Of a stretch of 64,000 nt of DNA, positions 1 to 64,000 are shown in pieces. Location of the stretch: contig CAJTFG010000002.1 of assembly GCA_910575705.1 (NCBI GenBank), positions 248,001 through 312,000 of the forward strand, given 5' to 3'. Numbering within the stretch: position 1 is the stretch's first letter; each line of letters starts with the position of its first letter. Origin of the DNA: Erysipelotrichales bacterium. GTDB taxonomy: Bacteria; Bacillota_I; Bacilli_A; Erysipelotrichales; Erysipelotrichaceae. The notes beneath the pieces were generated by a model. The model did not search any database. It was not told the origin of the DNA and saw only the letters and a program-made list of their open reading frames with translations. The position numbers were made by a program, and so were the translations under genes.

Positions 1-2056
1 GATCAAGAAGAAGAGATGTTATCCTTCCGGAGTATTCACCAAATAAAACGCTGTCAGAAGGGTATTTGATCGGTGTATCCGCCGGATTATTGTATCCGGT
101 CCATGTGGCGATGGCATAGCGGCTTGTATAACCGACCATCCATAGATCCTTCATAGCACCTTCGGGAATACCGAGGCTGACTCCTAGATCACCCCAGTCG
201 GAAGTTCCGGTCTTACCGTAGACAGGATATCCCTTGGCGATCCTTCCTAGCAGGGTAGCATAAGAACCTCTGCCGGAGTTGGTAACCGCATTTCCCAATA
301 CAGTAGACATCAGATACGCTGCTTGCGGGGATATTGCTTCTACGCCTTCGATCTTGTTTTCAAACACTTCACCGGTTTCACGAATGACAACTTTGCGCAC
401 TGCGTGCGGCGTGTGATATACACCACCGTTTGCCAATGCAGAATAGGCACCTGTCATCTGAAGCGGGGAAGTAAACATGCTGTCACCGCCACCAATAGCA
501 GAGTTGGCATCAACGTATTCCAACTGTGTGAAGCCCATGTTATGAAGATAGTCCAAATACTTGTCCTCACCTGCTTTTTCATATGCTGTTTGGAAGGCGA
601 GAACTGCTGTCGTATTATAAGACTCAGCGATCGCCTTTTCTAAATTTACCCATCCGTGTGCCTTGCGGTCGGAATTCATCATCGTATGCGTACCACCGAA
701 TACAGATACGGAACCGGTGTCGTTCAAAGGCTGTGTCGTTGCCCATCCAGCCCATTCAAAGGCCGGTGTATAATCCATGATCGGTTTGATGGAAGAACCT
801 GGCTGATGTCCCAGCCCGATATCCGTTGCTTGATTTTTCCAGTTAGTATCGGTAATACCTTCCAGTGGACGTCCGCCTCCCAAAGCCTTGATCTCACCGT
901 TGCTGACGTCGGTTACCGCAAAGCCGACATCGAGATAATCATCCGGATATTCAATCACATTGCCTTGCAGTATATCATAGGAATATTCCTGCGCTTCTTT
1001 ATCCATGGCTGTATATATATCCATCTGTATCAGAGCAGGATCCTGTCCGGTAAGTTCTCGAACTTCCTTATAAACCTGATCGAGGTAATCGCGGTATGCA
1101 TCGCTTTCGAACGATGTGCGTCCATTCAATTGGAAAGCGAGTTCCGTGGATACGGCCAGATCATATTCCTCTTTTGTGATGTAGCCGTGATTCAACATTT
1201 GATAAAGTGTCTCATCACGCCGCTTCATGGCATATTCATAATAGTTGTTTGTGAGCGTTCCGTCCTCTGCAAACGTAGGAGAACGGTAAGGGTTATAAGT
1301 ATTCGGAAGATTGATGACACCGGCCAGAAAGGCAGCTTCGGACAGTGTGATCTGTTCGATGTTTTTTCCAAAATAATATTCGGCCCCTTTTTGGATCCCA
1401 CGGGCATTATCACCGAAGTTGATCTTATTGACGTACTTGGTAAATATATCCGCTTTGGTGAATTCTTTTTCTGCTTGCATGCTCATGAAGATCTCCTGGA
1501 TCTTGCGCTTTACTTTTTCGATCGGATTCCCTGTGGCGGGGATACAGGTCGCAGCACCTGCCGGAGGAGTACCGTCTTCGTTGCATGTCACAAAAAAGCT
1601 GTTGTCGATCATCTGCATGGTAAGAGTAGAACCGCCTTGTGCGAAGTCACCGGCGCGCAGATTGACCAGAGCTGATTTCATGAAACGCGGCAAGTCAAAT
1701 CCATTATGAGAAAAATAGCGGGAATCCTCAATGGCCAAAAATGCATCGATGACACATTGCGGGATTTGATCGTATGTAATATTTTCGCGGTTTTCCGCAC
1801 CGAGTTCTCCGACCAGCGTATCATCGCTGGAATAGACCCGGGTCGGCTCTTTTGCGTCCAGGTTTTTCACATCGTACTCCGGCGAATTGTTCAATACATC
1901 GTTTAATATGAAAAAGATGCCGACACCACCGACGAGGATCAAGGAAAGAAAGACGATCATGACGGAATTTATGATTTTTCTCTTATCGAAGGAACGCTTC
2001 GACGTTTTAGGAGCGCCTGCGTTAGCCTTTTTCGGTGCTTGTTTTTTTGTTTCCAC
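1..2056 (-). CDS. ponA: Class A penicillin-binding protein (PBP1-type), C-terminus cut off by window edge
   Basis: Bifunctional peptidoglycan synthase that polymerises glycan strands and cross-links them outside the membrane. The start is a GTG at 2056-2054 preceded by AAGGAGG, overlapping the recU stop by one base. About 685 codons are present and the frame is open at base 1. Visible parts in order: lysine-rich cytoplasmic tail, one membrane helix at about 29-52, GT51 glycosyltransferase with E110 in EDSRYFSHNGFD and a second GT motif around YVNKINFGDNARG, then a transpeptidase with S421-x-x-K424 (SSIK), S479-Y-N and K615-T-G-T. All catalytic motifs are intact. An insertion with two cysteines lies in the GT domain (about 1528-1590). 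The recU-ponA pair is the usual Bacillus arrangement. Confidence 0.95.
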   Translation of the reverse strand, partial: METKKQAPKKANAGAPKTSKRSFDKRKIINSVMIVFLSLILVGGVGIFFILNDVLNNSPEYDVKNLDAKEPTRVYSSDDTLVGELGAENRENITYDQIPQCVIDAFLAIEDSRYFSHNGFDLPRFMKSALVNLRAGDFAQGGSTLTMQMIDNSFFVTCNEDGTPPAGAATCIPATGNPIEKVKRKIQEIFMSMQAEKEFTKADIFTKYVNKINFGDNARGIQKGAEYYFGKNIEQITLSEAAFLAGVINLPNTYNPYRSPTFAEDGTLTNNYYEYAMKRRDETLYQMLNHGYITKEEYDLAVSTELAFQLNGRTSFESDAYRDYLDQVYKEVRELTGQDPALIQMDIYTAMDKEAQEYSYDILQGNVIEYPDDYLDVGFAVTDVSNGEIKALGGGRPLEGITDTNWKNQATDIGLGHQPGSSIKPIMDYTPAFEWAGWATTQPLNDTGSVSVFGGTHTMMNSDRKAHGWVNLEKAIAESYNTTAVLAFQTAYEKAGEDKYLDYLHNMGFTQLEYVDANSAIGGGDSMFTSPLQMTGAYSALANGGVYHTPHAVRKVVIRETGEVFENKIEGVEAISPQAAYLMSTVLGNAVTNSGRGSYATLLGRIAKGYPVYGKTGTSDWGDLGVSLGIPEGAMKDLWMVGYTSRYAIATWTGYNNPADTPIKYPSDSVLFGEYSGRITSLLLD

Positions 2057-2637
2057 TAGTGTTCCTCCTTAAAGTAAAGTTCATCGACGTTATCAAGATA
2101 GCATAGACGAGGAGTAAAGCTCTCTTTGATCAATGAACCGTGTTTTTTTACAGCTGTGTACGATATGGACTTACGGCTTTTATCATGATATAGATCGATC
2201 ATCCGTTTGGCATCCACCATATAAGTTTCGTTAAAGCTGGTAAACCGCAAGATCAGAAAGCCGATACCGCCATGCTGCAGTACTTGTTCCAGATGAGCGA
2301 TCTGATGGGGATGGATGCTCTTGAAAGGAAAACTGGTCGTTGATTTCGTTTCCTTTGCTTCAAAGTCCACTGCCCGTCCTCGATAGATACCGTTATAGTC
2401 CGTTGTACTCGGTGTTTTATAATAAGCTTCGGTGATCTTTGCGGCGCTTCGCTGCGGATAATCCACCTTGACGACCTGAATCGGCGTCGGTTTCTTATGG
2501 ATCAGCGCTCTGCCGCTTTCCTTATAGTATTCATTACTGTCGTTTAAATCGCGTTCCAAGGACATCCCTCTTCCCGTATGCGTATGCAGAGAAGAAACAG
2601 TAGAATTAGGTTTTTTGCGATTTGGATAACCGATCAC
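2056..2637 (-). CDS. recU: Holliday junction resolvase RecU
   Basis: Resolves four-way DNA junctions during recombination and segregation in Firmicutes. The 193-residue protein starts at a GTG; the N-terminal MIGYPN lines up with the start of the Bacillus protein, so this start is preferred although no strong ribosome binding site precedes it. Family motifs are clear: HKKPTPIQVVKVDYP, STTDYNG around residues 77-83 and DFEAKETK with E93 and K95, the metal and catalytic residues with the expected spacing from D80. It is transcribed together with ponA and diverges from gpsB. Confidence 0.95.
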   Translation of the reverse strand: MIGYPNRKKPNSTVSSLHTHTGRGMSLERDLNDSNEYYKESGRALIHKKPTPIQVVKVDYPQRSAAKITEAYYKTPSTTDYNGIYRGRAVDFEAKETKSTTSFPFKSIHPHQIAHLEQVLQHGGIGFLILRFTSFNETYMVDAKRMIDLYHDKSRKSISYTAVKKHGSLIKESFTPRLCYLDNVDELYFKEEH

Positions 2638-2766
2638 GTATGCATCACCGAACTTATTATATATGATTTTATTTCATTTTTCCATAAAAGTGAAGAAATG
2701 CTTTCAAATTTCTGCTTGCATTTTAAGCTTTTTTTTGAGAAACTAAAGAAGTGGAAGGTGATTTCG

Positions 2767-3078
2767 ATGGAAAAAAGATTTAAACTTACTGTGAATGATG
2801 TTTTAGAAAAACAGTTTAACATTGATTTTAAGGGGTACTCATCCGCGGAAGTCGATGAGTTTCTGGATCTGGTCATCAGCGATTATCAGGAATATGATGA
2901 GATGATCAAGGAACTGGGAGATCGATTGCAGGAGTACGAGAATCAAGTAAATACATTAAAAGCAAAAGTGATCGAACTGGAAGGAAAACAGGATGCTTTG
3001 GATAATGAAGTACCATTGAATAATGTGGATATACTGAAACGCCTGACGCGTTTAGAAAATGAAGTTTTTAAGCGTTAG
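2767..3078 (+). CDS. gpsB: Cell division protein GpsB (DivIVA family)
   Basis: Small cytoplasmic coiled-coil protein that couples division and elongation and binds class A PBPs. The 103-residue reading starts at the ATG behind GAAGGTG. The N-terminal DivIVA-type lipid/PBP-binding segment contains KLTVNDVLEKQFNIDFKGY and EVDEFLDLVISDY; a coiled coil follows (about 38-75), and the C-terminal NVDILKRLTRLENEVF is typical of GpsB. It sits opposite recU-ponA, the PBP gene it is expected to serve, and immediately before the RNase P RNA, as in Bacillus. Confidence 0.93.
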   Translation: MEKRFKLTVNDVLEKQFNIDFKGYSSAEVDEFLDLVISDYQEYDEMIKELGDRLQEYENQVNTLKAKVIELEGKQDALDNEVPLNNVDILKRLTRLENEVFKR

Positions 3079-3080
3079 CA

Positions 3081-3429
3081 CATTGCATTGTAGGTAATCG
3101 CTGGCTCTATGAGCTAGAGGAAAGTCCATGCTCGCACGATCTGCGATGATCGTAGTGTTTGTGCCAGATGAAAACATAAATCTGGGCAGGAGACTGACGG
3201 CTGGAAATGTTCTAAGGGAAACTATGAACGGCTCCTTTAAAAGTGCCACAGAGACGAGCCTCATGGAAACATGAGGAATGGAACGGGTAAACCCCGCAAG
3301 CGAGAAACCCAAATTCGGTAGGGGAATCTGAGAGATGTGAAATGAAATGTCTTTTGGGACGCAAATTGCGTAGATAAATGATTACCACTCTTGAAAAAGA
3401 GGACAGAACATGGCTTATTCAATGTAATG
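3081..3429 (+). ncRNA. rnpB: RNase P RNA, type B
   Basis: Catalytic RNA of RNase P, which matures tRNA 5' ends. The universally conserved blocks are present: GAGGAAAGTCCATGCTCGCAC near 3117, AGTGCCACAGAGACGA near 3240, GGAACGGGTAAACCCC near 3279, GCGAGAAACCCAAATT near 3300 and GACAGAACATGGCTTA at the 3' end. The ends were set by P1: bases 3081-3090 pair perfectly with 3420-3429. The layout resembles the Bacillus type B RNA. The 5' end lies only two bases after the gpsB stop codon. Confidence 0.96.
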
Positions 3430-3434
3430 ATATT

Positions 3435-3460
3435 GGAAATCGTACGGATTTCCTTTTTTT
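3435..3460 (+). terminator. Intrinsic terminator of rnpB
   Basis: A 7-bp stem (GGAAATC/GATTTCC, 5-base loop) is followed by seven T residues, six bases after the RNase P RNA end. Confidence 0.9.
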
Positions 3461-3520
3461 ATTTTACATAATTAGGATTGCTTGTTATAATAATAAAGAT
3501 TATGAGTGATGAGGTGTCAT

Positions 3521-4438
3521 GTGGAAAAAATAGGTAGGAAGCTTAGAGAGCAGCGTGAAGCACTAGGCCTGAGCATCGAAGACATTTCAGCAAAAACTAG
3601 GCTGACGGTAAATCATATCAAAGCAATTGAAGAAGGTGACATATCCTATTTTAAGGATGATCTGTCTTATCTTCGTTTTTTCCTGCGCTCCTATTGCAGC
3701 GTACTCGACATGGATTTTGAAGAGATCAAAGAGGATCTGCATAGTTCCATTGATGATTATACGGAATCCTTTTCGGTCGAGATGATGCGTCAGCATCGGG
3801 AGATCGAAAAAAATGTTCGTAAGAACGCGGATAAGGCGGTAAAGCCGACGATGCATAAGAAGGAGAGGACAAGGCGTAATCGCCGAACGGTCGATGTCTC
3901 CATGCTTTCGTTCTTGGTCATCGTTCTGCTTGTGATCGCTTGTCTGGTATATGCTGTCTATATGTTTGCCGTAAGAGATGATGGAGAGGGCACGGGAACT
4001 GCGGATAATACGATACCGCCGGTAACGGATGTGACGGATACTCCCGTTTTGCCGCCGGAAGTGGAAAAGCCGGATCCGGAGCCTCCTGTAGAAGAAAAAA
4101 AGCCCTTTGCGATAAGTGCTGTAAATGATACGCAATATACGTTGGAAAACCTCGAGGATGGCGATGAGATTGTCATCGAGATCGTTTTTGGCTCCTATTC
4201 CCATTTTCGTTTTTTGCTTAATGACGCCGTGCAGAGCGAACCTGCTTCTAAGGTATATAACTACAAAGAGACAATTCATATCAAAAAAACAGTGCAGCCG
4301 GGGATGAAGTTATCTCTGGGATTCGGTTTCATGCAGGGAAATACGATCCGCATCAACGGCGTTGATGTACAGCTTTCATCTGCCGTAGCAACTTCTCAGG
4401 GAGCGGTTACGCTGGACTTTCACGTGAAGGGAGAATAA
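3521..4438 (+). CDS. rodZ: RodZ/YmfM-like membrane-anchored HTH protein
   Basis: Bitopic protein linked to cell shape and the MreB elongation machinery. The chosen start is a GTG with GAGG six bases upstream, giving 305 residues; GTG 3506 and ATG 3509 are in-frame alternatives. An Xre-type helix-turn-helix fills about residues 3-70 (KLREQREALGLSIEDIS), one membrane helix lies at about 128-150, a Pro/Glu-rich linker at about 160-195, and a beta-rich C-terminal domain of the DUF4115 kind follows. It heads the rodZ-pgsA-cinA-recA run known from Bacillus as ymfM-pgsA-cinA-recA. Confidence 0.88.
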   Translation: MEKIGRKLREQREALGLSIEDISAKTRLTVNHIKAIEEGDISYFKDDLSYLRFFLRSYCSVLDMDFEEIKEDLHSSIDDYTESFSVEMMRQHREIEKNVRKNADKAVKPTMHKKERTRRNRRTVDVSMLSFLVIVLLVIACLVYAVYMFAVRDDGEGTGTADNTIPPVTDVTDTPVLPPEVEKPDPEPPVEEKKPFAISAVNDTQYTLENLEDGDEIVIEIVFGSYSHFRFLLNDAVQSEPASKVYNYKETIHIKKTVQPGMKLSLGFGFMQGNTIRINGVDVQLSSAVATSQGAVTLDFHVKGE

Positions 4439-4439
4439 T

Positions 4440-5033
4440 ATGAATCTACCTAATAAATTATCCTTGTTTCGGATCGCCTTAGTGCCGATCATTTTGCTCA
4501 TTTATATTTTTCCGTATGCGCAATGTGGGATTGCAATACCGGAATTTACGATTCAGTTTGTGACCCTTCGTTTAACGAATATCCTGATTTTGATATTGTT
4601 TGTCGCTGCTTGTGTTACGGATTATCTGGATGGATATATTGCGCGAAGAGATCATCTGGTAACCTCTTTTGGAAAATTTATCGATCCGATAGCAGACAAG
4701 CTTCTTGTGAATACGATGCTGATTGTCTTTGCGGTCAAAGGCATCGCTCCTGTCGTACCGGTTATTTTGATGATCTGGCGTGATGTGATCGTCGATGGTC
4801 TGCGTATGAATGCCAGCAGCAAAGGTATCGTCGTAGCGGCTGGTTATCTTGGAAAGATCAAGACTGTTTTGCAGATGGCGACGATTGTTTTAATATTGCT
4901 GAATAATCTGCCGTTTGAATTGTGGCGGCTTCCTTTAAGTGAGATCATGTTATGGTTTGCGGCTTTTGTTTCGATCATCAGCGGCGTTTCGTATTTTATG
5001 CAGTTAAAGGACATCATAATGGAAACGATGTGA
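4440..5033 (+). CDS. pgsA: CDP-diacylglycerol-glycerol-3-phosphate 3-phosphatidyltransferase
   Basis: Integral membrane enzyme that makes phosphatidylglycerol-phosphate from CDP-diacylglycerol and glycerol-3-phosphate. The 197-residue protein carries the complete CDP-alcohol phosphotransferase signature: D64-G-x2-A68-R69-x8-G78-x3-D82-x3-D86 within LDGYIARRDHLVTSFGKFID. Several hydrophobic segments fit the usual six-helix fold. It begins one base after the rodZ stop and its own stop overlaps the next start by one base. Confidence 0.95.
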   Translation: MNLPNKLSLFRIALVPIILLIYIFPYAQCGIAIPEFTIQFVTLRLTNILILILFVAACVTDYLDGYIARRDHLVTSFGKFIDPIADKLLVNTMLIVFAVKGIAPVVPVILMIWRDVIVDGLRMNASSKGIVVAAGYLGKIKTVLQMATIVLILLNNLPFELWRLPLSEIMLWFAAFVSIISGVSYFMQLKDIIMETM

Positions 5034-5515
5034 TGAAACAGCTCGTAGAAGAATTAAAAAAAAGACAGCTGACCATCGGCAGCTGTGAGAGTTTGACGGC
5101 CGGTCTGTTTGCCAGTTCCATAGCGGCGGTGCCGGGTGCTTCTGCTGTTTTAAAAGGTGGTTTTGTCACCTATCAGACGGTGGTGAAAGAACAGGTCGTT
5201 CATGTTTCTCATGACCTTATCAAGGAGCATGGTGTCGTATCGGCACCATGTGCGAAGGCGATGGCAGAGAATGCCCGCCGTTTGTTAGATTGCGATATGT
5301 GCGTATCCTTTAGCGGTAACGCCGGTCCAGATGTGATGGAAGGCAAGGAGGTAGGAACTGTTTTCTGCGCTCTTGCTGTGCGTACGCACACATACATCTA
5401 TGAGTGCCTTTTTCATGGTACGAGAAATGAAATACGTCAGCAATGTATCGTTTTTATGCAGTCGGAGATCATGCGAATGTTGAAGGAAAGTGAGGATATT
5501 ACATGGAAGAAGTGA
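5033..5515 (+). CDS. cinA: Stand-alone CinA C-terminal domain protein (PncC-type NMN amidase)
   Basis: Predicted nicotinamide-mononucleotide deamidase that recycles NMN, for example that released by NAD-dependent ligase. The 160-residue protein is only the CinA C-terminal domain; the N-terminal MoeA/pyrophosphatase-like domain of Bacillus CinA is absent. The catalytic block reads [13 protein letters not shown] (canonical AESCTGGL), followed by [15 protein letters not shown] and SFSGNAGP. The start overlaps the pgsA stop by one base, and its end overlaps recA by 13 bases. The gene position identifies it as the cinA of the pgsA-cinA-recA cluster; activity is inferred. Confidence 0.88.
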
Positions 5516-6540
5516 AGAAAGTAATAAAAGAAAAAACGGGAGATAAGGAGCAGAAGAAGAGAAACGATCTTTTGGATGATGCGATCCGCCAAATCGAAAA
5601 GCAGTATGGCAAAGGATCTATTATGAAACTCGGTGAGCGTGCCGCCGTGGATATCGATGCTATTTCATCCGGTTCTATAAAAATTGACGGTGCTCTCGGT
5701 ATCGGCGGATATCCAAAAGGGAGGATCATTGAGATTTACGGTCCTGAATCGAGCGGTAAGACGACGCTTGCTTTGCATGCGATTGCGGAGGTGCAGAAGA
5801 AAGGCGGCAGAGCTGCTTTTATCGATGCGGAAAATGCGATCGATCCGATGTATGCGAAAAATCTCGGTGTCGATATCGATGAATTGATACTTTCTCAGCC
5901 GGACAGTGGAGAGCAGGCATTGGAAATTACGGAGATGCTGATCCGAAGCGGAGCGATCGATCTGGTCGTTGTCGATTCGGTAGCGGCTCTGGTACCGCAA
6001 GCGGAGTTGGACGGCGAGATGGGAGATTCGCAGGTAGGCTTGCAGGCTCGCTTGATGTCAAAGGCTATGCGTAAGCTGAGCGGGGTTATGAACCGCAGTG
6101 AATGTACGGCAATTTTTATCAATCAGCTTCGCGAAAAAGTAGGGATCATGTTCGGGAATCCGGAGACGACTCCCGGCGGGCGTGCTTTGAAGTTTTATTC
6201 TTCCGTTCGTCTTGATATACGTCGCAGCGAGGCGATCAAGAACGGTACGGAGATCATCGGTAACAAGGTAAATGTCAAAGTCGTTAAAAATAAGGTTGCG
6301 CCGCCATTTAAGGTAGCGTCGATCGAAATCATGTATGGTGAGGGAATTTCCTATGTTGCAGAGGTTCTCGATCTCTGCGTTGATCACGATATCATTCAAA
6401 AAAGCGGTGCGTGGTTCTCTTATAAAGGAGATAAGATCGGACAAGGGAAGGAATCCGCAAAGCAGTATTTGCGAGATCATGTGGATGTGTTAGAAGAAGT
6501 CGCAGCTCTTTTGAAAGAAAAGATGTTCCCATCTGCATAA
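5503..6540 (+). CDS. recA: Recombinase RecA
   Basis: ATP-dependent strand-exchange protein that also activates the SOS response. The 345-residue protein has Walker [10 protein letters not shown] at about 80-88, the Walker B strand [10 protein letters not shown], the [14 protein letters not shown] loop, the INQLREK-GVMFG-type L2 region (here [20 protein letters not shown]) and a short acidic-basic C-terminal tail. The start at 5503, with GAGG upstream, lies inside the end of the CinA-like gene. A strong terminator follows directly. Confidence 0.98.
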
Positions 6541-6542
6541 GA

Positions 6543-6568
6543 AAGTCATCAGCAAGATGACTTTTTTT
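6543..6568 (+). terminator. Intrinsic terminator after recA
   Basis: Perfect 8-bp stem AAGTCATC/GATGACTT with a 5-base loop and a run of seven T. Confidence 0.92.
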
Positions 6569-6639
6569 GATGTATAGTAGATGAAAAAGTTCCCACAATA
6601 ATGTATAATGGCATCAGAAACATTGCAGGAGGAAATGAT

Positions 6640-7590
6640 ATGAACGCAAGAAGAAAAGTAGTGCTGATCGGTACCGGATTTGTGGGGATGAGCATGGCAT
6701 ATTCGCTTTTAAATTCCGGGGGGATCGATGAATTGATCTTGATCGATGTGAATGAGGAAAAAGCAATCGGAGAGGCGATGGATCTGCAGCATGGACTTCC
6801 GTATGCGAAACATAATATGATCATACGTGCCGGAGGTTATGAAGAATGCCGCGATGCCAGTATCGTCGTAGTGACCGCCGGTGCTACGCAAAAACCCGGA
6901 GAGACGAGGCTGGATCTTACCGTTACCGATACGAAGATCATAAAGAGCGTAACAGAGAGCATCATGAAAAGCGGATTTGATGGTATTATGGTGATCGCAT
7001 CTAATCCAGTCGACCTGATGACCTATGTCGCGCAAAAGGTAAGCGGACTTCCCAAACATCGTGTCATCGGATCCGGAACCATTCTGGATACCGCGCGTCT
7101 GCGCTATTTGATGAGTGAGTACCTTCATATTTCAACAAGCAATATTCATGCGTATATTCTCGGCGAGCATGGAGATTCCAGCTTTGTGCCTTGGACGAAT
7201 GCTTACATCGGCTGCAAATCGCTTTTGGAGATGCTAGATGAAAAAGGAAAGCCGCTGACCGATCTGCATGACATTTATTATCAGGTGCAGCAGGCAGGCT
7301 ATGAGATCGTAAATCGCAAGAAATCCACTTATTATGGGATCGGTCTTTCTCTAAATCGTCTGGTGCATGCTATTTTGGATGATGAGAATGTGATCCTGAC
7401 GGTATCCACGTATCAGAATAACGAGTATGGACAGGTAGGTCTGTACATTGGGGTACCTACGATCATCAACCGTAACGGTGCTATGGAGATCGTGAAACTG
7501 GATTTGAATGAAGTTGATCAGGCGAAATTCGATCACAGTTGTGAAACGCTGAAAGAGATCATCGAACATACGATCGACCCTCTTTTATAA
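6640..7590 (+). CDS. ldh: L-lactate dehydrogenase
   Basis: NAD-dependent reduction of pyruvate to lactate in the cytoplasm. The start is the ATG behind GGAGG, giving 316 residues. The Rossmann motif GTGFVGMS is at about 11-18. Q84 and R90 in QKPGETR are the lactate-specificity and substrate-loop residues (malate enzymes have R in place of Q). N122, D150-R153 and the catalytic H177 in GEHGDSS are all present. It has a possible TATAAT at 6604 and its own terminator, so it looks like a single-gene unit placed between recA and rny. Confidence 0.95.
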   Translation: MNARRKVVLIGTGFVGMSMAYSLLNSGGIDELILIDVNEEKAIGEAMDLQHGLPYAKHNMIIRAGGYEECRDASIVVVTAGATQKPGETRLDLTVTDTKIIKSVTESIMKSGFDGIMVIASNPVDLMTYVAQKVSGLPKHRVIGSGTILDTARLRYLMSEYLHISTSNIHAYILGEHGDSSFVPWTNAYIGCKSLLEMLDEKGKPLTDLHDIYYQVQQAGYEIVNRKKSTYYGIGLSLNRLVHAILDDENVILTVSTYQNNEYGQVGLYIGVPTIINRNGAMEIVKLDLNEVDQAKFDHSCETLKEIIEHTIDPLL

Positions 7591-7596
7591 GATAGG

Positions 7597-7624
7597 AAGC
7601 TCATGGAGACATGGGCTTTTTTTT
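7597..7624 (+). terminator. Intrinsic terminator after ldh
   Basis: AGCTCATG/CATGGGCT stem (one G-T pair), loop GAGA, followed by eight T. Confidence 0.9.
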
Positions 7625-7690
7625 AGATGTATGGGTAAAACATATAAAAATTTTTTGTGGAAGAGGGGATGGTTAATTGTCACATAATTG

Positions 7691-7719
7691 TTGCGATTTC
7701 TTGTGAAATTATGTATTAT
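7691..7719 (+). promoter_or_regulatory. Housekeeping-type promoter before rny
   Basis: TTGCGA (7691-7696), 17-base spacer and TATTAT (7714-7719), leaving a leader of about 45 bases before the RNase Y start. Confidence 0.7.
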
Positions 7720-7771
7720 ATTAAATAGAAGCGCTATGCGCTTTAACAAAAAAAGGCAAACGGAGGAAATA

Positions 7772-9328
7772 ATGATGAATGATTATGTTGTTATCGGTTT
7801 GTCCTTATTGGCAGGTCTTGCTATTGGATTGCTATTGATGTTTTTGGTATCCAAGGCTGGTTTAAATAGAGATCAACAAAAGGCTAAGCTTGTTTTAAAA
7901 GAAGCGGAATCCAAAGCGGATGCGACGGTAAAACAGGCGATATTAGATGGCCGTACACAATCACATGAATTGAAGATTCAGGCAGAGAAGGAAATCAAGG
8001 AGCGGAAGCAGGAAGTTTTGGAGATGGAAAATAAACTTCTGCGCCGTGAAGATAATCTGAATTTTCGTGATGAGACTTTAACTGCAAAAGAAAAGCAGAT
8101 CGATGTGAAAAGTGCGCAGTTGACAGAAAAACTGTCAAGCTTGGACAAAAAGGAAAAGGAATTACAAGAAAAAATTGATGTGCAGGTAGTGGAATTGGAG
8201 CGTGTAGCTGCAATGACGACGGCAGAGGCCAAAGCGGAGCTGTTCGCCATTACGGAAAAGCGCATGGAAAATGAAACGATGGCATACATCAAAGAACGGG
8301 AAGAAGAAGCTAAGGCAACTGCTGATGAAAAGGCAAGAAACATCGTTGCCTTATCGATTCAAAGGATGTCACAGGATGAGGCGGTAGATCGTACGGTTTC
8401 TGTCGTAGCTCTCCCAAGCGAAGAGATGAAGGGACGGATCATTGGCCGCGAGGGTCGCAATATCAAAGCGATCGAACAAGCAACGGGTGTGGATTTGATC
8501 ATCGATGATACACCGGAAACGATCACGGTTTCCTGCTTTAATCCCATTCGCCGAGAGATTGCCCGTTTGGCTTTGGAGACCTTGATCAAAGATGGGCGCA
8601 TCCAGCCGGGACGCATTGAAGAAGTTGTTAATAAGATCAAAAAGGAAATGGATGCCAATATCATGAAGGTCGGCGAGGAAACGGTCTTTAAGCTGGGAAT
8701 CGGAAAGATCGATCGCGATATCATCCGTTTGATCGGTACGCTGAAATATCGGTATTCTTATGGCCAGAATGCTTTGCAGCACTCCATGGAAGTAGCGAAT
8801 TTAAGTGGTATGATGGCTGCGGAATTGGGATTGAATCAGCAATTGGCAAAGCGTGCTGGATTACTGCATGATATCGGTAAGGCTCTGGATTTTGAAGTAG
8901 AAGGAAGCCATATCGAATTAGGATATAAGTTTTGTAAGAAGCATGGGGAAAGAGAGATCGTTTTGAATGCTATTCAATCTCACCATGGTGAAGTAGAACC
9001 GCAGTTTTTGATCAGTAATTTGGTGATTGCCGCTGATACGCTGAGCGCAGCTCGCCCGGGTGCTCGATATGAATCTTTGCAGAACTATATCAATCGTTTG
9101 GAAGAGCTGGAAAAGATTACGAAGTCATTTGATGGTGTGGAATCTTCTTATGCCATTCAGGCGGGACGAGAAATACGCGTTATGGCAGTTCCGGAAAAAC
9201 TGGATGATCTGGCATGTCATAAGCTGGCGCGTGATATCCGTGATAAGATAGAGGCGGAACTTACATATCCCGGACAGATCAAAGTAACGGTCATTCGTGA
9301 AACCAGAGCTAATGAATTGGCGAAATAA
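7772..9328 (+). CDS. rny: Ribonuclease Y
   Basis: Membrane-anchored endoribonuclease that initiates mRNA decay in Firmicutes. The start ATG 7772 follows CGGAGG by five bases (ATG 7775 is an alternative) and gives 518 residues, the normal family length. In order: N-terminal membrane helix (about 4-26), a long charged coiled coil, a KH domain with GRIIGREGRNIKAIEQATG around 220-240, and an HD domain with LLHDIGKAL around 363-371. It is followed after three bases by ymdB, the usual partner gene. Confidence 0.97.
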   Translation: MMNDYVVIGLSLLAGLAIGLLLMFLVSKAGLNRDQQKAKLVLKEAESKADATVKQAILDGRTQSHELKIQAEKEIKERKQEVLEMENKLLRREDNLNFRDETLTAKEKQIDVKSAQLTEKLSSLDKKEKELQEKIDVQVVELERVAAMTTAEAKAELFAITEKRMENETMAYIKEREEEAKATADEKARNIVALSIQRMSQDEAVDRTVSVVALPSEEMKGRIIGREGRNIKAIEQATGVDLIIDDTPETITVSCFNPIRREIARLALETLIKDGRIQPGRIEEVVNKIKKEMDANIMKVGEETVFKLGIGKIDRDIIRLIGTLKYRYSYGQNALQHSMEVANLSGMMAAELGLNQQLAKRAGLLHDIGKALDFEVEGSHIELGYKFCKKHGEREIVLNAIQSHHGEVEPQFLISNLVIAADTLSAARPGARYESLQNYINRLEELEKITKSFDGVESSYAIQAGREIRVMAVPEKLDDLACHKLARDIRDKIEAELTYPGQIKVTVIRETRANELAK

Positions 9329-9331
9329 CAT

Positions 9332-10111
9332 ATGAATATCTTGTTTATAGGTGATATTGTCGGTTCTGCCGGACGTGAGGCAGTGGAACGTTATCTTCCT
9401 GTGTTAAAAGAGCAATATGCTGTTGATTTCGTGGTTGCCAATGCCGAGAATTCCGCTCATGGAAAAGGTATAACGAAAAAGATCTACCACCAGCTGTGCG
9501 AGATGGGGATCGATGTTATGACGATGGGAAATCATACGTTTTCCAAAGATAACATCTATACATTTATCGAAGAGGCGGATCGTCTTGTTCGGCCCATGAA
9601 TATGGAACCTTTGGAGCCGGGGCGAAGCACGGTCGTGAAAACGGTAAAGGAAAAACGCATCGCTGTTACGAATTTGTGCGGCGAGGTATGGATGAATAAC
9701 GTCGTGGATTCGCCGTTCAGTTGCATGGAAGAAGTGCTGGAAGAAATCGATGCGGACATATATCTGGTCGATATTCATGGAGAAACGACAAGTGAGAAAA
9801 TTGCATTTACGTATTGCTTTGCAGGACGGGTAGCTGCTGTTGTGGGAACGCATACGCATGTGCAGACTGCCGATGAGAGGATTATAGACGGTACCGCCGC
9901 TATTACGGATTTGGGAATGTGCGGTCCGTATACGAGTGTGATCGGCCGCGATGTGGATGAGATCATCACCCGTTTTACTACGAATGAGAAGACGCGTTTT
10001 ACGATGGCGCAGGGAAGCGCCGTATTTTGCGGAGCACTCGTGAGCATTGATGATTTTTCAAATAAAGCCGTGTCTATCGAACGCATTCAAATTCGTCCGG
10101 AAAATGAATAA
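9332..10111 (+). CDS. ymdB: YmdB-type metallophosphoesterase
   Basis: Calcineurin-like dinuclear metallophosphoesterase (TIGR00282 family), reported in Bacillus as a cyclic-nucleotide phosphodiesterase affecting biofilm and motility decisions. The 259-residue protein shows the metal-binding motifs GDIVGSAGR, NAENSAHGKG, MGNHTF, DIHGETTSEK and GTHTHVQTAD. It is coupled to rny and closed by a terminator. Confidence 0.94.
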   Translation: MNILFIGDIVGSAGREAVERYLPVLKEQYAVDFVVANAENSAHGKGITKKIYHQLCEMGIDVMTMGNHTFSKDNIYTFIEEADRLVRPMNMEPLEPGRSTVVKTVKEKRIAVTNLCGEVWMNNVVDSPFSCMEEVLEEIDADIYLVDIHGETTSEKIAFTYCFAGRVAAVVGTHTHVQTADERIIDGTAAITDLGMCGPYTSVIGRDVDEIITRFTTNEKTRFTMAQGSAVFCGALVSIDDFSNKAVSIERIQIRPENE

Positions 10112-10135
10112 AACCCGCTGATCAGCGGGTTTTTT
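10112..10135 (+). terminator. Intrinsic terminator after ymdB
   Basis: Perfect palindrome AACCCGCT-GATC-AGCGGGTT running into a T tract. Confidence 0.92.
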
Positions 10136-10172
10136 GATATGAAAAAAGTAATCTTCAATCATCGAAAAACAC

Positions 10173-10200
10173 TTGCAACAATATACTGTTATGGTATAAT
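10173..10200 (+). promoter_or_regulatory. Promoter of the ferredoxin gene
   Basis: TTGCAA (10173-10178), 16-base spacer, perfect TATAAT (10195-10200). Confidence 0.78.
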
Positions 10201-10228
10201 AAACATAGTTGAAAAAGGAGGAACAAAA

Positions 10229-10402
10229 ATGCCAGTAAATGTAAATAAAGATACTTGCATCGGTTGTGGTGCTTGTGTAGGAGTTTGTCCAGTAGGAGCT
10301 TTATCAATGGATAGTGATGGGAAATCACAGTGTGACGAAGGTACATGCATTGACTGTGGAGCTTGTGTATCTAGCTGCCCAGTAGAAGCTATTTCACAGT
10401 AA
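10229..10402 (+). CDS. 2[4Fe-4S] ferredoxin
   Basis: Small low-potential electron carrier of clostridial type. The start follows AAAGGAGG; the 57-residue product contains two CxxCxxCxxxCP cluster motifs, CIGCGACVGVCP and CIDCGACVSSCP, the second preceded by an acidic spacer. It forms its own transcription unit with a strong promoter and a terminator. It precedes the iron-sulfur enzyme MiaB, which might use it, but such carriers serve many enzymes. Confidence 0.96.
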   Translation: MPVNVNKDTCIGCGACVGVCPVGALSMDSDGKSQCDEGTCIDCGACVSSCPVEAISQ

Positions 10403-10426
10403 ACCAAGCAAGGCTTGGTTTTTTTT
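10402..10426 (+). terminator. Intrinsic terminator after the ferredoxin gene
   Basis: AACCAAGC-AAG-GCTTGGTT stem overlapping the stop codon, then a run of T. Confidence 0.93.
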
Positions 10427-10463
10427 AGCAGGCATGATTATGATATAGGAAGATGAGGAGCAT

Positions 10464-11900
10464 ATGAATAAATTACCAGGATGGGCGCTGCCCAATTTAA
10501 AAGAAGCACAAATTCGCACAAGACAGGAAGTCAGCATTGAAAAGAATCTTTTTGCTGTTCCTGCCGAAATGCGTCAGATGGGAAACGGGAAACATTATTA
10601 TCTTCGGACATATGGCTGTCAGGCTAATGAACGCGATGGGGAAACGATTGCCGGTATTTTGGAAAAGATAGGATTTACACAATGCTTCACACCTGAGGAA
10701 GCGGATTTTATCTTGCTGAATACATGTGCGGTGCGAAAGAATGCGGAAGATAAGGTACTTGGTGAACTGGGAGCTTTGAAGCGTTTGAAGAAAACAAATC
10801 CCGATCTTGTTTTTGGAATGTGCGGCTGTATGGCGCAGGAAGAGGAGATCGTTCGCATACTTTTAGAAAAGTATCCGCATGTCGATCTTATCTTCGGTAC
10901 GCATAATATACATCGTCTGCCAGTCTTATTGTATCAGGCGATGATGGATAAAGAAAAAACGGTAGAAGTGTTTTCCAAAGAAGGGGAAGTGATAGAGAAT
11001 CTTCCGGTAAAACGCTTTGGACAACATAAGGCATGGGTCAATATCATGTATGGCTGCGATAAGTTCTGTACATACTGTATCGTTCCTTATACGAGAGGCA
11101 AAGAGCGATCTCGGGCAATGGATGATATTTTGAACGAGATCCGCGATCTTCAAAAGGAAGGCTTTCAGGAAGTGACGCTGCTTGGACAAAATGTGAATTC
11201 TTATGGAAAGGATCTACATTTGGAAGGCGGCTTTGCAAAGCTCTTGGAAGAAACGGCTAAGCTGGGAATAGCGCGAATTCGCTTTACGACTTCTCATCCA
11301 TGGGATTTTAGCGATGATATGATCGATGTTATCGCAAGATATGAGAACATTATGCCATTTATCCACTTGCCGGTACAATCCGGAGATAGCGACATGCTGA
11401 AGATCATGGGGAGAAGGTATACCATTGAACAATATAAAGAATTATTTGATAAGATAACTGCAAAGGTTAAAGGGTGTGCATTTTCAACAGACATCATCGT
11501 CGGCTTTCCTAATGAGACGGAAGAGCAGTTTCAGCATACGCTGGATATCGTGGATTATTGCAAGTTCGATAATGCTTTTACCTTTATCTATTCTCCACGG
11601 GAAGGCACGCCCGCGGCAGCGATGGAAGATAATGTTCCCATGCATGTAAAGCAGGAGCGTCTGGCTCGATTGAATGAGCGCGTCAACGCCTATGCGCATG
11701 AAAGAAATGAGGCTTATATGGGGAAAACGGTGCGTGTGCTGATCGATGGTCCTAGTAAGAAAAACAAAGATGTCTATTGTGGCTATACGGAAACGAATAA
11801 GCTGGTGAACTTCTCTTTAAAACAAGGAGATGTGGGAGATATCGTAAATGTCAGAATCACGGATATCAAGACGTGGTCTTTAAATGGAGAACAGGTATAA
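10464..11900 (+). CDS. miaB: tRNA-2-methylthio-N6-dimethylallyladenosine synthase
   Basis: Radical-SAM methylthiotransferase that converts i6A37 to ms2i6A37 in tRNA. The 478-residue protein has an N-terminal UPF0004 domain with cluster cysteines in YGCQANERDGE (C52), NTCAVRKNAEDK and GMCGCMAQ, the radical-SAM motif C198-x3-C202-x2-C205 (GCDKFCTYC), and a C-terminal TRAM domain. The roughly 40-residue leader before the first domain is normal for Firmicute MiaB. A terminator follows the stop. Confidence 0.96.
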   Translation: MNKLPGWALPNLKEAQIRTRQEVSIEKNLFAVPAEMRQMGNGKHYYLRTYGCQANERDGETIAGILEKIGFTQCFTPEEADFILLNTCAVRKNAEDKVLGELGALKRLKKTNPDLVFGMCGCMAQEEEIVRILLEKYPHVDLIFGTHNIHRLPVLLYQAMMDKEKTVEVFSKEGEVIENLPVKRFGQHKAWVNIMYGCDKFCTYCIVPYTRGKERSRAMDDILNEIRDLQKEGFQEVTLLGQNVNSYGKDLHLEGGFAKLLEETAKLGIARIRFTTSHPWDFSDDMIDVIARYENIMPFIHLPVQSGDSDMLKIMGRRYTIEQYKELFDKITAKVKGCAFSTDIIVGFPNETEEQFQHTLDIVDYCKFDNAFTFIYSPREGTPAAAMEDNVPMHVKQERLARLNERVNAYAHERNEAYMGKTVRVLIDGPSKKNKDVYCGYTETNKLVNFSLKQGDVGDIVNVRITDIKTWSLNGEQV

Positions 11901-11922
11901 AAAGCGAGTGATCGCTTTTTTT
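11901..11922 (+). terminator. Intrinsic terminator after miaB
   Basis: AAAGCGA-GTGA-TCGCTTT stem immediately after the stop, followed by T residues. Confidence 0.88.
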
Positions 11923-12067
11923 ATGAGAAAGTGCCTTTTGTATGTCCTTAATGATGAAAAAGAATGTCTTTTTTTCATAGAAGGTGGTATAATAATAACG
12001 ATAATGTCTTGAAACTGGCTGTTATGAAAGCACAGTAATATATATGATAATAGAAATGGAGGTAAGT

Positions 12068-13726
12068 ATGGAGCAAGTACGAGTTTTTGCGCTTGGCGGT
12101 CTTGATGAAAATGGAAAAAACATGCTCGTTGTTGAGGTTGATAATAAGATTTATATCATTGAGGCAGGGTTGAAATATCCTGATACGGATCAGTTGGGAG
12201 TGGAATTCATCATTCCGGATTTTACGTATCTGATCGAGAATAAAGAACGCATTCAGGGTATTTTCATCACCCATGCTCATGATGATGTGGTAGCAGCGCT
12301 GCCATATCTTTTAAAGCAGATAAAGGTGCCGGTTTTCACCGGTGCTTTAACAGCAAATATCATTCATGAAATGCTGAAAAAGGAAAAGATAAAGGATGTT
12401 AAGATCCATCGTTTGAAACGTTCTTCTCAACAGACGATCGGCGGGGTCAAGATTCGGACATTTGCAATGACACATGCATATCCCGATACGTTCGGTATTG
12501 CTATTTTGACGAGTCAGGGATATATCGTATACACGGGAGAGTTTATCGTTGATTATGATATGCTGCAAAAGGAATATCGCTGTGATATCAATGAGCTGAG
12601 TGAAATCGGCAAACGCGGCGTTCTTTGTCTTCTCAGTGAATCGCAAGGTGTGGAGAGAAGCGGGCATACGGCTCCGCATCATCGCATCACATCCCTGATA
12701 GAGCCGATTTTTGAAAAGAGTGCAGGCAGGATTCTGATATCTTGTTATCACCAAAGTCTGTTTCGTATTATCGAGATCATCGAATTGGTAAAAAAGGAAA
12801 AAAAGAAAATCTTTTTTCACGATAAAGAAATGCGGCGTCTGTTGAAGCATTTGGAGGATATGAAATACTATCAGATCCCTAAAGAAATGGAAGTTAGCAC
12901 GTCTTCTTTTCGCGATGACATGGAAGATGTCGTTGTTTTGATTACCGGTTCGGGAAAGAATCTGTTTCGTACGATGAGCAATATCGCCAATCATGAGGAT
13001 AAGCATGTGAGCTTCCGATCCAGCGATACGATCATTGTGGCGTCTCCGGTAGTTTCCGGTACGGAAGTGGAAGCCAACAATATGGAGAATGATATATACC
13101 GCGAGGGCGGACGTATCTTCTCATTGAGCTCTAAAACGGTTTTATCCATGCATCCGTCAAGTGAGGATCTGAAGATGATGCTGTATCTTTTCCGTCCACA
13201 GTATTATATGCCGATCAAAGGAGAATACCGTCATCTTTATATGAATGCCAATTTAGCTATGAATATGGGATATCGTCCGGATCACATCATCGTTTTGGAT
13301 AATGGTCAGATCGCGGTCTTTGAGGAACGCAGCCTCGTTTCAACAGAGCAGCGTTTGGAATTGAATGATACGCTCATTGACGGAAAGGAAAACTGGGATG
13401 TGACCGGTGTCGTATTGAAAGATCGAGAAGTTCTTTCGACAGACGGCGTTATGATCGTGGCCGTTGGCCTGAATGCGAAAACCAAAGAGGTCATTAACGG
13501 ACCGGATGTGCAGACCCGTGGGTTGATTTATTTGAAAGATGCGGATTATATTATAAAAGAAGTAGGGAATATTCTTGAGGAAAGCATTAAGGATGCTGTG
13601 AAGAAGCATACCTATGATAATTTGAACGTCCGGGGAGAAGCGCGTGATAAGATCAGTCGCTATTTGATGAAAGAAACGGGGAAGCGACCGATGGTATTGC
13701 CGGTCATCATAGAATTCAGCGTATAG
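12068..13726 (+). CDS. rnjB: RNase J family protein, J2-like, with degenerate active site
   Basis: Metallo-beta-lactamase/beta-CASP protein with the full RNase J layout in 552 residues. The start follows GGAGG by five bases. The core is recognisable (FALGGLDENGKN, FIIPDFTYL, C-terminal KRPMVLPVIIEFSV), but active-site positions have changed. The HxHxDH motif reads H69-A-H71-D-D73-V74, so the last histidine is lost. TGDF reads TGEF (E158), DSTN reads ESQG, the SGH-containing loop near H362 is deleted, and the histidine of HGEYR is K384. H136 is kept. Bacillus RNase J2 has substitutions at two of the same positions, so this is best seen as a weakly active or structural J2-type subunit working with an active RNase J encoded elsewhere. 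Confidence 0.88.
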   Translation: MEQVRVFALGGLDENGKNMLVVEVDNKIYIIEAGLKYPDTDQLGVEFIIPDFTYLIENKERIQGIFITHAHDDVVAALPYLLKQIKVPVFTGALTANIIHEMLKKEKIKDVKIHRLKRSSQQTIGGVKIRTFAMTHAYPDTFGIAILTSQGYIVYTGEFIVDYDMLQKEYRCDINELSEIGKRGVLCLLSESQGVERSGHTAPHHRITSLIEPIFEKSAGRILISCYHQSLFRIIEIIELVKKEKKKIFFHDKEMRRLLKHLEDMKYYQIPKEMEVSTSSFRDDMEDVVVLITGSGKNLFRTMSNIANHEDKHVSFRSSDTIIVASPVVSGTEVEANNMENDIYREGGRIFSLSSKTVLSMHPSSEDLKMMLYLFRPQYYMPIKGEYRHLYMNANLAMNMGYRPDHIIVLDNGQIAVFEERSLVSTEQRLELNDTLIDGKENWDVTGVVLKDREVLSTDGVMIVAVGLNAKTKEVINGPDVQTRGLIYLKDADYIIKEVGNILEESIKDAVKKHTYDNLNVRGEARDKISRYLMKETGKRPMVLPVIIEFSV

Positions 13727-13750
13727 AATGTAAGGGAAGTGAGGAGTTTT

Positions 13751-16063
13751 ATGGCTAAAAGCAAAAGCCGCAAAAATCAGAAGAGCAAGCAAAATGCAGA
13801 AAATGAGGTTCTCATATACATCTATGCTCTTGTCATGATCACGATATCGCTCATCGGAGCTTTGAAAATCGGCTTTATCGGACAGCTGACATCCAGCATC
13901 GTCTGTTATTTTGTCGGTAATTTATATGGAATCATTTATTTGGCAGTCATCGTTTTTAGCATTATGCTGATCATGAAAAAGTCAGTAAAAGAAGTGCCTA
14001 TCAAATATGCGGTAGGTATTTCTTCTTTGCTTACAGCGTGGTTGATTGCCGCATCAATTCCGAAGGATTCCTCTATTAAGGGATTTGATGTGCTGACGGT
14101 GTTTTTGAATAATTCCGAGCTCATTCTGAAAGGTGAATTGGCACAAGGAGGCGGTCTTTTCGGATCTTTTCTTGTAGCTCTGTGCACGTTTTTGTTTGAC
14201 TATACCGGTACGTGGATCGTCATTGCGGCTCTCATTATGTTAGGAATTTTAGTGATGGCGAATCGTATGTTGGCAAACGGTTTTCATAAGATGAGAAAGA
14301 CGATTCATTCCGCCAATACCGATAAAAAACCGAAGAAACCGAAAGCAAAGAAGCAACCGGAAATCGTTTCTGAAGAGCCAAAGCGAAAAGAGCCGATTGT
14401 CGGCAGCATCAGTATCGACGAGCGCGTAAAACGCGGTCGGGTGTTTTTGGATGTGGATGAATTGGAACCGCCGGAAGATGAGTTTTCTTTCCTTGATGAG
14501 ACTCCTGTACAGCTGGAAGCAGTTGTGAAAGAAGAACAGGAAGAAAAAACGGATGAGGATAAGAGCGTCATAGAAGAGATCATTGGCAAAGAAGATACAT
14601 TTGTCAGTTCTTTTTCTGAAGATTACAGTAAATATCGGCTTCCGCGTTTGAACTTGTTGAAGGAGACCGGACGTCAGGGGAAATCGGTATCTAATGTGAA
14701 GGCAGCGAATGAATGCGGCCGTAAACTGATTGAGATATTGGATGAATTTGGTGTTAAGGCTACGCTGATCGCTACCCATATCGGACCGGCAGTTACCAAG
14801 TTTGAAGTAAAACCGGATCTCGGTGTGCGTGTAAATAAGATCAGCAATCTCCAACACGATATCAAAATGGCGCTTGCTGCCAAAGATATTCGCATTGAAG
14901 CACCGATCCCCGGAAAATCCGCGGTAGGGATAGAGATTCCGAATGTGGAAAAGACGACGGTAGGTATGAAGGAACTCATGCGCAGCATACCGGATACATA
15001 TGAAGAAAAGAAAATGCTATTTTGTTTAGGGAAAGATCTGATGGGCGACTGTATTTACGGAGAGTTGAATAAGATGCCGCATCTTCTCATTGCCGGAGCG
15101 ACCGGCAGCGGTAAGTCCGTCTGTGTGAATTCCATTATTACGTCGATCTTGCTGCGTGCAAAGCCGAATGAAGTGAGGATGCTGTTGGTCGATCCTAAAA
15201 AAGTAGAGTTTACGCCATACCAGAAGATACCGCATCTCATCGGACCGGTCATCACGGATGGAGAAGAGGCAAACCGCGCATTGAAGGTCATCGTCAATAT
15301 GATGGATAATCGCTATGAGCTGTTTTCTATGGCTGGGGTGCGTAATATTGCGGGATATAATGCATATATTGAAAAGCATCCGGAAGAGGGACTCCAGAAA
15401 ATGCCGTGGATCGTAGTGATCATCGATGAACTTGCGGATCTGATGCTGGTAGCTGCCAAAGAAGTGGAAAGCAGCATTCAGCGAATTACGCAGTTGGCAC
15501 GTGCTGCCGGGATCCATTTGATCGTTGCTACGCAGCGCCCAAGCGTGGATGTTATCACTGGGGTGATCAAAGCGAATATTCCGTCTCGTATCGCATTTGC
15601 CGTTTCTTCGGCAGTGGATTCACGTACGATTTTGGATCAGATGGGTGCGGAAAAGCTGATGGGAAATGGAGATATGCTGTATATTCCGGTTGGAGAAACC
15701 GTGCCGACGCGCGTACAAGGTGTTTTTGTATCGGATGATGAGGTAAATGCTGTTGCACAATATGTCAGCGGTCAGGCAAAACCAAAATTCGACGATGCGT
15801 TCCTTCGCTTGGAGATGTTGGACGGTGGAATCGGATCTACGCAGTCAGCTACTGACGATGATCCTCTTTATGAAGAAGTGAAAGAATTTATCATTGAAAC
15901 ACGACGCGCCAGTACGTCTTTGATCCAGCGTAAATTCAGCATTGGCTATGCCCGTGCCGCTCGCTTGATCGATCTGTTGGAGGAGCGTAATATCGTTGGT
16001 CCCGCTCGTGGCAGCAAGCCGCGCGAGGTATATGCCAAAGCTGCGGATGATGCAGAAGAATAA
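13751..16063 (+). CDS. ftsK: DNA translocase FtsK/SpoIIIE
   Basis: Septal ATPase that pumps chromosomal DNA through the closing septum and, in spore formers, into the forespore. The start follows GTGAGGAG and gives 770 residues. About four membrane helices lie within residues 20-175, then a charged linker, the RecA-like motor with GATGSGKSV at 449-457, IDELADLM and ATQRPSVDVITG, and a C-terminal winged-helix gamma domain with TSLIQRKFSIGYARAARL. The linker is short, as in SpoIIIE/SftA-sized proteins. Confidence 0.96.
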   Translation: MAKSKSRKNQKSKQNAENEVLIYIYALVMITISLIGALKIGFIGQLTSSIVCYFVGNLYGIIYLAVIVFSIMLIMKKSVKEVPIKYAVGISSLLTAWLIAASIPKDSSIKGFDVLTVFLNNSELILKGELAQGGGLFGSFLVALCTFLFDYTGTWIVIAALIMLGILVMANRMLANGFHKMRKTIHSANTDKKPKKPKAKKQPEIVSEEPKRKEPIVGSISIDERVKRGRVFLDVDELEPPEDEFSFLDETPVQLEAVVKEEQEEKTDEDKSVIEEIIGKEDTFVSSFSEDYSKYRLPRLNLLKETGRQGKSVSNVKAANECGRKLIEILDEFGVKATLIATHIGPAVTKFEVKPDLGVRVNKISNLQHDIKMALAAKDIRIEAPIPGKSAVGIEIPNVEKTTVGMKELMRSIPDTYEEKKMLFCLGKDLMGDCIYGELNKMPHLLIAGATGSGKSVCVNSIITSILLRAKPNEVRMLLVDPKKVEFTPYQKIPHLIGPVITDGEEANRALKVIVNMMDNRYELFSMAGVRNIAGYNAYIEKHPEEGLQKMPWIVVIIDELADLMLVAAKEVESSIQRITQLARAAGIHLIVATQRPSVDVITGVIKANIPSRIAFAVSSAVDSRTILDQMGAEKLMGNGDMLYIPVGETVPTRVQGVFVSDDEVNAVAQYVSGQAKPKFDDAFLRLEMLDGGIGSTQSATDDDPLYEEVKEFIIETRRASTSLIQRKFSIGYARAARLIDLLEERNIVGPARGSKPREVYAKAADDAEE

Positions 16064-16084
16064 AAGGCGTGATAAACGCCTTTT
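16062..16084 (+). terminator. Hairpin after ftsK, weak intrinsic terminator
   Basis: Perfect 9-bp stem AAAAGGCGT/ACGCCTTTT (loop GATAA) overlapping the stop codon. The T run is only four bases, so readthrough into the peptidase pair is possible. Confidence 0.65.
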
Positions 16085-16098
16085 ATGATGTTGCAAGT

Positions 16099-16127
16099 GC
16101 ATGATTGACGAAATTGGAGTCATACTA
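16099..16127 (+). promoter_or_regulatory. Candidate sporulation (sigma-G-type) promoter before the M16 pair
   Basis: GCATG (16099-16103), 17-base spacer and CATACTA (16121-16127) match the sigma-G consensus as I recall it (gHATR, 17-18, CATWHTA). No good housekeeping -10 is found at the right distance from the nearby TTGACG. The implied 5' leader is only about 10 bases, which counts against it. Confidence 0.4.
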
Positions 16128-16143
16128 GCAATGGAGGTGTGCT

Positions 16144-17403
16144 ATGAAATTACATAATGGTATTCATTTGCATGTGGTTTCCACAAGCAAATTTAAAGAT
16201 ATTGAGATCAGTGTGCGGTTTATGAACCGTCTGGAAGAAAAGCAGGCTACCCTTCGTTCGCTTCTTGCTTTGATGATCTGTGATCGTTGTGAGAAATACC
16301 CTACGAAGAAGATGATGAGCAAGCGTATGGATGAATTGTACGGAGCTGTTTTTAATGCGCATACGGTCGGTTATGGAGCTGCTCAAGTATTGGACATTCG
16401 CATGAGGATCATTGATCCGCGATATGCACCACATTCCTCTTTGTTGGAGCACGCATTTGATTTTTTACAGGAGACGTTGCTTCACCCGCTGTTTACGGAA
16501 GATACGCTGACAGAGAACAAGGCTATTTTGCAGGCAAAGATGGAGCGTATGCGGGATGAACCTTCCCAATATGCGGTGTCACAAGGTCTGAAGCTTGCCG
16601 GAGAGGGACTTCCTTTAGGAATATCGGCGCTGGGAGAAATAGAGCATATCGAAGAGATTACGTTGGACGAGGTTCAAAAGGCACATCAGCGACTTTTTCA
16701 AGAAGACCGTATAGATGTTCTCGTTTGCGGAGATGTGCAGGAAAGCTACCTGAAAGAACTTGTGGAAGTGCGTTTTTCTTCTTCAAGAAGGGATGCTGTC
16801 TTTAAAAGCTATTATGCGGCAGATATGGATAAAGAAGCAAAGGAATCCGTAGAATACCGTCATATTTCACAGAGCAGCATCATGATGACCTGGTTTACAG
16901 ATACGTCTATGAACGATCAGGATTATTTTGCTTTAAAGATCGCCAATGCGATGTTCGGGCAGTATCCGACATCTTTTCTGTTTCAGGAAGTGCGGGAAAA
17001 AAACAGCTTATGCTATTCGATTTATTCCAATATGATTTCTTATGATGGCGCATTGGGAGTGACGACCGGAGTGGAGAAGGAACATATACAAAAAGCGATC
17101 GATTTGATCAAACAGCAGTTTCAAAAATTATGTGACGGAGAGTTTGCTGATGATCTCATAGATATAAGCAAAACGATGGTCGTCAATTCTCTTTTGGCTA
17201 CGAAAGACAGCATGCAGTCATTACTGGCTCTGGCATATCAAAATGCCATTCTGGGTAAAGAGCGCACTGTTGATGATTTGGTAAACTATATGAAAGAGGT
17301 AACCAGACAGGATATTCAACGTGCCGCTCAAAAATGTCGTCTTGTATATACCTTCGTCTTGACGGATAAGGAGGATGAGCATGAAGAAGATCGTAAATTC
17401 TAA
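16144..17403 (+). CDS. M16-family peptidase-like protein, non-catalytic partner (YmfF-like)
   Basis: The 419-residue protein has the duplicated M16 fold but no HxxEH zinc motif: the equivalent region reads LALMICDRCEKYPTKKMM. The C-terminal half keeps the characteristic FLFQEVREKNSLCYSIYS stretch with the R/Y pair of the second M16 subunit. It is therefore the likely non-catalytic half of a heterodimer with the next gene, as in Bacillus YmfF/YmfH or mitochondrial processing peptidase. GGAGGTG precedes the start, and the end overlaps the next gene by 23 bases. Substrate unknown. Confidence 0.88.
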   Translation: MKLHNGIHLHVVSTSKFKDIEISVRFMNRLEEKQATLRSLLALMICDRCEKYPTKKMMSKRMDELYGAVFNAHTVGYGAAQVLDIRMRIIDPRYAPHSSLLEHAFDFLQETLLHPLFTEDTLTENKAILQAKMERMRDEPSQYAVSQGLKLAGEGLPLGISALGEIEHIEEITLDEVQKAHQRLFQEDRIDVLVCGDVQESYLKELVEVRFSSSRRDAVFKSYYAADMDKEAKESVEYRHISQSSIMMTWFTDTSMNDQDYFALKIANAMFGQYPTSFLFQEVREKNSLCYSIYSNMISYDGALGVTTGVEKEHIQKAIDLIKQQFQKLCDGEFADDLIDISKTMVVNSLLATKDSMQSLLALAYQNAILGKERTVDDLVNYMKEVTRQDIQRAAQKCRLVYTFVLTDKEDEHEEDRKF

Positions 17404-18667
17404 ATATCGGGAAACGTATTATGAAGACACGATGGATAACGGGTTGAAAGTTGTTTTATGGCATAAGCCAGATTATGAAAAATCTCTTTTTATGATGGCG
17501 ACGCCACTGGGGGCCATGGATTTGCGGCAGCGGGACGAACAAGGGAAATCATATGAATTTCCTGCCGGTATTGCGCACTTTCTCGAACATAAAATGTTTG
17601 AGATGGGAGATAAAGATGTCATGGATGTGTTTTCTCAGCTAGGAGCGAACGTCAATGCCTTTACTTCTTACAGTGAGACGGCCTATTACTTTTCAACATC
17701 ACAGGATTATAAGAAGCCGTTAGCGCTGTTACTGGATTTTGTTCAGCAACTGGATATCAGTGAGGCTTCCATCGAAAAAGAAAAGGGCATCATCATTCAG
17801 GAACTGAATATGTATAAGCAAATGAGCGACCAGCGCCTTCTGATGGAAACATTTTCTTCTTTGTATGCGGAACATCCTTTAAAATATGATATCGGCGGTG
17901 ATGCTCAGAGCGTTTCCGGCATTACGAAAAAACAATTGGAAGAATGCTATGCCATCAATTATCATCCGAGTACGATGGTTCTTATCGGTGTTACTTCCCA
18001 TGATCCCGATGAGGTTCTTTCCGTTATTCGTAAAAATCAGAAAAAAAAGAAATTCGCCCCGGCACCAAAGGTCATGACTGTATATGTAGATGAACCGGAA
18101 GAGGTAGCCAGAAAGAAATATGTGTTTTCGATGGAAGTATCGGTACCGAAGATCTGCATCGCTTATAAGCTTGGCGGTATTTCAGATGTTCGTGAGCGGA
18201 TTCGTCAAGAATGGTGTATCAAGATCATGCTGGATGCCTATTTCAGCAGTATAAATGAAGATTATCAATCATGGATCGATGATGAGATCATCAATGATTA
18301 TTTTGGCAGTGAGGTAGATTATGGGGAGAATTATGGATCGGTTCTCATCTATAGCGAAACGGAGAAGCAGGAAGCCTTTGAAGAGCTTGTTTATAACGGA
18401 GTACAGAGCATCGCTCAGGCAAAGCTGAGCGAAGATGTGCTGCAACAGCTGAAACGTCGTTATTACGGACAGACTCTTCGCAGCTTGAACAGCTTTGATG
18501 ATATCGCTATATCCTTTGTCCGCAGCTATTTTGACGGTTCTGATTTTTTTCAATCCATGGAGATCCTCGATGCGATCACGATGTCCGATATCGAAAAGGC
18601 ATGCGAGAGTTTAGCGGATGCTCCTTTTGCAGAAGTTATCGTACAACCGAAATACCAAAATAAATAA
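17381..18667 (+). CDS. M16-family zinc peptidase, catalytic partner (YmfH-like)
   Basis: Zinc metalloprotease with the inverted motif H66-F-L-E69-H70 and the downstream glutamate in SIEKEKGIIIQELNMY. The start at 17381 is favoured by AAGGAGG six bases before it, giving 428 residues; ATG 17375 lies inside that spacing. It is translationally coupled to the preceding non-catalytic homologue. In Bacillus the same pair lies between spoIIIE and ymfM; here it also follows ftsK/spoIIIE. Related pairs mature peptides, but no peptide precursor is seen nearby. Confidence 0.92.
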   Translation: MKKIVNSKYRETYYEDTMDNGLKVVLWHKPDYEKSLFMMATPLGAMDLRQRDEQGKSYEFPAGIAHFLEHKMFEMGDKDVMDVFSQLGANVNAFTSYSETAYYFSTSQDYKKPLALLLDFVQQLDISEASIEKEKGIIIQELNMYKQMSDQRLLMETFSSLYAEHPLKYDIGGDAQSVSGITKKQLEECYAINYHPSTMVLIGVTSHDPDEVLSVIRKNQKKKKFAPAPKVMTVYVDEPEEVARKKYVFSMEVSVPKICIAYKLGGISDVRERIRQEWCIKIMLDAYFSSINEDYQSWIDDEIINDYFGSEVDYGENYGSVLIYSETEKQEAFEELVYNGVQSIAQAKLSEDVLQQLKRRYYGQTLRSLNSFDDIAISFVRSYFDGSDFFQSMEILDAITMSDIEKACESLADAPFAEVIVQPKYQNK

Positions 18668-18686
18668 AGATTCGTTCTTATTCGAT

Positions 18687-18713
18687 AAAAAAGCACATGA
18701 AGTGCTTTTTTTT
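18687..18713 (+). terminator. Intrinsic terminator after the M16 pair
   Basis: AAAAAAGCAC/GTGC plus eight T, loop ATGAA. Confidence 0.85.
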
Positions 18714-18815
18714 GTACTTTCTCTTCGATTTATATGGAACAATCTCTTTTTTGGCAATTTTACGAAGTGGCTGTTTTCGTGGATAATGCAAGTAAAGAAA
18801 GCAAGGTGATGCCTT

Positions 18816-18866
18816 ATGCGGGTCATTCGTTTGAGCAGTAAAAGAAAGGAAGGAATCTTATGCTAA
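18816..18866 (+). CDS. Possible 16-codon leader ORF overlapping the ssb start
   Basis: An ATG behind AAGGTG opens a basic 16-residue frame (MRVIRLSSKRKEGILC) that stops at 18864-18866, overlapping the first seven bases of ssb in another frame. It could couple translation to ssb, but a short ORF like this arises easily by chance and there is no codon evidence. Confidence 0.2.
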   Translation: MRVIRLSSKRKEGILC

Positions 18867-19201
18867 ACCAGATCGTTCTTGTAGGACGTGTAAAAGAACT
18901 GCCTGCCATTCGTGAATCAGCCAACGGCAATAAGTATGCCAATCTCCTCTTGGAATTGGATCGTCCTTTTAAAAACAGCAATGGCATATATGAACAGGAT
19001 TACATAACCATTGTACTTTGGAAGGGAATTGCGGAGACCGTTACCGATATATGTCAGATTGATGATATCATAGGGGTAAAGGGAAGGATTCAGTCTTATT
19101 CCTATGAAGGGAAAGACGGGCAAATGTATCGAAGCTACGATATCATTGCTGAAAAAATATCTTTTTTAAATAAAAATCACACAGAAACTCTCAACTCATA
19201 A
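18860..19201 (+). CDS. ssb: Single-stranded DNA-binding protein, short form without acidic tail
   Basis: The 113-residue protein is a complete OB-fold SSB core: NQIVLVGRVKELPAIRES, the DYITIVLWKGIAETV strand region and DDIIGVKGRIQSYSYEG. It ends in ISFLNKNHTETLNS, so the acidic C-terminal tip (DDIPF type) that recruits repair proteins in the main SSB is absent. This suggests a secondary SSB, with the replicative one elsewhere (usually between rpsF and rpsR). AAGGAAGGA precedes the start. Confidence 0.88.
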   Translation: MLNQIVLVGRVKELPAIRESANGNKYANLLLELDRPFKNSNGIYEQDYITIVLWKGIAETVTDICQIDDIIGVKGRIQSYSYEGKDGQMYRSYDIIAEKISFLNKNHTETLNS

Positions 19202-19210
19202 TCATAATAA

Positions 19211-19235
19211 AAAGAGCTGTATACAGCTCTTTTTT
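19211..19235. terminator. Bidirectional terminator between ssb and rpsD
   Basis: A 22-base perfect palindrome (AAAGAGCTGT/ACAGCTCTTT) with T runs on both strands, between convergent genes. Confidence 0.9.
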
Positions 19236-19239
19236 CGTT

Positions 19240-19842
19240 TTATCTGTTGTAGTATTCAACAACGAGCAGTTCGTTGATTTCCGGATTCAGTTCGCTTCTT
19301 TCAGGTAAACGAAGATAGGTACCTTTTTTCGCGTCCTTATCAAAATCAACAAAAGCAGGTGTGTGAAGCGTTGCTTCCAAAGAATCCTTGATAATCTGCA
19401 GATCCTTTGATTTTTCTTTTACTTCTACCGTAGATCCCACTTTGACGATCGCACTTGGAATGTCTACTTTTTTTCCATTCACTAGGATATGACCATGGTT
19501 TACTAACTGACGTGCCTGACGGCGTGTTCTTGCGATTCCCATGCGATAAACGATATTATCCAATCTGGATTCCAGCATAAACAAGAAGTTGTCGCCTTTA
19601 ACGCCTTTCATCTTGCTGGCTTTTTTGAATGTGTTGTAGAACTGACGTTCGTTAACTCCATACATAAAACGAATTTTTTGCTTTTCGCGAAGCTGCAAAC
19701 CGTAGTTGGTAAGCTTTACACGTTTTGTAGGTCCGTGCTGACCTGGTGCGTATTGGCGTTTTTGAAGCTCCTCGCCTGTTTCAAGGGTAGAGAACCCAAG
19801 GCGGCGGGATGTCTTCCAAACCGGTCCGGTAATTCTTGACAT
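19240..19842 (-). CDS. rpsD: 30S ribosomal protein S4
   Basis: Primary 16S rRNA-binding protein that starts small-subunit assembly and often represses its own mRNA. The start was placed at the ATG of [18 protein letters not shown] behind AAGGAGG, giving 200 residues, the normal size; a longer in-frame opening upstream is leader sequence. The S4 RNA-binding motif [20 protein letters not shown] and [13 protein letters not shown] are clear. It stands alone on the minus strand, as in Bacillus, with its own promoter and leader. Confidence 0.98.
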
Positions 19843-20020
19843 TATAGTCCTCCTTATTGTTTTACTTGCAATAAAACAATAACAGGTGCAAATCATCAAT
19901 GCGCTGTGTTGATACTTACGATAGGTTCACCTCATTGCAGCCGGGTTACTGCTATCCCGTATGGATTACGTTATCAACGCGTTTTCACATGACTTTGCAT
20001 GCTGCTATCATTTTTACGCC
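19843..20020 (-). promoter_or_regulatory. rpsD leader, candidate S4 autoregulatory element
   Basis: The untranslated leader is about 175 bases. Its last part holds a perfect 11-bp inverted repeat (19854-19864 with 19872-19882, 7-base loop) whose base touches the GGAGG ribosome binding site. Further upstream are G/C-rich complementary blocks (GGG..CCC and GCAG..CTGC around 19935-19955) that could form a nested or pseudoknotted fold. Bacillus rpsD is known to be repressed by S4 through its leader; equivalence here is inferred from position. Confidence 0.55.
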
Positions 20021-20025
20021 ACTAT

Positions 20026-20054
20026 ACTATAGCAAACATTATATATTGTGTCAA
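20026..20054 (-). promoter_or_regulatory. Consensus promoter of rpsD
   Basis: On the minus strand: TTGACA (20054-20049), 17-base spacer, TATAGT (20031-20026). Confidence 0.85.
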
Positions 20055-20154
20055 ATCATCCTTTATGATTCATGAAAAAAATAATAAGAAGTAATTAAAA
20101 AACGGGATGTTTTATGGTACAATGTCCTTAATGAAATCTTAAAGAGGTGTGACT

Positions 20155-21909
20155 ATGCAAGACTTTATCAATAATCTGAAAAACATCGTGTCGAAAGATG
20201 TAGTGTTATATATCGGGATCGCGTTTGTGCTCATCCTTATTTTTACGATATTCATCCTCATGATGAAGCAGAAAAAGGCGAAAAAGCTTCTGGAGGAGCT
20301 AGAGCTGAAATACAATACCTTAAAGAGCGTTCCGCTGGCTTTTAAATTGAATAAAGCGGTTGCGCTTTCACGGGTAAACGGGGATATGGCTCAGCGTGTA
20401 GAAATATGCAAGAGCGATTTTGACGGCGTACAGGAAAAACTGAAAGAATGCAGTATGATGCTGGCAGAGATTGATGATATGGTGTATGTCCGCAAGATCA
20501 AGTCCGCCAGCCGTAAGATGAACCAGCTGTCTGAAGATCTGAACGTGTGTGAAGAACAGGTTAACCGTACGAATGCAGTGCTTGATGAAGTGCTGGAGAA
20601 GGAAAATGAACAGCGGGAGCACATCAACGTGCTGAAAGATGATTTCCGTGCCCTTAAAAAGCGTATAGAAGAAAGTCGTGCAGCGTTTTCTCAGAGTTCC
20701 GATTATATGGAACGGGAGATCACGGCGATTGAAAAGATGTTTTCTCTTTTTGAGGAATGGATGTTCGCCAGTGAATTTGATAAGGCAAATGGACAGCAGC
20801 GGGAAATTCAGGTATCCATGCAGCATTTGCAGGAACTGACGAATACGCTTCCGCCGTTGTATGAAAGAGCGAAGGGAGTGCTTCCCAGATTTATCGATGA
20901 AGTCGGGTTTCATTATGCACAGTCAAAAAATCGTGGGGTGTTTTTAGATCATCTCGAGGTCAAAAAAAATCTTGAGATCATTTCCGATATGCTGAAAGAA
21001 AACCTCAATAAGTTGCGCAATGGACAGACCGAAGGGGTAAGCAGTGATCTTGATGAATGCGAAAAGCGTCTGGTTCAGCTGCAGGAGCAGATCGGTAAAG
21101 AAGAAAAAGCCTATGATGAAGTCAATATGAATATTGAACGCCTGTTTGAAAGTGTTCGTGGTTTAAACAAGGATGTAGAAGATATACAGGCTTTATATAA
21201 CCGTGTCAATGAACGGTTTGGTTTTGAAAATTGGACGCAGCAGCTGAAAGAAGCAGGAGATAAGCTGGCGAATCTGAATGAGATGAAACGCAAACTGGAG
21301 CGTATCGTTTTAGAGAAGTCGGTTCCTTATACGACGGTCTTGATCGCCTATAAGGAATTGGAACAGAGCAATGCGAGCTTTGCGGAAGAAGTAGGCGATA
21401 TGAAGGTGAAGCTGGAAAGCGCCTGCAGTGATGAAGAGCGGGCAAAAAAACAGCTGGTAAAACTGCAGCTGATCGTGAATGAGATCCGGGTAAAGATGTC
21501 GAAGCATCGTCTTCCGAGCGTTTCTAAAAAATACAACGATGATCTGCATAAGGCAAATACGATGATTCGTGATATATCTTGCATATTGGATAATACGCCG
21601 TTGGATGTAAAACGTTTGAATGCGGAATTGCGGACGGCGATCGATTTTATCTATACATTATATAACAGCGTTAATAATCTGGTAGGAATGGCTATTATGG
21701 TAGAAAATGCGATCGTGTTTGGAAATCGTTACCGCTCTTCTTATCCGGATATAGATTCAGAACTTACCAGAGCGGAATTGTGTTTCCGTAACGGACAGTA
21801 TACGAAAGCTTTGAAGATCGGTATTCAGGCTATTGAGAAAATGCATCCTGGGGCATATGAAAATCTTTTGAATAAAAAAGAGCCGCAGGCGGCAATAAAG
21901 GTGGAATAA
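20155..21909 (+). CDS. ezrA: Septation ring formation regulator EzrA
   Basis: Membrane-anchored spectrin-like protein that restrains and organises FtsZ rings. The start follows AAAGAGGTG and gives 584 residues, near the Bacillus length. One N-terminal membrane helix (about 16-37) is followed by almost uninterrupted charged heptad-like coiled coil to the C-terminus, where FRNGQYTKALKIGIQAIEKMHPG matches the family ending. The rpsD, ezrA, cysteine desulfurase, thiI neighbourhood matches Bacillus. Confidence 0.92.
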   Translation: MQDFINNLKNIVSKDVVLYIGIAFVLILIFTIFILMMKQKKAKKLLEELELKYNTLKSVPLAFKLNKAVALSRVNGDMAQRVEICKSDFDGVQEKLKECSMMLAEIDDMVYVRKIKSASRKMNQLSEDLNVCEEQVNRTNAVLDEVLEKENEQREHINVLKDDFRALKKRIEESRAAFSQSSDYMEREITAIEKMFSLFEEWMFASEFDKANGQQREIQVSMQHLQELTNTLPPLYERAKGVLPRFIDEVGFHYAQSKNRGVFLDHLEVKKNLEIISDMLKENLNKLRNGQTEGVSSDLDECEKRLVQLQEQIGKEEKAYDEVNMNIERLFESVRGLNKDVEDIQALYNRVNERFGFENWTQQLKEAGDKLANLNEMKRKLERIVLEKSVPYTTVLIAYKELEQSNASFAEEVGDMKVKLESACSDEERAKKQLVKLQLIVNEIRVKMSKHRLPSVSKKYNDDLHKANTMIRDISCILDNTPLDVKRLNAELRTAIDFIYTLYNSVNNLVGMAIMVENAIVFGNRYRSSYPDIDSELTRAELCFRNGQYTKALKIGIQAIEKMHPGAYENLLNKKEPQAAIKVE

Positions 21910-21910
21910 G

Positions 21911-23050
21911 ATGGTTTATCTGGATTATGCTTCTACGACCCCGATTGGCAAGGATGTTTTGCATGCGTATGAGAAATTGCTGGAAACATCATTTGCCAAT
22001 TGTGACTCACTGCATGATTTAGGTAGGGAAAATGCAAAGCTGATGGAACAGAGCCGTGCAAATATTGCACAGCTTTTGCATGTCAGTCCGGATGAGATAT
22101 TGTTTATGGCAGGAGCGAGCGAAGCGAATAATTATGCGGTCAAGGCGTTTGCTCTTCAAAATCAGCGGCGCGGGAAGCATATTATCGCCAGTTGTGTGGA
22201 ACATTCCAGCGTGGCACACTCGCTACAGCAGCTAGAAGAGCTCTTCGACTTTGAAATCACATATCTTCCGGTGTATGAGGATGGTGCTGTCTGCCTTGAT
22301 GATGTGAAAAGATACTTGCGAAAGGATACGATCCTTGTGACGTGCATGGCAGTCAATAATGAAACCGGCGCCATTCAGCCCATCTATGAGATCGCCGCTT
22401 ATGTACATGCGCATTCACGAGCTGTCGTGCATAGTGATTGTGTGCAAGCTTTCGGGAAGATTCCCGTGGAGATAAACAAGCTGGATATGGCGACAGTTTC
22501 CGCTCATAAGATATACGGATTGAAGGGAAGCGGTTTTTTGTATAAGAAGAAACATATCGACCTTCTTTCTTGGATCAGTGCCGGACAACAGGAACAGGGG
22601 CTTCGCGGCGGTACCAGCAATTCCGCTGTGAATATCGTATTGGCCAAAACCGTTCGTTTGGCATTGGAAAATCAGCACTTAGCATATCAGCATGTGAAAC
22701 AGCTGAATGACTATCTACGGCAGGAGCTCGCTGCCGAGGATGTGATGATAAACAGTCCGAAAAATGCATCTCCTTTTATTTTGAATATATCCTGCCTGCG
22801 AGTGGGAAGTGAGATCGCTTTGAATGCTTTAAATGCACGAGGGTTTGCTGTGAGTGCGAAAAGTACATGTGCCACAAAAAGTAAGGAGTTTTCCCATGTA
22901 TTGATGAAGATGGGACTGGGAGAGCAGCGCGCTACCCATGCCATCCGCATATCTTTATCACATTTGACGACAATAGAAGAAGCAGTGGCTTTTGCCTCTG
23001 CATTGAAGGAGATTATAAAAAGTTATGGAACCGATGAATATCATATATGA
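21911..23050 (+). CDS. NifS/IscS-like cysteine desulfurase (NifZ type)
   Basis: PLP enzyme that releases sulfur from cysteine, here probably for ThiI-dependent 4-thiouridine and thiamin synthesis. The 379-residue protein has YLDYASTTP, GASEANNYAVKAF, the PLP lysine K200 in SAHKIYGLKGSG, RGGTSN and a loop cysteine at about residue 320 (KSTCATKS). It starts one base after ezrA stops and its end overlaps thiI by 26 bases. Bacillus NifZ in the same position is dedicated to ThiI. Confidence 0.93.
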   Translation: MVYLDYASTTPIGKDVLHAYEKLLETSFANCDSLHDLGRENAKLMEQSRANIAQLLHVSPDEILFMAGASEANNYAVKAFALQNQRRGKHIIASCVEHSSVAHSLQQLEELFDFEITYLPVYEDGAVCLDDVKRYLRKDTILVTCMAVNNETGAIQPIYEIAAYVHAHSRAVVHSDCVQAFGKIPVEINKLDMATVSAHKIYGLKGSGFLYKKKHIDLLSWISAGQQEQGLRGGTSNSAVNIVLAKTVRLALENQHLAYQHVKQLNDYLRQELAAEDVMINSPKNASPFILNISCLRVGSEIALNALNARGFAVSAKSTCATKSKEFSHVLMKMGLGEQRATHAIRISLSHLTTIEEAVAFASALKEIIKSYGTDEYHI

Positions 23051-24227
23051 TCATATCCTTGTACGGTATGGTGAACTATCCACAAAAGGAAAAAATAAAA
23101 AAGATTTTATCAAGCGCCTGCAGCACAATGTACGCAATGCTCTTAAAACATTTGATAAGCTGGAGTATAAAGCGACGCATGATCGTCTGTACATCCTGTT
23201 GAACGGCGAAGACGTCCATGCGATCAAAGATGTACTGCAGCATGTATTCGGCATCAGTTCTTTTTCTTTTGCCGTTAAGATTCCCAGTGAAATCGAAGAG
23301 ATGAAAAAAACAGCGCTGCATATCGCAGAGGCGTTTCAAGGTACCACATTTAAAATAGAAGCACGTAGAAGCGATAAGCAGTTTCCGATGATCTCGGATA
23401 AGATCAATCGGGCGATCGCAACGAATATTTTAAAGAAAACATCTTTGAAGGTAGATGTAAAACATCCCGATCTGCGTATTCAGGTAGAAGTCCATACGTT
23501 TGATACGTATATGATGACAAACAAGATCATCGGTGCCGGAGGATACCCGGTAGGAGTAGGAGGAAAGGCATTGGTGATGCTTTCAGGAGGTATCGACTCA
23601 CCAGTCGCTTCCTATTTGACCATGAAGCGCGGCGTAGCTATAGAATGCATTCATTATGCTTCTCCTCCGTATACATCCAATGCGGCTTTGGAAAAAGTAC
23701 TGGATCTAGCGCGTTCTGTTTCTCGTTACCAAGGTCATATCCGCGTACATATCGTGCCTTTTACCGATATGCAACTGGCCATTTATCAGAATTGTGATGA
23801 ATCCTATGCCATTACGATCATGCGACGCATGATGTATCGCATTGCCGAGCAGATCTGTGAAAAACAAAGATGCCTTGCGATCGTTAACGGAGAAAGTATC
23901 GGTCAGGTCGCTTCTCAGACGTTGGAAAGCATGCAGGTGATCAATCAGGTCACGCAAATGCCGGTGATCCGTCCGGTTGTCGCAATGGATAAATTGGAGA
24001 TCATTGCCATTGCCAATAAAATACATACGTATGATATTTCCATACAGCCATTTGAAGACTGCTGCACGATTTTTACACCGAAGAATCCGGTCACGAAGCC
24101 TACTTTGCGCAAAGCGGAAAAAATGGAAGCGCGTTTTGATTATGGATCATTGCTGAAAGAAGCTGTTGAAAAAACAGAATTTATCGATATCTACCCGGAG
24201 AGCAAGAAAAATAGCGATTTATTTTAG
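23025..24227 (+). CDS. thiI: tRNA 4-thiouridine synthase ThiI
   Basis: Adenylates U8 of tRNA and inserts sulfur supplied by the upstream desulfurase; may also feed thiamin synthesis. The 400-residue protein has an N-terminal ferredoxin-like domain (DHILVRYGELSTKGKN), a THUMP domain, and a PP-loop LSGGIDSPVASYL around 186-198. There is no C-terminal rhodanese domain, as usual in Firmicutes. The first ATG is inside the preceding gene; ATG 23034 is an equally possible start. Confidence 0.95.
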   Translation: MEPMNIIYDHILVRYGELSTKGKNKKDFIKRLQHNVRNALKTFDKLEYKATHDRLYILLNGEDVHAIKDVLQHVFGISSFSFAVKIPSEIEEMKKTALHIAEAFQGTTFKIEARRSDKQFPMISDKINRAIATNILKKTSLKVDVKHPDLRIQVEVHTFDTYMMTNKIIGAGGYPVGVGGKALVMLSGGIDSPVASYLTMKRGVAIECIHYASPPYTSNAALEKVLDLARSVSRYQGHIRVHIVPFTDMQLAIYQNCDESYAITIMRRMMYRIAEQICEKQRCLAIVNGESIGQVASQTLESMQVINQVTQMPVIRPVVAMDKLEIIAIANKIHTYDISIQPFEDCCTIFTPKNPVTKPTLRKAEKMEARFDYGSLLKEAVEKTEFIDIYPESKKNSDLF

Positions 24228-24255
24228 TATAAAGAAATACGGCTCACCCATACTA
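24227..24255 (+). promoter_or_regulatory. Candidate sigma-G-type promoter before the small protein gene
   Basis: GTATA (24227-24231), 17 bases, CATACTA (24249-24255), the same element and spacing as at 16099-16127. It abuts the thiI stop codon. CTCACC (24243-24248) and GGTGAG (24263-24268) also form an inverted repeat covering the ribosome binding site. The predicted leader is only about 10 bases. Confidence 0.45.
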
Positions 24256-24272
24256 TTATCGAGGTGAGTAAA

Positions 24273-24476
24273 ATGGAAAGAAAAAAACAGTACAATGAAA
24301 AGCAGGTACAGGAAGATCTGTATCAGTACGAGATGGGTATTGAATTAGGTGCTGACATTGAAGCGGAAAAACGCAATCATGAGCGTGAATACGATAAGGA
24401 ACATTCTTCTCAGGATTTTAAAAACAACTTTCATCAGCAAAATCAGAGAAACAGACAGCAGAACAACCATCGTTAA
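24273..24476 (+). CDS. Small hydrophilic protein with an alpha/beta-SASP-like protease motif
   Basis: The 67-residue protein starts behind GAGGTGAG. Its centre reads YEMGIELGAD, close to the E-(F/L)-G-(V/I)-x-L-G-A-D block that marks the germination-protease cleavage site in alpha/beta-type small acid-soluble spore proteins. The second SASP block (NGSVGGEMVKR type) is missing, and the tail is rich in Gln, Asn, His and Arg. In Bacillus, sspA lies next to thiI, as this gene does. I infer a divergent spore protein; no function is proven. A terminator follows. Confidence 0.75.
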   Translation: MERKKQYNEKQVQEDLYQYEMGIELGADIEAEKRNHEREYDKEHSSQDFKNNFHQQNQRNRQQNNHR

Positions 24477-24483
24477 TGAAGAA

Positions 24484-24513
24484 AAAGAACCTTTGCGAAA
24501 GAGGTTCTTTTCT
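24484..24513 (+). terminator. Intrinsic terminator after the small protein gene
   Basis: AAAGAACCT/AGGTTCTTT, 9-bp stem, 9-base loop, T-rich tail. Confidence 0.88.
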
Positions 24514-24545
24514 TTTATAATATGTTTGAGAAAAGGAGAGGCGAT

Positions 24546-25337
24546 ATGCTGCAATGTCCCAAATGTAAAGGAAAACTGCATAAAGAAGAAAAGGTATATG
24601 CATGTGAGGCACATCATAGCTTTGATATTGCGAAAAGCGGTTATTGTAATCTTTTATTAGATAACCGCAAGTCTACCGGTGATGATAAGGATATGATTCG
24701 TTCGCGAACCGCGTTTCTTTCAGAAGGACATTATGCTCCTTTAAAAGAGCGTATCATAGAAATTTTATCGCAGCTCTTTGTTCATACGCTTGTCGATGCC
24801 GGATGTGGGGAAGGATATTATACGAACGATATAAAACGAAGGATCCCCTCCATGGATGTATGGGGCTTCGATTTATCAAAAAGTGCGGTGGCTGCGGCAA
24901 GTAGGCAGAAGAGCGGTGTTCATTACTTTGTGGCGAGTGTTTCGGATCTGCCGCTGAAATGTGCTTGCATGGATGCCGTCCTATCGATTTTCGCCCCTGT
25001 TTATGAAGAAGAAAATTACCGGATTTTGAAACCGTCGGGATATTTTCTCAAAGTGGAACCGGGCCCTCAACATCTGCTGGGTTTGAAAAAAGCGCTTTAT
25101 GATACGGTATATGAAAATGAAGCAGCTGCGATGTCATATCCTCATTTCCGCTTAATAAGGGAAGAAATGCTGGATTATGAGATTCAATTATCTTCTGGTG
25201 AAAGCATACGTTCTTTATTTCGCATGACGCCGTATTATTGGAAGACTTCACGAGAGGCTGTTCAGCGTCTGTATGCTCGACAATGCCTGACGACAAGGGT
25301 TCAATTCCATTTAGAACTATATCAAAAAGAAGACTGA
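24546..25337 (+). CDS. rlmA: 23S rRNA (guanine) methyltransferase RlmA-like
   Basis: SAM-dependent methyltransferase expected to modify G745/G748 of 23S rRNA. The start is the ATG behind AAAGGAGAG (263 residues). The N-terminal zinc finger CPKCKGKL..C..HHSFDIAKSGY is diagnostic of RlmA, followed by a class I methyltransferase fold with DAGCGEGYYT, GFDLSKSAV and FAPVYEEENYRILKPSG. RlmAII-type members give tylosin resistance, but RlmAI and RlmAII cannot be told apart here. Confidence 0.9.
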   Translation: MLQCPKCKGKLHKEEKVYACEAHHSFDIAKSGYCNLLLDNRKSTGDDKDMIRSRTAFLSEGHYAPLKERIIEILSQLFVHTLVDAGCGEGYYTNDIKRRIPSMDVWGFDLSKSAVAAASRQKSGVHYFVASVSDLPLKCACMDAVLSIFAPVYEEENYRILKPSGYFLKVEPGPQHLLGLKKALYDTVYENEAAAMSYPHFRLIREEMLDYEIQLSSGESIRSLFRMTPYYWKTSREAVQRLYARQCLTTRVQFHLELYQKED

Positions 25338-25384
25338 GATCATGAAAGTATGCCTGAAGAATGCATGTGGTAAAAGGAGAGACT

Positions 25385-26266
25385 ATGGAAACAGTACCGG
25401 CAAAGACGATTTTGCAAAACGTGAAATACGGAGACCAGTGGTTTGGCAGTGATTATAATATGAATTTATATCGCGGCTGCTGTCATGGCTGTATATATTG
25501 TGACAGCCGCAGCGATTGCTATCGCATTGCGGATTTTGATACGGTTCGCATGAAAAAAGACGCTCTTTTGATTTTAGAGAGGGAGTTGATGTATAAGCCG
25601 CGCAAGGGAGTCGTTGGCATCGGCGCGATGTCGGACAGCTATAATCCTTTTGAAAAACAACTATGCTTAACACGGCACGCTTTGGAACTTTTGGATCGTT
25701 ATGGATTTGGGGTTTCTTTAGAAACCAAGAGCACCTTGGTAATAAGAGATATCGATTTGTTTCAAAGAATTTCAAAACATGCTTCCTGCATTGTGAAAAT
25801 GACGATAACGACCCCTGATGATGCACTCTCTCGTATCATAGAACCGCATGTATCCCTTTCATCACAGCGTTTTTCTGCTATCCGTGAACTGAGCGCTGCC
25901 GGTATTTTTACGGGTGTTCTTCTTCACCCGGTACTTCCTTATCTTTGTGACGATGAGGAAGATATCCGAAAAATGGTGGAATTAAGCGCACAAGCCGGGG
26001 CTAAATTCATCCATTCTTCTTTTTCCGTAACGCTTCGTCAAAATCAGAGAACGTATTATTATGATAAATTGGGAGAACATTTTCCCGGTTTGAAAGAGCG
26101 ATATGAGCAAGTATACGGGGATCGGTATAATTGCATATGTCCGAATGCGAAGCAATTGCGCAAGGCGTTTACGGAGGAATGTCAAAAATACGGACTTCTG
26201 TATCGTATGAGCGATATCATTGCAGCATATAAAAAAGTGGGGAATGAACAGCTGCGGCTATTTTAA
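25385..26266 (+). CDS. Radical-SAM protein of the SPL-like (COG1533) group
   Basis: The start follows AAAGGAGAG; 293 residues. The cluster motif is C-x3-C-x2-C in RGCCHGCIYCDSRS, followed by VGIGAMSDSYNPFE, ETKSTLVIRDIDL and KMTITTPDDALSRIIEP, which place it in the spore-photoproduct-lyase-like family. It is shorter than SplB and its motif differs from the SplB cluster site, so photoproduct repair should not be assumed; most members have no assigned reaction. Ten bases separate its stop from a weak TATAAT region before ffh. Confidence 0.85.
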   Translation: METVPAKTILQNVKYGDQWFGSDYNMNLYRGCCHGCIYCDSRSDCYRIADFDTVRMKKDALLILERELMYKPRKGVVGIGAMSDSYNPFEKQLCLTRHALELLDRYGFGVSLETKSTLVIRDIDLFQRISKHASCIVKMTITTPDDALSRIIEPHVSLSSQRFSAIRELSAAGIFTGVLLHPVLPYLCDDEEDIRKMVELSAQAGAKFIHSSFSVTLRQNQRTYYYDKLGEHFPGLKERYEQVYGDRYNCICPNAKQLRKAFTEECQKYGLLYRMSDIIAAYKKVGNEQLRLF

Positions 26267-26346
26267 ACACCGTGTCCGCAAACTCACGTTTTGTTTTTCT
26301 TAGTGGTGTGCTATAATGAGATGGAAATGACAGGAAGGATGAAATT

Positions 26347-27744
26347 ATGGCTTTTGAATCACTGAACGAAAGGCTGAATAAAGCTTTTAAAAATATAACG
26401 GGAAAAGGAAAGCTGACAGAAAAAAATATGAACGACATGCTGCGGGAAGTGCGCATGTCGCTTTTGGAAGCCGATGTCAATTATCAGGTTGTAAAAGACT
26501 TCATTGAACGGATCAAGGAAAAAGCACTAGGAACGGAAGTGATGTCTTCCTTGAATCCGGGGCAGATGGTCGTAAAAATTGTTCACGATGAAATTGTGGA
26601 ATTGCTGGGAAGCAAAGAAGCGCCGATTCATTATAAGAAGTTTGGCATTACGACGATCATGTTAGTCGGATTACAGGGAACCGGTAAAACGACAGCTGCG
26701 GCGAAAATAGCGAATGTCATCAAGAAAAAACAAGGTAGGAAGCCTCTGTTAGTCGCATGTGACTTGATTCGTCCGGCAGCGATCGAGCAGCTGAAAACGC
26801 TGGGACGGCAGATCGACATAGAAGTTTATTCAAAAGGTATGGAAGTTTCTGCACCGGATACCGCACAAAGCGCTATGGCATATGCGCAAAACAACGGATA
26901 TGATACCGTGATCTTTGATACAGCTGGTCGTCTGCATATCGATGAAGAATTGATGATGGAACTCCAGCAAATGAAGCAGGTAGTTCATCCGGATGATATT
27001 TTATTGACAGTCGATGCGATGACCGGGCAAGACATCGTTCATGTTGCAAACAGTTTTCATGAACAGTTAGATGTGACCGGCTTGGTGCTTACGAAATTGG
27101 ACGGTGATTCACGAGGCGGTGGTATTCTGTCTGTCAGAGCGATCACCCATGTGCCGGTCAAATTCGTTGGCCTTGGAGAAAAGATAGATGATCTGGATAT
27201 CTTTCATCCGGATCGCATGGCAGATAGGATCTTGGGAATGGGAGATATCTTATCACTGATCGAACAGGCGCAGGAGAAGATGGATCTGGAAGAATCCGCA
27301 AAGGCTGCAAATCGCATGATGCAGGGACAGTTCACATTGGATGATATGCTCGTTCAGTTTCAGCAGATAAAGAAGATGGGATCTTTGGGGGGGATGATGA
27401 AGCTGATCCCGGGAATGAGCCAGATGGCGGGACAGCTCGATGAAGCAAAGGCGGATAAATCAATGAAGATGAATGAGGCTATCATTCTCAGCATGACTCC
27501 GCAGGAACGGCAAAATCCAAGCATTTTAAAGGCTTCCCGCAAAAATCGTATTGCTCGAGGCAGCGGTACTAAGGTAGCAGATGTCAATCGTGTTTTATCG
27601 CAATATGAAAAGATCAAACAGATGATGAAGCAGATGTCAGGTATGGCAAAAGGCGGAAAGATGCCCAATATGATGGGACAGATGAAAGCGATGAATAAAA
27701 TGCGTGCCATGCAGGGTGGCAAGTACGGTAAGCGCCGGTTTTAA
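26347..27744 (+). CDS. ffh: Signal recognition particle protein Ffh
   Basis: GTPase that binds signal sequences and SRP RNA for co-translational targeting. The 465-residue protein has the N helical bundle, G domain with GLQGTGKTTAAAK (about 108-120), DLIRPAAIEQL, DTAGRLHIDEELM and TKLDGDSRGGG, and a methionine-rich M domain ending KMPNMMGQMKAMNKMRAMQGG. Unlike in Bacillus it is not preceded by ylxM, which lies 26 kb away next to ftsY. Confidence 0.98.
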   Translation: MAFESLNERLNKAFKNITGKGKLTEKNMNDMLREVRMSLLEADVNYQVVKDFIERIKEKALGTEVMSSLNPGQMVVKIVHDEIVELLGSKEAPIHYKKFGITTIMLVGLQGTGKTTAAAKIANVIKKKQGRKPLLVACDLIRPAAIEQLKTLGRQIDIEVYSKGMEVSAPDTAQSAMAYAQNNGYDTVIFDTAGRLHIDEELMMELQQMKQVVHPDDILLTVDAMTGQDIVHVANSFHEQLDVTGLVLTKLDGDSRGGGILSVRAITHVPVKFVGLGEKIDDLDIFHPDRMADRILGMGDILSLIEQAQEKMDLEESAKAANRMMQGQFTLDDMLVQFQQIKKMGSLGGMMKLIPGMSQMAGQLDEAKADKSMKMNEAIILSMTPQERQNPSILKASRKNRIARGSGTKVADVNRVLSQYEKIKQMMKQMSGMAKGGKMPNMMGQMKAMNKMRAMQGGKYGKRRF

Positions 27745-27750
27745 AAATTG

Positions 27751-27790
27751 ATGAAGTGTTAAGGCTTTTACCTTGACACTTCATTTTGTT
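27751..27790 (+). terminator. Intrinsic terminator after ffh
   Basis: A 14-bp stem (27751-27764 with 27771-27784, one G-T pair) followed by TTTGTTT. Its 3' arm contains the -35 box of the next promoter. Confidence 0.85.
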
Positions 27791-27801
27791 TGTGGTATCT
27801 T
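27773..27801 (+). promoter_or_regulatory. Promoter of the rpsP cluster
   Basis: TTGACA (27773-27778), 17-base spacer, TATCTT (27796-27801). The -35 box is built into the terminator stem upstream. Confidence 0.75.
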
Positions 27802-27833
27802 TATACCGTATTTATGATTAGGAGGAAAAAAAC

Positions 27834-28103
27834 ATGGTTAAATTGAGATTAAAGAGAATGGGTTCTAAAAGAAATCCATATTACAGAATAGTAGCGGCGG
27901 ATTCTCGTTCACCAAGAGACGGACGTATCATTGAAACGATCGGCAGCTATAATCCGACATTGCATCCAGCAGAAATCAAAGTAGATGGTGAATTAGCTGT
28001 GAAATGGTTGAAAAATGGAGCGCAGCCTACGGATACGGTGCGTAATCTGCTATCAAAGCAGGGAATCATGAAGCAGTTCCATGAAAGTAAAACGGCGAAA
28101 TAA
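27834..28103 (+). CDS. rpsP: 30S ribosomal protein S16
   Basis: The 89-residue protein begins [20 protein letters not shown], the S16 signature, and contains [20 protein letters not shown] precedes the start. It heads the rpsP-khpA-rimM-trmD cluster, which links ribosome synthesis to small-subunit maturation and tRNA methylation. Confidence 0.98.
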
Positions 28104-28111
28104 AAAAAGCT

Positions 28112-28360
28112 ATGATCGAATACGAAAAAGTGGTTATGGATCTGGTTTCACCGATCGTAGATGATAAGACTTCTCTTTCAGTAAAACAGATGCCAAGCTT
28201 AGATGAGAATGAAGTTCTGCTGTATGTGTATGCAAATAGTGATGATGTGGCGCGTCTGATCGGTCGTAAAGGAAGCATGGCTTCCAGCATTCGTCAGATG
28301 ATGTCAATTGCGTCAAGAGATGAAAATAAACGAATTACCATCAAGTTTGAGTCTTATTAG
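28112..28360 (+). CDS. khpA: KH-domain RNA-binding protein KhpA (YlqC)
   Basis: A small RNA-binding protein that in Firmicutes pairs with KhpB/Jag and influences cell elongation and RNA fate. The 82-residue protein has the KH loop VARLIGRKGSMASSIRQMM. It begins eight bases after rpsP and has no strong ribosome binding site of its own, so it probably depends on coupling. Confidence 0.93.
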   Translation: MIEYEKVVMDLVSPIVDDKTSLSVKQMPSLDENEVLLYVYANSDDVARLIGRKGSMASSIRQMMSIASRDENKRITIKFESY

Positions 28361-28382
28361 GATGCAGATGCATCCTTTTTTA
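28359..28382 (+). terminator. Hairpin terminator between khpA and rimM
   Basis: AGGATGC-AGAT-GCATCCT overlapping the khpA stop, then seven T. It lies inside the gene cluster, so it may act as an attenuating or partial terminator before rimM. Confidence 0.8.
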
Positions 28383-28396
28383 CGGAGGGTTCACCT

Positions 28397-28900
28397 ATGA
28401 AAAAGCTTCTTATTGGAACGATTGTCAATACACACGGTTTGCGCGGTGAAGTGAAGATCATGCCGAAGACACATTTTGTTAAAGAACGCTTTGCAAAAGG
28501 AAGCACGGTCTTTCTTGCGGATAAGGATCAGTGGAAGCCGTTGACCGTCACCGCCAGCCGCATGCATAAGAATATGCTGATCGTCGCTTTTGAAGATATT
28601 TGTCATATTGATGATATAGAGCGATGGAAAGGCTGTGATATTTATGCGGATGCAGAGGCGCTTGCAGAGCTTCCCGAAGACGAGATCTATTATCATGAGC
28701 TGTATGATTGCGCTGTTTATGATGAGGGCGGAAACTATCTGGGAACGGTTGTAGAAGTTATAGAGACCGGCGCTCATGCCGTTTTGCGTATCAAAAAAGA
28801 GGAAATGTCCTTTCTGTTGCCTTATGTGAAGACGTTTGTAACACGTGTGGAAAAAGAGAAAAAGAAGCTGACGGTTGCGCTTGTGGAGGGGATCCTATGA
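28397..28900 (+). CDS. rimM: Ribosome maturation factor RimM
   Basis: Assists 30S head assembly around S19. The 167-residue protein starts IGTIVNTHGLRGEVKIMP, the RimM barrel signature, and has a PRC-barrel C-terminal part (YDEGGNYLGTVVEVIETGAHAVL). ACGGAGG precedes the start. The stop overlaps the trmD start by four bases. Confidence 0.97.
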   Translation: MKKLLIGTIVNTHGLRGEVKIMPKTHFVKERFAKGSTVFLADKDQWKPLTVTASRMHKNMLIVAFEDICHIDDIERWKGCDIYADAEALAELPEDEIYYHELYDCAVYDEGGNYLGTVVEVIETGAHAVLRIKKEEMSFLLPYVKTFVTRVEKEKKKLTVALVEGIL

Positions 28901-29616
28901 AAATAACGGTTTTAACACTGTTTCCCGAATTCTTCGACAGCTTTCAAGCGACATCGATTATCAAGCGGGCTTTGGATAATCACCTCGTAACGTTTGAAAC
29001 TGTTAATTATCGCGATTATACACTAGATAAGCATCATAAGGTAGATGATACGCCGTGCGGCGGCGGGCAGGGCATGGTACTTATGTGCCAGCCGATCGTC
29101 GATTGTCTTCGGGCGGTGAAGAGCGAGGATTCTCTTGTGGTCATGCTGACCCCGCAAGGAACGACGTTTCAGCAGAAAACAGCACAGGAGTTTTCAAAAA
29201 AAGAGCATCTTATATTATTGTGCGGTCATTATGAGGGATTTGATGAACGAATACGCGACTATATCGATATGGAGATCAGCATCGGTGATTTTGTGCTTAC
29301 CGGAGGAGAAGGCGCGGCGATGGTCGTTGCGGATGCGGTTATTCGCTTGCTGGATGGTGTCATTCAGGAAGAATCTCATCAGGACGATTCTTTTGCGAAC
29401 GGATTGCTGGAATATCCTCAGTATACAAGACCGATCGTATATGAGGGAAAAGCGGTACCGGACGTCTTATTAAGCGGACATCATGCGAATATCCGCCGAT
29501 GGCGTTTAAAGGAATCTTTGCGAAGGACTATGCAAAAGCGTCCCGATCTATTAAAGGAACGTATCTTTACAAAAGAAGAGCATGCTTTGATGGAAGAGAT
29601 GAAACATGAGAAATGA
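28897..29616 (+). CDS. trmD: tRNA (guanine-N1)-methyltransferase
   Basis: Methylates G37 of tRNAs with a SPOUT-fold knot. The 239-residue protein contains LTLFPEFFDSF, DDTPCGGGQGMVL, LLCGHYEGFDERI and SIGDFVLTGGEGAAM, covering the SAM-binding knot and the catalytic region. ATGA overlap with rimM indicates coupling. Confidence 0.98.
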   Translation: MKITVLTLFPEFFDSFQATSIIKRALDNHLVTFETVNYRDYTLDKHHKVDDTPCGGGQGMVLMCQPIVDCLRAVKSEDSLVVMLTPQGTTFQQKTAQEFSKKEHLILLCGHYEGFDERIRDYIDMEISIGDFVLTGGEGAAMVVADAVIRLLDGVIQEESHQDDSFANGLLEYPQYTRPIVYEGKAVPDVLLSGHHANIRRWRLKESLRRTMQKRPDLLKERIFTKEEHALMEEMKHEK

Positions 29617-29664
29617 AAAGGAAAGATCTTGTTCGATAAAAAGAGTATAAGGATGAAAAAATAT

Positions 29665-29693
29665 TTGCATTCGTCATTCGCTTATGATATTAT
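29665..29693 (+). promoter_or_regulatory. Promoter of rplS
   Basis: TTGCAT (29665-29670), 17-base spacer, TATTAT (29688-29693). Confidence 0.78.
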
Positions 29694-29699
29694 AGTAAA

Positions 29700-29778
29700 G
29701 CCTATGGCACGAAGGTTCCGCTGGTTATCGTAATTAAGAACCTCAACGTTACACGAAACTAGAAAAGGAGCGCCGATT
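29700..29778 (+). promoter_or_regulatory. rplS leader, candidate L19 leader element
   Basis: The transcript leader carries the inverted repeat AGGTTC (29713-29718) / GAACCT (29738-29743) and short complementary ACG/CGT blocks before the AAAAGGAG binding site. Its position matches the L19 leader described in Bacillus; assignment is by position and gross structure only. Confidence 0.5.
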
Positions 29779-30129
29779 ATGAATTTGAATTTAGTAAATG
29801 AAGTAACAAAGTCACAGTTGAAAAAAGACATTCCTGATTTTCGTCCTGGATGCACCGTACGTGTGTATGTAAAGATCAAAGAGGGCGAAAAATCACGTAT
29901 TCAGGTATTTGAAGGTTTGGTCATCTCTCGTCAGGGAGGCGGCATCAACGAGATGTTTACCGTACGTAAGATCTCCAACCAGATCGGTGTGGAAAGAACA
30001 TTCCCTGTTCATTCACCGATCATCGATAAGATTGAAGTGCTTCGTCACGGCAAAGTTAGAAGAAATAAATTATTCTATTTGCGCGGTCGTTCAGGAAAAG
30101 CTTCTCGTATCAAAGAAATTCGCAAGTAA
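29779..30129 (+). CDS. rplS: 50S ribosomal protein L19
   Basis: The 116-residue protein shows the L19 core: [43 protein letters not shown] and [13 protein letters not shown], ending in the basic AKLFYLR-type segment. It sits at the 30S-50S interface. It follows trmD but has its own promoter and leader. Confidence 0.98.
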
Positions 30130-30136
30130 AACAAGA

Positions 30137-30160
30137 AAAAGCCGGACGCCCGGCTTTTCT
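30137..30160 (+). terminator. Intrinsic terminator after rplS
   Basis: AAAAGCCGG-ACGC-CCGGCTTTT, 9-bp perfect stem and short T tail. Confidence 0.9.
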
Positions 30161-30180
30161 TCTATAATGGAGGAAGCAAT

Positions 30181-30774
30181 ATGAAAGATGCTCATGAAGA
30201 GGAAAAAACGCTGAAAAAGCGCTTATTAGATGAAGTCATCGATTTATGCAAGATCTTTTTGATTTGCTACGGCATCGTTTTTTTGATAACGACATTTCTC
30301 TGCAAACCTGTACGAGTACAGGGAGAGAGCATGTATCCTACTTTACTGGATGGCGAGATCGGTGTTATGAACGTTTTTGGAGCAAAATTCGGAGAAGTCA
30401 GCCGCTATGATATTGTTGTCGTGCATAATGAAGAAAAAAACGAAGACTGGGTAAAAAGAGTCATCGGACTGCCAGGTGATACTATTTCCTGTGAAAATGA
30501 TGTATTATATATTAATGGGGAAGCGCAGGAACAGACGTTTTTAGATCAACAGTATGTCGATAAAGTGACTCGCAGCGGAGAAATACCTTTCACGGATAAT
30601 TTCGGTCCCATCACGCTTGCGGATGATGAATATTTTCTGATGGGAGATAACCGCCCGCGCTCTTATGATTCCCGCAATTTGTACGGGGTGCAGAAATTTA
30701 CCAAGGACGATTTACGCGGCCGGGGAATCATGATCGTATATCCCTTTGACAAAATGAAGATTTTATCAAATTAA
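30181..30774 (+). CDS. lepB: Type I signal peptidase (first of a tandem pair)
   Basis: Membrane serine protease that removes signal peptides at the outer face of the membrane. The 197-residue protein has a cytoplasmic lead, one membrane helix (about 21-40), catalytic S50 in GESMYPT, general-base K92 in WVKRVIGLPGD, and the MGDNRPRSYDSR box. TGGAGGAA precedes the start. The next gene is a paralogue with the catalytic residues at exactly the same positions. Confidence 0.95.
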   Translation: MKDAHEEEKTLKKRLLDEVIDLCKIFLICYGIVFLITTFLCKPVRVQGESMYPTLLDGEIGVMNVFGAKFGEVSRYDIVVVHNEEKNEDWVKRVIGLPGDTISCENDVLYINGEAQEQTFLDQQYVDKVTRSGEIPFTDNFGPITLADDEYFLMGDNRPRSYDSRNLYGVQKFTKDDLRGRGIMIVYPFDKMKILSN

Positions 30775-30789
30775 AAAGGAGTCGTTTTC

Positions 30790-31347
30790 ATGGATCGAAG
30801 CAATCTGAATGCAAAAACAAAAAAAGAAAATCTTTTGATCGAATCGTTGGATTGGCTGCGACTCGTCGTTATATGCCTGGCTTTCCTGTACATTTTACCT
30901 ACCTTTATTTTGCGTCCTTTGCAGGTCCATGGTCCTAGCATGTATCCGACGTTGCAAGACGGAGAGCCTTTTTTGACAAATGTGGCCGCATATTTGATGT
31001 TCGGTGTTGACCGGTTTGATATCGTTGCTTTAAAAGATGAAGAAAGCGGAGAACAGTGGATCAAACGAGTGATCGGTCTGCCGAATGAGACTGTAGAGGT
31101 TCGTGATGGGAAGCTGTATATCAATGGCGAATTTGTAGAAGAGCCCTTTTTGGAAGAGGGCACTATCACCTATGATTTTGCGGCGGTAACTTTAGGAGAA
31201 GACGAATATTTCGTCATGGGCGATAATCGTACGAATTCATTAGATTCTCGAAAACGCGGTCCTTTTCCGAAAAGTGCGATTTTAGGAAAGTATGCGTACG
31301 TATATTTTCCTTGGGATAGATGGAGAGCCGTAACTGACGGAAAGTGA
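30790..31347 (+). CDS. lepB: Type I signal peptidase (second of a tandem pair)
   Basis: The 185-residue paralogue has a membrane helix (about 23-41), catalytic S50 in GPSMYPT, K92 in WIKRVIGLPNE and MGDNRTNSLDSRKRGP. Both dyad residues are present, so both copies should be active. It starts 15 bases after the first copy behind AAAGGAG and shares its operon. Substrate split between the copies cannot be read from sequence. Confidence 0.94.
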   Translation: MDRSNLNAKTKKENLLIESLDWLRLVVICLAFLYILPTFILRPLQVHGPSMYPTLQDGEPFLTNVAAYLMFGVDRFDIVALKDEESGEQWIKRVIGLPNETVEVRDGKLYINGEFVEEPFLEEGTITYDFAAVTLGEDEYFVMGDNRTNSLDSRKRGPFPKSAILGKYAYVYFPWDRWRAVTDGK

Positions 31348-31408
31348 TGTCGGTCGAATGTTTATGATCAAAGGATGAAACATCATGTCTTTCTTTTATA
31401 AAGAGTCA

Positions 31409-31431
31409 AACAACCCCAACGGGTTGTTTTT
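31409..31431 (+). terminator. Intrinsic terminator after the lepB pair
   Basis: AACAACCC-CAAC-GGGTTGTT perfect stem followed by T residues. Confidence 0.88.
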
Positions 31432-31532
31432 ATATGGGGAATGATATACTTTATAAGAGAAAGCAAGTATGGTAATATAGAACATAATGTGGGTTTATCG
31501 ATATAGGATGCCGAAAGGAAGGTGACGGGGAT

Positions 31533-31940
31533 ATGATGATGGCACGTGAAATTAGTGCAATGGATTTTCATGAGATGCGATGCAGCGTTCGATGGAAGGA
31601 TGCAGAAATCGAACAGCTCGATCGGGCATTGTCGGCTTCTATGGCTGTTGTCGGAATATATGAGAGAGATGAACTGGTGGCTATGGGAAGACTGGTAGGC
31701 GATCATTGTTTTAAGGCGCTGCTAACGGATATTATCGTTAAACCGTGCTATCAGAGAAAAGGATATGGAAAGATTGTGGTTACGCAGTTGTTGGCTATAG
31801 CGATAGAATCTATGAAAAAGGGAGACATACTTTGCGTTGAGGGTACGCCGACAAAAGGAAATTTGGATTTTTATATAAAGTGCGGTTTTCAATATGATCT
31901 GGAAGTTCAGGACGGAATATATCTTTGGCTTGAGAAATGA
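31533..31940 (+). CDS. GNAT-family N-acetyltransferase
   Basis: Probable acetyl-CoA-dependent acetyltransferase of unknown substrate. The 135-residue protein has the central sheet (VGIYERDELVAMGRLVGD), the acetyl-CoA loop Q74-R-K-G-Y-G79 and a C-terminal NLDFYIKCGFQYD segment. The first of three tandem ATG codons was chosen (31533, 31536, 31539); AAGGAAGGTG lies upstream. It borders an AT-rich scar. Confidence 0.85.
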   Translation: MMMAREISAMDFHEMRCSVRWKDAEIEQLDRALSASMAVVGIYERDELVAMGRLVGDHCFKALLTDIIVKPCYQRKGYGKIVVTQLLAIAIESMKKGDILCVEGTPTKGNLDFYIKCGFQYDLEVQDGIYLWLEK

Positions 31941-31943
31941 GAG

Positions 31944-32094
31944 GATAAGAAAGAAATATTTTAATAAGGTAAACGGAAAATTAGTTAGAATTAGATTTTC
32001 GGATACTAATAAAATTGCAGAAGATCCATTAAAATTAGAAGGAATAAACTATGTGATTTCTAGCACCGATGATTACCAACAAGCGGTTGAATGA
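31944..32094 (+). pseudogene. AT-rich coding-like remnant after the acetyltransferase
   Basis: An open frame without its own start runs from just after the acetyltransferase stop to a TGA at 32092. It reads like protein (for example KLVRIRFSDTNKIAEDPLKLEG) but matches nothing I recognise. Codon use is much more AT-rich than in the neighbours. Probably debris of a lost gene. Confidence 0.35.
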
Positions 32095-32163
32095 ATGTAT
32101 GTATTAAAATGAATATAAAGAGTCAGTAAAAAAAATCAGGAGTCTATGTAATGCATATTGAAT

Positions 32164-32322
32164 ATGTATACGAATCAAGTAAACATAATGATACCCTGTG
32201 GTGCATGTAGAGAATTAATGTTACAATTATCAAGTAGGAATAAAAACATGCAAATATTAACAAATTTAGAAACTAAAAGTACAATTATTCTACAGGAACT
32301 CATGCCAAATTGGTGGAAATAA
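32164..32322 (+). pseudogene. C-terminal remnant of a cytidine-deaminase-like gene
   Basis: A 52-codon frame contains IPCGACRELMLQLS, the zinc-binding PCxxC motif of the cytidine/blasticidin deaminase family, and ends TIILQELMPNWWK, like the family C-terminus. The upstream half with the H/C-A-E catalytic motif is missing: a stop precedes the fragment in frame. It has no ribosome binding site. Gene decay after acquisition is the simplest reading. Confidence 0.75.
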
Positions 32323-32344
32323 AGAAGTATAGGAAGTGATATAC

Positions 32345-33223
32345 ATGGAAAATAAAGGGCAAAATTCGACAAATATCAACTGGTTTCCCGGACATATGAC
32401 AAGAGCAAAGCGCGATATGAGTGAGAAGATGAGCGTGGTCGATATGGTCATTGAATTGCGCGATGCCAGAATTCCTAATGCAAGTAAAAATCCTTTACTG
32501 GAAGAACTCATTCAGCAAAAACCGAGATTGATCATACTTTCAAAAAAGGACAAAGCGGATCCGGCCTTGACAAAGGATTGGATACAGTTTTTAAAAAAGG
32601 ATGATACGGAAGCCTTGGCTTTGGATATACCTTCAGAAAATATTATCAATCCCGTAACCGATGCGGTAAAACAGCTTATGAAAGCCAAGATAGATAAAAT
32701 GAAGGAAAGAGGGATGAAACCGCGACCGATGCGGGCGATGGTAGTAGGAATTCCCAATGTTGGGAAAAGTACGTTTATCAATCGATTGGCAAAGAAAAAG
32801 ATCGCTCAAACCGGTGATCGCCCGGGTGTAACGCGTGCGCTTCAATGGGTCAAGGTCAACCGGGATATCGATGTTTTGGATACCCCGGGAGTGTTGTGGC
32901 CGAAATTCGATGATGAGCGCTGCGGCATGCTGCTGGCGATCACCGGTGCCATTCGCGATGAGATCCTTCCCATAGAAGAAGTTTGTATGACAGCTATGCG
33001 AGAACTTCTTGCCTTGCATCCCGAATATATTCAAAAGCGATATCAAATAGATATGCATGAAGATCCGTATGTGGTTTTTCAAAGGATCGCTGAGAAACGA
33101 AAATATTGCCGTTCAAGAAATGAGATGGATGAAAAGCGGACGTTTGAAACATTTCTAAAAGAATTGCGCGATGATAAATTGGGAAGAATGACGTGGGAGA
33201 CACCGGATGCAGACAGCAAATGA
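32345..33223 (+). CDS. rbgA: Ribosome biogenesis GTPase RbgA (YlqF)
   Basis: Circularly permuted GTPase needed for late 50S assembly. The ATG at 32345 gives 292 residues starting near NINWFPGHMTRAKRDM, the family opening. The motif order is permuted: G4 SKKDKAD (66-72), then G1 GIPNVGKST (135-143), then G3 DTPGVLWPK (179-187). A C-terminal ANTAR-like helical domain follows. It overlaps rnhB by 17 bases; the pair is standard in Firmicutes. Confidence 0.97.
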   Translation: MENKGQNSTNINWFPGHMTRAKRDMSEKMSVVDMVIELRDARIPNASKNPLLEELIQQKPRLIILSKKDKADPALTKDWIQFLKKDDTEALALDIPSENIINPVTDAVKQLMKAKIDKMKERGMKPRPMRAMVVGIPNVGKSTFINRLAKKKIAQTGDRPGVTRALQWVKVNRDIDVLDTPGVLWPKFDDERCGMLLAITGAIRDEILPIEEVCMTAMRELLALHPEYIQKRYQIDMHEDPYVVFQRIAEKRKYCRSRNEMDEKRTFETFLKELRDDKLGRMTWETPDADSK

Positions 33224-33842
33224 GTATGAGATAGCTTGGTGGAAACAGGGAAAACAGCAGATTGTCGGTATTGATGAAGCGGGAAGAGGACCGATTGCCG
33301 GACCTTTGGTCGTTGCCGGTGTTTGCTTTCCTGTCGATTACCATCACGAAGAGATCTATGATTCAAAGAAGATATCCGAAAAGAAACGAAAAGAACTGTT
33401 CCGTATTATTTTGCAAGATGCCTTATGGTATAAGATATTGATCATATCGCCGGAAGAAATTGATGCTCTAAATATTTATCGGGCAACACAGAAGGCTATG
33501 GAGACGATCGCTTCCTCTTATGGGGACAGTGTTTTGACGGATGCTATGCCGCTGCCGAATGTAGAAAAAGAGGTGCTTTCGCTTATCAAAGGTGACCAGA
33601 AATCGGTCAGTATTGCAGCCGCCAGCATATTAGCAAAAGTGACGCGGGATTGCATTATGAAGGGATATGATCGATTATATCCCGCTTATGGTTTTGCAAA
33701 GCATAAGGGATATCCGACAAAAGGTCATTTGGAAGCGCTGCATCGTCATGGTGTTTTGTCTATTTACCGCAAAAGCTACGCACCTGTTGCACAGATGAAT
33801 CAGCTGTCTTTGGATTTGGTGATGGAAGGCATGGATATTTGA
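33207..33842 (+). CDS. rnhB: Ribonuclease HII
   Basis: Removes RNA from RNA-DNA hybrids and single ribonucleotides from DNA. The 211-residue protein has the type 2 RNase H signature GIDEAGRGPIAGP with D23 and E24, DSKKISEKKR, and SIAAASILAKVTRD with the remaining residues. It starts inside the end of rbgA. Confidence 0.97.
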   Translation: MQTANEYEIAWWKQGKQQIVGIDEAGRGPIAGPLVVAGVCFPVDYHHEEIYDSKKISEKKRKELFRIILQDALWYKILIISPEEIDALNIYRATQKAMETIASSYGDSVLTDAMPLPNVEKEVLSLIKGDQKSVSIAAASILAKVTRDCIMKGYDRLYPAYGFAKHKGYPTKGHLEALHRHGVLSIYRKSYAPVAQMNQLSLDLVMEGMDI

Positions 33843-33857
33843 TTACTACTTTTACTG

Positions 33858-33882
33858 GAATATCTGCGGATATTCTTTTTTT
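33858..33882 (+). terminator. Intrinsic terminator after rnhB
   Basis: GAATATC-TGCG-GATATTC perfect stem, then seven T. Confidence 0.9.
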
Positions 33883-33901
33883 CATTCAATGGTAAAAATT
33901 A

Positions 33902-33930
33902 TTGCAAAAAAATAAGATTAATAATATAAT
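33902..33930 (+). promoter_or_regulatory. Consensus promoter of the unknown-nfeD-SPFH unit
   Basis: TTGCAA (33902-33907), 17-base spacer, TATAAT (33925-33930), with an A/T-rich spacer. Confidence 0.85.
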
Positions 33931-33953
33931 AAAGAAAAAGGAGGACAGTGCAA

Positions 33954-34325
33954 ATGTTTGAATGGGTAAAAGGTAGTGTGTATACATGTGTTGTTACGCT
34001 GTATCCTAACAATATAACATTGAACAGCAGCGCCGCTGAGTATTTCAAAGATGTCCGTTGGGCGATGATCGGTCTGGATCGTGAACATTTCCAATTGGCC
34101 ATTAAACCGATCTCCAAGCGCGAAATAGATTTGAAGCTTGTCGCGATGGAGCAGCTGCATAAGGTTTCTATGGGAAAAGGATATGCGCGGATCAGCAATA
34201 AGGTTGTAATCAACGAAATATCTGCTATGATAAAAGATGAAATAAACGGCTTGAAGATGTCCGCAGCATATGATGATAAAGAAGGTATCTTGATCATTGA
34301 TTTTAAGGAATTTGTGAAGGAGTGA
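33954..34325 (+). CDS. Conserved-looking protein of unknown function in an NfeD/SPFH operon
   Basis: A 123-residue soluble protein behind a strong AAGGAGG site and a consensus promoter. I do not recognise a family. The sequence alternates strands and helices: an N-terminal beta part (KGSVYTCVVTLYPNNITLNSS), a helical middle and a C-terminal beta part (EGILIIDFKEF). It has no membrane segment, signal peptide or cysteine motif. Its stop overlaps the SD/ATG region of nfeD, so the three genes are probably expressed together. Confidence 0.85.
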   Translation: MFEWVKGSVYTCVVTLYPNNITLNSSAAEYFKDVRWAMIGLDREHFQLAIKPISKREIDLKLVAMEQLHKVSMGKGYARISNKVVINEISAMIKDEINGLKMSAAYDDKEGILIIDFKEFVKE

Positions 34326-34330
34326 TGGAT

Positions 34331-34762
34331 ATGTTGTTATTTTGGATATGTGCTGCCGTTGCCGCGATCGTGATCGAGTTGGTTACGCCGACGGCTTTGG
34401 TCAGCATATGGTTTGCCTGCGGTGCTGTTGTCGCTTGTTTGCTGGAATTGGTCGGCGCGGGTTTGGAACTTCAAATTTGCGCGTTTGCCGTTGTGTCTCT
34501 TGTGACGATGGTGATCGTCCGTCCGGTCGCAACGAGATATCTGCGCGGCAATATCATTGCTACCAATGCGGATCGCATGATTCATGAGGTTGGATTGGTA
34601 ACGAAAGACATTACAGCGGAATCCTGGGGCGAAGTGAAGATCAAAGGAGCGCTGTGGAGTGCTGTCAACATCGATTCTTCTGTGATCCCTGCAGGCAGTA
34701 AAGTAAAGGTTATGGCAATTGAGGGTGCAAAGCTCATCGTTCGTGAGATTAACGAGGGCTAG
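34331..34762 (+). CDS. NfeD-like membrane protein with C-terminal OB fold
   Basis: Short NfeD-type protein that partners SPFH/stomatin proteins in membrane microdomains. The start ATG 34331 sits eight bases from AAGGAG (ATG 34325 is too close), giving 143 residues. Two or three hydrophobic helices cover about 2-65 and an OB-like domain covers about 80-140 (VGLVTKDITAESWGEVKIKG, GSKVKVMAIEGAKLIV). It lacks the N-terminal protease domain of long NfeD proteins. Confidence 0.9.
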   Translation: MLLFWICAAVAAIVIELVTPTALVSIWFACGAVVACLLELVGAGLELQICAFAVVSLVTMVIVRPVATRYLRGNIIATNADRMIHEVGLVTKDITAESWGEVKIKGALWSAVNIDSSVIPAGSKVKVMAIEGAKLIVREINEG

Positions 34763-34775
34763 AAAGGAAATAGTT

Positions 34776-35693
34776 ATGGAATTTTTAATATTTATTATCG
34801 TATTTGTAGTTATTGCTGCAATCCTGGCTTATATGGTACGTATCGTACCACAGGCGCATTCTTATGTAGTAGAGCGTCTGGGAGCATATCATGCCACTTG
34901 GACGACCGGTGTGCATATTGTAATTCCGTTTATTGATCGTGTGGCGAATAAGGTTACGCTGAAAGAAGTTGTGAAAGACTTTGCTCCGCAGCCGGTGATC
35001 ACGAAGGATAACGTTACTATGCAGATCGATACCGTTGTGTATTTTCAGATTACTGATCCGAAGCTTTATACGTACGGGGTTGTTGGACCGATCACGGCGA
35101 TTGAGAATCTGACTGCCACGACATTGCGTAATATTATCGGTGATTTGGAACTTGATGAAACGCTGACATCACGCGATATCATCAATACGAAGATGCGTGC
35201 GATTTTGGATGAGGCTACGGATCCATGGGGCATTAAGGTCAATCGTGTCGAAGTGAAGAACATCATTCCGCCTCATGATATTCAGGAAGCGATGGAGAAG
35301 CAAATGCGTGCGGAGCGTGAGCGCCGTGAATCTATCTTGCGTGCGGAAGGTGATAAGAGAAGTGCCATTCTGACTGCTGAAGGAGAAAAAGAAGCGATGG
35401 TTCTTCGTGCAACGGCGAAAAAAGAAGCGATGATCGCAGAAGCGGAAGGAAAAGCGCAGGCGACAGAGCGTTTATATCAAGCACAGGCACGTGGTATTCA
35501 GGCCATTAAAGATGCGCAGCCTTCAAAAGAGTTTTTGTCTTTAAAAAGTCTGGAAGCATATGAAAAAATCGCCGATGGAAAAGCTACGAAGATCGTGGTA
35601 CCGGCAGAATTGCAAAATCTTGCCAGCCTTTTGACGAGCGCAAAAGAATTTGTGCGTGATGATGCAGAAGCTGCTAAAGATCTGAAAAAGTAA
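34776..35693 (+). CDS. SPFH/stomatin-family (QmcA-like) membrane protein
   Basis: Membrane-scaffold protein. The start ATG follows AAAGGAA; 305 residues. N-terminal membrane helix (about 2-20), then an SPFH domain (VPQAHSYVVERLGAYHATWTTG, VITKDNVTMQIDTVVYFQI) and an Ala/Glu-rich coiled coil with repeated AEGEKEA/AEAEGKAQA segments. It directly follows nfeD; this pairing is the classic arrangement. A terminator closes the unit. Confidence 0.93.
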   Translation: MEFLIFIIVFVVIAAILAYMVRIVPQAHSYVVERLGAYHATWTTGVHIVIPFIDRVANKVTLKEVVKDFAPQPVITKDNVTMQIDTVVYFQITDPKLYTYGVVGPITAIENLTATTLRNIIGDLELDETLTSRDIINTKMRAILDEATDPWGIKVNRVEVKNIIPPHDIQEAMEKQMRAERERRESILRAEGDKRSAILTAEGEKEAMVLRATAKKEAMIAEAEGKAQATERLYQAQARGIQAIKDAQPSKEFLSLKSLEAYEKIADGKATKIVVPAELQNLASLLTSAKEFVRDDAEAAKDLKK

Positions 35694-35700
35694 TTATGTG

Positions 35701-35729
35701 AAAAGTCTCGATCAATGAGGCTTTTTTTT
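35701..35729 (+). terminator. Intrinsic terminator after the SPFH gene
   Basis: AAGTCTC/GAGGCTT stem (one T-G pair), 7-base loop, eight T. Confidence 0.85.
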
Positions 35730-35788
35730 GCGGGATTTTAGGAATTCTCTTTTTATGAGGGTATATATAGGATAAAAGGAGTGTCGTG

Positions 35789-36538
35789 ATGAGAGAACAA
35801 ATCCTGTATTATGCCGTTAAATATAAAGGGGAATGGAAAGCGATGGAAAAGGCTTTGCATAAGAAAGAATCCTGGCACAAAATCCCTTATGAAGGGAAGT
35901 ACGTGACCATTGAGGATTCGACGTATCCTAAAAGATTTTATCGTTTACAAAACCCTCCTTGGATCCTCTTTTATGAAGGGGATATTTCCTTGTGCGATCG
36001 TTCTTCTATCGGTGTTGTCGGTAGCCGTAAGTGTACATCGTATGGTCTTGCGATGTGTGAGCATCTTGTTTTTCAATGCCGGCAGCAAGCGGTTATCGTC
36101 TCCGGTCTTGCCAAGGGCATCGATGCATGTGCCCATCAAGCAGCATTGGCTTTTCATACGATCGGCATCATCGGCTGTGGATTGGATATCGCATATCCAA
36201 AAAGCAATCATAAACTATATGAGCAAATGCGTGAACATCATTTGATCATGAGTGAGTATCCGAGCGGTACGATTCCCTTTGCGTATCATTTTCCTTGGAG
36301 AAATCGATTGATTGCTGCAGCAAGCGATGCACTGGTCGTTGTGGAGGCGGCGAAAAGAAGCGGTAGCATGTTGACCGTGAATGAGGCGTTGTGTTTAGAT
36401 ATTCCCGTATATTGTTTTCCACATGTGTTTGGCACTGCTTGCGGGGAAGGATGTAATCTTTTGATTTCTCAGGGAGCGAATATTTTGATGGATGATCAGG
36501 ATATCCGCAATATTTTCATAAATGATTTGACAAATTGA
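35789..36538 (+). CDS. dprA: DNA-processing protein DprA
   Basis: Loads RecA on incoming single-stranded DNA in natural transformation. AAAGGAGTG precedes the start; 249 residues. The Rossmann-like core is complete: VVGSRKCTSYG (77-87), SGLAKGIDACAH (105-116), SEYPSGTIPFAYHFPWRNRLIAA and EAAKRSGSMLTVNEAL. The N-terminal SAM-like and C-terminal winged-helix extensions of longer DprA proteins are reduced or missing. It lies just before topA as in Bacillus. Confidence 0.95.
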   Translation: MREQILYYAVKYKGEWKAMEKALHKKESWHKIPYEGKYVTIEDSTYPKRFYRLQNPPWILFYEGDISLCDRSSIGVVGSRKCTSYGLAMCEHLVFQCRQQAVIVSGLAKGIDACAHQAALAFHTIGIIGCGLDIAYPKSNHKLYEQMREHHLIMSEYPSGTIPFAYHFPWRNRLIAAASDALVVVEAAKRSGSMLTVNEALCLDIPVYCFPHVFGTACGEGCNLLISQGANILMDDQDIRNIFINDLTN

Positions 36539-36555
36539 CAGGAAACGGAAATAAT
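36527..36555 (+). promoter_or_regulatory. Promoter of topA, starting inside the dprA end
   Basis: TTGACA (36527-36532), 17 bases, AATAAT (36550-36555). A second TTGACA overlaps the spacer as a direct repeat (TTGACAAATTGACA). Confidence 0.7.
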
Positions 36556-36589
36556 AGGATACGTGAATTTATCATAGAGGAGGCTTACT

Positions 36590-38755
36590 ATGAGCAAGTT
36601 AGTGATCGTGGAATCACCTTCAAAATCAAAGACGATCGAAAAATATCTTGGAAGCGATTATCATGTCGTTTCATCCAAGGGACACATACGAGATCTGGCT
36701 ACTACGGGAAAAGGCGGTTTGGGCATTGATATCGAACATGATTTCCAGCCGACTTACAAAGTGAGTCCAGATAAAAAAGAAGTTGTAAAGACATTGAAAA
36801 ATTTGGCAAAAAAGAGTGATGAAGTCTATTTGGCGAGTGACCCCGACCGCGAGGGAGAAGCGATTTCCTGGCATTTGGCGCAGGAACTTGGGCTTGATAT
36901 GAACGATGAAAACCGCATCGTGTTCAATGAAATTACAAAGAATGCTATTTTGGAAGCTTTTGAGCATCCGCGTACGATTGACCAGGATTTGGTAAAATCA
37001 CAGGAAACCAGACGTATGCTCGATCGCATCATCGGCTTTAAGCTGAGTAAATTACTGCAAAGCAAGATCAAATCAAAATCTGCCGGCCGTGTTCAGTCTG
37101 TTGCTCTTCGGCTGATCGTCGAGCGCGAGAACGAGATTCGCGCTTTTCAGCCGGAAGAATATTGGACGCTGGCAGCGAATATAAAAAAAGACAGCAAGAA
37201 GTTTTCCGCTCAGTTGACCAAAGTCGATGGGAAAAAGGCCAAACTGAAAAATCAACAGGACACCGATGCGATCATAGCGCGTTGCCATAAAGAATTCAAG
37301 GTGGCATCACTGGAATCCAAGGTTCGCAAAAAAGAAGCGAAGATGCCTTTTATCACGTCTACATTGCAGCAGGAAGCCAGTACAAAACTTGGATTTGGTG
37401 CAAAAAAGACGATGCAGCTTGCGCAAAAACTATATGAAGGAATTACGCTGGGTGATCATACAGAAGGTTTGATCTCCTATATGCGAACCGATTCTACAAG
37501 ATTTTCCGCTGTTTTTATCAAAGATGCCTTTGCTTATATCGAACAGATATACGGAAAACAATATGTAGGAAGGGCACGTCAGAAAAACAGCGATCACACG
37601 CAAGATGCGCATGAGGCAATTCGCCCTACGAATCTGGCTAATGATCCCGATACGGTCAAGCCGTATTTGACCAATGATCTGTATCGCTTGTATAAGCTTA
37701 TCTATGCACGTGCTCTTGCATCCTTGATGGCACCGGCGAAAAGCGATGTTGTAAGCGCCGTTATTATGAATAACGGCTGTGAATTTACGGCAAGCGGTTC
37801 TGTTTTGACTTTTGACGGTTATTTAAAGGTGTACGGTCCTTATGAACAAACCAAAGACGAATTGCTCCCTGAAATGCAGATAGATGAAACGCTTTCTGAT
37901 GTGAAATTGGAAGGGAAACAGCATTTTACGGAACCTCCTCTTCGCTACAGCGAAGCACGGTTGATTAAAGAGATGGAAGAAAAAGGGATCGGGCGTCCTT
38001 CTACGTATGCGATCATTATCGATACTTTGCAGGCACGCGGCTATGTATCTTTGCAGCGTCCTAGCGAAGGAAGCAAGACAAAGGTCTTCTTTCCGACAGA
38101 TCAAGGAGAATTGACGGATGCCAAACTGCAGGAGTATTTTGAAAAGATCATCAATGTGATGTATACTGCGGATATGGAGCAGCATTTAGATGAGATCGCT
38201 TTGGGAAACCGCGATAATATTAAGGAGCTTCATGATTTTTATAATGAATTTGAACCGTTGTTGGATCATGCTTATGAACATATGGAAAAAAAGGAATTGG
38301 AGAGGACAGGCGAGATGTGTCCGGACTGCGGACATGAGCTGGTTTATCGGATGGGACGTTATGGAAAGTTCATATCCTGTATCAATTTTCCTGAGTGTCG
38401 ATATACGAAAAGTGAAGAGGAAGAAGGGGAGGCTATTCACGAAACATGTCCTAACTGCGGCAGCAAAATGGTCATGAAGAAAGGTCGTTACGGATCATTC
38501 CTCGCTTGCAGTAACTATCCGAAATGCAAGTATATTAAAAATACAAAGCCGAAAGAGGAACCAAAGCCTACCGGAGAGATGTGTCCGGATTGCGGGCATG
38601 AACTCGTTGAGAGAAAATCGCGTTTTGGTACTACTTTTGTCGGATGTAGTAATTATCCGAAGTGCCGCTATATTAAAAAAAGTGAAAAGGCTGCTTTGGA
38701 AGCAAAGAAAAAGACGAAGAAGAATACTCGTAAAAAAAGCGGTGATGACGAATGA
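36590..38755 (+). CDS. topA: DNA topoisomerase I
   Basis: Type IA enzyme that relaxes negative supercoils. The 721-residue protein has the Toprim domain ([33 protein letters not shown]), the active-site tyrosine Y297 in [11 protein letters not shown], and three C-terminal four-cysteine zinc fingers between about 575 and 710 ([27 protein letters not shown]), ending in a lysine-rich tail. GAGGAGG precedes the start. The end overlaps trmFO by four bases. Confidence 0.98.
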
Positions 38756-40047
38756 AAAAAGTAACGGTTGTCGGTGCGGGATTAGCGGGCTGTGAGGCTG
38801 CTTGGCAGCTTGCGCAGAGAGAGATCCCCGTTACCTTGATCGAGATGCGTCCGCAGAAGATGACACCGGCGCATCACAGTGATCAGTTTGCGGAGCTTGT
38901 CTGTTCCAATTCTTTGCGCAGTAATTCTCTGCATAATGCGGTAGGGGTATTAAAGGAAGAGATGCGTACATTTGATTCGCTGATCATGCGCGCGGCCGAT
39001 ATGCATCAAGTACCGGCAGGCAGCGCACTAGCAGTGGATCGTCAGCAGTTTTCACAGTGGGTTACAGATACTCTGCGGCAGCATCCGTTGATAGATATAC
39101 GGCATGAGGAAGTCTTGGAAATTCCGAATGGTCCTGTGATCATCGCTACGGGACCATTGACTTCGGATGCTTTAAGTGATGCGATTCGCCGTTTTCATTA
39201 TGATGAGGATACGCTGTATTTTTATGATGCCGCGGCGCCGATCGTTGAGAAAAGCAGTATTGACTTTACGAAAGCGTATGTCAAGGACCGATATGATAAA
39301 GGAGAGGGCGCTTATATCAACTGTCCTATGAATAAGGAACAGTTTGATGCCTTTTATCATGAATTGCTGCATGCGGAAACAGTTGATTTAAAAGCATTTG
39401 AAAAAGAGATATATTTTGAAGGGTGCATGCCGTTTGAGGAAATGGCACGCCGAGGAGAGAAAACGCTTTTGTTTGGTCCGATGAAGCCTGTCGGTTTGGA
39501 AATGCCGGATGGCACACGTCCGTATGCGGTTGTTCAGCTACGGCAGGATGATGCCGCAGCAAGCTTATATAATATTGTAGGGTTTCAAACGCATCTGACT
39601 TGGGGTGAGCAAAGACGCATATTATCGATGATCCCCGGTTTGGAGAACGTAGTGATCGTTCGTTACGGAGTGATGCACAGAAATACGTATCTATGTTCCC
39701 CAAAAGTTTTGAGGCCGACGTATCAGAGCGTTGATCGGGAAGATTTGTTTTTTGCCGGACAGATGTGTGGAGTCGAGGGATATGTGGAATCGGCAGCAAG
39801 CGGTTTGCTTGCTGGTTTGAACATGGCGAATTTGATACGAGGGAAAGAACCGCTTATCTTTCCTCCTACTTGCTGTATGGGAGCGATGGCACATTATATC
39901 ACCCATACACATCCGCAGTATTTTCAGCCGATGAATGCGAATTTCGGTATCATGAAGCTGGAACAAGAGGTAAAGAAGAAAGAGCGTAAGGAGGCGTATG
40001 GGAAGCAGGCGTTGGAAGTGATAAAAGGGATAAGGGAGCTGTTTTGA
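38752..40047 (+). CDS. trmFO: Folate/FAD-dependent tRNA m5U54 methyltransferase
   Basis: Methylates U54 of tRNA with methylenetetrahydrofolate. The 431-residue protein has the FAD motif [18 protein letters not shown] at the N-terminus, [18 protein letters not shown] with the catalytic cysteine region, and the C-terminal INANFGIM-like segment ([20 protein letters not shown]). It is coupled to topA by an ATGA overlap. Confidence 0.98.
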
Positions 40048-40949
40048 TGGATGATTTGATCGCGCGGTTTCTGGCGTATATTGAGCGTTCTAACAGCGGA
40101 TCCATGCATACGGTGTCAGCTTATCAAAGAGATCTGTGTGAATTTCGGGACTATCTGCGTGCGGAAAATATAGATAGTTTTGAACAGGCAGATCGTATCG
40201 TCGTGATGAACTACATCGGTGAACTGCGCTCTCGTGATGGGATAAACGGTCCTATGAAAAATACGAGCATCGCACGGAAACTCTCTTCTCTGCGTTCATT
40301 TTATCGCTATTTAAATGAATATATCGGATCGATGAATAATCCGTTTTTATATTTGAAAAGTCCTAAACCGGCGAAGCGAATACCGGAATTTCTCTTTTAT
40401 GACGAAATGGAAAATTTTCTTTCTTCCGTGGATGAAACAAAAGAGGAAGGTATCCGCAACCGTGCTTTGTTTGAACTGATGTATGCATGCGGACTGCGTG
40501 TCAGCGAAGTGGTGAATCTGCGGGTAGAAGATATTGATTTTCAAGAAGGTATTTTGCGTATAGTGGGGAAGGGAAACAAGGAGCGTCTCGTTCCGTTTTA
40601 CAGCTTTGCGGCAGATAAGATAAAGAGCTATCTTAGCGTACGCGAAAAATGGATGCGGGAGATACATCCTTATCTGTTTGTCAATCGGCATGGCAGACAG
40701 CTTACCTCACGCGGTGTGCAGTATCTCATGGAGAAGCAGGCTCGTGCATGCGGTATGAATATCCACGTACATCCGCATATGTTTCGTCATACGTTTGCGA
40801 CGCATCTTTTGGACAATGGCGCAGACTTGCGCGTAGTGCAGGAATTGTTGGGTCATTCTTCGCTGTCGACTACGCAGATCTATGTGCATGTGACACAAGA
40901 TCGCCTGAAACAGGCTTATATACAGGCGCATCCGCGTGCGAAAAGCTGA
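40047..40949 (+). CDS. xerC: Tyrosine recombinase XerC-like
   Basis: Resolves chromosome dimers at dif together with a XerD partner. The start overlaps the trmFO stop by one base (AGGGAG nine bases upstream); 300 residues. The SAM-like N-terminal domain is followed by the catalytic residues: R in CGLRVSEVVNL, K in GKGNKERLVP, H-x-x-R in HMFRHTFATHLLD, H in LLGHSSLSTTQIY and the nucleophile Y in that last motif. In Bacillus hslVU and codY follow; here rpsB follows directly. Confidence 0.95.
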   Translation: MDDLIARFLAYIERSNSGSMHTVSAYQRDLCEFRDYLRAENIDSFEQADRIVVMNYIGELRSRDGINGPMKNTSIARKLSSLRSFYRYLNEYIGSMNNPFLYLKSPKPAKRIPEFLFYDEMENFLSSVDETKEEGIRNRALFELMYACGLRVSEVVNLRVEDIDFQEGILRIVGKGNKERLVPFYSFAADKIKSYLSVREKWMREIHPYLFVNRHGRQLTSRGVQYLMEKQARACGMNIHVHPHMFRHTFATHLLDNGADLRVVQELLGHSSLSTTQIYVHVTQDRLKQAYIQAHPRAKS

Positions 40950-40957
40950 AATAAAGC

Positions 40958-40985
40958 TTGTATTCAAAGAGAATCATGGTATAAT
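40958..40985 (+). promoter_or_regulatory. Promoter of rpsB-tsf
   Basis: TTGTAT (40958-40963), 16 bases, TATAAT (40980-40985). Confidence 0.75.
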
Positions 40986-40992
40986 ATATATC

Positions 40993-41103
40993 GCGTATGG
41001 AAAAATTTACGCAAATACACACATCATGGATTCGGCGGCCCGTGCTTGTAAGAGTTGCTGCTGTTGGAAGTGATGGAGGTAAAACGGAAAGAGAGGACTT
41101 ATC
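40993..41103 (+). promoter_or_regulatory. rpsB leader, possible S2 autoregulatory region
   Basis: About 110 untranslated bases between promoter and start. It contains a GCGTA/TACGC stem near 40993-41013 and a G/C-rich block (GGCGGCCCGTGC) with later GCTGCTG repeats. Ribosomal S2 leaders are known in Firmicutes, but I cannot confirm the structure here. Confidence 0.4.
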
Positions 41104-42078
41104 ATGTCAGTAGTATCAATGAGAAAATTGTTGGAAGCAGGTGTTCATTTCGGTCATCAGACACGTCGCTGGAACCCGAAGATGAAACCGAATATTTATG
41201 CTTCAAGAAATGGTGTTTACATCATCAACCTGGAAAAAACACAGGAACAGCTGGAAACAGCTTATAATGCAATGAGAGAAATTTCCGAAAAAGGTGGAAA
41301 GGTACTGTTTGTAGGAACGAAGAAACAGGCTCAGACCGTTGTTGTGGAAGAAGCGCTTCGTTCAGGTTCCTTCTTTGTTAATCAGAGATGGCTAGGTGGA
41401 TTGCTGACGAATTATCGCACGATCCAGAAACGTGTAAAGCGTCTGTTGGAAATTGAAGAGATGGAAGCAAGCGGATTGATCGATGTATATCCGAAAAAGG
41501 AAATCGCTCAGATCAAAAAGCAGAAGGCTCGCTTGGAGAACTTCCTTGGCGGTATTAAAGAGATGAAAAAACTGCCGAACGCTCTGTTTGTCATTGATCC
41601 GAAAGAAGAGCACAATGCAGTAGCGGAAGCGAAAAAATTAGGTATTCCGGTATTTGCTATGGTAGATACGAACTGTGATCCGGAAATGGTAGATTATCCG
41701 ATCCCATCAAATGATGATGCAGTGCGTTCCGTAAAATTAATCACGACGCTGATGGCAGATGCTATCGTAGAAGCGAAGGGTGGTTTATTGTCCGTAGCAC
41801 ATAGTGAAGATGAAAATGAAGAAGATGTAACGATGAAAGATGTCATCGTCAATGTAGAAGAGCAGATCGCAGAAAATGAACGCCGTCGTCGTCAGAGAAT
41901 GGAAGAGCGCCGCAACCGTCGTCCATATGACCGCAATGCGCGCGGTCCTCGCCGTGACAACGGACGTGCTCCATTTGTGAAGCAGGAAAACAAAGCTGCG
42001 GAAGAAACCGCAAAACCTGCGGAAACGGTAAAAGAAGAAGCTCCTGCTGCACCGGCTGCGGATGCTGCGGCAGAATAA
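41104..42078 (+). CDS. rpsB: 30S ribosomal protein S2 with C-terminal extension
   Basis: The first about 235 residues are a standard S2 ([53 protein letters not shown]). The 324-residue product then continues for about 80 residues with an acidic stretch, an Arg-rich block ([18 protein letters not shown]) and an Ala/Glu/Pro/Lys-rich tail. The extension is in frame and ends at a single stop, 20 bases before tsf. Confidence 0.97.
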
Positions 42079-42098
42079 GCAAAGGAGGTAGTAGATTT

Positions 42099-42986
42099 AT
42101 GATTACAGCTCAGAATGTAAAAGAATTAAGAGAGAAGACCGGCGCTGGAATGATGGATTGTAAAAAGGCGCTTACGGAATGTGACGGAGATATTACGAAG
42201 GCGATCGACTGGCTTCGTGAAAAGGGAATTGCCAAGGCTGCGAAAAAATCTGACCGCATCGCGGCAGAAGGGTTGAGCCGTGTTGCTGCGGAAGGTAATG
42301 TTGCGGCAATATTTGAAGTGAATTCAGAAACCGATTTCGTTGCGAAAAACGAACAGTTCCTGACGTTGCTGGATACGATTCAGAGTGCGTTGCTGAAGAA
42401 TAAGCCGGCTTCTGTAGAAGAAGCTATGAAGCTTGATGTCAACGGAGAGACATTAGAAACAGTGGTAACTTCCGCTACGGCTACGATCGGCGAAAAGATC
42501 TCTTTGCGTCGTGTAAGCGTTGTTGAAAAAGCCGATAATGAAGTATTCGGTACGTATATGCATATGGGTGGAAAGATCTCTGCTCTTGCGGTTTTGAATG
42601 GCGGAAGTGCGGAAGTAGCGAAAGATATCGCTATGCAGGTTGCCAGTATGGCTCCTACGTATATCAGCCGTGATGATATGCCGAAAGATGTTGTTGATCA
42701 TGAACGTGCCGTACAGATGGAGATCTTGAAGAACGATGAAAAGCTTGCCGGCAAACCAGAAAAGGTATTGCAGGGGATCATCGAAGGAAGAGTTTCAAAA
42801 AATCTGAAGGATATGTGTTTGATCGAGCAGGAGTTCTTTAAAAATCCCGATCAGAAGATCGCTCAATATGTAAAGGAAGCCGGTGCTGAAGTAAAAAGCT
42901 TTATACGCTATGCAGTAGGTGAAGGCATCGAAAAACGCGAAGATAACTTCGCAGAAGAAGTAATGAGTCAGGCATTCGGAAAATAG
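42099..42986 (+). CDS. tsf: Elongation factor Ts
   Basis: Guanine-nucleotide exchange factor for EF-Tu. The 295-residue protein begins [21 protein letters not shown], has [16 protein letters not shown], and ends with the family's C-terminal module. AAAGGAGG precedes it, and it shares the rpsB operon. Confidence 0.98.
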
Positions 42987-43010
42987 GACACAAAAGTGTC
43001 CTGTTTTTTT
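42985..43010 (+). terminator. Intrinsic terminator after tsf
   Basis: AGGACAC-AAAA-GTGTCCT, then G and seven T. Confidence 0.92.
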
Positions 43011-43020
43011 ATATTATGGC

Positions 43021-43048
43021 TTACAATTTGATGGTTATCGTGTATAAT
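43021..43048 (+). promoter_or_regulatory. Promoter of pyrH-frr
   Basis: TTACAA (43021-43026), 16 bases, TATAAT (43043-43048). Confidence 0.7.
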
Positions 43049-43078
43049 ATAGAAGATAAAATAAAAGGTGGACATACT

Positions 43079-43792
43079 ATGTATAAGAGAGTTTTATTAA
43101 AGTTAAGCGGGGAAGCGCTGTCATGCTCCGGCAATTCCTTTGATGTTAAAATACTGGCTTCATTGGCGAAGGAATTAAAGGAAGTACATGATCTGGGTGT
43201 TGATCTGGCGATCGTGGTAGGCGGCGGTAATTTCATCCGTGGCAAGATCTTGGAAACGATGGGGATCGATCGTGTGCAGGGGGATTACATGGGAATGCTT
43301 GCGACGGTGATCAACGCTCTTGCGGTACAGAACGCATTGGAGCAAGAAGGCGTTCCGACAAGGGTGCAGACGGCTATCGAGATGCAGAAAGTTGCAGAAC
43401 CATTTATCGTGAGACGGGCGATTCGTCATTTGGAAAAAGGAAGAGTTGTCATCTTCGGCGCCGGAACGGGAAATCCTTATTTTTCTACGGATACGACAGC
43501 GGCCTTGCGGGCGAATGAGATCAGCGCCGATGTGATTTTGATGGCGAAAAATGGTGTAGATGGTGTTTATAACGCCGATCCTAAGACGCATCCGGATGCG
43601 GTGCGCTATGAAAAACTGACGTATATGGATCTGATCCGCGAGGGTCTTGCCGTTATGGATACTACAGCAACATCCATGTGTATGGATAATGATATCGATT
43701 TAGTCGTTTTCAATATGAATGAGCCGGGCAACATCGTGAAGGCTGTTCAGGGACAAGTAAATGGTACGGTAATTACCAAGGAAGGAAACTAA
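43079..43792 (+). CDS. pyrH: Uridylate kinase
   Basis: Phosphorylates UMP to UDP, a hexamer of the amino-acid-kinase fold. The start ATG follows AAAGGTGG; 237 residues. Motifs: [50 protein letters not shown] and [13 protein letters not shown]. It starts a pyrH-frr unit, one base from frr. Confidence 0.98.
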
Positions 43793-43793
43793 T

Positions 43794-44339
43794 ATGGAAC
43801 AATTATTAACAAATGCGAAAGAGAGAATGCAGAAAGCTGCTGACAATCTTGGATCATCCTTGACATCTATTCGCACAGGACGTGCAAATGCATCGATTTT
43901 GGATCATGTGATGTTTGAATATTACGGTTCTTTAACACCGATCAATCAAGTCGCGAGCATCCAAGTCATAGAAGGGCGTCAGTTGTTGATCAAGCCTTAT
44001 GACAAAGGGACATTGAAGGATATCGAGCGAGCTATTTCCACTTCGGATACGGGGCTGGTACCGCAGAGCGATGGAACGTGCATCCGGTTAAATGTTCCTA
44101 CGCTGACAGAAGAGCGTCGTAAGGAATTGAGCAAATCTGCATCTAAATTTGGTGAAGAAGCGAAGATCGCCGTGCGCAATGTACGCCGTGATGCCAATGA
44201 AAGCATCAAGAAAAACAAAGAATTTACAGAAGATGTGAAAAAGGACGGACAGGAAAAAATCCAAAAACTTACGGATGACTTCGTTAAGAAGATTGATCAG
44301 ATCGTGGCAGAAAAAACAAAGGAGATCATGTCAGTTTAA
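43794..44339 (+). CDS. frr: Ribosome recycling factor
   Basis: Splits terminated ribosomes with EF-G. The 181-residue protein has the two-domain hallmark segments LTSIRTGRANASILD, IKPYDKGTLKDIERAI, RLNVPTLTEERRKEL and IAVRNVRRDANE. It starts one base after pyrH stops. Confidence 0.98.
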   Translation: MEQLLTNAKERMQKAADNLGSSLTSIRTGRANASILDHVMFEYYGSLTPINQVASIQVIEGRQLLIKPYDKGTLKDIERAISTSDTGLVPQSDGTCIRLNVPTLTEERRKELSKSASKFGEEAKIAVRNVRRDANESIKKNKEFTEDVKKDGQEKIQKLTDDFVKKIDQIVAEKTKEIMSV

Positions 44340-44363
44340 CGATATTTATGATGTATCCGAATG

Positions 44364-44383
44364 ACCCACACGAGTGGGTTTTA
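44364..44383 (+). terminator. Short hairpin after frr, possible terminator
   Basis: ACCCAC-ACGA-GTGGGT, six pairs, followed by only four T before A. Weak; transcription may continue into uppS. Confidence 0.55.
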
Positions 44384-44401
44384 CTTTAGGAGGCGTATCT
44401 G

Positions 44402-45118
44402 ATGATGCAACAGAAAATCCCTGATCATATTGCGATTATTATGGATGGCAACGGCCGTTGGGCGAAAAAAAGAGGATTGCCGAGAACTGCGGGCCATAAG
44501 CAGGGAGCTGAGAATATCCGCAAGATCGCGATCGCCTGCAATGCTCTGCAGGTAAAGGCTTTGACGCTGTACGCTTTTTCTACGGAGAATTGGAAGCGTC
44601 CGGAAAAGGAAGTAGATTATTTATGCAAGCTTCCTCGTTTCTTTTTTAAGAGTTACATGGCAGAATTGAAAAGAAATAATATTCAGGTTTTATATTTGGG
44701 CGAATTGGATAAATTCCCTGAAGATACGCGCAATGTGATTACTACTGCCGTGGCAGAAACCAAAGAGAATACCGGCTTAAAGCTTTGTCTGGCGGTTAAT
44801 TACGGCGCACGGCGGGAGATCATATTGGCGGCGCAGCGCTATGCGAGTGATGTTTGTGAGGGAAAGCGCTCTTTGAGCATCGACGAGACGGAATTTGCTG
44901 GTTATTTGATGACATCGCAGCTTCCGGAAGTCGATCTGCTTATACGGACGAGCGGAGAGTTGAGAATCAGCAATTTCCTATTATGGCAGATCGCTTATTC
45001 GGAATTGATTTTTACGGATCGGTCATGGCCGGAATTCGATGAGGAAGAATTGCGAAAAGCGATCGATGAGTATACGCTGCGTGATCGGCGTTTTGGAGGT
45101 CTTAAAGATGAAAACTAG
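44402..45118 (+). CDS. uppS: Undecaprenyl diphosphate synthase
   Basis: Builds the C55 lipid carrier for cell wall synthesis. AGGAGG precedes tandem ATG codons; 238 residues from the first. Motifs: HIAIIMDGNGRWAKKRG with the catalytic D15, TLYAFSTENWKRP, and RTSGELRISNFLLWQIAYSE. The end overlaps cdsA by 11 bases. Confidence 0.97.
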   Translation: MMQQKIPDHIAIIMDGNGRWAKKRGLPRTAGHKQGAENIRKIAIACNALQVKALTLYAFSTENWKRPEKEVDYLCKLPRFFFKSYMAELKRNNIQVLYLGELDKFPEDTRNVITTAVAETKENTGLKLCLAVNYGARREIILAAQRYASDVCEGKRSLSIDETEFAGYLMTSQLPEVDLLIRTSGELRISNFLLWQIAYSELIFTDRSWPEFDEEELRKAIDEYTLRDRRFGGLKDEN

Positions 45119-45884
45119 ATTTGTTACAGCACTTTTGATCATGGCTTTCATCATACCGGCTCTTTTATGCGGCGGGTGGCTTTTAAAGGCGTTGATCGCG
45201 TTCATCATCATCTTCGGCGGCAGTGATTTTCTTTCACTGAGCGAAACCAGACAGAAGTGGCCTGTATTCATCAAACCGGCGCTGATCGCCTGTGTCTTTG
45301 TTATTTTGTTGATACCGGAGGCGTTGTCGTTACCGATGATCGGCGGATGTATCCTGCTTTGTCTTTCCGCTCCTGTATTTACGGAACATTTCACCGTAAA
45401 GGACAGCTTTTTGGGAATTACCTATATTGTTTTTTTCTATATGACGGCGATCTCCTTTCTCCATATTTATGAAGCGGATCCTTTGTATATCTGGTATATC
45501 ATATTCGCCACCTATCTCTGTGATACCGCCGCTTATTTTTCGGGATATTTTTTTGGCAAGCATAAGTTGAATCCGCGCATTTCACCTAAAAAGACGGTGG
45601 AAGGATCGATCGGCGGATGGATCTTCGGGACGATCGGTTCTTTTCTGTTCGGTTATTATTTCCTGCAAGCTTCCATGTCACTTCCTATGCTGGCGGTATC
45701 AAGTGCGTTTCTTTCCGTTGTGGGGCAGATCGGCGATCTGGCATTCAGCGCTATGAAAAGAGCTTCTCATATAAAGGACTTTTCAAATTTTCTTCCGGGA
45801 CACGGAGGTGTTTTGGATCGCCTTGATTCTTTGATTTTCAATTTTATCTGTTTTAATATGATCATGGCGGTGATCGCATTATGA
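45108..45884 (+). CDS. cdsA: Phosphatidate cytidylyltransferase
   Basis: Integral membrane enzyme that makes CDP-diacylglycerol from phosphatidic acid and CTP, supplying PgsA. The start lies inside uppS behind GGAGG; 258 residues with about seven hydrophobic helices. The C-terminal signature is complete: SAMKRASHIKDFSNFLPGHGG-VLDRLDS (about 208-234). ATGA overlap with dxr. Confidence 0.96.
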   Translation: MKTRFVTALLIMAFIIPALLCGGWLLKALIAFIIIFGGSDFLSLSETRQKWPVFIKPALIACVFVILLIPEALSLPMIGGCILLCLSAPVFTEHFTVKDSFLGITYIVFFYMTAISFLHIYEADPLYIWYIIFATYLCDTAAYFSGYFFGKHKLNPRISPKKTVEGSIGGWIFGTIGSFLFGYYFLQASMSLPMLAVSSAFLSVVGQIGDLAFSAMKRASHIKDFSNFLPGHGGVLDRLDSLIFNFICFNMIMAVIAL

Positions 45885-47038
45885 AGCGGCTGGTGTTGTT
45901 AGGGGCGAGCGGCTCTATTGGAAGACAGACGCTGAATGTCGTTCGGCATCATAGAGACGAATTTTTGATCACCGGATTAGGGATCGGTCATCAAATCGAC
46001 GTTCTTCATGAAATTTTGAAAGAATTTTCGCCATCCTATGTATGTGTGGCCGATGAAAAGGCATATACTTCTCTTGTGGAGATGTATCCGCAAATACAGT
46101 TTTTTTGCGGAGACGAAGGTATGCGGCAGTTGGCTGCCTTAGAAGATTACGATCTTTTGGTAAACGCCGTAGTCGGATTCCGAGGATTGGTACCGACCCT
46201 GACAGCGATGGAACACGGTAAGGATGTGGCTTTGGCAAATAAGGAGAGTCTTGTTGCCGGAGGCCCGCTTGTCAAGAAGGCGCAAAGAGAGCACCATGTG
46301 AATATGTATCCGATCGATTCGGAGCATTCGGCAATCTTTCAGTGCCTGCAAGGAAATCGCATGGAGGAAGTCGATAAGCTGATCATTACTGCCAGCGGAG
46401 GGAGCTTTCGTGATCGTTCCCGCAAGGAATTAGCCGATGTTTCCATAGAGGAAGCATTGCATCACCCGAATTGGAATATGGGCGGGCGCATTACGATCGA
46501 CAGTGCTACGATGGCGAATAAGGGATTTGAGGTCATAGAGGCATTTTATCTTTTTGATATCCCTTTTGACCGTATAGAAGTTGTCATACATCGAGAAAGC
46601 ATCATTCATTCTATGGTGCAGTTTCAAGACCATGCGTTGATGGCACAGTTGGGAAGAGCGGATATGCGTGTTCCCATACAATATGCCTTGGCATATCCAC
46701 AGAGAAAAAAGCTGTACGACAGCAAGCCGTTTGATTTTACGGAATATCCTGTCTTGCATTTTGAACAGGCGGATTTTGAACGTTATCCGTTGCTTGCGCT
46801 CGCTTATGAGGTCGGTAAAAGAGGAGGGAACAGCGGTGCCGTTATGAATGCGGCAGATGAGACTGCCGTTGATTTGTTCCTGCATGGGAAAATATCGTTC
46901 CTCGATATCGAAACATCGGTGATAGAGGCTGTAAACAACATGCCGTTTATCGCTCAGCCGACTCTTGAACAGCTGGTAAAGAGTGATTTTGAAACGAGAA
47001 AATACGTACGAGACATCTGGAAAGGAGTTTCCGAATGA
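45881..47038 (+). CDS. dxr: 1-deoxy-D-xylulose 5-phosphate reductoisomerase
   Basis: Second enzyme of the MEP isoprenoid pathway, feeding UppS. The 385-residue protein has LLGASGSIGRQTL for NADPH, ANKESLVAGG, PIDSEHSAIFQ with metal ligands, and GRITIDSATMANKGFEVIEA. It overlaps both neighbours by four bases. Its presence shows isoprenoids are made by the MEP route. Confidence 0.98.
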   Translation: MKRLVLLGASGSIGRQTLNVVRHHRDEFLITGLGIGHQIDVLHEILKEFSPSYVCVADEKAYTSLVEMYPQIQFFCGDEGMRQLAALEDYDLLVNAVVGFRGLVPTLTAMEHGKDVALANKESLVAGGPLVKKAQREHHVNMYPIDSEHSAIFQCLQGNRMEEVDKLIITASGGSFRDRSRKELADVSIEEALHHPNWNMGGRITIDSATMANKGFEVIEAFYLFDIPFDRIEVVIHRESIIHSMVQFQDHALMAQLGRADMRVPIQYALAYPQRKKLYDSKPFDFTEYPVLHFEQADFERYPLLALAYEVGKRGGNSGAVMNAADETAVDLFLHGKISFLDIETSVIEAVNNMPFIAQPTLEQLVKSDFETRKYVRDIWKGVSE

Positions 47039-48087
47039 ATAATATGTTATCTGTCATTTATTTTATTTTGATTCTAAGTGCTTTGATCGTCATTCACGAA
47101 TTGGGACATCTTATAACGGCAAAGCGTTTTGGCGTTTACTGCAGTGAATTCTCGATCGGTATGGGGCCTGCGATTTATAAGCATCAGTTTAAGGAAACCG
47201 CGTTTTCCATACGGCTGTTACCGATCGGAGGATTTGTGGCGATGGCCGGTGAAGAAGGTGTTGAAGACGAACACGTGCCTTTTGAAAGAACGATCAAAGG
47301 AATTAACGTATGGAAGCAAGTTGTGATCATGGCTGCCGGTGCGGTTATGAATATCTTATTAGCCTGGGCATTGTTTATCGGTCTTACCATGTATCAGGGA
47401 TCGGTGGCATTGCCGCCGGAACCGGTCATTAACGGAACCATGGAAGGCTCTCCTGCAAAAGCCGCAGGCTTTCAGGCAGGAGACCGCATTATAGAAGTGA
47501 CTTCTCACGGTATCAGCTTTGTTCCGGAAAATATGAATGAGATCACGGAGCATATTCAGTATTATCCGGAGGAGACGACCTTTAAAGTGCAAAGGGGAGC
47601 GGAAGTGCTGGATCTTGTGATGACGCCGTCTTATATAAAAGAGGAAAATCGTTATTTGATCGGCATTGAATACTCTCGCAACATAAAAGAGATCGGTGTT
47701 TTAGAGGCATTCGGTTACGGTACGCAGCAGTTGATAGAAAGCTCTACGAGCAACTTCCGTGCCTTGGGAAACATTATACGAGGCATCGGATTGAATAATT
47801 TAAGCGGACCTGTCGGTATTTATAAGATTACGGCGGATACCATTCAGTACGGCTGGATGTCGGTATTGGCTTTGATCGCTTTGTTGTCGGTAAACTTGGG
47901 GATCATGAATTTGCTGCCGCTGCCGGTTTTGGATGGCGGACGCATATTCATTACGCTCCTTGAGAAGATATCCGGAAGAAAATTAGGAGAAAAGGCAGAA
48001 TATATCATTACGATGGCCGGAGTGGTATTGCTTGTAGGTATCATGCTATTTGCCACATGGCAGGATATCACGAGGCTATTTGGATAA
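47035..48087 (+). CDS. rseP: Site-2 membrane protease RseP/RasP
   Basis: Intramembrane zinc protease that cleaves anti-sigma factors and leftover signal peptides. The 350-residue protein has H21-E-L-G-H25 in the first helix, one PDZ domain (about 115-195), NLSGPVG, and NLLPLPVLDGGRI with the third ligand D300. It ends the uppS-cdsA-dxr-rseP run; proS and polC, which follow in Bacillus, are not here. Confidence 0.96.
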   Translation: MNNMLSVIYFILILSALIVIHELGHLITAKRFGVYCSEFSIGMGPAIYKHQFKETAFSIRLLPIGGFVAMAGEEGVEDEHVPFERTIKGINVWKQVVIMAAGAVMNILLAWALFIGLTMYQGSVALPPEPVINGTMEGSPAKAAGFQAGDRIIEVTSHGISFVPENMNEITEHIQYYPEETTFKVQRGAEVLDLVMTPSYIKEENRYLIGIEYSRNIKEIGVLEAFGYGTQQLIESSTSNFRALGNIIRGIGLNNLSGPVGIYKITADTIQYGWMSVLALIALLSVNLGIMNLLPLPVLDGGRIFITLLEKISGRKLGEKAEYIITMAGVVLLVGIMLFATWQDITRLFG

Positions 48088-48124
48088 AAAAAAGGACGCT
48101 TCTATTATGGAAGTGTCCTTTTTA
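48088..48124. terminator. Bidirectional terminator between rseP and the hemolysin III gene
   Basis: A stem of about 13 bp (AAAAGGACGCTTC with GAAGTGTCCTTTT, one wobble) with A and T runs on either side, between convergent genes. Confidence 0.85.
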
Positions 48125-48134
48125 AAACGATGTG

Positions 48135-48788
48135 TTACATAATGAATACGATGGCGATGAAGTGCAGCAAACTGGCCGCATTGATCATCAGATGCCATAT
48201 GAAGTGAAAATAAGAATGCTGCGGTTTACTGTAGAAAAAAGCGCCGATGGAATACATGATGCCGCCGCCGATGATGAGGATCAAAAAAGCCGGGGATGCC
48301 TTTGACAGCAAGGCGGGAAGAAATAAAACAGCAGCCCATCCCATGATCATATAGATGCACATAGAGAGAATGGGGAAGCTTTTTTTTGCTATGGATTTCA
48401 ACAATATCCCAAAGAGAACAGCGCCCCATTCCAAAACTAAGATCCATATGGCGGTCCAACCTTGCACAAGGCATAAAGCAACGGGTGTATAAGAGCCGGC
48501 AATAGCAAAGTAGATACATATATGATCCAGTTTTCGAAATACGTATTTTTGATTGCTTCCGTATTCCATACTGTGATAGATCGTGGAAACGATGAACATC
48601 AGAAAGAGGCAGACAACAAAGATCGATACACCTGTTGCCCGTATCGCACCGCCGCGAATATAGGAATATACGGCAACAGCAGGCAAAGCAAATAGACAAG
48701 CCAGTCCCATAACGCCGTGAGAAACGGCATTTCCTACCTCTTCGCCGAAGCTTAGATGAAACATTTCCCGCATGGATTTTTCTTTCAT
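48135..48788 (-). CDS. Hemolysin III family (PAQR/YqfA-like) membrane protein
   Basis: The 217-residue protein has seven predicted helices and the PAQR/HlyIII motifs E-x-G-N-A-x-S-H-G near the N-terminus, STIYHS after helix 2, and a C-terminal HFIWHLMINAASLLHF with the conserved histidines. Members are putative metal-dependent hydrolases; true haemolysis is doubtful. GAGGAGG precedes the start. It is transcribed away from smc from its own promoter. Confidence 0.9.
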   Translation of the reverse strand: MKEKSMREMFHLSFGEEVGNAVSHGVMGLACLFALPAVAVYSYIRGGAIRATGVSIFVVCLFLMFIVSTIYHSMEYGSNQKYVFRKLDHICIYFAIAGSYTPVALCLVQGWTAIWILVLEWGAVLFGILLKSIAKKSFPILSMCIYMIMGWAAVLFLPALLSKASPAFLILIIGGGIMYSIGAFFYSKPQHSYFHFIWHLMINAASLLHFIAIVFIM

Positions 48789-48812
48789 TGGAATGCCTCC
48801 TCGATTTGCACT

Positions 48813-48841
48813 ATTTTAACACATATTCGTACAAAGGACAA
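48813..48841 (-). promoter_or_regulatory. Promoter of the hemolysin III gene
   Basis: On the minus strand: TTGTCC (48841-48836), 17 bases, TAAAAT (48818-48813). Confidence 0.6.
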
Positions 48842-48903
48842 ATTCTATGATATAATAATACGGATAAAATTAATGAAAAAAACAGATCGAATGGAGGTCT
48901 TTT

Positions 48904-51843
48904 ATGTTTTTGAAAAGGATAGAACTGCAAGGATTTAAATCGTTTGCAGATCGCTCGATCATCACGTTTGATTCCGATGTCATCGGTATTGTAGGACCAA
49001 ATGGCTGCGGCAAGAGTAATATCAATGATGCGATACGTTGGGTGCTTGGTGAACAAAGCGTAAAATCCCTGCGCGGAACGAATATGAGCGATGTCATCTT
49101 TAGCGGTTCCGCACAGCGTAAGCCGGTAAATGTTGCAGAGGTTACGCTTGTTTTTGATAATACTCGGCATTTTATGAATGTGGATTTTGAGGAAGTGGAA
49201 ATTACGCGTCGTCTGCACCGTCAAAGCGGAGAAGGGGAATATTTCATCAACAGGACGCCCTGCCGTTTGAAAGATGTCTTGAATCTGGTGATGGACAGCG
49301 GATTAGGAAGAGATTCCTTATCGATCATTACCCAAGGGAATATATCCGCTTTTGCTGATGCGAAGCCGGAAGATCGCCGCGCTCTGTTTGAGGAAGCTGC
49401 CGGAGTAGCGAAATATAAGAAGCGAAAAAACGATTCTTTGCTGAAGTTGAAGCGAACGCAGGAAAACCTTTCGCGCTTAGAGGATATCATCACGGAATTA
49501 GAACGTCAGGTCAATCCTTTAAAGAGACAGGCAAAAAAGGCAGAAATCTATTTGGAAAAGAAAAAGGAACTGGAAGTGATCGAAGTCAGTGTTATCGTCG
49601 ATGAGATCGAGACGCTGAGCGAGCAGATCGAGGAATTAAAAAAGAAGTCTTTTGATCTTGAGACACAGAAGGTCATGCACGAAACGACGATTCAGGTAGA
49701 AGATCTGAAAAGCAGCGAGCTGCGAAAGGAAATGTCGGTATTTGATCAGGAAGTCAATAAACTGCAGGAAGAATATACGAAAGTCGTAAATGAGATACAG
49801 CTGCTGGAAACGCGTAAGATCGAAATGGATGAAAAACGTAAATATGCTCTGGAGTTTGCCAGCAATGCGGAAAAGGCAAAAGAGCTGCAGCAGATGGTGG
49901 AAGAAGCGAACTATGAATATCAGGATCGACAGCAGCGTCTGCAGGATTTGCAGAGTGATGTACGTTTAAAGGAGCAGCAGCTGAAAGAGATCGAAGATCA
50001 GTTATCAGCCAGTCTTCAGGAAAATCAACAGGCGGAAGCGATGCTGAACCGTTTGGAAAACCGTCGGGATGTATTGGAAAATTTGATGAAACAGCCTTTT
50101 AATCATCAGCAGGGAGTAAAAGCTGTTTTGGAAGCCAAAACGACGCTGCATGGTGTCTTGGGTGTTGTCTCTCAGCTGTTGAGACCGCAGATGAACTATG
50201 AAACAGCGATTTCTAACGCATTGGGCGGAGCGATGTATCATATTGTGACAGAAGATGAAGCAGCGGCTCGCCATGCGATTACTTTTTTGAAAAAGAACCG
50301 TTCGGGAAGGGCGACGTTTCTGCCGATGACGGTATTGAAAGCACGTTCCATGAATGCGGATCATGCGACTGTGGCGAATAATACGATAGGTTTTTTAGGT
50401 ACCGCAAGCGATTTTGTGGATAATGAGGAGCGCTTTGATCTTATAAAGCACAGTCTGCTCGGCAATGTGTTGGTGTGTGATAATCTGATAAATGCAAACG
50501 AATTGGCAAAACGTCTGCACTATTACTATAAGATCATCACATTGGATGGTGATGTCGTACATAAAGGAGGTAGCATGACGGGAGGACGAAGCGGTCATGC
50601 CGCCTCTCCGCTTACGATACAGCGAGAGCTTCATCAGATATTGCAGAGCATTGAAGGACAGTCCATGAAGATGGATGGGTTGAAAAACCAGCTATACGGT
50701 TTGCAGGGGAAAAAGGATTCCGTTGCTTCTCAGATCGTGCAGCTTCAGATATCGACAGCGCAGCTGGAGCCGATCGTACAGGCAAAGCGTGCAAAATGGG
50801 AGCGTCTGAAAGATGATTATGAACAGGTTGCTCCTGCGGATATGCAAAATGGGGATATCGTGCTGAATGATGATGTTATCGTAAAGCTTAGTGCGGCGTA
50901 TTCACGGCGTGATGATGTCTTGGCGCAGACGAAGCATAAGCGAGAGCGCAGAATGAAGGCTGGCATGGAAGCGGAGCGAAAGGAAACGCAGATCCGAGAA
51001 TTGCGAAGAGCGTTGAATGTCCTGCAAAATGAAGAACGCGAAGTGGATATGCAGCGGGTAAAAGCGGAAACGCAGCTGGAACATGCATTGGAGCGCTTGC
51101 GTTCTACCTATGAGATGACGTTTGAATACGCTGTATCACAAAAGCAGGATGTTGATATGGAGGAAGCCCGTCATAAGGTGATCTCCTTGCGTCAGGAGAT
51201 CGCGGCTTTAGGGAATGTGAATCTGGATGCGCCGCAGGAATATGCGGAAGTGAGCGAGCGCTATGCGTTTTTAACTACACAAAGAGATGACCTTTATCAG
51301 GCAAAGGATAAGATCTTGGAAGCGATCGATGAGATGGATGAAGTCATGGTAACGCAGTTTAAAGATATGTTTGAGAAGATCAATCAGGAATTAAACAGTG
51401 TGTTTAAAAGTTTGTTTGGCGGCGGCAGAGCGCGATTGTTTATGGTCGATCCGCAGGATGTGTTAAATACCGGCATTGATATTGATGTGCAGCCGCCGGG
51501 CAAAGCAGTACAAAATATTCGCCTGTTTTCCGGAGGAGAGAAAAGTTTGATTGCTATATGCGTGTTGTTTTCCATATTAAAGGCAAGGACGATGCCGCTT
51601 TGTATCTTCGATGAGGTGGAGGCGGCCTTGGATCAGGCGAATGTGGAGCGTTTTGCTAAATATATAGCACAGTTCCGCGGTGAATCTCAGTTTATTGTTG
51701 TTACGCATCGCCCGGGAACGATGGCACAGTGTGATGCTTTGTATGGTGTGACGATGCAGCAAAGCGGTGTTTCACAGCTGTTAAAGGTAAAATTGCAAGA
51801 TGCGTTGCAGTTTGTTGATAAACAGGAAGAGGTGATGGGCTGA
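48904..51843 (+). CDS. smc: Chromosome condensation ATPase Smc, short-armed
   Basis: Core of the Smc-ScpAB condensin that aligns and separates sister chromosomes. TGGAGG precedes the start. Walker A GPNGCGKSN is at 31-39, the hinge at about 403-560 (KAVLEAKTTLHGVLGVV to HKGGSMTGG), ABC signature LFSGGEKSL near 875, and Walker B PLCIFDEVEAALD. The total of 979 residues is about 200 shorter than the usual near-1180; both coiled-coil arms are about 235-240 residues, so the loss is symmetrical and the ATPase is intact. Confidence 0.97.
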   Translation: MFLKRIELQGFKSFADRSIITFDSDVIGIVGPNGCGKSNINDAIRWVLGEQSVKSLRGTNMSDVIFSGSAQRKPVNVAEVTLVFDNTRHFMNVDFEEVEITRRLHRQSGEGEYFINRTPCRLKDVLNLVMDSGLGRDSLSIITQGNISAFADAKPEDRRALFEEAAGVAKYKKRKNDSLLKLKRTQENLSRLEDIITELERQVNPLKRQAKKAEIYLEKKKELEVIEVSVIVDEIETLSEQIEELKKKSFDLETQKVMHETTIQVEDLKSSELRKEMSVFDQEVNKLQEEYTKVVNEIQLLETRKIEMDEKRKYALEFASNAEKAKELQQMVEEANYEYQDRQQRLQDLQSDVRLKEQQLKEIEDQLSASLQENQQAEAMLNRLENRRDVLENLMKQPFNHQQGVKAVLEAKTTLHGVLGVVSQLLRPQMNYETAISNALGGAMYHIVTEDEAAARHAITFLKKNRSGRATFLPMTVLKARSMNADHATVANNTIGFLGTASDFVDNEERFDLIKHSLLGNVLVCDNLINANELAKRLHYYYKIITLDGDVVHKGGSMTGGRSGHAASPLTIQRELHQILQSIEGQSMKMDGLKNQLYGLQGKKDSVASQIVQLQISTAQLEPIVQAKRAKWERLKDDYEQVAPADMQNGDIVLNDDVIVKLSAAYSRRDDVLAQTKHKRERRMKAGMEAERKETQIRELRRALNVLQNEEREVDMQRVKAETQLEHALERLRSTYEMTFEYAVSQKQDVDMEEARHKVISLRQEIAALGNVNLDAPQEYAEVSERYAFLTTQRDDLYQAKDKILEAIDEMDEVMVTQFKDMFEKINQELNSVFKSLFGGGRARLFMVDPQDVLNTGIDIDVQPPGKAVQNIRLFSGGEKSLIAICVLFSILKARTMPLCIFDEVEAALDQANVERFAKYIAQFRGESQFIVVTHRPGTMAQCDALYGVTMQQSGVSQLLKVKLQDALQFVDKQEEVMG

Positions 51844-52817
51844 TGGGTATCTTTTCTAAATTAAAGCATGCTTTTCAAAACTCTGAGGATCAAGATCGTT
51901 ATTTGAGCGGTCTTGGGAAATCACGAAAGGGTTTTTCCGAACGCATTCGGAAATTGGCACTGGGGTTTACCGGAGTCAACGAAGAATTCCTTGAAGAACT
52001 GATGATCGTACTATTAGAAGCGGATATCGGTATACATACCGCACAGAAGATCATTGATGAAGTGGAAAGCAGGGCGATGGATCAAAAGCTGCGATCTTTT
52101 TCAGAAATCAGCGAATGTCTTGTTGAGACGATGGCGGATATGTATGGAGTAGAAGATGAGGAGCTGGTTCACGAACATGCTGATGGAACAACGGTCATTT
52201 TGATGGTAGGCGTTAACGGAAGCGGAAAGACAACAACAACTGCTAAACTGACTCGCTTGTTCAAGGAACAGGGAAAACAGGTAGCGCTTGCGGCAGCGGA
52301 TACATTCCGAGCCGGTGCTATCGATCAGCTTGCCGTATGGGCGCAGCGTTTGGACGTACCGTGCATACGAGGGAAAGAAAACGGCGATCCCAGTGCTGTA
52401 CTCGTTGACGCCTGCCGCTATGCGAAGGAGCATCATATCGACTATTTGATCGGTGATACGGCAGGACGCCTGCAAAATAAGACGAATCTTATGAATGAGT
52501 TAGGGAAGATGAAACGGGTAGTGGAACGGGAGATACCATCAGCACCTCATGAGGTCTGGCTGGTGATTGATGCCACGACCGGTCAAAACGGGATTTCTCA
52601 GGCAAAGATCTTCATGGAAACATGCAATGTGACCGGAATCATATTAACAAAGCTGGATGGAACAGCCAAAGGCGGCATTGTCATCGCAATCCGCGATCTG
52701 CTCGGCCTTCCTGTTAAATTTATCGGTTTAGGCGAAAAAGAGGATGATCTTCGTCCATTTGATCTGCATACGTATTTATACGGCATGTGTGAAGGGTTGT
52801 TTGATGATGCGTCTTGA
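51843..52817 (+). CDS. ftsY: Signal recognition particle receptor FtsY
   Basis: GTPase that docks SRP-ribosome complexes at the membrane. The 324-residue protein has a short basic N-terminal helix in place of the acidic A domain, then NG domain motifs GVNGSGKTTTTAKL (about 122-135), ADTFRAGAIDQL, DTAGRLQNKTNLM and TKLDGTAKGG. It overlaps smc by one base, as in the smc-ftsY pair of Bacillus. Confidence 0.97.
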   Translation: MGIFSKLKHAFQNSEDQDRYLSGLGKSRKGFSERIRKLALGFTGVNEEFLEELMIVLLEADIGIHTAQKIIDEVESRAMDQKLRSFSEISECLVETMADMYGVEDEELVHEHADGTTVILMVGVNGSGKTTTTAKLTRLFKEQGKQVALAAADTFRAGAIDQLAVWAQRLDVPCIRGKENGDPSAVLVDACRYAKEHHIDYLIGDTAGRLQNKTNLMNELGKMKRVVEREIPSAPHEVWLVIDATTGQNGISQAKIFMETCNVTGIILTKLDGTAKGGIVIAIRDLLGLPVKFIGLGEKEDDLRPFDLHTYLYGMCEGLFDDAS

Positions 52818-53124
52818 GAAGACAGAAAAGATCAATTCGCTCTTGGATGCATATGAAACACTTCTTACGGATAAGCAAAGAGAAATCGCATCATATTATT
52901 ATAAGGAGGATTTTTCTTTATCGGAGATCGCAGAGATCATGCATATCTCCCGTGCGGCAGTAAGTGACCATCTGAAAAGGACGACAGCGATTTTATCGGA
53001 CTTTGAGGAAAATCTTAAACTTGTGGAAAAGCTATCGAAGCGAATGGCAATTTATGGTAAAATGAAAGAGTTGGAAGATCCCCGGCTGTCTGTCTATTTA
53101 AAACAGCTGGAAGATATAGAATAA
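52804..53124 (+). CDS. ylxM: YlxM-like DNA-binding helix-turn-helix protein
   Basis: UPF0122 family protein; homologues bind SRP components and modulate Ffh/FtsY function. The 106-residue protein has a sigma-70 region-4-like helix-turn-helix (FSLSEIAEIMHISRAAVSDHLKRT, about 38-61) and a helical C-terminus. It starts 14 bases inside the end of ftsY; tandem ATGs at 52804 and 52807. Normally it is followed by ffh; here ackA follows. Confidence 0.93.
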   Translation: MMRLEKTEKINSLLDAYETLLTDKQREIASYYYKEDFSLSEIAEIMHISRAAVSDHLKRTTAILSDFEENLKLVEKLSKRMAIYGKMKELEDPRLSVYLKQLEDIE

Positions 53125-53134
53125 GGAGGATATT

Positions 53135-54331
53135 ATGACGAAAATTATTTCAGTAAATGCGGGTAGTTCTTCATTGAAATTTCAATTATTTGAGATGCCG
53201 CAGGAAGAAGTTTTGACGAGTGGGATCGTTGAGAGAATCGGATTTGAAGATGCGATGTTTACCATCAAAGTAAACGGGGAAAAGGTAAAGAAAACATTAC
53301 CGATTCCCGATCATGAAAAAGCGGTGGCGTTGCTGCTGGATGCGTTGGTAGAGCATAAGATCGTAGAAAGTTTAGAAGATATCAAGGGGTGCGGACACCG
53401 TGCGGTGCACGGCGGTGAGATCTTTAAGGAAAGCGTTTCTGTAAATGAAGAAGTCGTAGAGCAATTTTCTTCTTTAAACGATCTGGCGCCGCTACACAAT
53501 CCGGCGGGATTGGTAGGCTATCGCGCTTTTAAGAAGAATCTTCCTCATGCATCACATACGTTCGTATTTGATACCGCCTTTCATCAGACGATGGGAAAGG
53601 AAACGTACATCTATCCTTTACCGATGAAGTATTATGATCAGTATAAGGTGCGCCGTTATGGTTTTCACGGAACATCTCATTTCTATGTTGCGCATCGCTG
53701 TGCGGAACTGATGAATAAAGACATCAAAGATACGAAGATCATCACATGTCATTTGGGAAATGGTGCCAGCATTACCGCTGTTGACGGTGGGAAATCTATA
53801 AATACGTCTATGGGATTTACTCCGCTGGCCGGTGTTATGATGGGAACGCGCTGCGGTGATATCGATCCGGCAATCGTTACCTTCTTACAAAAAAAAGAAG
53901 GCCTGTCCGCAGACGAAGTAGAGAATATTATGAATAAGGAATCCGGTATGCTCGGTGTCAGCGGTATTTCCAGCGATGCACGCGATATTGAAACGGCGAG
54001 CAACGAAGGAAAGGAATCCGCTATTTTGACAACCGATGTATATGTAAATCGTGTCATAACAACGATCGGTGCTTACTTTGTACAGTTGGGCGGTGTTGAT
54101 GCGATCGTGTTTACCGGCGGGATTGGTGAGAATGATATGCGGATCCGGCAAATGGTATGCGATAAGCTGACAGCGGCGCTCGGTGTTCATATTGATGCAC
54201 AGCTCAATGCGAAGTCAAGAGGAGTCGAGGTTCTTCTGTCTACACCAAGCAGCAATGTACAGGTATGGCTGATCCCGACAAACGAGGAACTTGTTATCGC
54301 TCGAGATGCTTATCGTCTTTTAGGAAAATAA
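53135..54331 (+). CDS. ackA: Acetate kinase
   Basis: Converts acetyl phosphate and ADP to acetate and ATP in fermentation. AAGGAGG precedes the start; 398 residues. Motifs: VNAGSSSLKFQLF, GHRAVHGG, DTAFHQTM, RRYGFHGTSH, HLGNGASITAV, MGTRCGDIDPAI and FTGGIGEND. No phosphotransacetylase gene is adjacent. Confidence 0.98.
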   Translation: MTKIISVNAGSSSLKFQLFEMPQEEVLTSGIVERIGFEDAMFTIKVNGEKVKKTLPIPDHEKAVALLLDALVEHKIVESLEDIKGCGHRAVHGGEIFKESVSVNEEVVEQFSSLNDLAPLHNPAGLVGYRAFKKNLPHASHTFVFDTAFHQTMGKETYIYPLPMKYYDQYKVRRYGFHGTSHFYVAHRCAELMNKDIKDTKIITCHLGNGASITAVDGGKSINTSMGFTPLAGVMMGTRCGDIDPAIVTFLQKKEGLSADEVENIMNKESGMLGVSGISSDARDIETASNEGKESAILTTDVYVNRVITTIGAYFVQLGGVDAIVFTGGIGENDMRIRQMVCDKLTAALGVHIDAQLNAKSRGVEVLLSTPSSNVQVWLIPTNEELVIARDAYRLLGK

Positions 54332-54332
54332 T

Positions 54333-55271
54333 ATGTGGGAGTCTCTGTTTTCTTTCATTGAAAAATACGATATCATCACTCTTTATCGTCATGTATCCGC
54401 AGACAGTGATGCCATGGGGGCGCAGTTTGCCTTAAAGACATGGATACAAGATACATATCCTAACAAACAGGTATATGCACTGGGAAACAGTATCGGTTCT
54501 TGCCGGAAGTATTTTCCTTCGGTGGATACGGTCGATGATGAAACTGTCTCTCGTTCGCTTGCTGTTATTTTGGATACGGCAAATACATCGCGGATCGATG
54601 ATGAGCGTTGGCGGATCGCACAATACCGTATAAAGGTCGATCATCATATCTTTGTGGAGACCTATGCTGAGTTGGAGATCCTATGCGATGCGTGCGGAGC
54701 GACGTGTGAAATCCTTGCCCGGATGTTTGAAAAGCGGCAGGAGCGGTTATCAAAACGATGTGCGGGATATTTGTATAGCGGTATCATTGCGGATACCCTG
54801 CAGTTTTCCATTCCGGCTACAACACCACAGATGCTACGTACAGCGGCTTATCTTCTGCAGTTTGGCGTTGATGTCGCGCGCATCAATCGAGAAAATTTTT
54901 CAAAGAGCTTAGTGGAATTTCGCTATGAGAATTACCTAAGAAACCACGTGGTCGTCTTGAAGGATCAGCTGGCTTATTGTAAAATAACTAAAGAAGAATA
55001 TACGGCGTGCGGTTTAACGTTTGCGGAGGCAAAAGAAAAAGTTTACGTGTTAGGAAATGTCAATGAATTTGAAGTGTGGGCATTGTTTACCGAAGCTGAT
55101 GGAAATAATGGAGAACGCTTGTATAACGGCAGCTTGCGTTCTAAGAATAAGCAGATAACGAACATTGCCGTTGCGTATGGCGGCGGCGGCCATCGCTATG
55201 CCTGCGGTGTTAAAAACCTGCGTGAAGAAACAATCGATGTGCTACTGCACGATTTGCTTTCTCTTCTTTGA
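54333..55271 (+). CDS. nrnA: DHH-family nanoRNase/pAp phosphatase NrnA
   Basis: Degrades very short RNAs and dephosphorylates 3'-phosphoadenosine 5'-phosphate. The 312-residue protein has the DHH metal motifs H20-x3-D24-x-D26, ILDTANTSR, VDHH near residue 105, and the DHHA1 motif YGGGGHRYACG near 281. It begins one base after ackA stops and precedes dnaE, as ytqI does in Bacillus. Confidence 0.93.
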   Translation: MWESLFSFIEKYDIITLYRHVSADSDAMGAQFALKTWIQDTYPNKQVYALGNSIGSCRKYFPSVDTVDDETVSRSLAVILDTANTSRIDDERWRIAQYRIKVDHHIFVETYAELEILCDACGATCEILARMFEKRQERLSKRCAGYLYSGIIADTLQFSIPATTPQMLRTAAYLLQFGVDVARINRENFSKSLVEFRYENYLRNHVVVLKDQLAYCKITKEEYTACGLTFAEAKEKVYVLGNVNEFEVWALFTEADGNNGERLYNGSLRSKNKQITNIAVAYGGGGHRYACGVKNLREETIDVLLHDLLSLL

Positions 55272-55278
55272 TATATGG

Positions 55279-55302
55279 AAAAGAGCACATGCTCTTTTTT
55301 TA
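55279..55302 (+). terminator. Intrinsic terminator after nrnA
   Basis: AAAGAGC-ACAT-GCTCTTT with a run of T. Confidence 0.9.
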
Positions 55303-55386
55303 TAAATAAGAGCACAGTTTTGAAAATACGATATCCGGATACGTAAAATCCATGTAAATATGGTAAAATAATAATGAGGTGAGGTC

Positions 55387-58300
55387 ATGAGTGTTCATCT
55401 GCATGTTCGCAGCTGCTATACGCTTTTGCAAAGCACGCTGACTGTCGATAAAATTGTAGCTCTCGCAAAGACGCAGGGATATACTTCCGTAGCTTTGACG
55501 GATTTTCAGGTCATGCATGGCGCCATGGCTTTTTTCCATGCTTGTAAAAAAGAGGGCATACGGCCTATCTTCGGTATGGAAGTAGAAATTGTCGAGGAGG
55601 ATACGTATCGCTTTATTCTCCTTGCTATGGATGATGTAGGATTTCAGAGCCTTTTACGGTTGTCTACGATGCTGAACATAGAGGAAAAGAAAATCACACT
55701 GGATGATATACACAGAGCGAAGGAGCATCTTATCGTAATGACGAGCGGAGAAGGAAGCACGCTGGAAACACATCTGATCAATGAACAGATGGATCTCTGT
55801 GAACGATATCTGCAAAGATGTAAGCAGCTGTTTCGCCATTTTTACGTATCTGTCGCGTTGAATGACAGCGGATTGATGAAGTTAAAAAACCAATTGCTGA
55901 AGAAGGTATGTACCGAATGTTTGATTTCGACTGCTGCATTGTCACGCGTTTATTTTGCACGCGAAGAAGATGAAGAGAGCTATAAGACGCTGTGTGCGAT
56001 CGATCAGGGCGTTTCTTTACAAGATAAGACATTGAATTACAGCCCGCATCGTTTTTTTAGAACGCAGGAAGAGATGGCAGCATTGTATGATAAAGAAGAT
56101 CTTGAAGCGACAAAGAAGATTGCGTCCATGTGCAATGTTATGATGGAATTTGAAAAAGTAAAGTTGCCGTCTTTTAAGAATAAAGCGCATACGGACAGTG
56201 AAACGTATTTGCGCGGACTCAGCTATAAGGGGTTGCAGAAACGCATGCATTATCAGAAAATCCCTGAGGTATATATGGAGCGTTTGCGTTATGAATTGGA
56301 TGTCATTACGCAGATGGACTATGCGGACTATTTTTTGATCGTCTGGGATTTTATCCGTTATTCAAGATCACAGCACATTTACGTTGGTCCGGGACGAGGA
56401 AGTGCGGCCGGCTCTTTGGTATCGTATTGTCTTGGTATCACACATGTCGATCCTATCGAATATGACCTTTTATTTGAGCGTTTTCTGAATCCGGAACGTA
56501 TATCTATGCCCGATATCGATACGGATTTTCCCGATAACCGCCGTGATGAAGTCATTGACTATGTACGTAATCTGTATGGGAATAAACGTGTTTCTCATAT
56601 CATCACGTTTAATACGCTCGCTACCAAGCAAGTATTGCGCGATGTGGGGAAGACGATGATGATCAATCCACGGCAGATCGATATGCTATGCAGAATGGTG
56701 CCGAATTTTCCAAAGGTCACATTGCAGTACGCATATGATAATGCTCCTAATTTCAAACAGATGATCAATTCCTCTTTACAGCTTCAGAAGCTTTATCAGA
56801 CAGCTTTGAAGCTGGAGGGATTGCCGCGCCACGCTTCCCAGCATGCCGGCGGCATCGTTTTCTGTGATCGCGATATCAGTGATGTCTGCCCATTGACAGA
56901 GTTAGACGAAGGTGTTTATGCGACGCAGTACACGATGGAGTATTTAGAAGAACTTGGTCTTATCAAAATGGATCTCCTCGGTCTCAGAAATCTGACGATT
57001 ATCGATGATGTCGTGCATGCGATCAATGCCGATCGCCCTTTGGATCATAAGCTCGATATCATGCGTATACCGCTTCAGGATGCTAAGACTTATGAATTGA
57101 TTCGGGCAGTGGATACCGTAGGAATCTTTCAGCTGGAGAGCGAGGGTATGAAGAATTTGATCCGTAAGATCAAGCCGGTGAATTTTGAAGATATCGTCAC
57201 TACGATCGCTTTGTTTCGTCCGGGACCGATGGAAAATATTCCAGAGTATTTACGGCGAAGGGAACATCCGGAGACCATCGATTACATCCACCCTGATTTT
57301 GAGAAGATATTAAAAAATACATATGGTATTATGATCTATCAGGAACAGATCATGCAGATTGCACAGAAGATGGCCGGATTTTCATTAGCCAAGGCGGATA
57401 ATCTGCGTAAAGCCATCAGCAAGAAACACGAGTACGAACTGGTGCCTTTAAAGCAGGATTTCATAGAAGGCGCTGTACGCAAGGGATATGAAAAAAAACT
57501 GGCAGAACACGTATACGATCTGATCATGAAGTTTGCCAACTACGGTTTTAATCGCTCTCATTCGGTTGCCTATGGTATGGTAGCGTATCAGCTCGCTTAT
57601 TTGAAAGCCAATGCACCGTTGTATTTTTTTCGCTCGCTTTTAAACAGCGTTATCGGTTCCGAAACGAAAACGAGTGAATATGTGTTTGAGGCAAAGAAAC
57701 GTCAGATTTCGATTTTGCCGCCGTCTGTTCAGCATTCTACCCAAGAGTATACAATTGAAAAAGAAGCTTTGCGTCTTCCTTTGACGGGGATCAAGAACAT
57801 CGGCTCTAATGTGTGCGGAACGCTTTTAGAAGAACGTGCAAAGCAATTGTTTTCTGATTATTTTGATTTCGTTGCTCGCGTAAGTTATCATGGGATTGGC
57901 AAAAAGACGATAGAAACACTGATCGATGCTGGTGCGATGGATGTGTTTGGCATGGGAAGGGCCAGCATGAATGCGACGCTGGATTCCGCACTTACGTATG
58001 CAAATATCATAAAGATCGATTATGAGGATCAGATCACGCTGGATTTTAATCTGGCAAGCAAACCAGTCCCCGTCATCGTACGGGAGGATCGCTTGGAACA
58101 AAGCGAACGGGAAAAGGAATTGATCGGTTTCTATTTGTCGAATCATCCGATCAGCGATATGCGAAATAAGATCGATCCCGGTTTATCCGCGCTCATCGAA
58201 CTGCGGCAAAAGACAGGTTTCGTACGCTTTTTATGCCAGATAGAGCGTACGCGGCAGCATCGTACGAAAAACGGCGATCTCATGATGTTTGTCGTTGTGA

Positions 58301-58467
58301 ACGATGAGACCGGAAAATTTGATTTGGTATGCATGCCGAACATCTATCAGCAGTATCAAGGGATACTTATGAAAGGGAACTATCTACTTGTCGAAGGGAA
58401 GATCGATAAGGAAAATTCCTGTCTTGCAAGGAAACTGACAAAAATAGAAACGCATGCGAATATGTAA
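55387..58467 (+). CDS. dnaE: DNA polymerase III alpha subunit DnaE
   Basis: C-family polymerase that extends primers, especially on the lagging strand, alongside PolC. TGAGGTGAGG precedes the start; 1026 residues, slightly short. The PHP domain is degenerate: HLHVRS for HxHxHS and LTDFQ for LTDHG. The polymerase site is intact with GPGRGSAAGSLVSY and PDIDTDFPDNRRDEV (D378, D380), followed by FARPGPME-like FRPGPMENIPEY, NYGFNRSHSVAYG, helix-hairpin-helix and a C-terminal OB fold. Confidence 0.97.
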   Translation: MSVHLHVRSCYTLLQSTLTVDKIVALAKTQGYTSVALTDFQVMHGAMAFFHACKKEGIRPIFGMEVEIVEEDTYRFILLAMDDVGFQSLLRLSTMLNIEEKKITLDDIHRAKEHLIVMTSGEGSTLETHLINEQMDLCERYLQRCKQLFRHFYVSVALNDSGLMKLKNQLLKKVCTECLISTAALSRVYFAREEDEESYKTLCAIDQGVSLQDKTLNYSPHRFFRTQEEMAALYDKEDLEATKKIASMCNVMMEFEKVKLPSFKNKAHTDSETYLRGLSYKGLQKRMHYQKIPEVYMERLRYELDVITQMDYADYFLIVWDFIRYSRSQHIYVGPGRGSAAGSLVSYCLGITHVDPIEYDLLFERFLNPERISMPDIDTDFPDNRRDEVIDYVRNLYGNKRVSHIITFNTLATKQVLRDVGKTMMINPRQIDMLCRMVPNFPKVTLQYAYDNAPNFKQMINSSLQLQKLYQTALKLEGLPRHASQHAGGIVFCDRDISDVCPLTELDEGVYATQYTMEYLEELGLIKMDLLGLRNLTIIDDVVHAINADRPLDHKLDIMRIPLQDAKTYELIRAVDTVGIFQLESEGMKNLIRKIKPVNFEDIVTTIALFRPGPMENIPEYLRRREHPETIDYIHPDFEKILKNTYGIMIYQEQIMQIAQKMAGFSLAKADNLRKAISKKHEYELVPLKQDFIEGAVRKGYEKKLAEHVYDLIMKFANYGFNRSHSVAYGMVAYQLAYLKANAPLYFFRSLLNSVIGSETKTSEYVFEAKKRQISILPPSVQHSTQEYTIEKEALRLPLTGIKNIGSNVCGTLLEERAKQLFSDYFDFVARVSYHGIGKKTIETLIDAGAMDVFGMGRASMNATLDSALTYANIIKIDYEDQITLDFNLASKPVPVIVREDRLEQSEREKELIGFYLSNHPISDMRNKIDPGLSALIELRQKTGFVRFLCQIERTRQHRTKNGDLMMFVVVNDETGKFDLVCMPNIYQQYQGILMKGNYLLVEGKIDKENSCLARKLTKIETHANM

Positions 58468-58491
58468 AGTCCGACAAGGGAGGATTACACA

Positions 58492-58520
58492 TTGACATGC
58501 TTTTCCAGTTGTGGTAATAT
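58492..58520 (+). promoter_or_regulatory. Promoter of the rplU-prp-rpmA operon
   Basis: TTGACA (58492-58497), 17 bases, TAATAT (58515-58520). Confidence 0.82.
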
Positions 58521-58526
58521 AACCAT

Positions 58527-58620
58527 GTTGTATGTCCTTTGGGCTTGCAACCGCACATATAAGGTTATATAAGAGTGGATATCCATCACCTTATGATGGC
58601 GAGTCTGAAGATTATTTAAA
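58527..58620 (+). promoter_or_regulatory. rplU leader, candidate L21 leader element
   Basis: A leader of about 100 bases contains the hairpin CCATCA-CCTTA-TGATGG (58583-58599) and conserved-looking blocks (GGGCTTGCAACCGCACATA near 58540). An L21 leader is described before rplU in Bacillus; the match is by place and hairpin only. Confidence 0.5.
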
Positions 58621-58633
58621 GGAGGTGCGATTC

Positions 58634-58945
58634 ATGTACGCAATTATTGAAACTGGTGGAAAACAGGTTTATGTGGAGGCTGGTTCTACTATCTTCGTTG
58701 AAAAGTTAGATGTTAATGAAGGGGATACGGTTGTATTCGACAAGGTCGTTGTATATTCCAACCGTACGACTCGTGTAGGAACTCCATATGTAAAAGGTAT
58801 CAAAGTCAATGCGAAGGTTGAAAAACATGGCAAAGGCAAAAAGATCATCGTTTACAAGTACAAGGCAAAAAAGGGAAGTTCTCATCGTAAGCAGGGACAC
58901 CGTCAGCCTTATACGAAACTGACTATTGAATCTATTGAGGCATAA
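58634..58945 (+). CDS. rplU: 50S ribosomal protein L21
   Basis: The 103-residue protein begins [17 protein letters not shown], the L21 opening, and ends [23 protein letters not shown]. The start is fixed by AAAGGAGGTG; the longer upstream frame is leader. First gene of the L21-Prp-L27 operon. Confidence 0.98.
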
Positions 58946-58948
58946 GGA

Positions 58949-59263
58949 ATGATTCGAATATGTGTAAAGCAAAGAGATGATCATATTCATGAATTGGATA
59001 TTCATGGTCATGCTGGATCCGCTGAAAAAGGGCAGGATCTCGTATGTGCAGGAGTGAGTTCGATTGCTGTGGGTATGATGAATGCTTTAGACAGGATCAA
59101 GCCATCCGCATGTGATATGCAGATGGAAAAAGCGCATATAAATATTCAGGTGATATTGCTGGATGATGATGTACAGCTGCTTTTGCAGGCGATGCTGGCG
59201 CAGCTGGAAACCATGCGGATCACCTATTATAAGTATATTCAAATCAGCTATCAGGAGGTGTGA
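58949..59263 (+). CDS. prp: Ribosomal-processing cysteine protease Prp
   Basis: Cleaves the N-terminal extension from L27 before ribosome assembly. The 104-residue protein has catalytic H21 and C33 in [20 protein letters not shown], with the expected 12-residue spacing. It lies between rplU and rpmA, its substrate gene, which carries the matching cleavage sequence. Confidence 0.96.
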
Positions 59264-59265
59264 TT

Positions 59266-59550
59266 ATGAAATTTGTATTAGACATTCAGCTGTTTGCATC
59301 AAAAAAGGGAGTTGGTTCTACAAAGAACGGACGTGATTCTGAATCAAAACGCCTTGGCGCAAAATTGGCTGACGGACAATTCGCTCATGCAGGTTCCATT
59401 ATTTACCGTCAACGTGGTACGAAGATCCATCCGGGCACAAATGTAGGCCGTGGTGGAGATGATACGCTGTTCGCTACTGTGAACGGTATTGTAAAATACG
59501 AGCGTTTAGGTAAAGACAGAAAAAAAGTTTCTGTATATCCACAGGCATAG
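59266..59550 (+). CDS. rpmA: 50S ribosomal protein L27 with cleavable N-terminal extension
   Basis: The 94-residue product starts [11 protein letters not shown] before [14 protein letters not shown]. The QLFA/S junction after residue 11 fits the Prp recognition sequence, so mature L27 should begin at S12 near the peptidyl-transferase centre. The start ATG follows AGGAGGTG. The L27 core ([27 protein letters not shown]) is standard. Confidence 0.97.
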
Positions 59551-59551
59551 A

Positions 59552-59579
59552 AGAATCCCCGTCAGGGGATTCTATTTTT
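59552..59579 (+). terminator. Intrinsic terminator after rpmA
   Basis: AGAATCCCC-GTCA-GGGGATTCT, perfect 9-bp stem, then A and five T. Confidence 0.92.
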
Positions 59580-59598
59580 ATGAAGAGGTGATGTTGAG

Positions 59599-60882
59599 AT
59601 GTTTGTTGATCGTGTAAAGATACATGTGAAAGCGGGAAAAGGCGGCGATGGCATCGTTGCTTTTCGGCATGAAAAATACGTGGCATACGGCGGCCCCAGC
59701 GGCGGTGACGGCGGTAATGGCGGCGATATCGTCTTTGAAGTTGATGAAGGAAAAAGCACATTGCTGGATCTGCGCTATCATAAAAGGATCGCTGCCGAAA
59801 ACGGTGTAAATGGAAAGACCAAAAAAATGGCGGGAGCCGCTGCCAAAGAAGTTGTTGTAAAGGTTCCGCAAGGAACGATCATAAAGGATGCGCAGACAGA
59901 GCGGATCCTCGCCGATCTGACACGTCATGGACAACGGGCAGTCATTGCCAGGGGCGGTAAGGGAGGCCGTGGGAATTTTCACTTCCGCTCCAGTAAAAAT
60001 ACGGCGCCTCAATACAGTGAATTGGGAGAACCTGGAGAAGAAAAGGACATTTTAGTAGAATTAAAACTATTGGCAGATGTGGGATTGGTAGGTTATCCAA
60101 GCGTTGGAAAATCGACATTGCTCTCCGTTGTTTCTAAGGCAAAACCGGAGATTGCCGATTACCATTTTACGACGATCACACCGAATCTCGGCATGGTGCA
60201 AGTTCCGGATGGGAGAAGCTTTGTAATGGCTGATCTGCCGGGGCTGATCAAAGGGGCAAGCGAAGGAAAAGGTCTGGGGCATCAGTTTCTTCGTCATATT
60301 GAGCGATGTCGAGTAATCCTGCATGTTGTCGATATGGGTAGCCATGATGGACGAGATCCTTTGGAAGATTACCGTATCATCAACGAAGAATTGGCAAATT
60401 ATGAATATCGTCTGACGGAGCGTCCGCAGATCGTAGTTGCCAATAAGATGGATATTGAGGGGGCTGAAGAAAATTTAAAACGCTTTAAAGATGCGTATCC
60501 AGATGCGGATGTGTATGAGACGACGGCGATTATCGCCGAAGGTTTGGATCCGGTTTTGTATAAGGCCGCGGATTTGTTGGAAGTTACACCGCAGTTTCCT
60601 ATTTATAGTGAAGATGAGGAACTATCGGAAGGTGTGCTTTATAAATTTGAAGAAGAAAAGCCGGCCTTTCATGTTCATAATATGGGAAACGGCATGTGGA
60701 AGCTGACGGGAGAAGAACTGGAACGTGTTTTTAAAACGAGTAAGATGAATAATGAGGAAGACTTCATACGTTTCTCACGAAAGATGCGGATGATGAAGGT
60801 TGACGAAGCGTTGCGTGACGCGGGTTGTCAGAATGGCGATACCGTTTGTATTTGTAATATCGAATTTGAATTTATAGAATAG
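59599..60882 (+). CDS. obgE: GTPase ObgE/CgtA
   Basis: Essential GTPase for 50S assembly and stress signalling. AGAGGTGA precedes the start; 427 residues. The glycine-rich Obg fold (about 1-158: GGDGIVAFRHEK, GGPSGGDGGNGG), the G domain with GYPSVGKST (about 165-173), DLPGLIKGA and NKMD, and a C-terminal OCT domain (KLTGEELERVFK) are all present. Confidence 0.98.
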   Translation: MFVDRVKIHVKAGKGGDGIVAFRHEKYVAYGGPSGGDGGNGGDIVFEVDEGKSTLLDLRYHKRIAAENGVNGKTKKMAGAAAKEVVVKVPQGTIIKDAQTERILADLTRHGQRAVIARGGKGGRGNFHFRSSKNTAPQYSELGEPGEEKDILVELKLLADVGLVGYPSVGKSTLLSVVSKAKPEIADYHFTTITPNLGMVQVPDGRSFVMADLPGLIKGASEGKGLGHQFLRHIERCRVILHVVDMGSHDGRDPLEDYRIINEELANYEYRLTERPQIVVANKMDIEGAEENLKRFKDAYPDADVYETTAIIAEGLDPVLYKAADLLEVTPQFPIYSEDEELSEGVLYKFEEEKPAFHVHNMGNGMWKLTGEELERVFKTSKMNNEEDFIRFSRKMRMMKVDEALRDAGCQNGDTVCICNIEFEFIE

Positions 60883-60968
60883 AGCATGGCGCTTTATTCT
60901 TTTTTTTAAGCAGAAGTATGGTTTTTTTCGCATGCCGTCTGTTATCATATAATCATGAGGTGATGTAT

Positions 60969-61724
60969 ATGAAACTGGTATCTTGGAATGTAAACGGTAT
61001 AAGGGCGTGTGTGCAGAAGGGCTTTTATGACTTTTTTCAAGCGATCGATGCGGATGTTTTTTGCATACAGGAATCAAAGATGCAGCCGGGGCAGGCGGAT
61101 ATCAAGGCAGATGGATATCATATGTATATGAACAGCGCAGTGCGTAAAGGATACAGCGGAACGATGCTGTTTACCAAACAGCTGCCTTTGGATATAACAT
61201 ATGGTATCGGAATAGAGGAGCATGATCAGGAAGGAAGGGTAATCACAGCCGATTACGATTCGTTTTATGTAGTCAACGTATATACGCCAAATTCCAAAGA
61301 GGGATTGCTGCGGCTGGATTATCGCATGCGATGGGAAGATGCATTTCGGGAATATCTTCGATGCTTGGATGCAAAAAAACCGGTAATCGTGTGCGGTGAT
61401 ATGAATGTCGCTCATCAGGAGATCGATTTAAAAAATCCGAAAACCAATCGCCGAAGTGCGGGATTTACGGATGAAGAACGAGGAAAGATGAGCATATTGC
61501 TGGAAGCGGGATTTACGGACACATTTCGGTTTTTACATCCTCAGCAAAGGGATGTATATTCTTGGTGGAGCTATCGGTTTCGGGCAAGAGAAAAAAATGC
61601 CGGATGGAGAATCGATTATTTCTTGATCAGCGAGCGATGGAAGGATCGCATCACAGCTGCCTCCATTCACACTGATATATACGGAAGTGATCATTGTCCT
61701 GTCTCTTTGGATCTTGCTATATGA
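60969..61724 (+). CDS. xth: Exodeoxyribonuclease III / AP endonuclease
   Basis: Cuts DNA at abasic sites and trims 3' blocks in base excision repair. The start ATG lies eight bases from GAGG; 251 residues. Motifs of the Xth family: WNVNGIRA, CIQESKMQ with metal ligand E35, VNVYTPNS, CGDMNVAH, WRIDYFLIS and GSDHCPVSLD. Confidence 0.97.
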   Translation: MKLVSWNVNGIRACVQKGFYDFFQAIDADVFCIQESKMQPGQADIKADGYHMYMNSAVRKGYSGTMLFTKQLPLDITYGIGIEEHDQEGRVITADYDSFYVVNVYTPNSKEGLLRLDYRMRWEDAFREYLRCLDAKKPVIVCGDMNVAHQEIDLKNPKTNRRSAGFTDEERGKMSILLEAGFTDTFRFLHPQQRDVYSWWSYRFRAREKNAGWRIDYFLISERWKDRITAASIHTDIYGSDHCPVSLDLAI

Positions 61725-61738
61725 TATACCGTTAATGA

Positions 61739-61764
61739 AAAAACATCTTTTGTAAGATGTTTTT
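61739..61764. terminator. Bidirectional terminator between xth and the zinc-ribbon gene
   Basis: AAAAACATCTT-TTGT-AAGATGTTTTT, 11-bp stem with A/T flanks serving both convergent genes; it overlaps the stop codon of the minus-strand gene. Confidence 0.88.
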
Positions 61765-61975
61765 AATTGGTCAAGAAATCAAGGATGTTCCATCCGTCGG
61801 AAGTCGCGGATTTATACAATTCCGTATAACCGCAGCGAGCACAGCTGATTGTTATGAATTTTTTATTTTGGACGTCGAATATCTTGGAAAAATTACCGCC
61901 GGTAGCTTGAAACTGATCGCTGACATATTGCGTATAACCGCACTTTTCACATACAAATTGTTTTTTTTCTTCCAT
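61763..61975 (-). CDS. Small zinc-ribbon protein
   Basis: The 70-residue protein has two CxxC knuckles, C9-E-K-C12-G-Y and C45-A-R-C48-G-Y, separated by a short basic hairpin, and ends in YKSATSDGWNILDFLTN. It resembles the predicted nucleic-acid-binding zinc ribbons of the DUF2082 kind; function unknown. AAAGGAGG precedes the start. Confidence 0.85.
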   Translation of the reverse strand: MEEKKQFVCEKCGYTQYVSDQFQATGGNFSKIFDVQNKKFITISCARCGYTELYKSATSDGWNILDFLTN

Positions 61976-62086
61976 ATAAGCCTCCTTTATATATTTATTA
62001 TATCATTTTTTTAAAATTACAAATAGTTATATATTCTTTTGCTATGTTTCATTTTCTTAATTTGTTATAATAGAAAAGGTGATAAT

Positions 62087-62668
62087 ATGATAGCATTTGT
62101 CAGAGGAACGGTGTGCAGTATAACGAAGGACACCGTAATTGTCGATAATCATGGAATTGGATATCTCGTCTATGTAAGCGATCCTACAAAGATTGCGTTA
62201 AATAGGGAAGTAACTTTGTATACATATCAGCATGTGCGGGAGGATGCCATTCTTTTGTTTGGCTTTTTAAGTATGGAGGAGCACGATGTATTTTTACAGC
62301 TGATATCGGTTAAGGGAGTAGGGCCGAAGACAGCCTTGACGATGCTCGGGGTATGTCCGGTCAAAGAAATGATCTCTGCGATCGAAAATAATGATGTTGC
62401 GGCTTTGAAAAAGCTGCCGGGAATCGGCGCGAAGACAGCGCAGCAGATCGTTTTGGATCTGCGCGGTAAACTCGTAGAAGAAGAACAGGAAGATGTACAG
62501 CCGCAAAATAGTGCGCAGCGTGATGCTGTGGATGCACTGAAAGCATTGGGATATAAACAGTCTGAGATCAACAGCATCAAGAAGGAATGGAAGAGCGATG
62601 AAACGAAAAGTGTTGACGAATATATTCGCCAGGCACTTGTTTTGTTAGCGAAACGAAAGGGAGTTTAA
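62087..62668 (+). CDS. ruvA: Holliday junction branch-migration protein RuvA
   Basis: Tetramer that binds the four-way junction and recruits RuvB. The start ATG follows AAAAGGTG; 193 residues. OB-fold N-terminus ([18 protein letters not shown]), two helix-hairpin-helix motifs ([18 protein letters not shown]) and a C-terminal RuvB-binding domain ([13 protein letters not shown]). Confidence 0.98.
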
Positions 62669-62669
62669 G

Positions 62670-63680
62670 ATGGAAGAGCGAATTTTATCACAGGAAGAGC
62701 AGCTTTCGGATGATGATATAAATCTGCGTCCGCAGCGCTTGGAAGAATACATCGGACAGCATCAGCTGAAAGAGAATCTTCATATTTTTATGGAAGCCGC
62801 AAAGCAGCGTGAAGAGGCGTTGGATCATGTATTGCTGTATGGGCCTCCGGGACTTGGAAAGACGACGCTTTCCTATATCATCGCAAATGAAATGGGAGGA
62901 CAGATCAAGATCACAAGCGGTCCTTCCATTGAAAAAAGCGGTGATCTCGCGGCTGTGTTATCAACGCTGCAGGCAGGGGATGTGTTGTTTATCGATGAGA
63001 TACATCGCCTTCCCAAGCAAGTGGAAGAGATCTTATATCCGGCGATGGAGGACTATTGCATCGATATCGTTGTGGGAAAGGATGCGAGTGTGCGTTCCAT
63101 CCGTCTGGATCTGCCGCCGTTTACCCTTGTAGGCGCTACGACACGTGCTGGCGATTTGACCGCTCCTTTACGCGATCGTTTCGGTATCGTTTCCCAGTTG
63201 GAATTCTATGACTTAGAAGAGCTTTCTGCCATCGTTCGCCGCACATCGCATGTATTGGATGTGGAGATCGATGAAGATGCCGTTATCGAAATCGCAAGAA
63301 GAAGCAGAGGGACTCCGCGTATTGCGAATCGTCTGTTTCGCCGCGTCCGCGATTTTGCTCAAGTTATGAATGACGGCCGTATTTCTAAGGAGATCGCACA
63401 GATGGCGCTGGATCGTCTCAAAGTGGATCATCTGGGCTTAGATGCCGTCGATCACAAGTATCTGAAGGGTATCATCGAGCGTTTTAAAGGCGGCCCTGTA
63501 GGGTTAGAGGCGCTTGCCAGCAGCATCGGGGAAGAATCTATGACATTGGAAGATGTTTACGAACCGTATTTGCTGCAGATCGGTTTTATCAATCGTACGC
63601 CGCGCGGCCGTATGGTTACGGAAAAAGCCTATTCTCACCTCGGTTATGTGTTGGAAGAAGGACTTTTCCGCTGTGATTAG
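62670..63680 (+). CDS. ruvB: Holliday junction branch-migration ATPase RuvB
   Basis: Hexameric AAA+ motor driving branch migration. The 336-residue protein has Walker [10 protein letters not shown] (58-66), [26 protein letters not shown] with the arginine finger region, and a C-terminal winged helix ending in [16 protein letters not shown]. It starts one base after ruvA; its stop overlaps the stop of the convergent gene by two bases. Confidence 0.98.
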
Positions 63681-64000
63681 ACCTTTCTGCTTAAAGCGAA
63701 TGCACAGCCGACTGTATAACAAAGCAGTTTGCTGACAAGCTTTATTATGACCATCAACGTGAAGCTTTCCAAAAGAAGGCAGCCGATGACGGCGATGATC
63801 GCAATGACTCCTAAAGCGTGTAACAGCGCTTTTTTTTGTATTCCCATGCCGAGGATGAAGCCTGCGATAAGGTAAGCGGCCGCACCGAATATCCAATTCA
63901 GTATGTGGAAGGCATTCGTATTGATCATATGAAAAAAGTATAAAATACTGAAAATAAGAGAAAATAAAATTGTACATAGAAAAAGACAGGCTATGGATTG
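63677..64000 (-). CDS. Small integral membrane protein, start beyond the window edge
   Basis: From the right edge the minus-strand frame is open for about 107 codons. An internal ATG at 63928 has no ribosome binding site, and the codons before it encode a clean hydrophobic helix ([21 protein letters not shown]), so the true start is probably outside. Four helices in about 110 residues with a Gly-rich turn ([11 protein letters not shown]) resemble TIGR04086-type membrane proteins of unknown function. It converges on ruvB with no terminator between. Confidence 0.65.

Follow-up and report, generated by a model that had tools for sequence, protein, structure and literature searches.

The window, by which we mean the whole stretch of 64,000 nucleotides that was analysed, carries a small gene, P0001, in the space behind thiI, with a promoter-like box and a ribosome-binding site in front of it. 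The features are as follows.

21911 to 23050 (+), nifZ/iscS-type cysteine desulfurase (PF00266), conserved second neighbour
23025 to 24227 (+), thiI, tRNA 4-thiouridine synthase (TIGR00342, 406 bits; PF02568), upstream neighbour, linked in relatives as well
24227 to 24231 (+), GTATA, the -35-like element of a sigG-type promoter; exact match, overlapping the thiI stop codon
24249 to 24255 (+), CATACTA, -10-like element; exact match, spaced 17 nt from GTATA
24261 to 24267 (+), GAGGTGA ribosome-binding site, found in 25 of 25 homologous loci
24273 to 24476 (+), P0001, SASP-like small gene of 67 aa plus stop (coding 24273 to 24473, ATG start at 24273)
24327 to 24356 (+), codons of YEMGIELGAD, the conserved core at residues 19 to 28 (family alignment; hhalign to canonical SASP)
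24405 to 24473 (+), Asn/Gln-rich tail, of varying length among homologues
24483 to 24511 (+), hairpin resembling an intrinsic terminator, 3' of P0001

An earlier note on this DNA had described a thiI-linked gene for a divergent spore protein, and all that it read from the letters is found where it said. P0001 lies directly 3' of thiI on the same strand, with its ATG 45 nt beyond the thiI end, YEMGIELGAD is present in the 67-residue product, the Gln/Asn-rich tail is confirmed (N+Q make up 27% of the whole protein), and GTATA-17-CATACTA stands upstream exactly as claimed. The terminator-like hairpin makes the gene look monocistronic. In library searches no Pfam or NCBIfam family recognises the protein. 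A nifZ/iscS-type gene adjoins the slot in many relatives, and also in some loci of the sister family.

The genome that P0001 comes from (1.85 Mb, 100% complete) has the sporulation genes that the earlier note proposed to look for. A gpr gene lies at C5:35484-36119 (minus strand) and matches PF03418 with 204 bits and TIGR01441 with 250 bits (cut-off 120); a sigG-like gene (350 bits) lies at C2:159102, adjoining a smaller ORF for a sigma factor, and there is a sigF-like gene as well. A profile search of the same genome gave no match to PF00269, the alpha/beta SASP family. Aligned to 1c8b, the spore protease of B. megaterium, the Gpr of this genome keeps TSDALGP and VDALA, two stretches that we take to hold the two essential aspartates of the enzyme, and lacks about 50 residues. 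In Gpr of P0001's own family, the Erysipelotrichaceae, the profile match stops near 240 and restarts near 300, whereas in most sister-family enzymes it runs through 338; the absent stretch of about 50 residues (profile 240 to 300) is found in the sister-family and Bacillus enzymes alike. The own-family Gpr and its substrate may have changed together.

The presence of P0001-type genes follows that of gpr. BLAST with P0001 found 16 homologues among 96 own-family genomes, all of them among the 26 that carry gpr. Ten gpr-bearing genomes were missed by this search, and in nine of these the slot behind thiI holds a diverged member, a small ORF with the same core, ribosome-binding site and box as P0001; the tenth (G020) has other DNA there. 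Two more gpr-bearing genomes, of genus g21, also carry the slot gene. The gene thus occupies the slot in 27 of 28 gpr-bearing genomes against 0 of 25 without gpr (Fisher p 3e-14), where the count of 27 includes G049, in which the gene adjoins rlmA and ffh and thiI was not seen in the stretch that was fetched. The 25 genomes without gpr have rlmA, ffh or unrelated DNA behind thiI.

The same pattern is seen across the order in a sample of 295 genomes, of which 69 carry gpr (39 own family, 30 sister family). A core profile of 38 columns matched 32 of the 295, all of them own-family and all with gpr, and none of the 226 genomes without gpr; the Fisher p of 7e-24 for this co-occurrence ignores kinship. 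Eight of the 32 matched genomes stood outside the building of the profile. The members L076, L141 and L144 of genus g21 were excluded from it; in these the register of the site (TELAFEYE[LM]G) differs slightly. Seven own-family genomes with gpr have no profile match, three of them incomplete and four of genus g21, and three of the latter carry a diverged slot gene. On a tree of ThiI, presence of the gene is clustered, and the label requires four changes, of which at least three fall on branches with good support. The number of independent changes behind the link to gpr is therefore small. The association is real, yet it is not 50 independent events. The bearers with a species name are Longicatena caecimuris, Amedibacillus dolichus, Merdibacter massiliensis, Dielma fastidiosa and Traorella massiliensis. 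They come from a scan of 84,980 species, limited to relatives that have two short peptide patterns in common. It returned records titled Erysipelotrichaceae, Erysipelotrichales or genera that we placed there, together with 'Bacterium c-19' and a bin of an uncultured 'Eubacterium'.

This distribution bears out the claim that the gene is spore-linked, as P0001-type genes are restricted to genomes with gpr. It also speaks against reading P0001 as a non-spore protein co-expressed with thiI, such as a small partner in tRNA thiolation, or as a spurious ORF. Such readings would fit the shared strand and the 45 nt distance, but the protein is conserved in 32 genomes with a conserved box of its own, and it is absent behind thiI in the 25 genomes that retain thiI and have no gpr; we regard them as very improbable. 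On the grounds of conservation we reject both joint vegetative expression with thiI and a spurious ORF.

The sister family shows what else can occupy this locus. In the order sample a canonical SASP scored above the cut-off in 33 sister-family genomes and in one own-family genome, so that the own family, with its SASP-like gene, and the sister family, with its canonical SASP, are complementary. The single own-family case (G027; locus L018, contig C169) is a lone SASP of clostridial type on a locus of 1837 bases in a genome that is 83% complete, and is a probable contamination. In almost every sister-family SASP locus that was examined, thiI lies immediately 5' of the SASP gene, with nifZ sometimes visible before it; L114, a short locus only, is the exception. 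Several of the sister-family loci L109 to L119 hold canonical SASP genes in tandem pairs behind thiI. The earlier suggestion that P0001 sits at the sspA locus is thus upheld by the sister family, whose thiI-linked slot holds canonical sspA. In Bacillus, sspA lies behind nifZ-thiI as well.

The box upstream of P0001 is also shared, and the claim of a sigma-G type promoter gains from this. Over 25 homologous loci the best box within 80 nt upstream averages 0.8 mismatches, whereas shuffled sequence gives 3.8 and stretches drawn at random from these loci give 4.0. Promoters of the own family have the form GNATA-17/18-CATACTA-like followed by GAGGTGA, and have spacers that are mutually unrelated; those of sister-family sspA read GTATA-17-CAAAATA, CAAGATA or CAAACTA, then GGAGGTGA. 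The box of Amedibacillus dolichus carries the sister-family -10 CAAAATA. Genome-wide in P0001's genome the exact box is unenriched, with 9 matches against 16 for a reversed control, although 8 of the 9 sites stand close 5' of an ORF whose start has a plausible ribosome-binding site. The exact box alone is not rare in the genome, and it is therefore its conservation that counts as evidence. At the level of sequence the element reads as a conserved sigma-G promoter, a feature expected of an alpha/beta-type SASP.

One exact box precedes a spoVT-like gene, and spoVT is a sigma-G gene in B. subtilis. More widely, exact GNATA-N17-CATACTA boxes at L120, L121, L122, L123, L126 and L128 of this genome (G000) mark candidate sigma-G genes: a YjzC-like gene, the spoVT-like gene, one with weak similarity to Mn-catalase, a small lipoprotein, a BFD-like [2Fe-2S] protein and a 58-aa membrane protein. 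The end of the -10 box at P0001 is only 17 nt from the ATG (24249-24273), so that, if transcription began at the usual point, the ribosome-binding site would stand at the extreme 5' end of the mRNA. This distance is 15 to 20 nt in all 25 own-family loci, against 22 to 23 nt in the sister family.

Looking at the protein, the similarity to SASPs is confined to the core. An HMM search against the SASP families, a check that the earlier note had proposed, gave no match for P0001, which on this result is not a member of PF00269; nor did any of 25 homologues searched singly match PF00269. On the core of the slot gene of G065 the Pfam SASP model reaches 14.5 bits, which is sub-threshold. Comparison of profiles with hhalign sets DLYQYEMGIELGADIE on DQMKYEIANEFGVNLG, the Gpr site of SASPs, over 18 columns with a score of 21.4 and a probability of 57.5%. 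With 200 and 300 column shuffles none reaches the real score, and the diverged members alone give a probability of 75.6% against SASP. The likeness to the SASP motif that the earlier note described stands, while its register does not: ELGAD had been placed on NLGAD, and this is shifted, since the profiles set YEMGIELG on KYEIANEFG, with the site a few residues earlier. YEM[GA]xE-LG then corresponds to YEIANE-FG of canonical SASPs, and the proposed Gpr cut in P0001 would fall after the second Glu, YEMGIE-LGAD. The sequence cut by Gpr is given as 'EIA' in PMC8452069.

A further measure of the core is PROSITE PS00304, the Gpr signature, which we take to be K-x-E-[LIV]-A-x-[DE]-[LIVMF]-G-[LIVMF]. 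P0001 agrees with 4 of the 8 fixed positions of this pattern, and L074 (KYELAYELGA) with 7. One could argue from these values that a forespore protein under sigma-G but unrelated to SASPs filled the slot after sspA was lost, that the likeness of the core is convergent or due to chance, and that the protein may bind or regulate Gpr or have some other task in the spore. The profile similarity covers only 18 columns at 57% probability, P0001 fits half of the signature, and nothing is similar outside the core. Against this, shuffled columns never match the score, the most divergent members are the more SASP-like ones, and the promoter layout is common to sister-family sspA. We judge this explanation improbable.

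Past the core there is no conservation across members. The second SASP block is missing, as the earlier note had claimed: the GSVGGEITKRLV-type block, almost invariant in sister-family SASPs and in SspC, is not in P0001, and in the alignment of homologues the VGG/KR DNA-binding block is absent from all members. P0001 might nevertheless be a true alpha/beta-type SASP, whose second half has diverged too far to be recognised, which coats spore DNA and is removed by Gpr. The locus, promoter type and protease site are as in sspA, and AlphaFold gives P0001 a single long helix (residues 9 to 66, mean pLDDT 72), a prediction of low information; SASPs become helical only when bound to DNA. The loss of the block from every member and the lack of conservation past the core, where many tails are repetitive Asn/Gln, count against such a role and make it unlikely. 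A DNA-coating function of P0001 is possible, but its known basis is lost.

The loss of the DNA-binding block together with an Asn/Gln tail that was usually gained makes storage the most likely function, as in gamma-type SASPs. We consider it likely that P0001 occupies the sspA locus as the counterpart of sspA in the Erysipelotrichaceae, and is a sigma-G forespore protein that would be cut by Gpr and serve mainly as a degradable store of amino acids. Its descent is best read as derivation from, or replacement of, sspA. The locus, the conserved box, the co-occurrence with gpr, the similarity of the core and the lack of canonical SASPs are all seen in sequence, and we infer from them transcription by sigma-G, abundance in the spore, cleavage by Gpr and a storage role. 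In this model sigma-G would transcribe the gene in the forespore late in sporulation and the protein would accumulate in the spore core. During germination Gpr would then make a single cut at the Y-E-M-G-I-E / L-G core, after which the protein would be broken down to amino acids. The earlier reading of P0001 as a divergent SASP-related spore protein is thus supported by the locus, the conservation of the box, the link to gpr and the similarity of the site.

More tentatively, the Erysipelotrichaceae may have dropped DNA-coating alpha/beta SASPs from their spores altogether, with the former sspA locus turned over to an Asn/Gln-rich storage protein degraded by Gpr; Gpr would then be kept for nutrition and not for uncovering DNA, and its shortened C-terminal part may have changed along with the substrate. 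If the DNA-coating SASPs were indeed given up, the spore DNA would need another protection, and the question is raised whether endospores are possible without them.

Comparison with known systems helps to place the family. With the alpha/beta SASPs (SspA-D, SspF; PF00269) it shares the locus behind nifZ-thiI that sister-family sspA occupies, a promoter layout of GTATA-17-CA...TA, a putative protease-site core of E-x-[AG]-x-E-[LF]-G and the limitation to genomes with gpr. It differs in having neither a PF00269 match nor the GxVGGxxxKR DNA-binding block, in a core of YEM[GA]xELGAD rather than KYEIAxEFGV, and in the Asn/Gln-rich tail of most members. Gamma SASPs (SspE) resemble it in being small with a Gpr-like site and, to an extent that varies among members, in being Asn/Gln-rich and of low complexity, and P0001-type proteins are probably amino-acid stores too. 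However, no Pfam or NCBIfam gamma model matches them, most members have one core site, ELGAD is conserved after it, and the gene lies at the sspA locus and not at that of sspE. A precedent for a gpr site without the DNA-binding signature is clostridial Ssp4, which keeps the gpr domain and has no conserved DNA-binding signature (PMC5376575), though Ssp4 matches PF00269 and P0001 does not.

All Erysipelotrichales have been described as being without essentially all SASPs, and fragile spores were proposed (PMC10868615, 2024); one Bacillus species encodes no SASP whatever (PMC3533761). Our literature search, in which few subscription papers were covered, found no paper describing a P0001-type gene. 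Given that the sister family has ordinary SASPs, the order-wide statement of PMC10868615 needs correcting. A SASP-less view of the order also leaves a conserved germination protease without a substrate. The P0001-type gene is a specific candidate, and going by its sequence features its product is probably the missing Gpr substrate of spores that were thought to have none. This would explain the retention of gpr, and the gene would be a marker of sporulation ability in common gut bacteria.

The N+Q content of slot genes ranges from 10 to 49%. Two members, L007 and L008, stand at 10%, and the storage role is weakened for these by their few Asn and Gln. At the other end, a second ORF of 70 aa with 61% Asn+Gln lies right behind the slot gene of G052 (L067:2880-3092, plus strand), and its two repeats NESANEFNQ / NEFANDFNQ are like the protease sites of gamma SASPs (SspE). 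In G078 (L074:633-1286, minus strand) the slot gene is enlarged to about 218 aa by Asn/Gln/Arg-rich repeats; these contain SEFSQEN units, which look like several added protease sites. Neither the second ORF of L067 nor the L074 product matches a gamma-SASP or other Pfam model, while their NEFANDF and SEFSQEN repeats recall the EFASE sites of SspE. The slot genes of G207 and G209 are likewise enlarged, with open frames of 169 to 230 aa.
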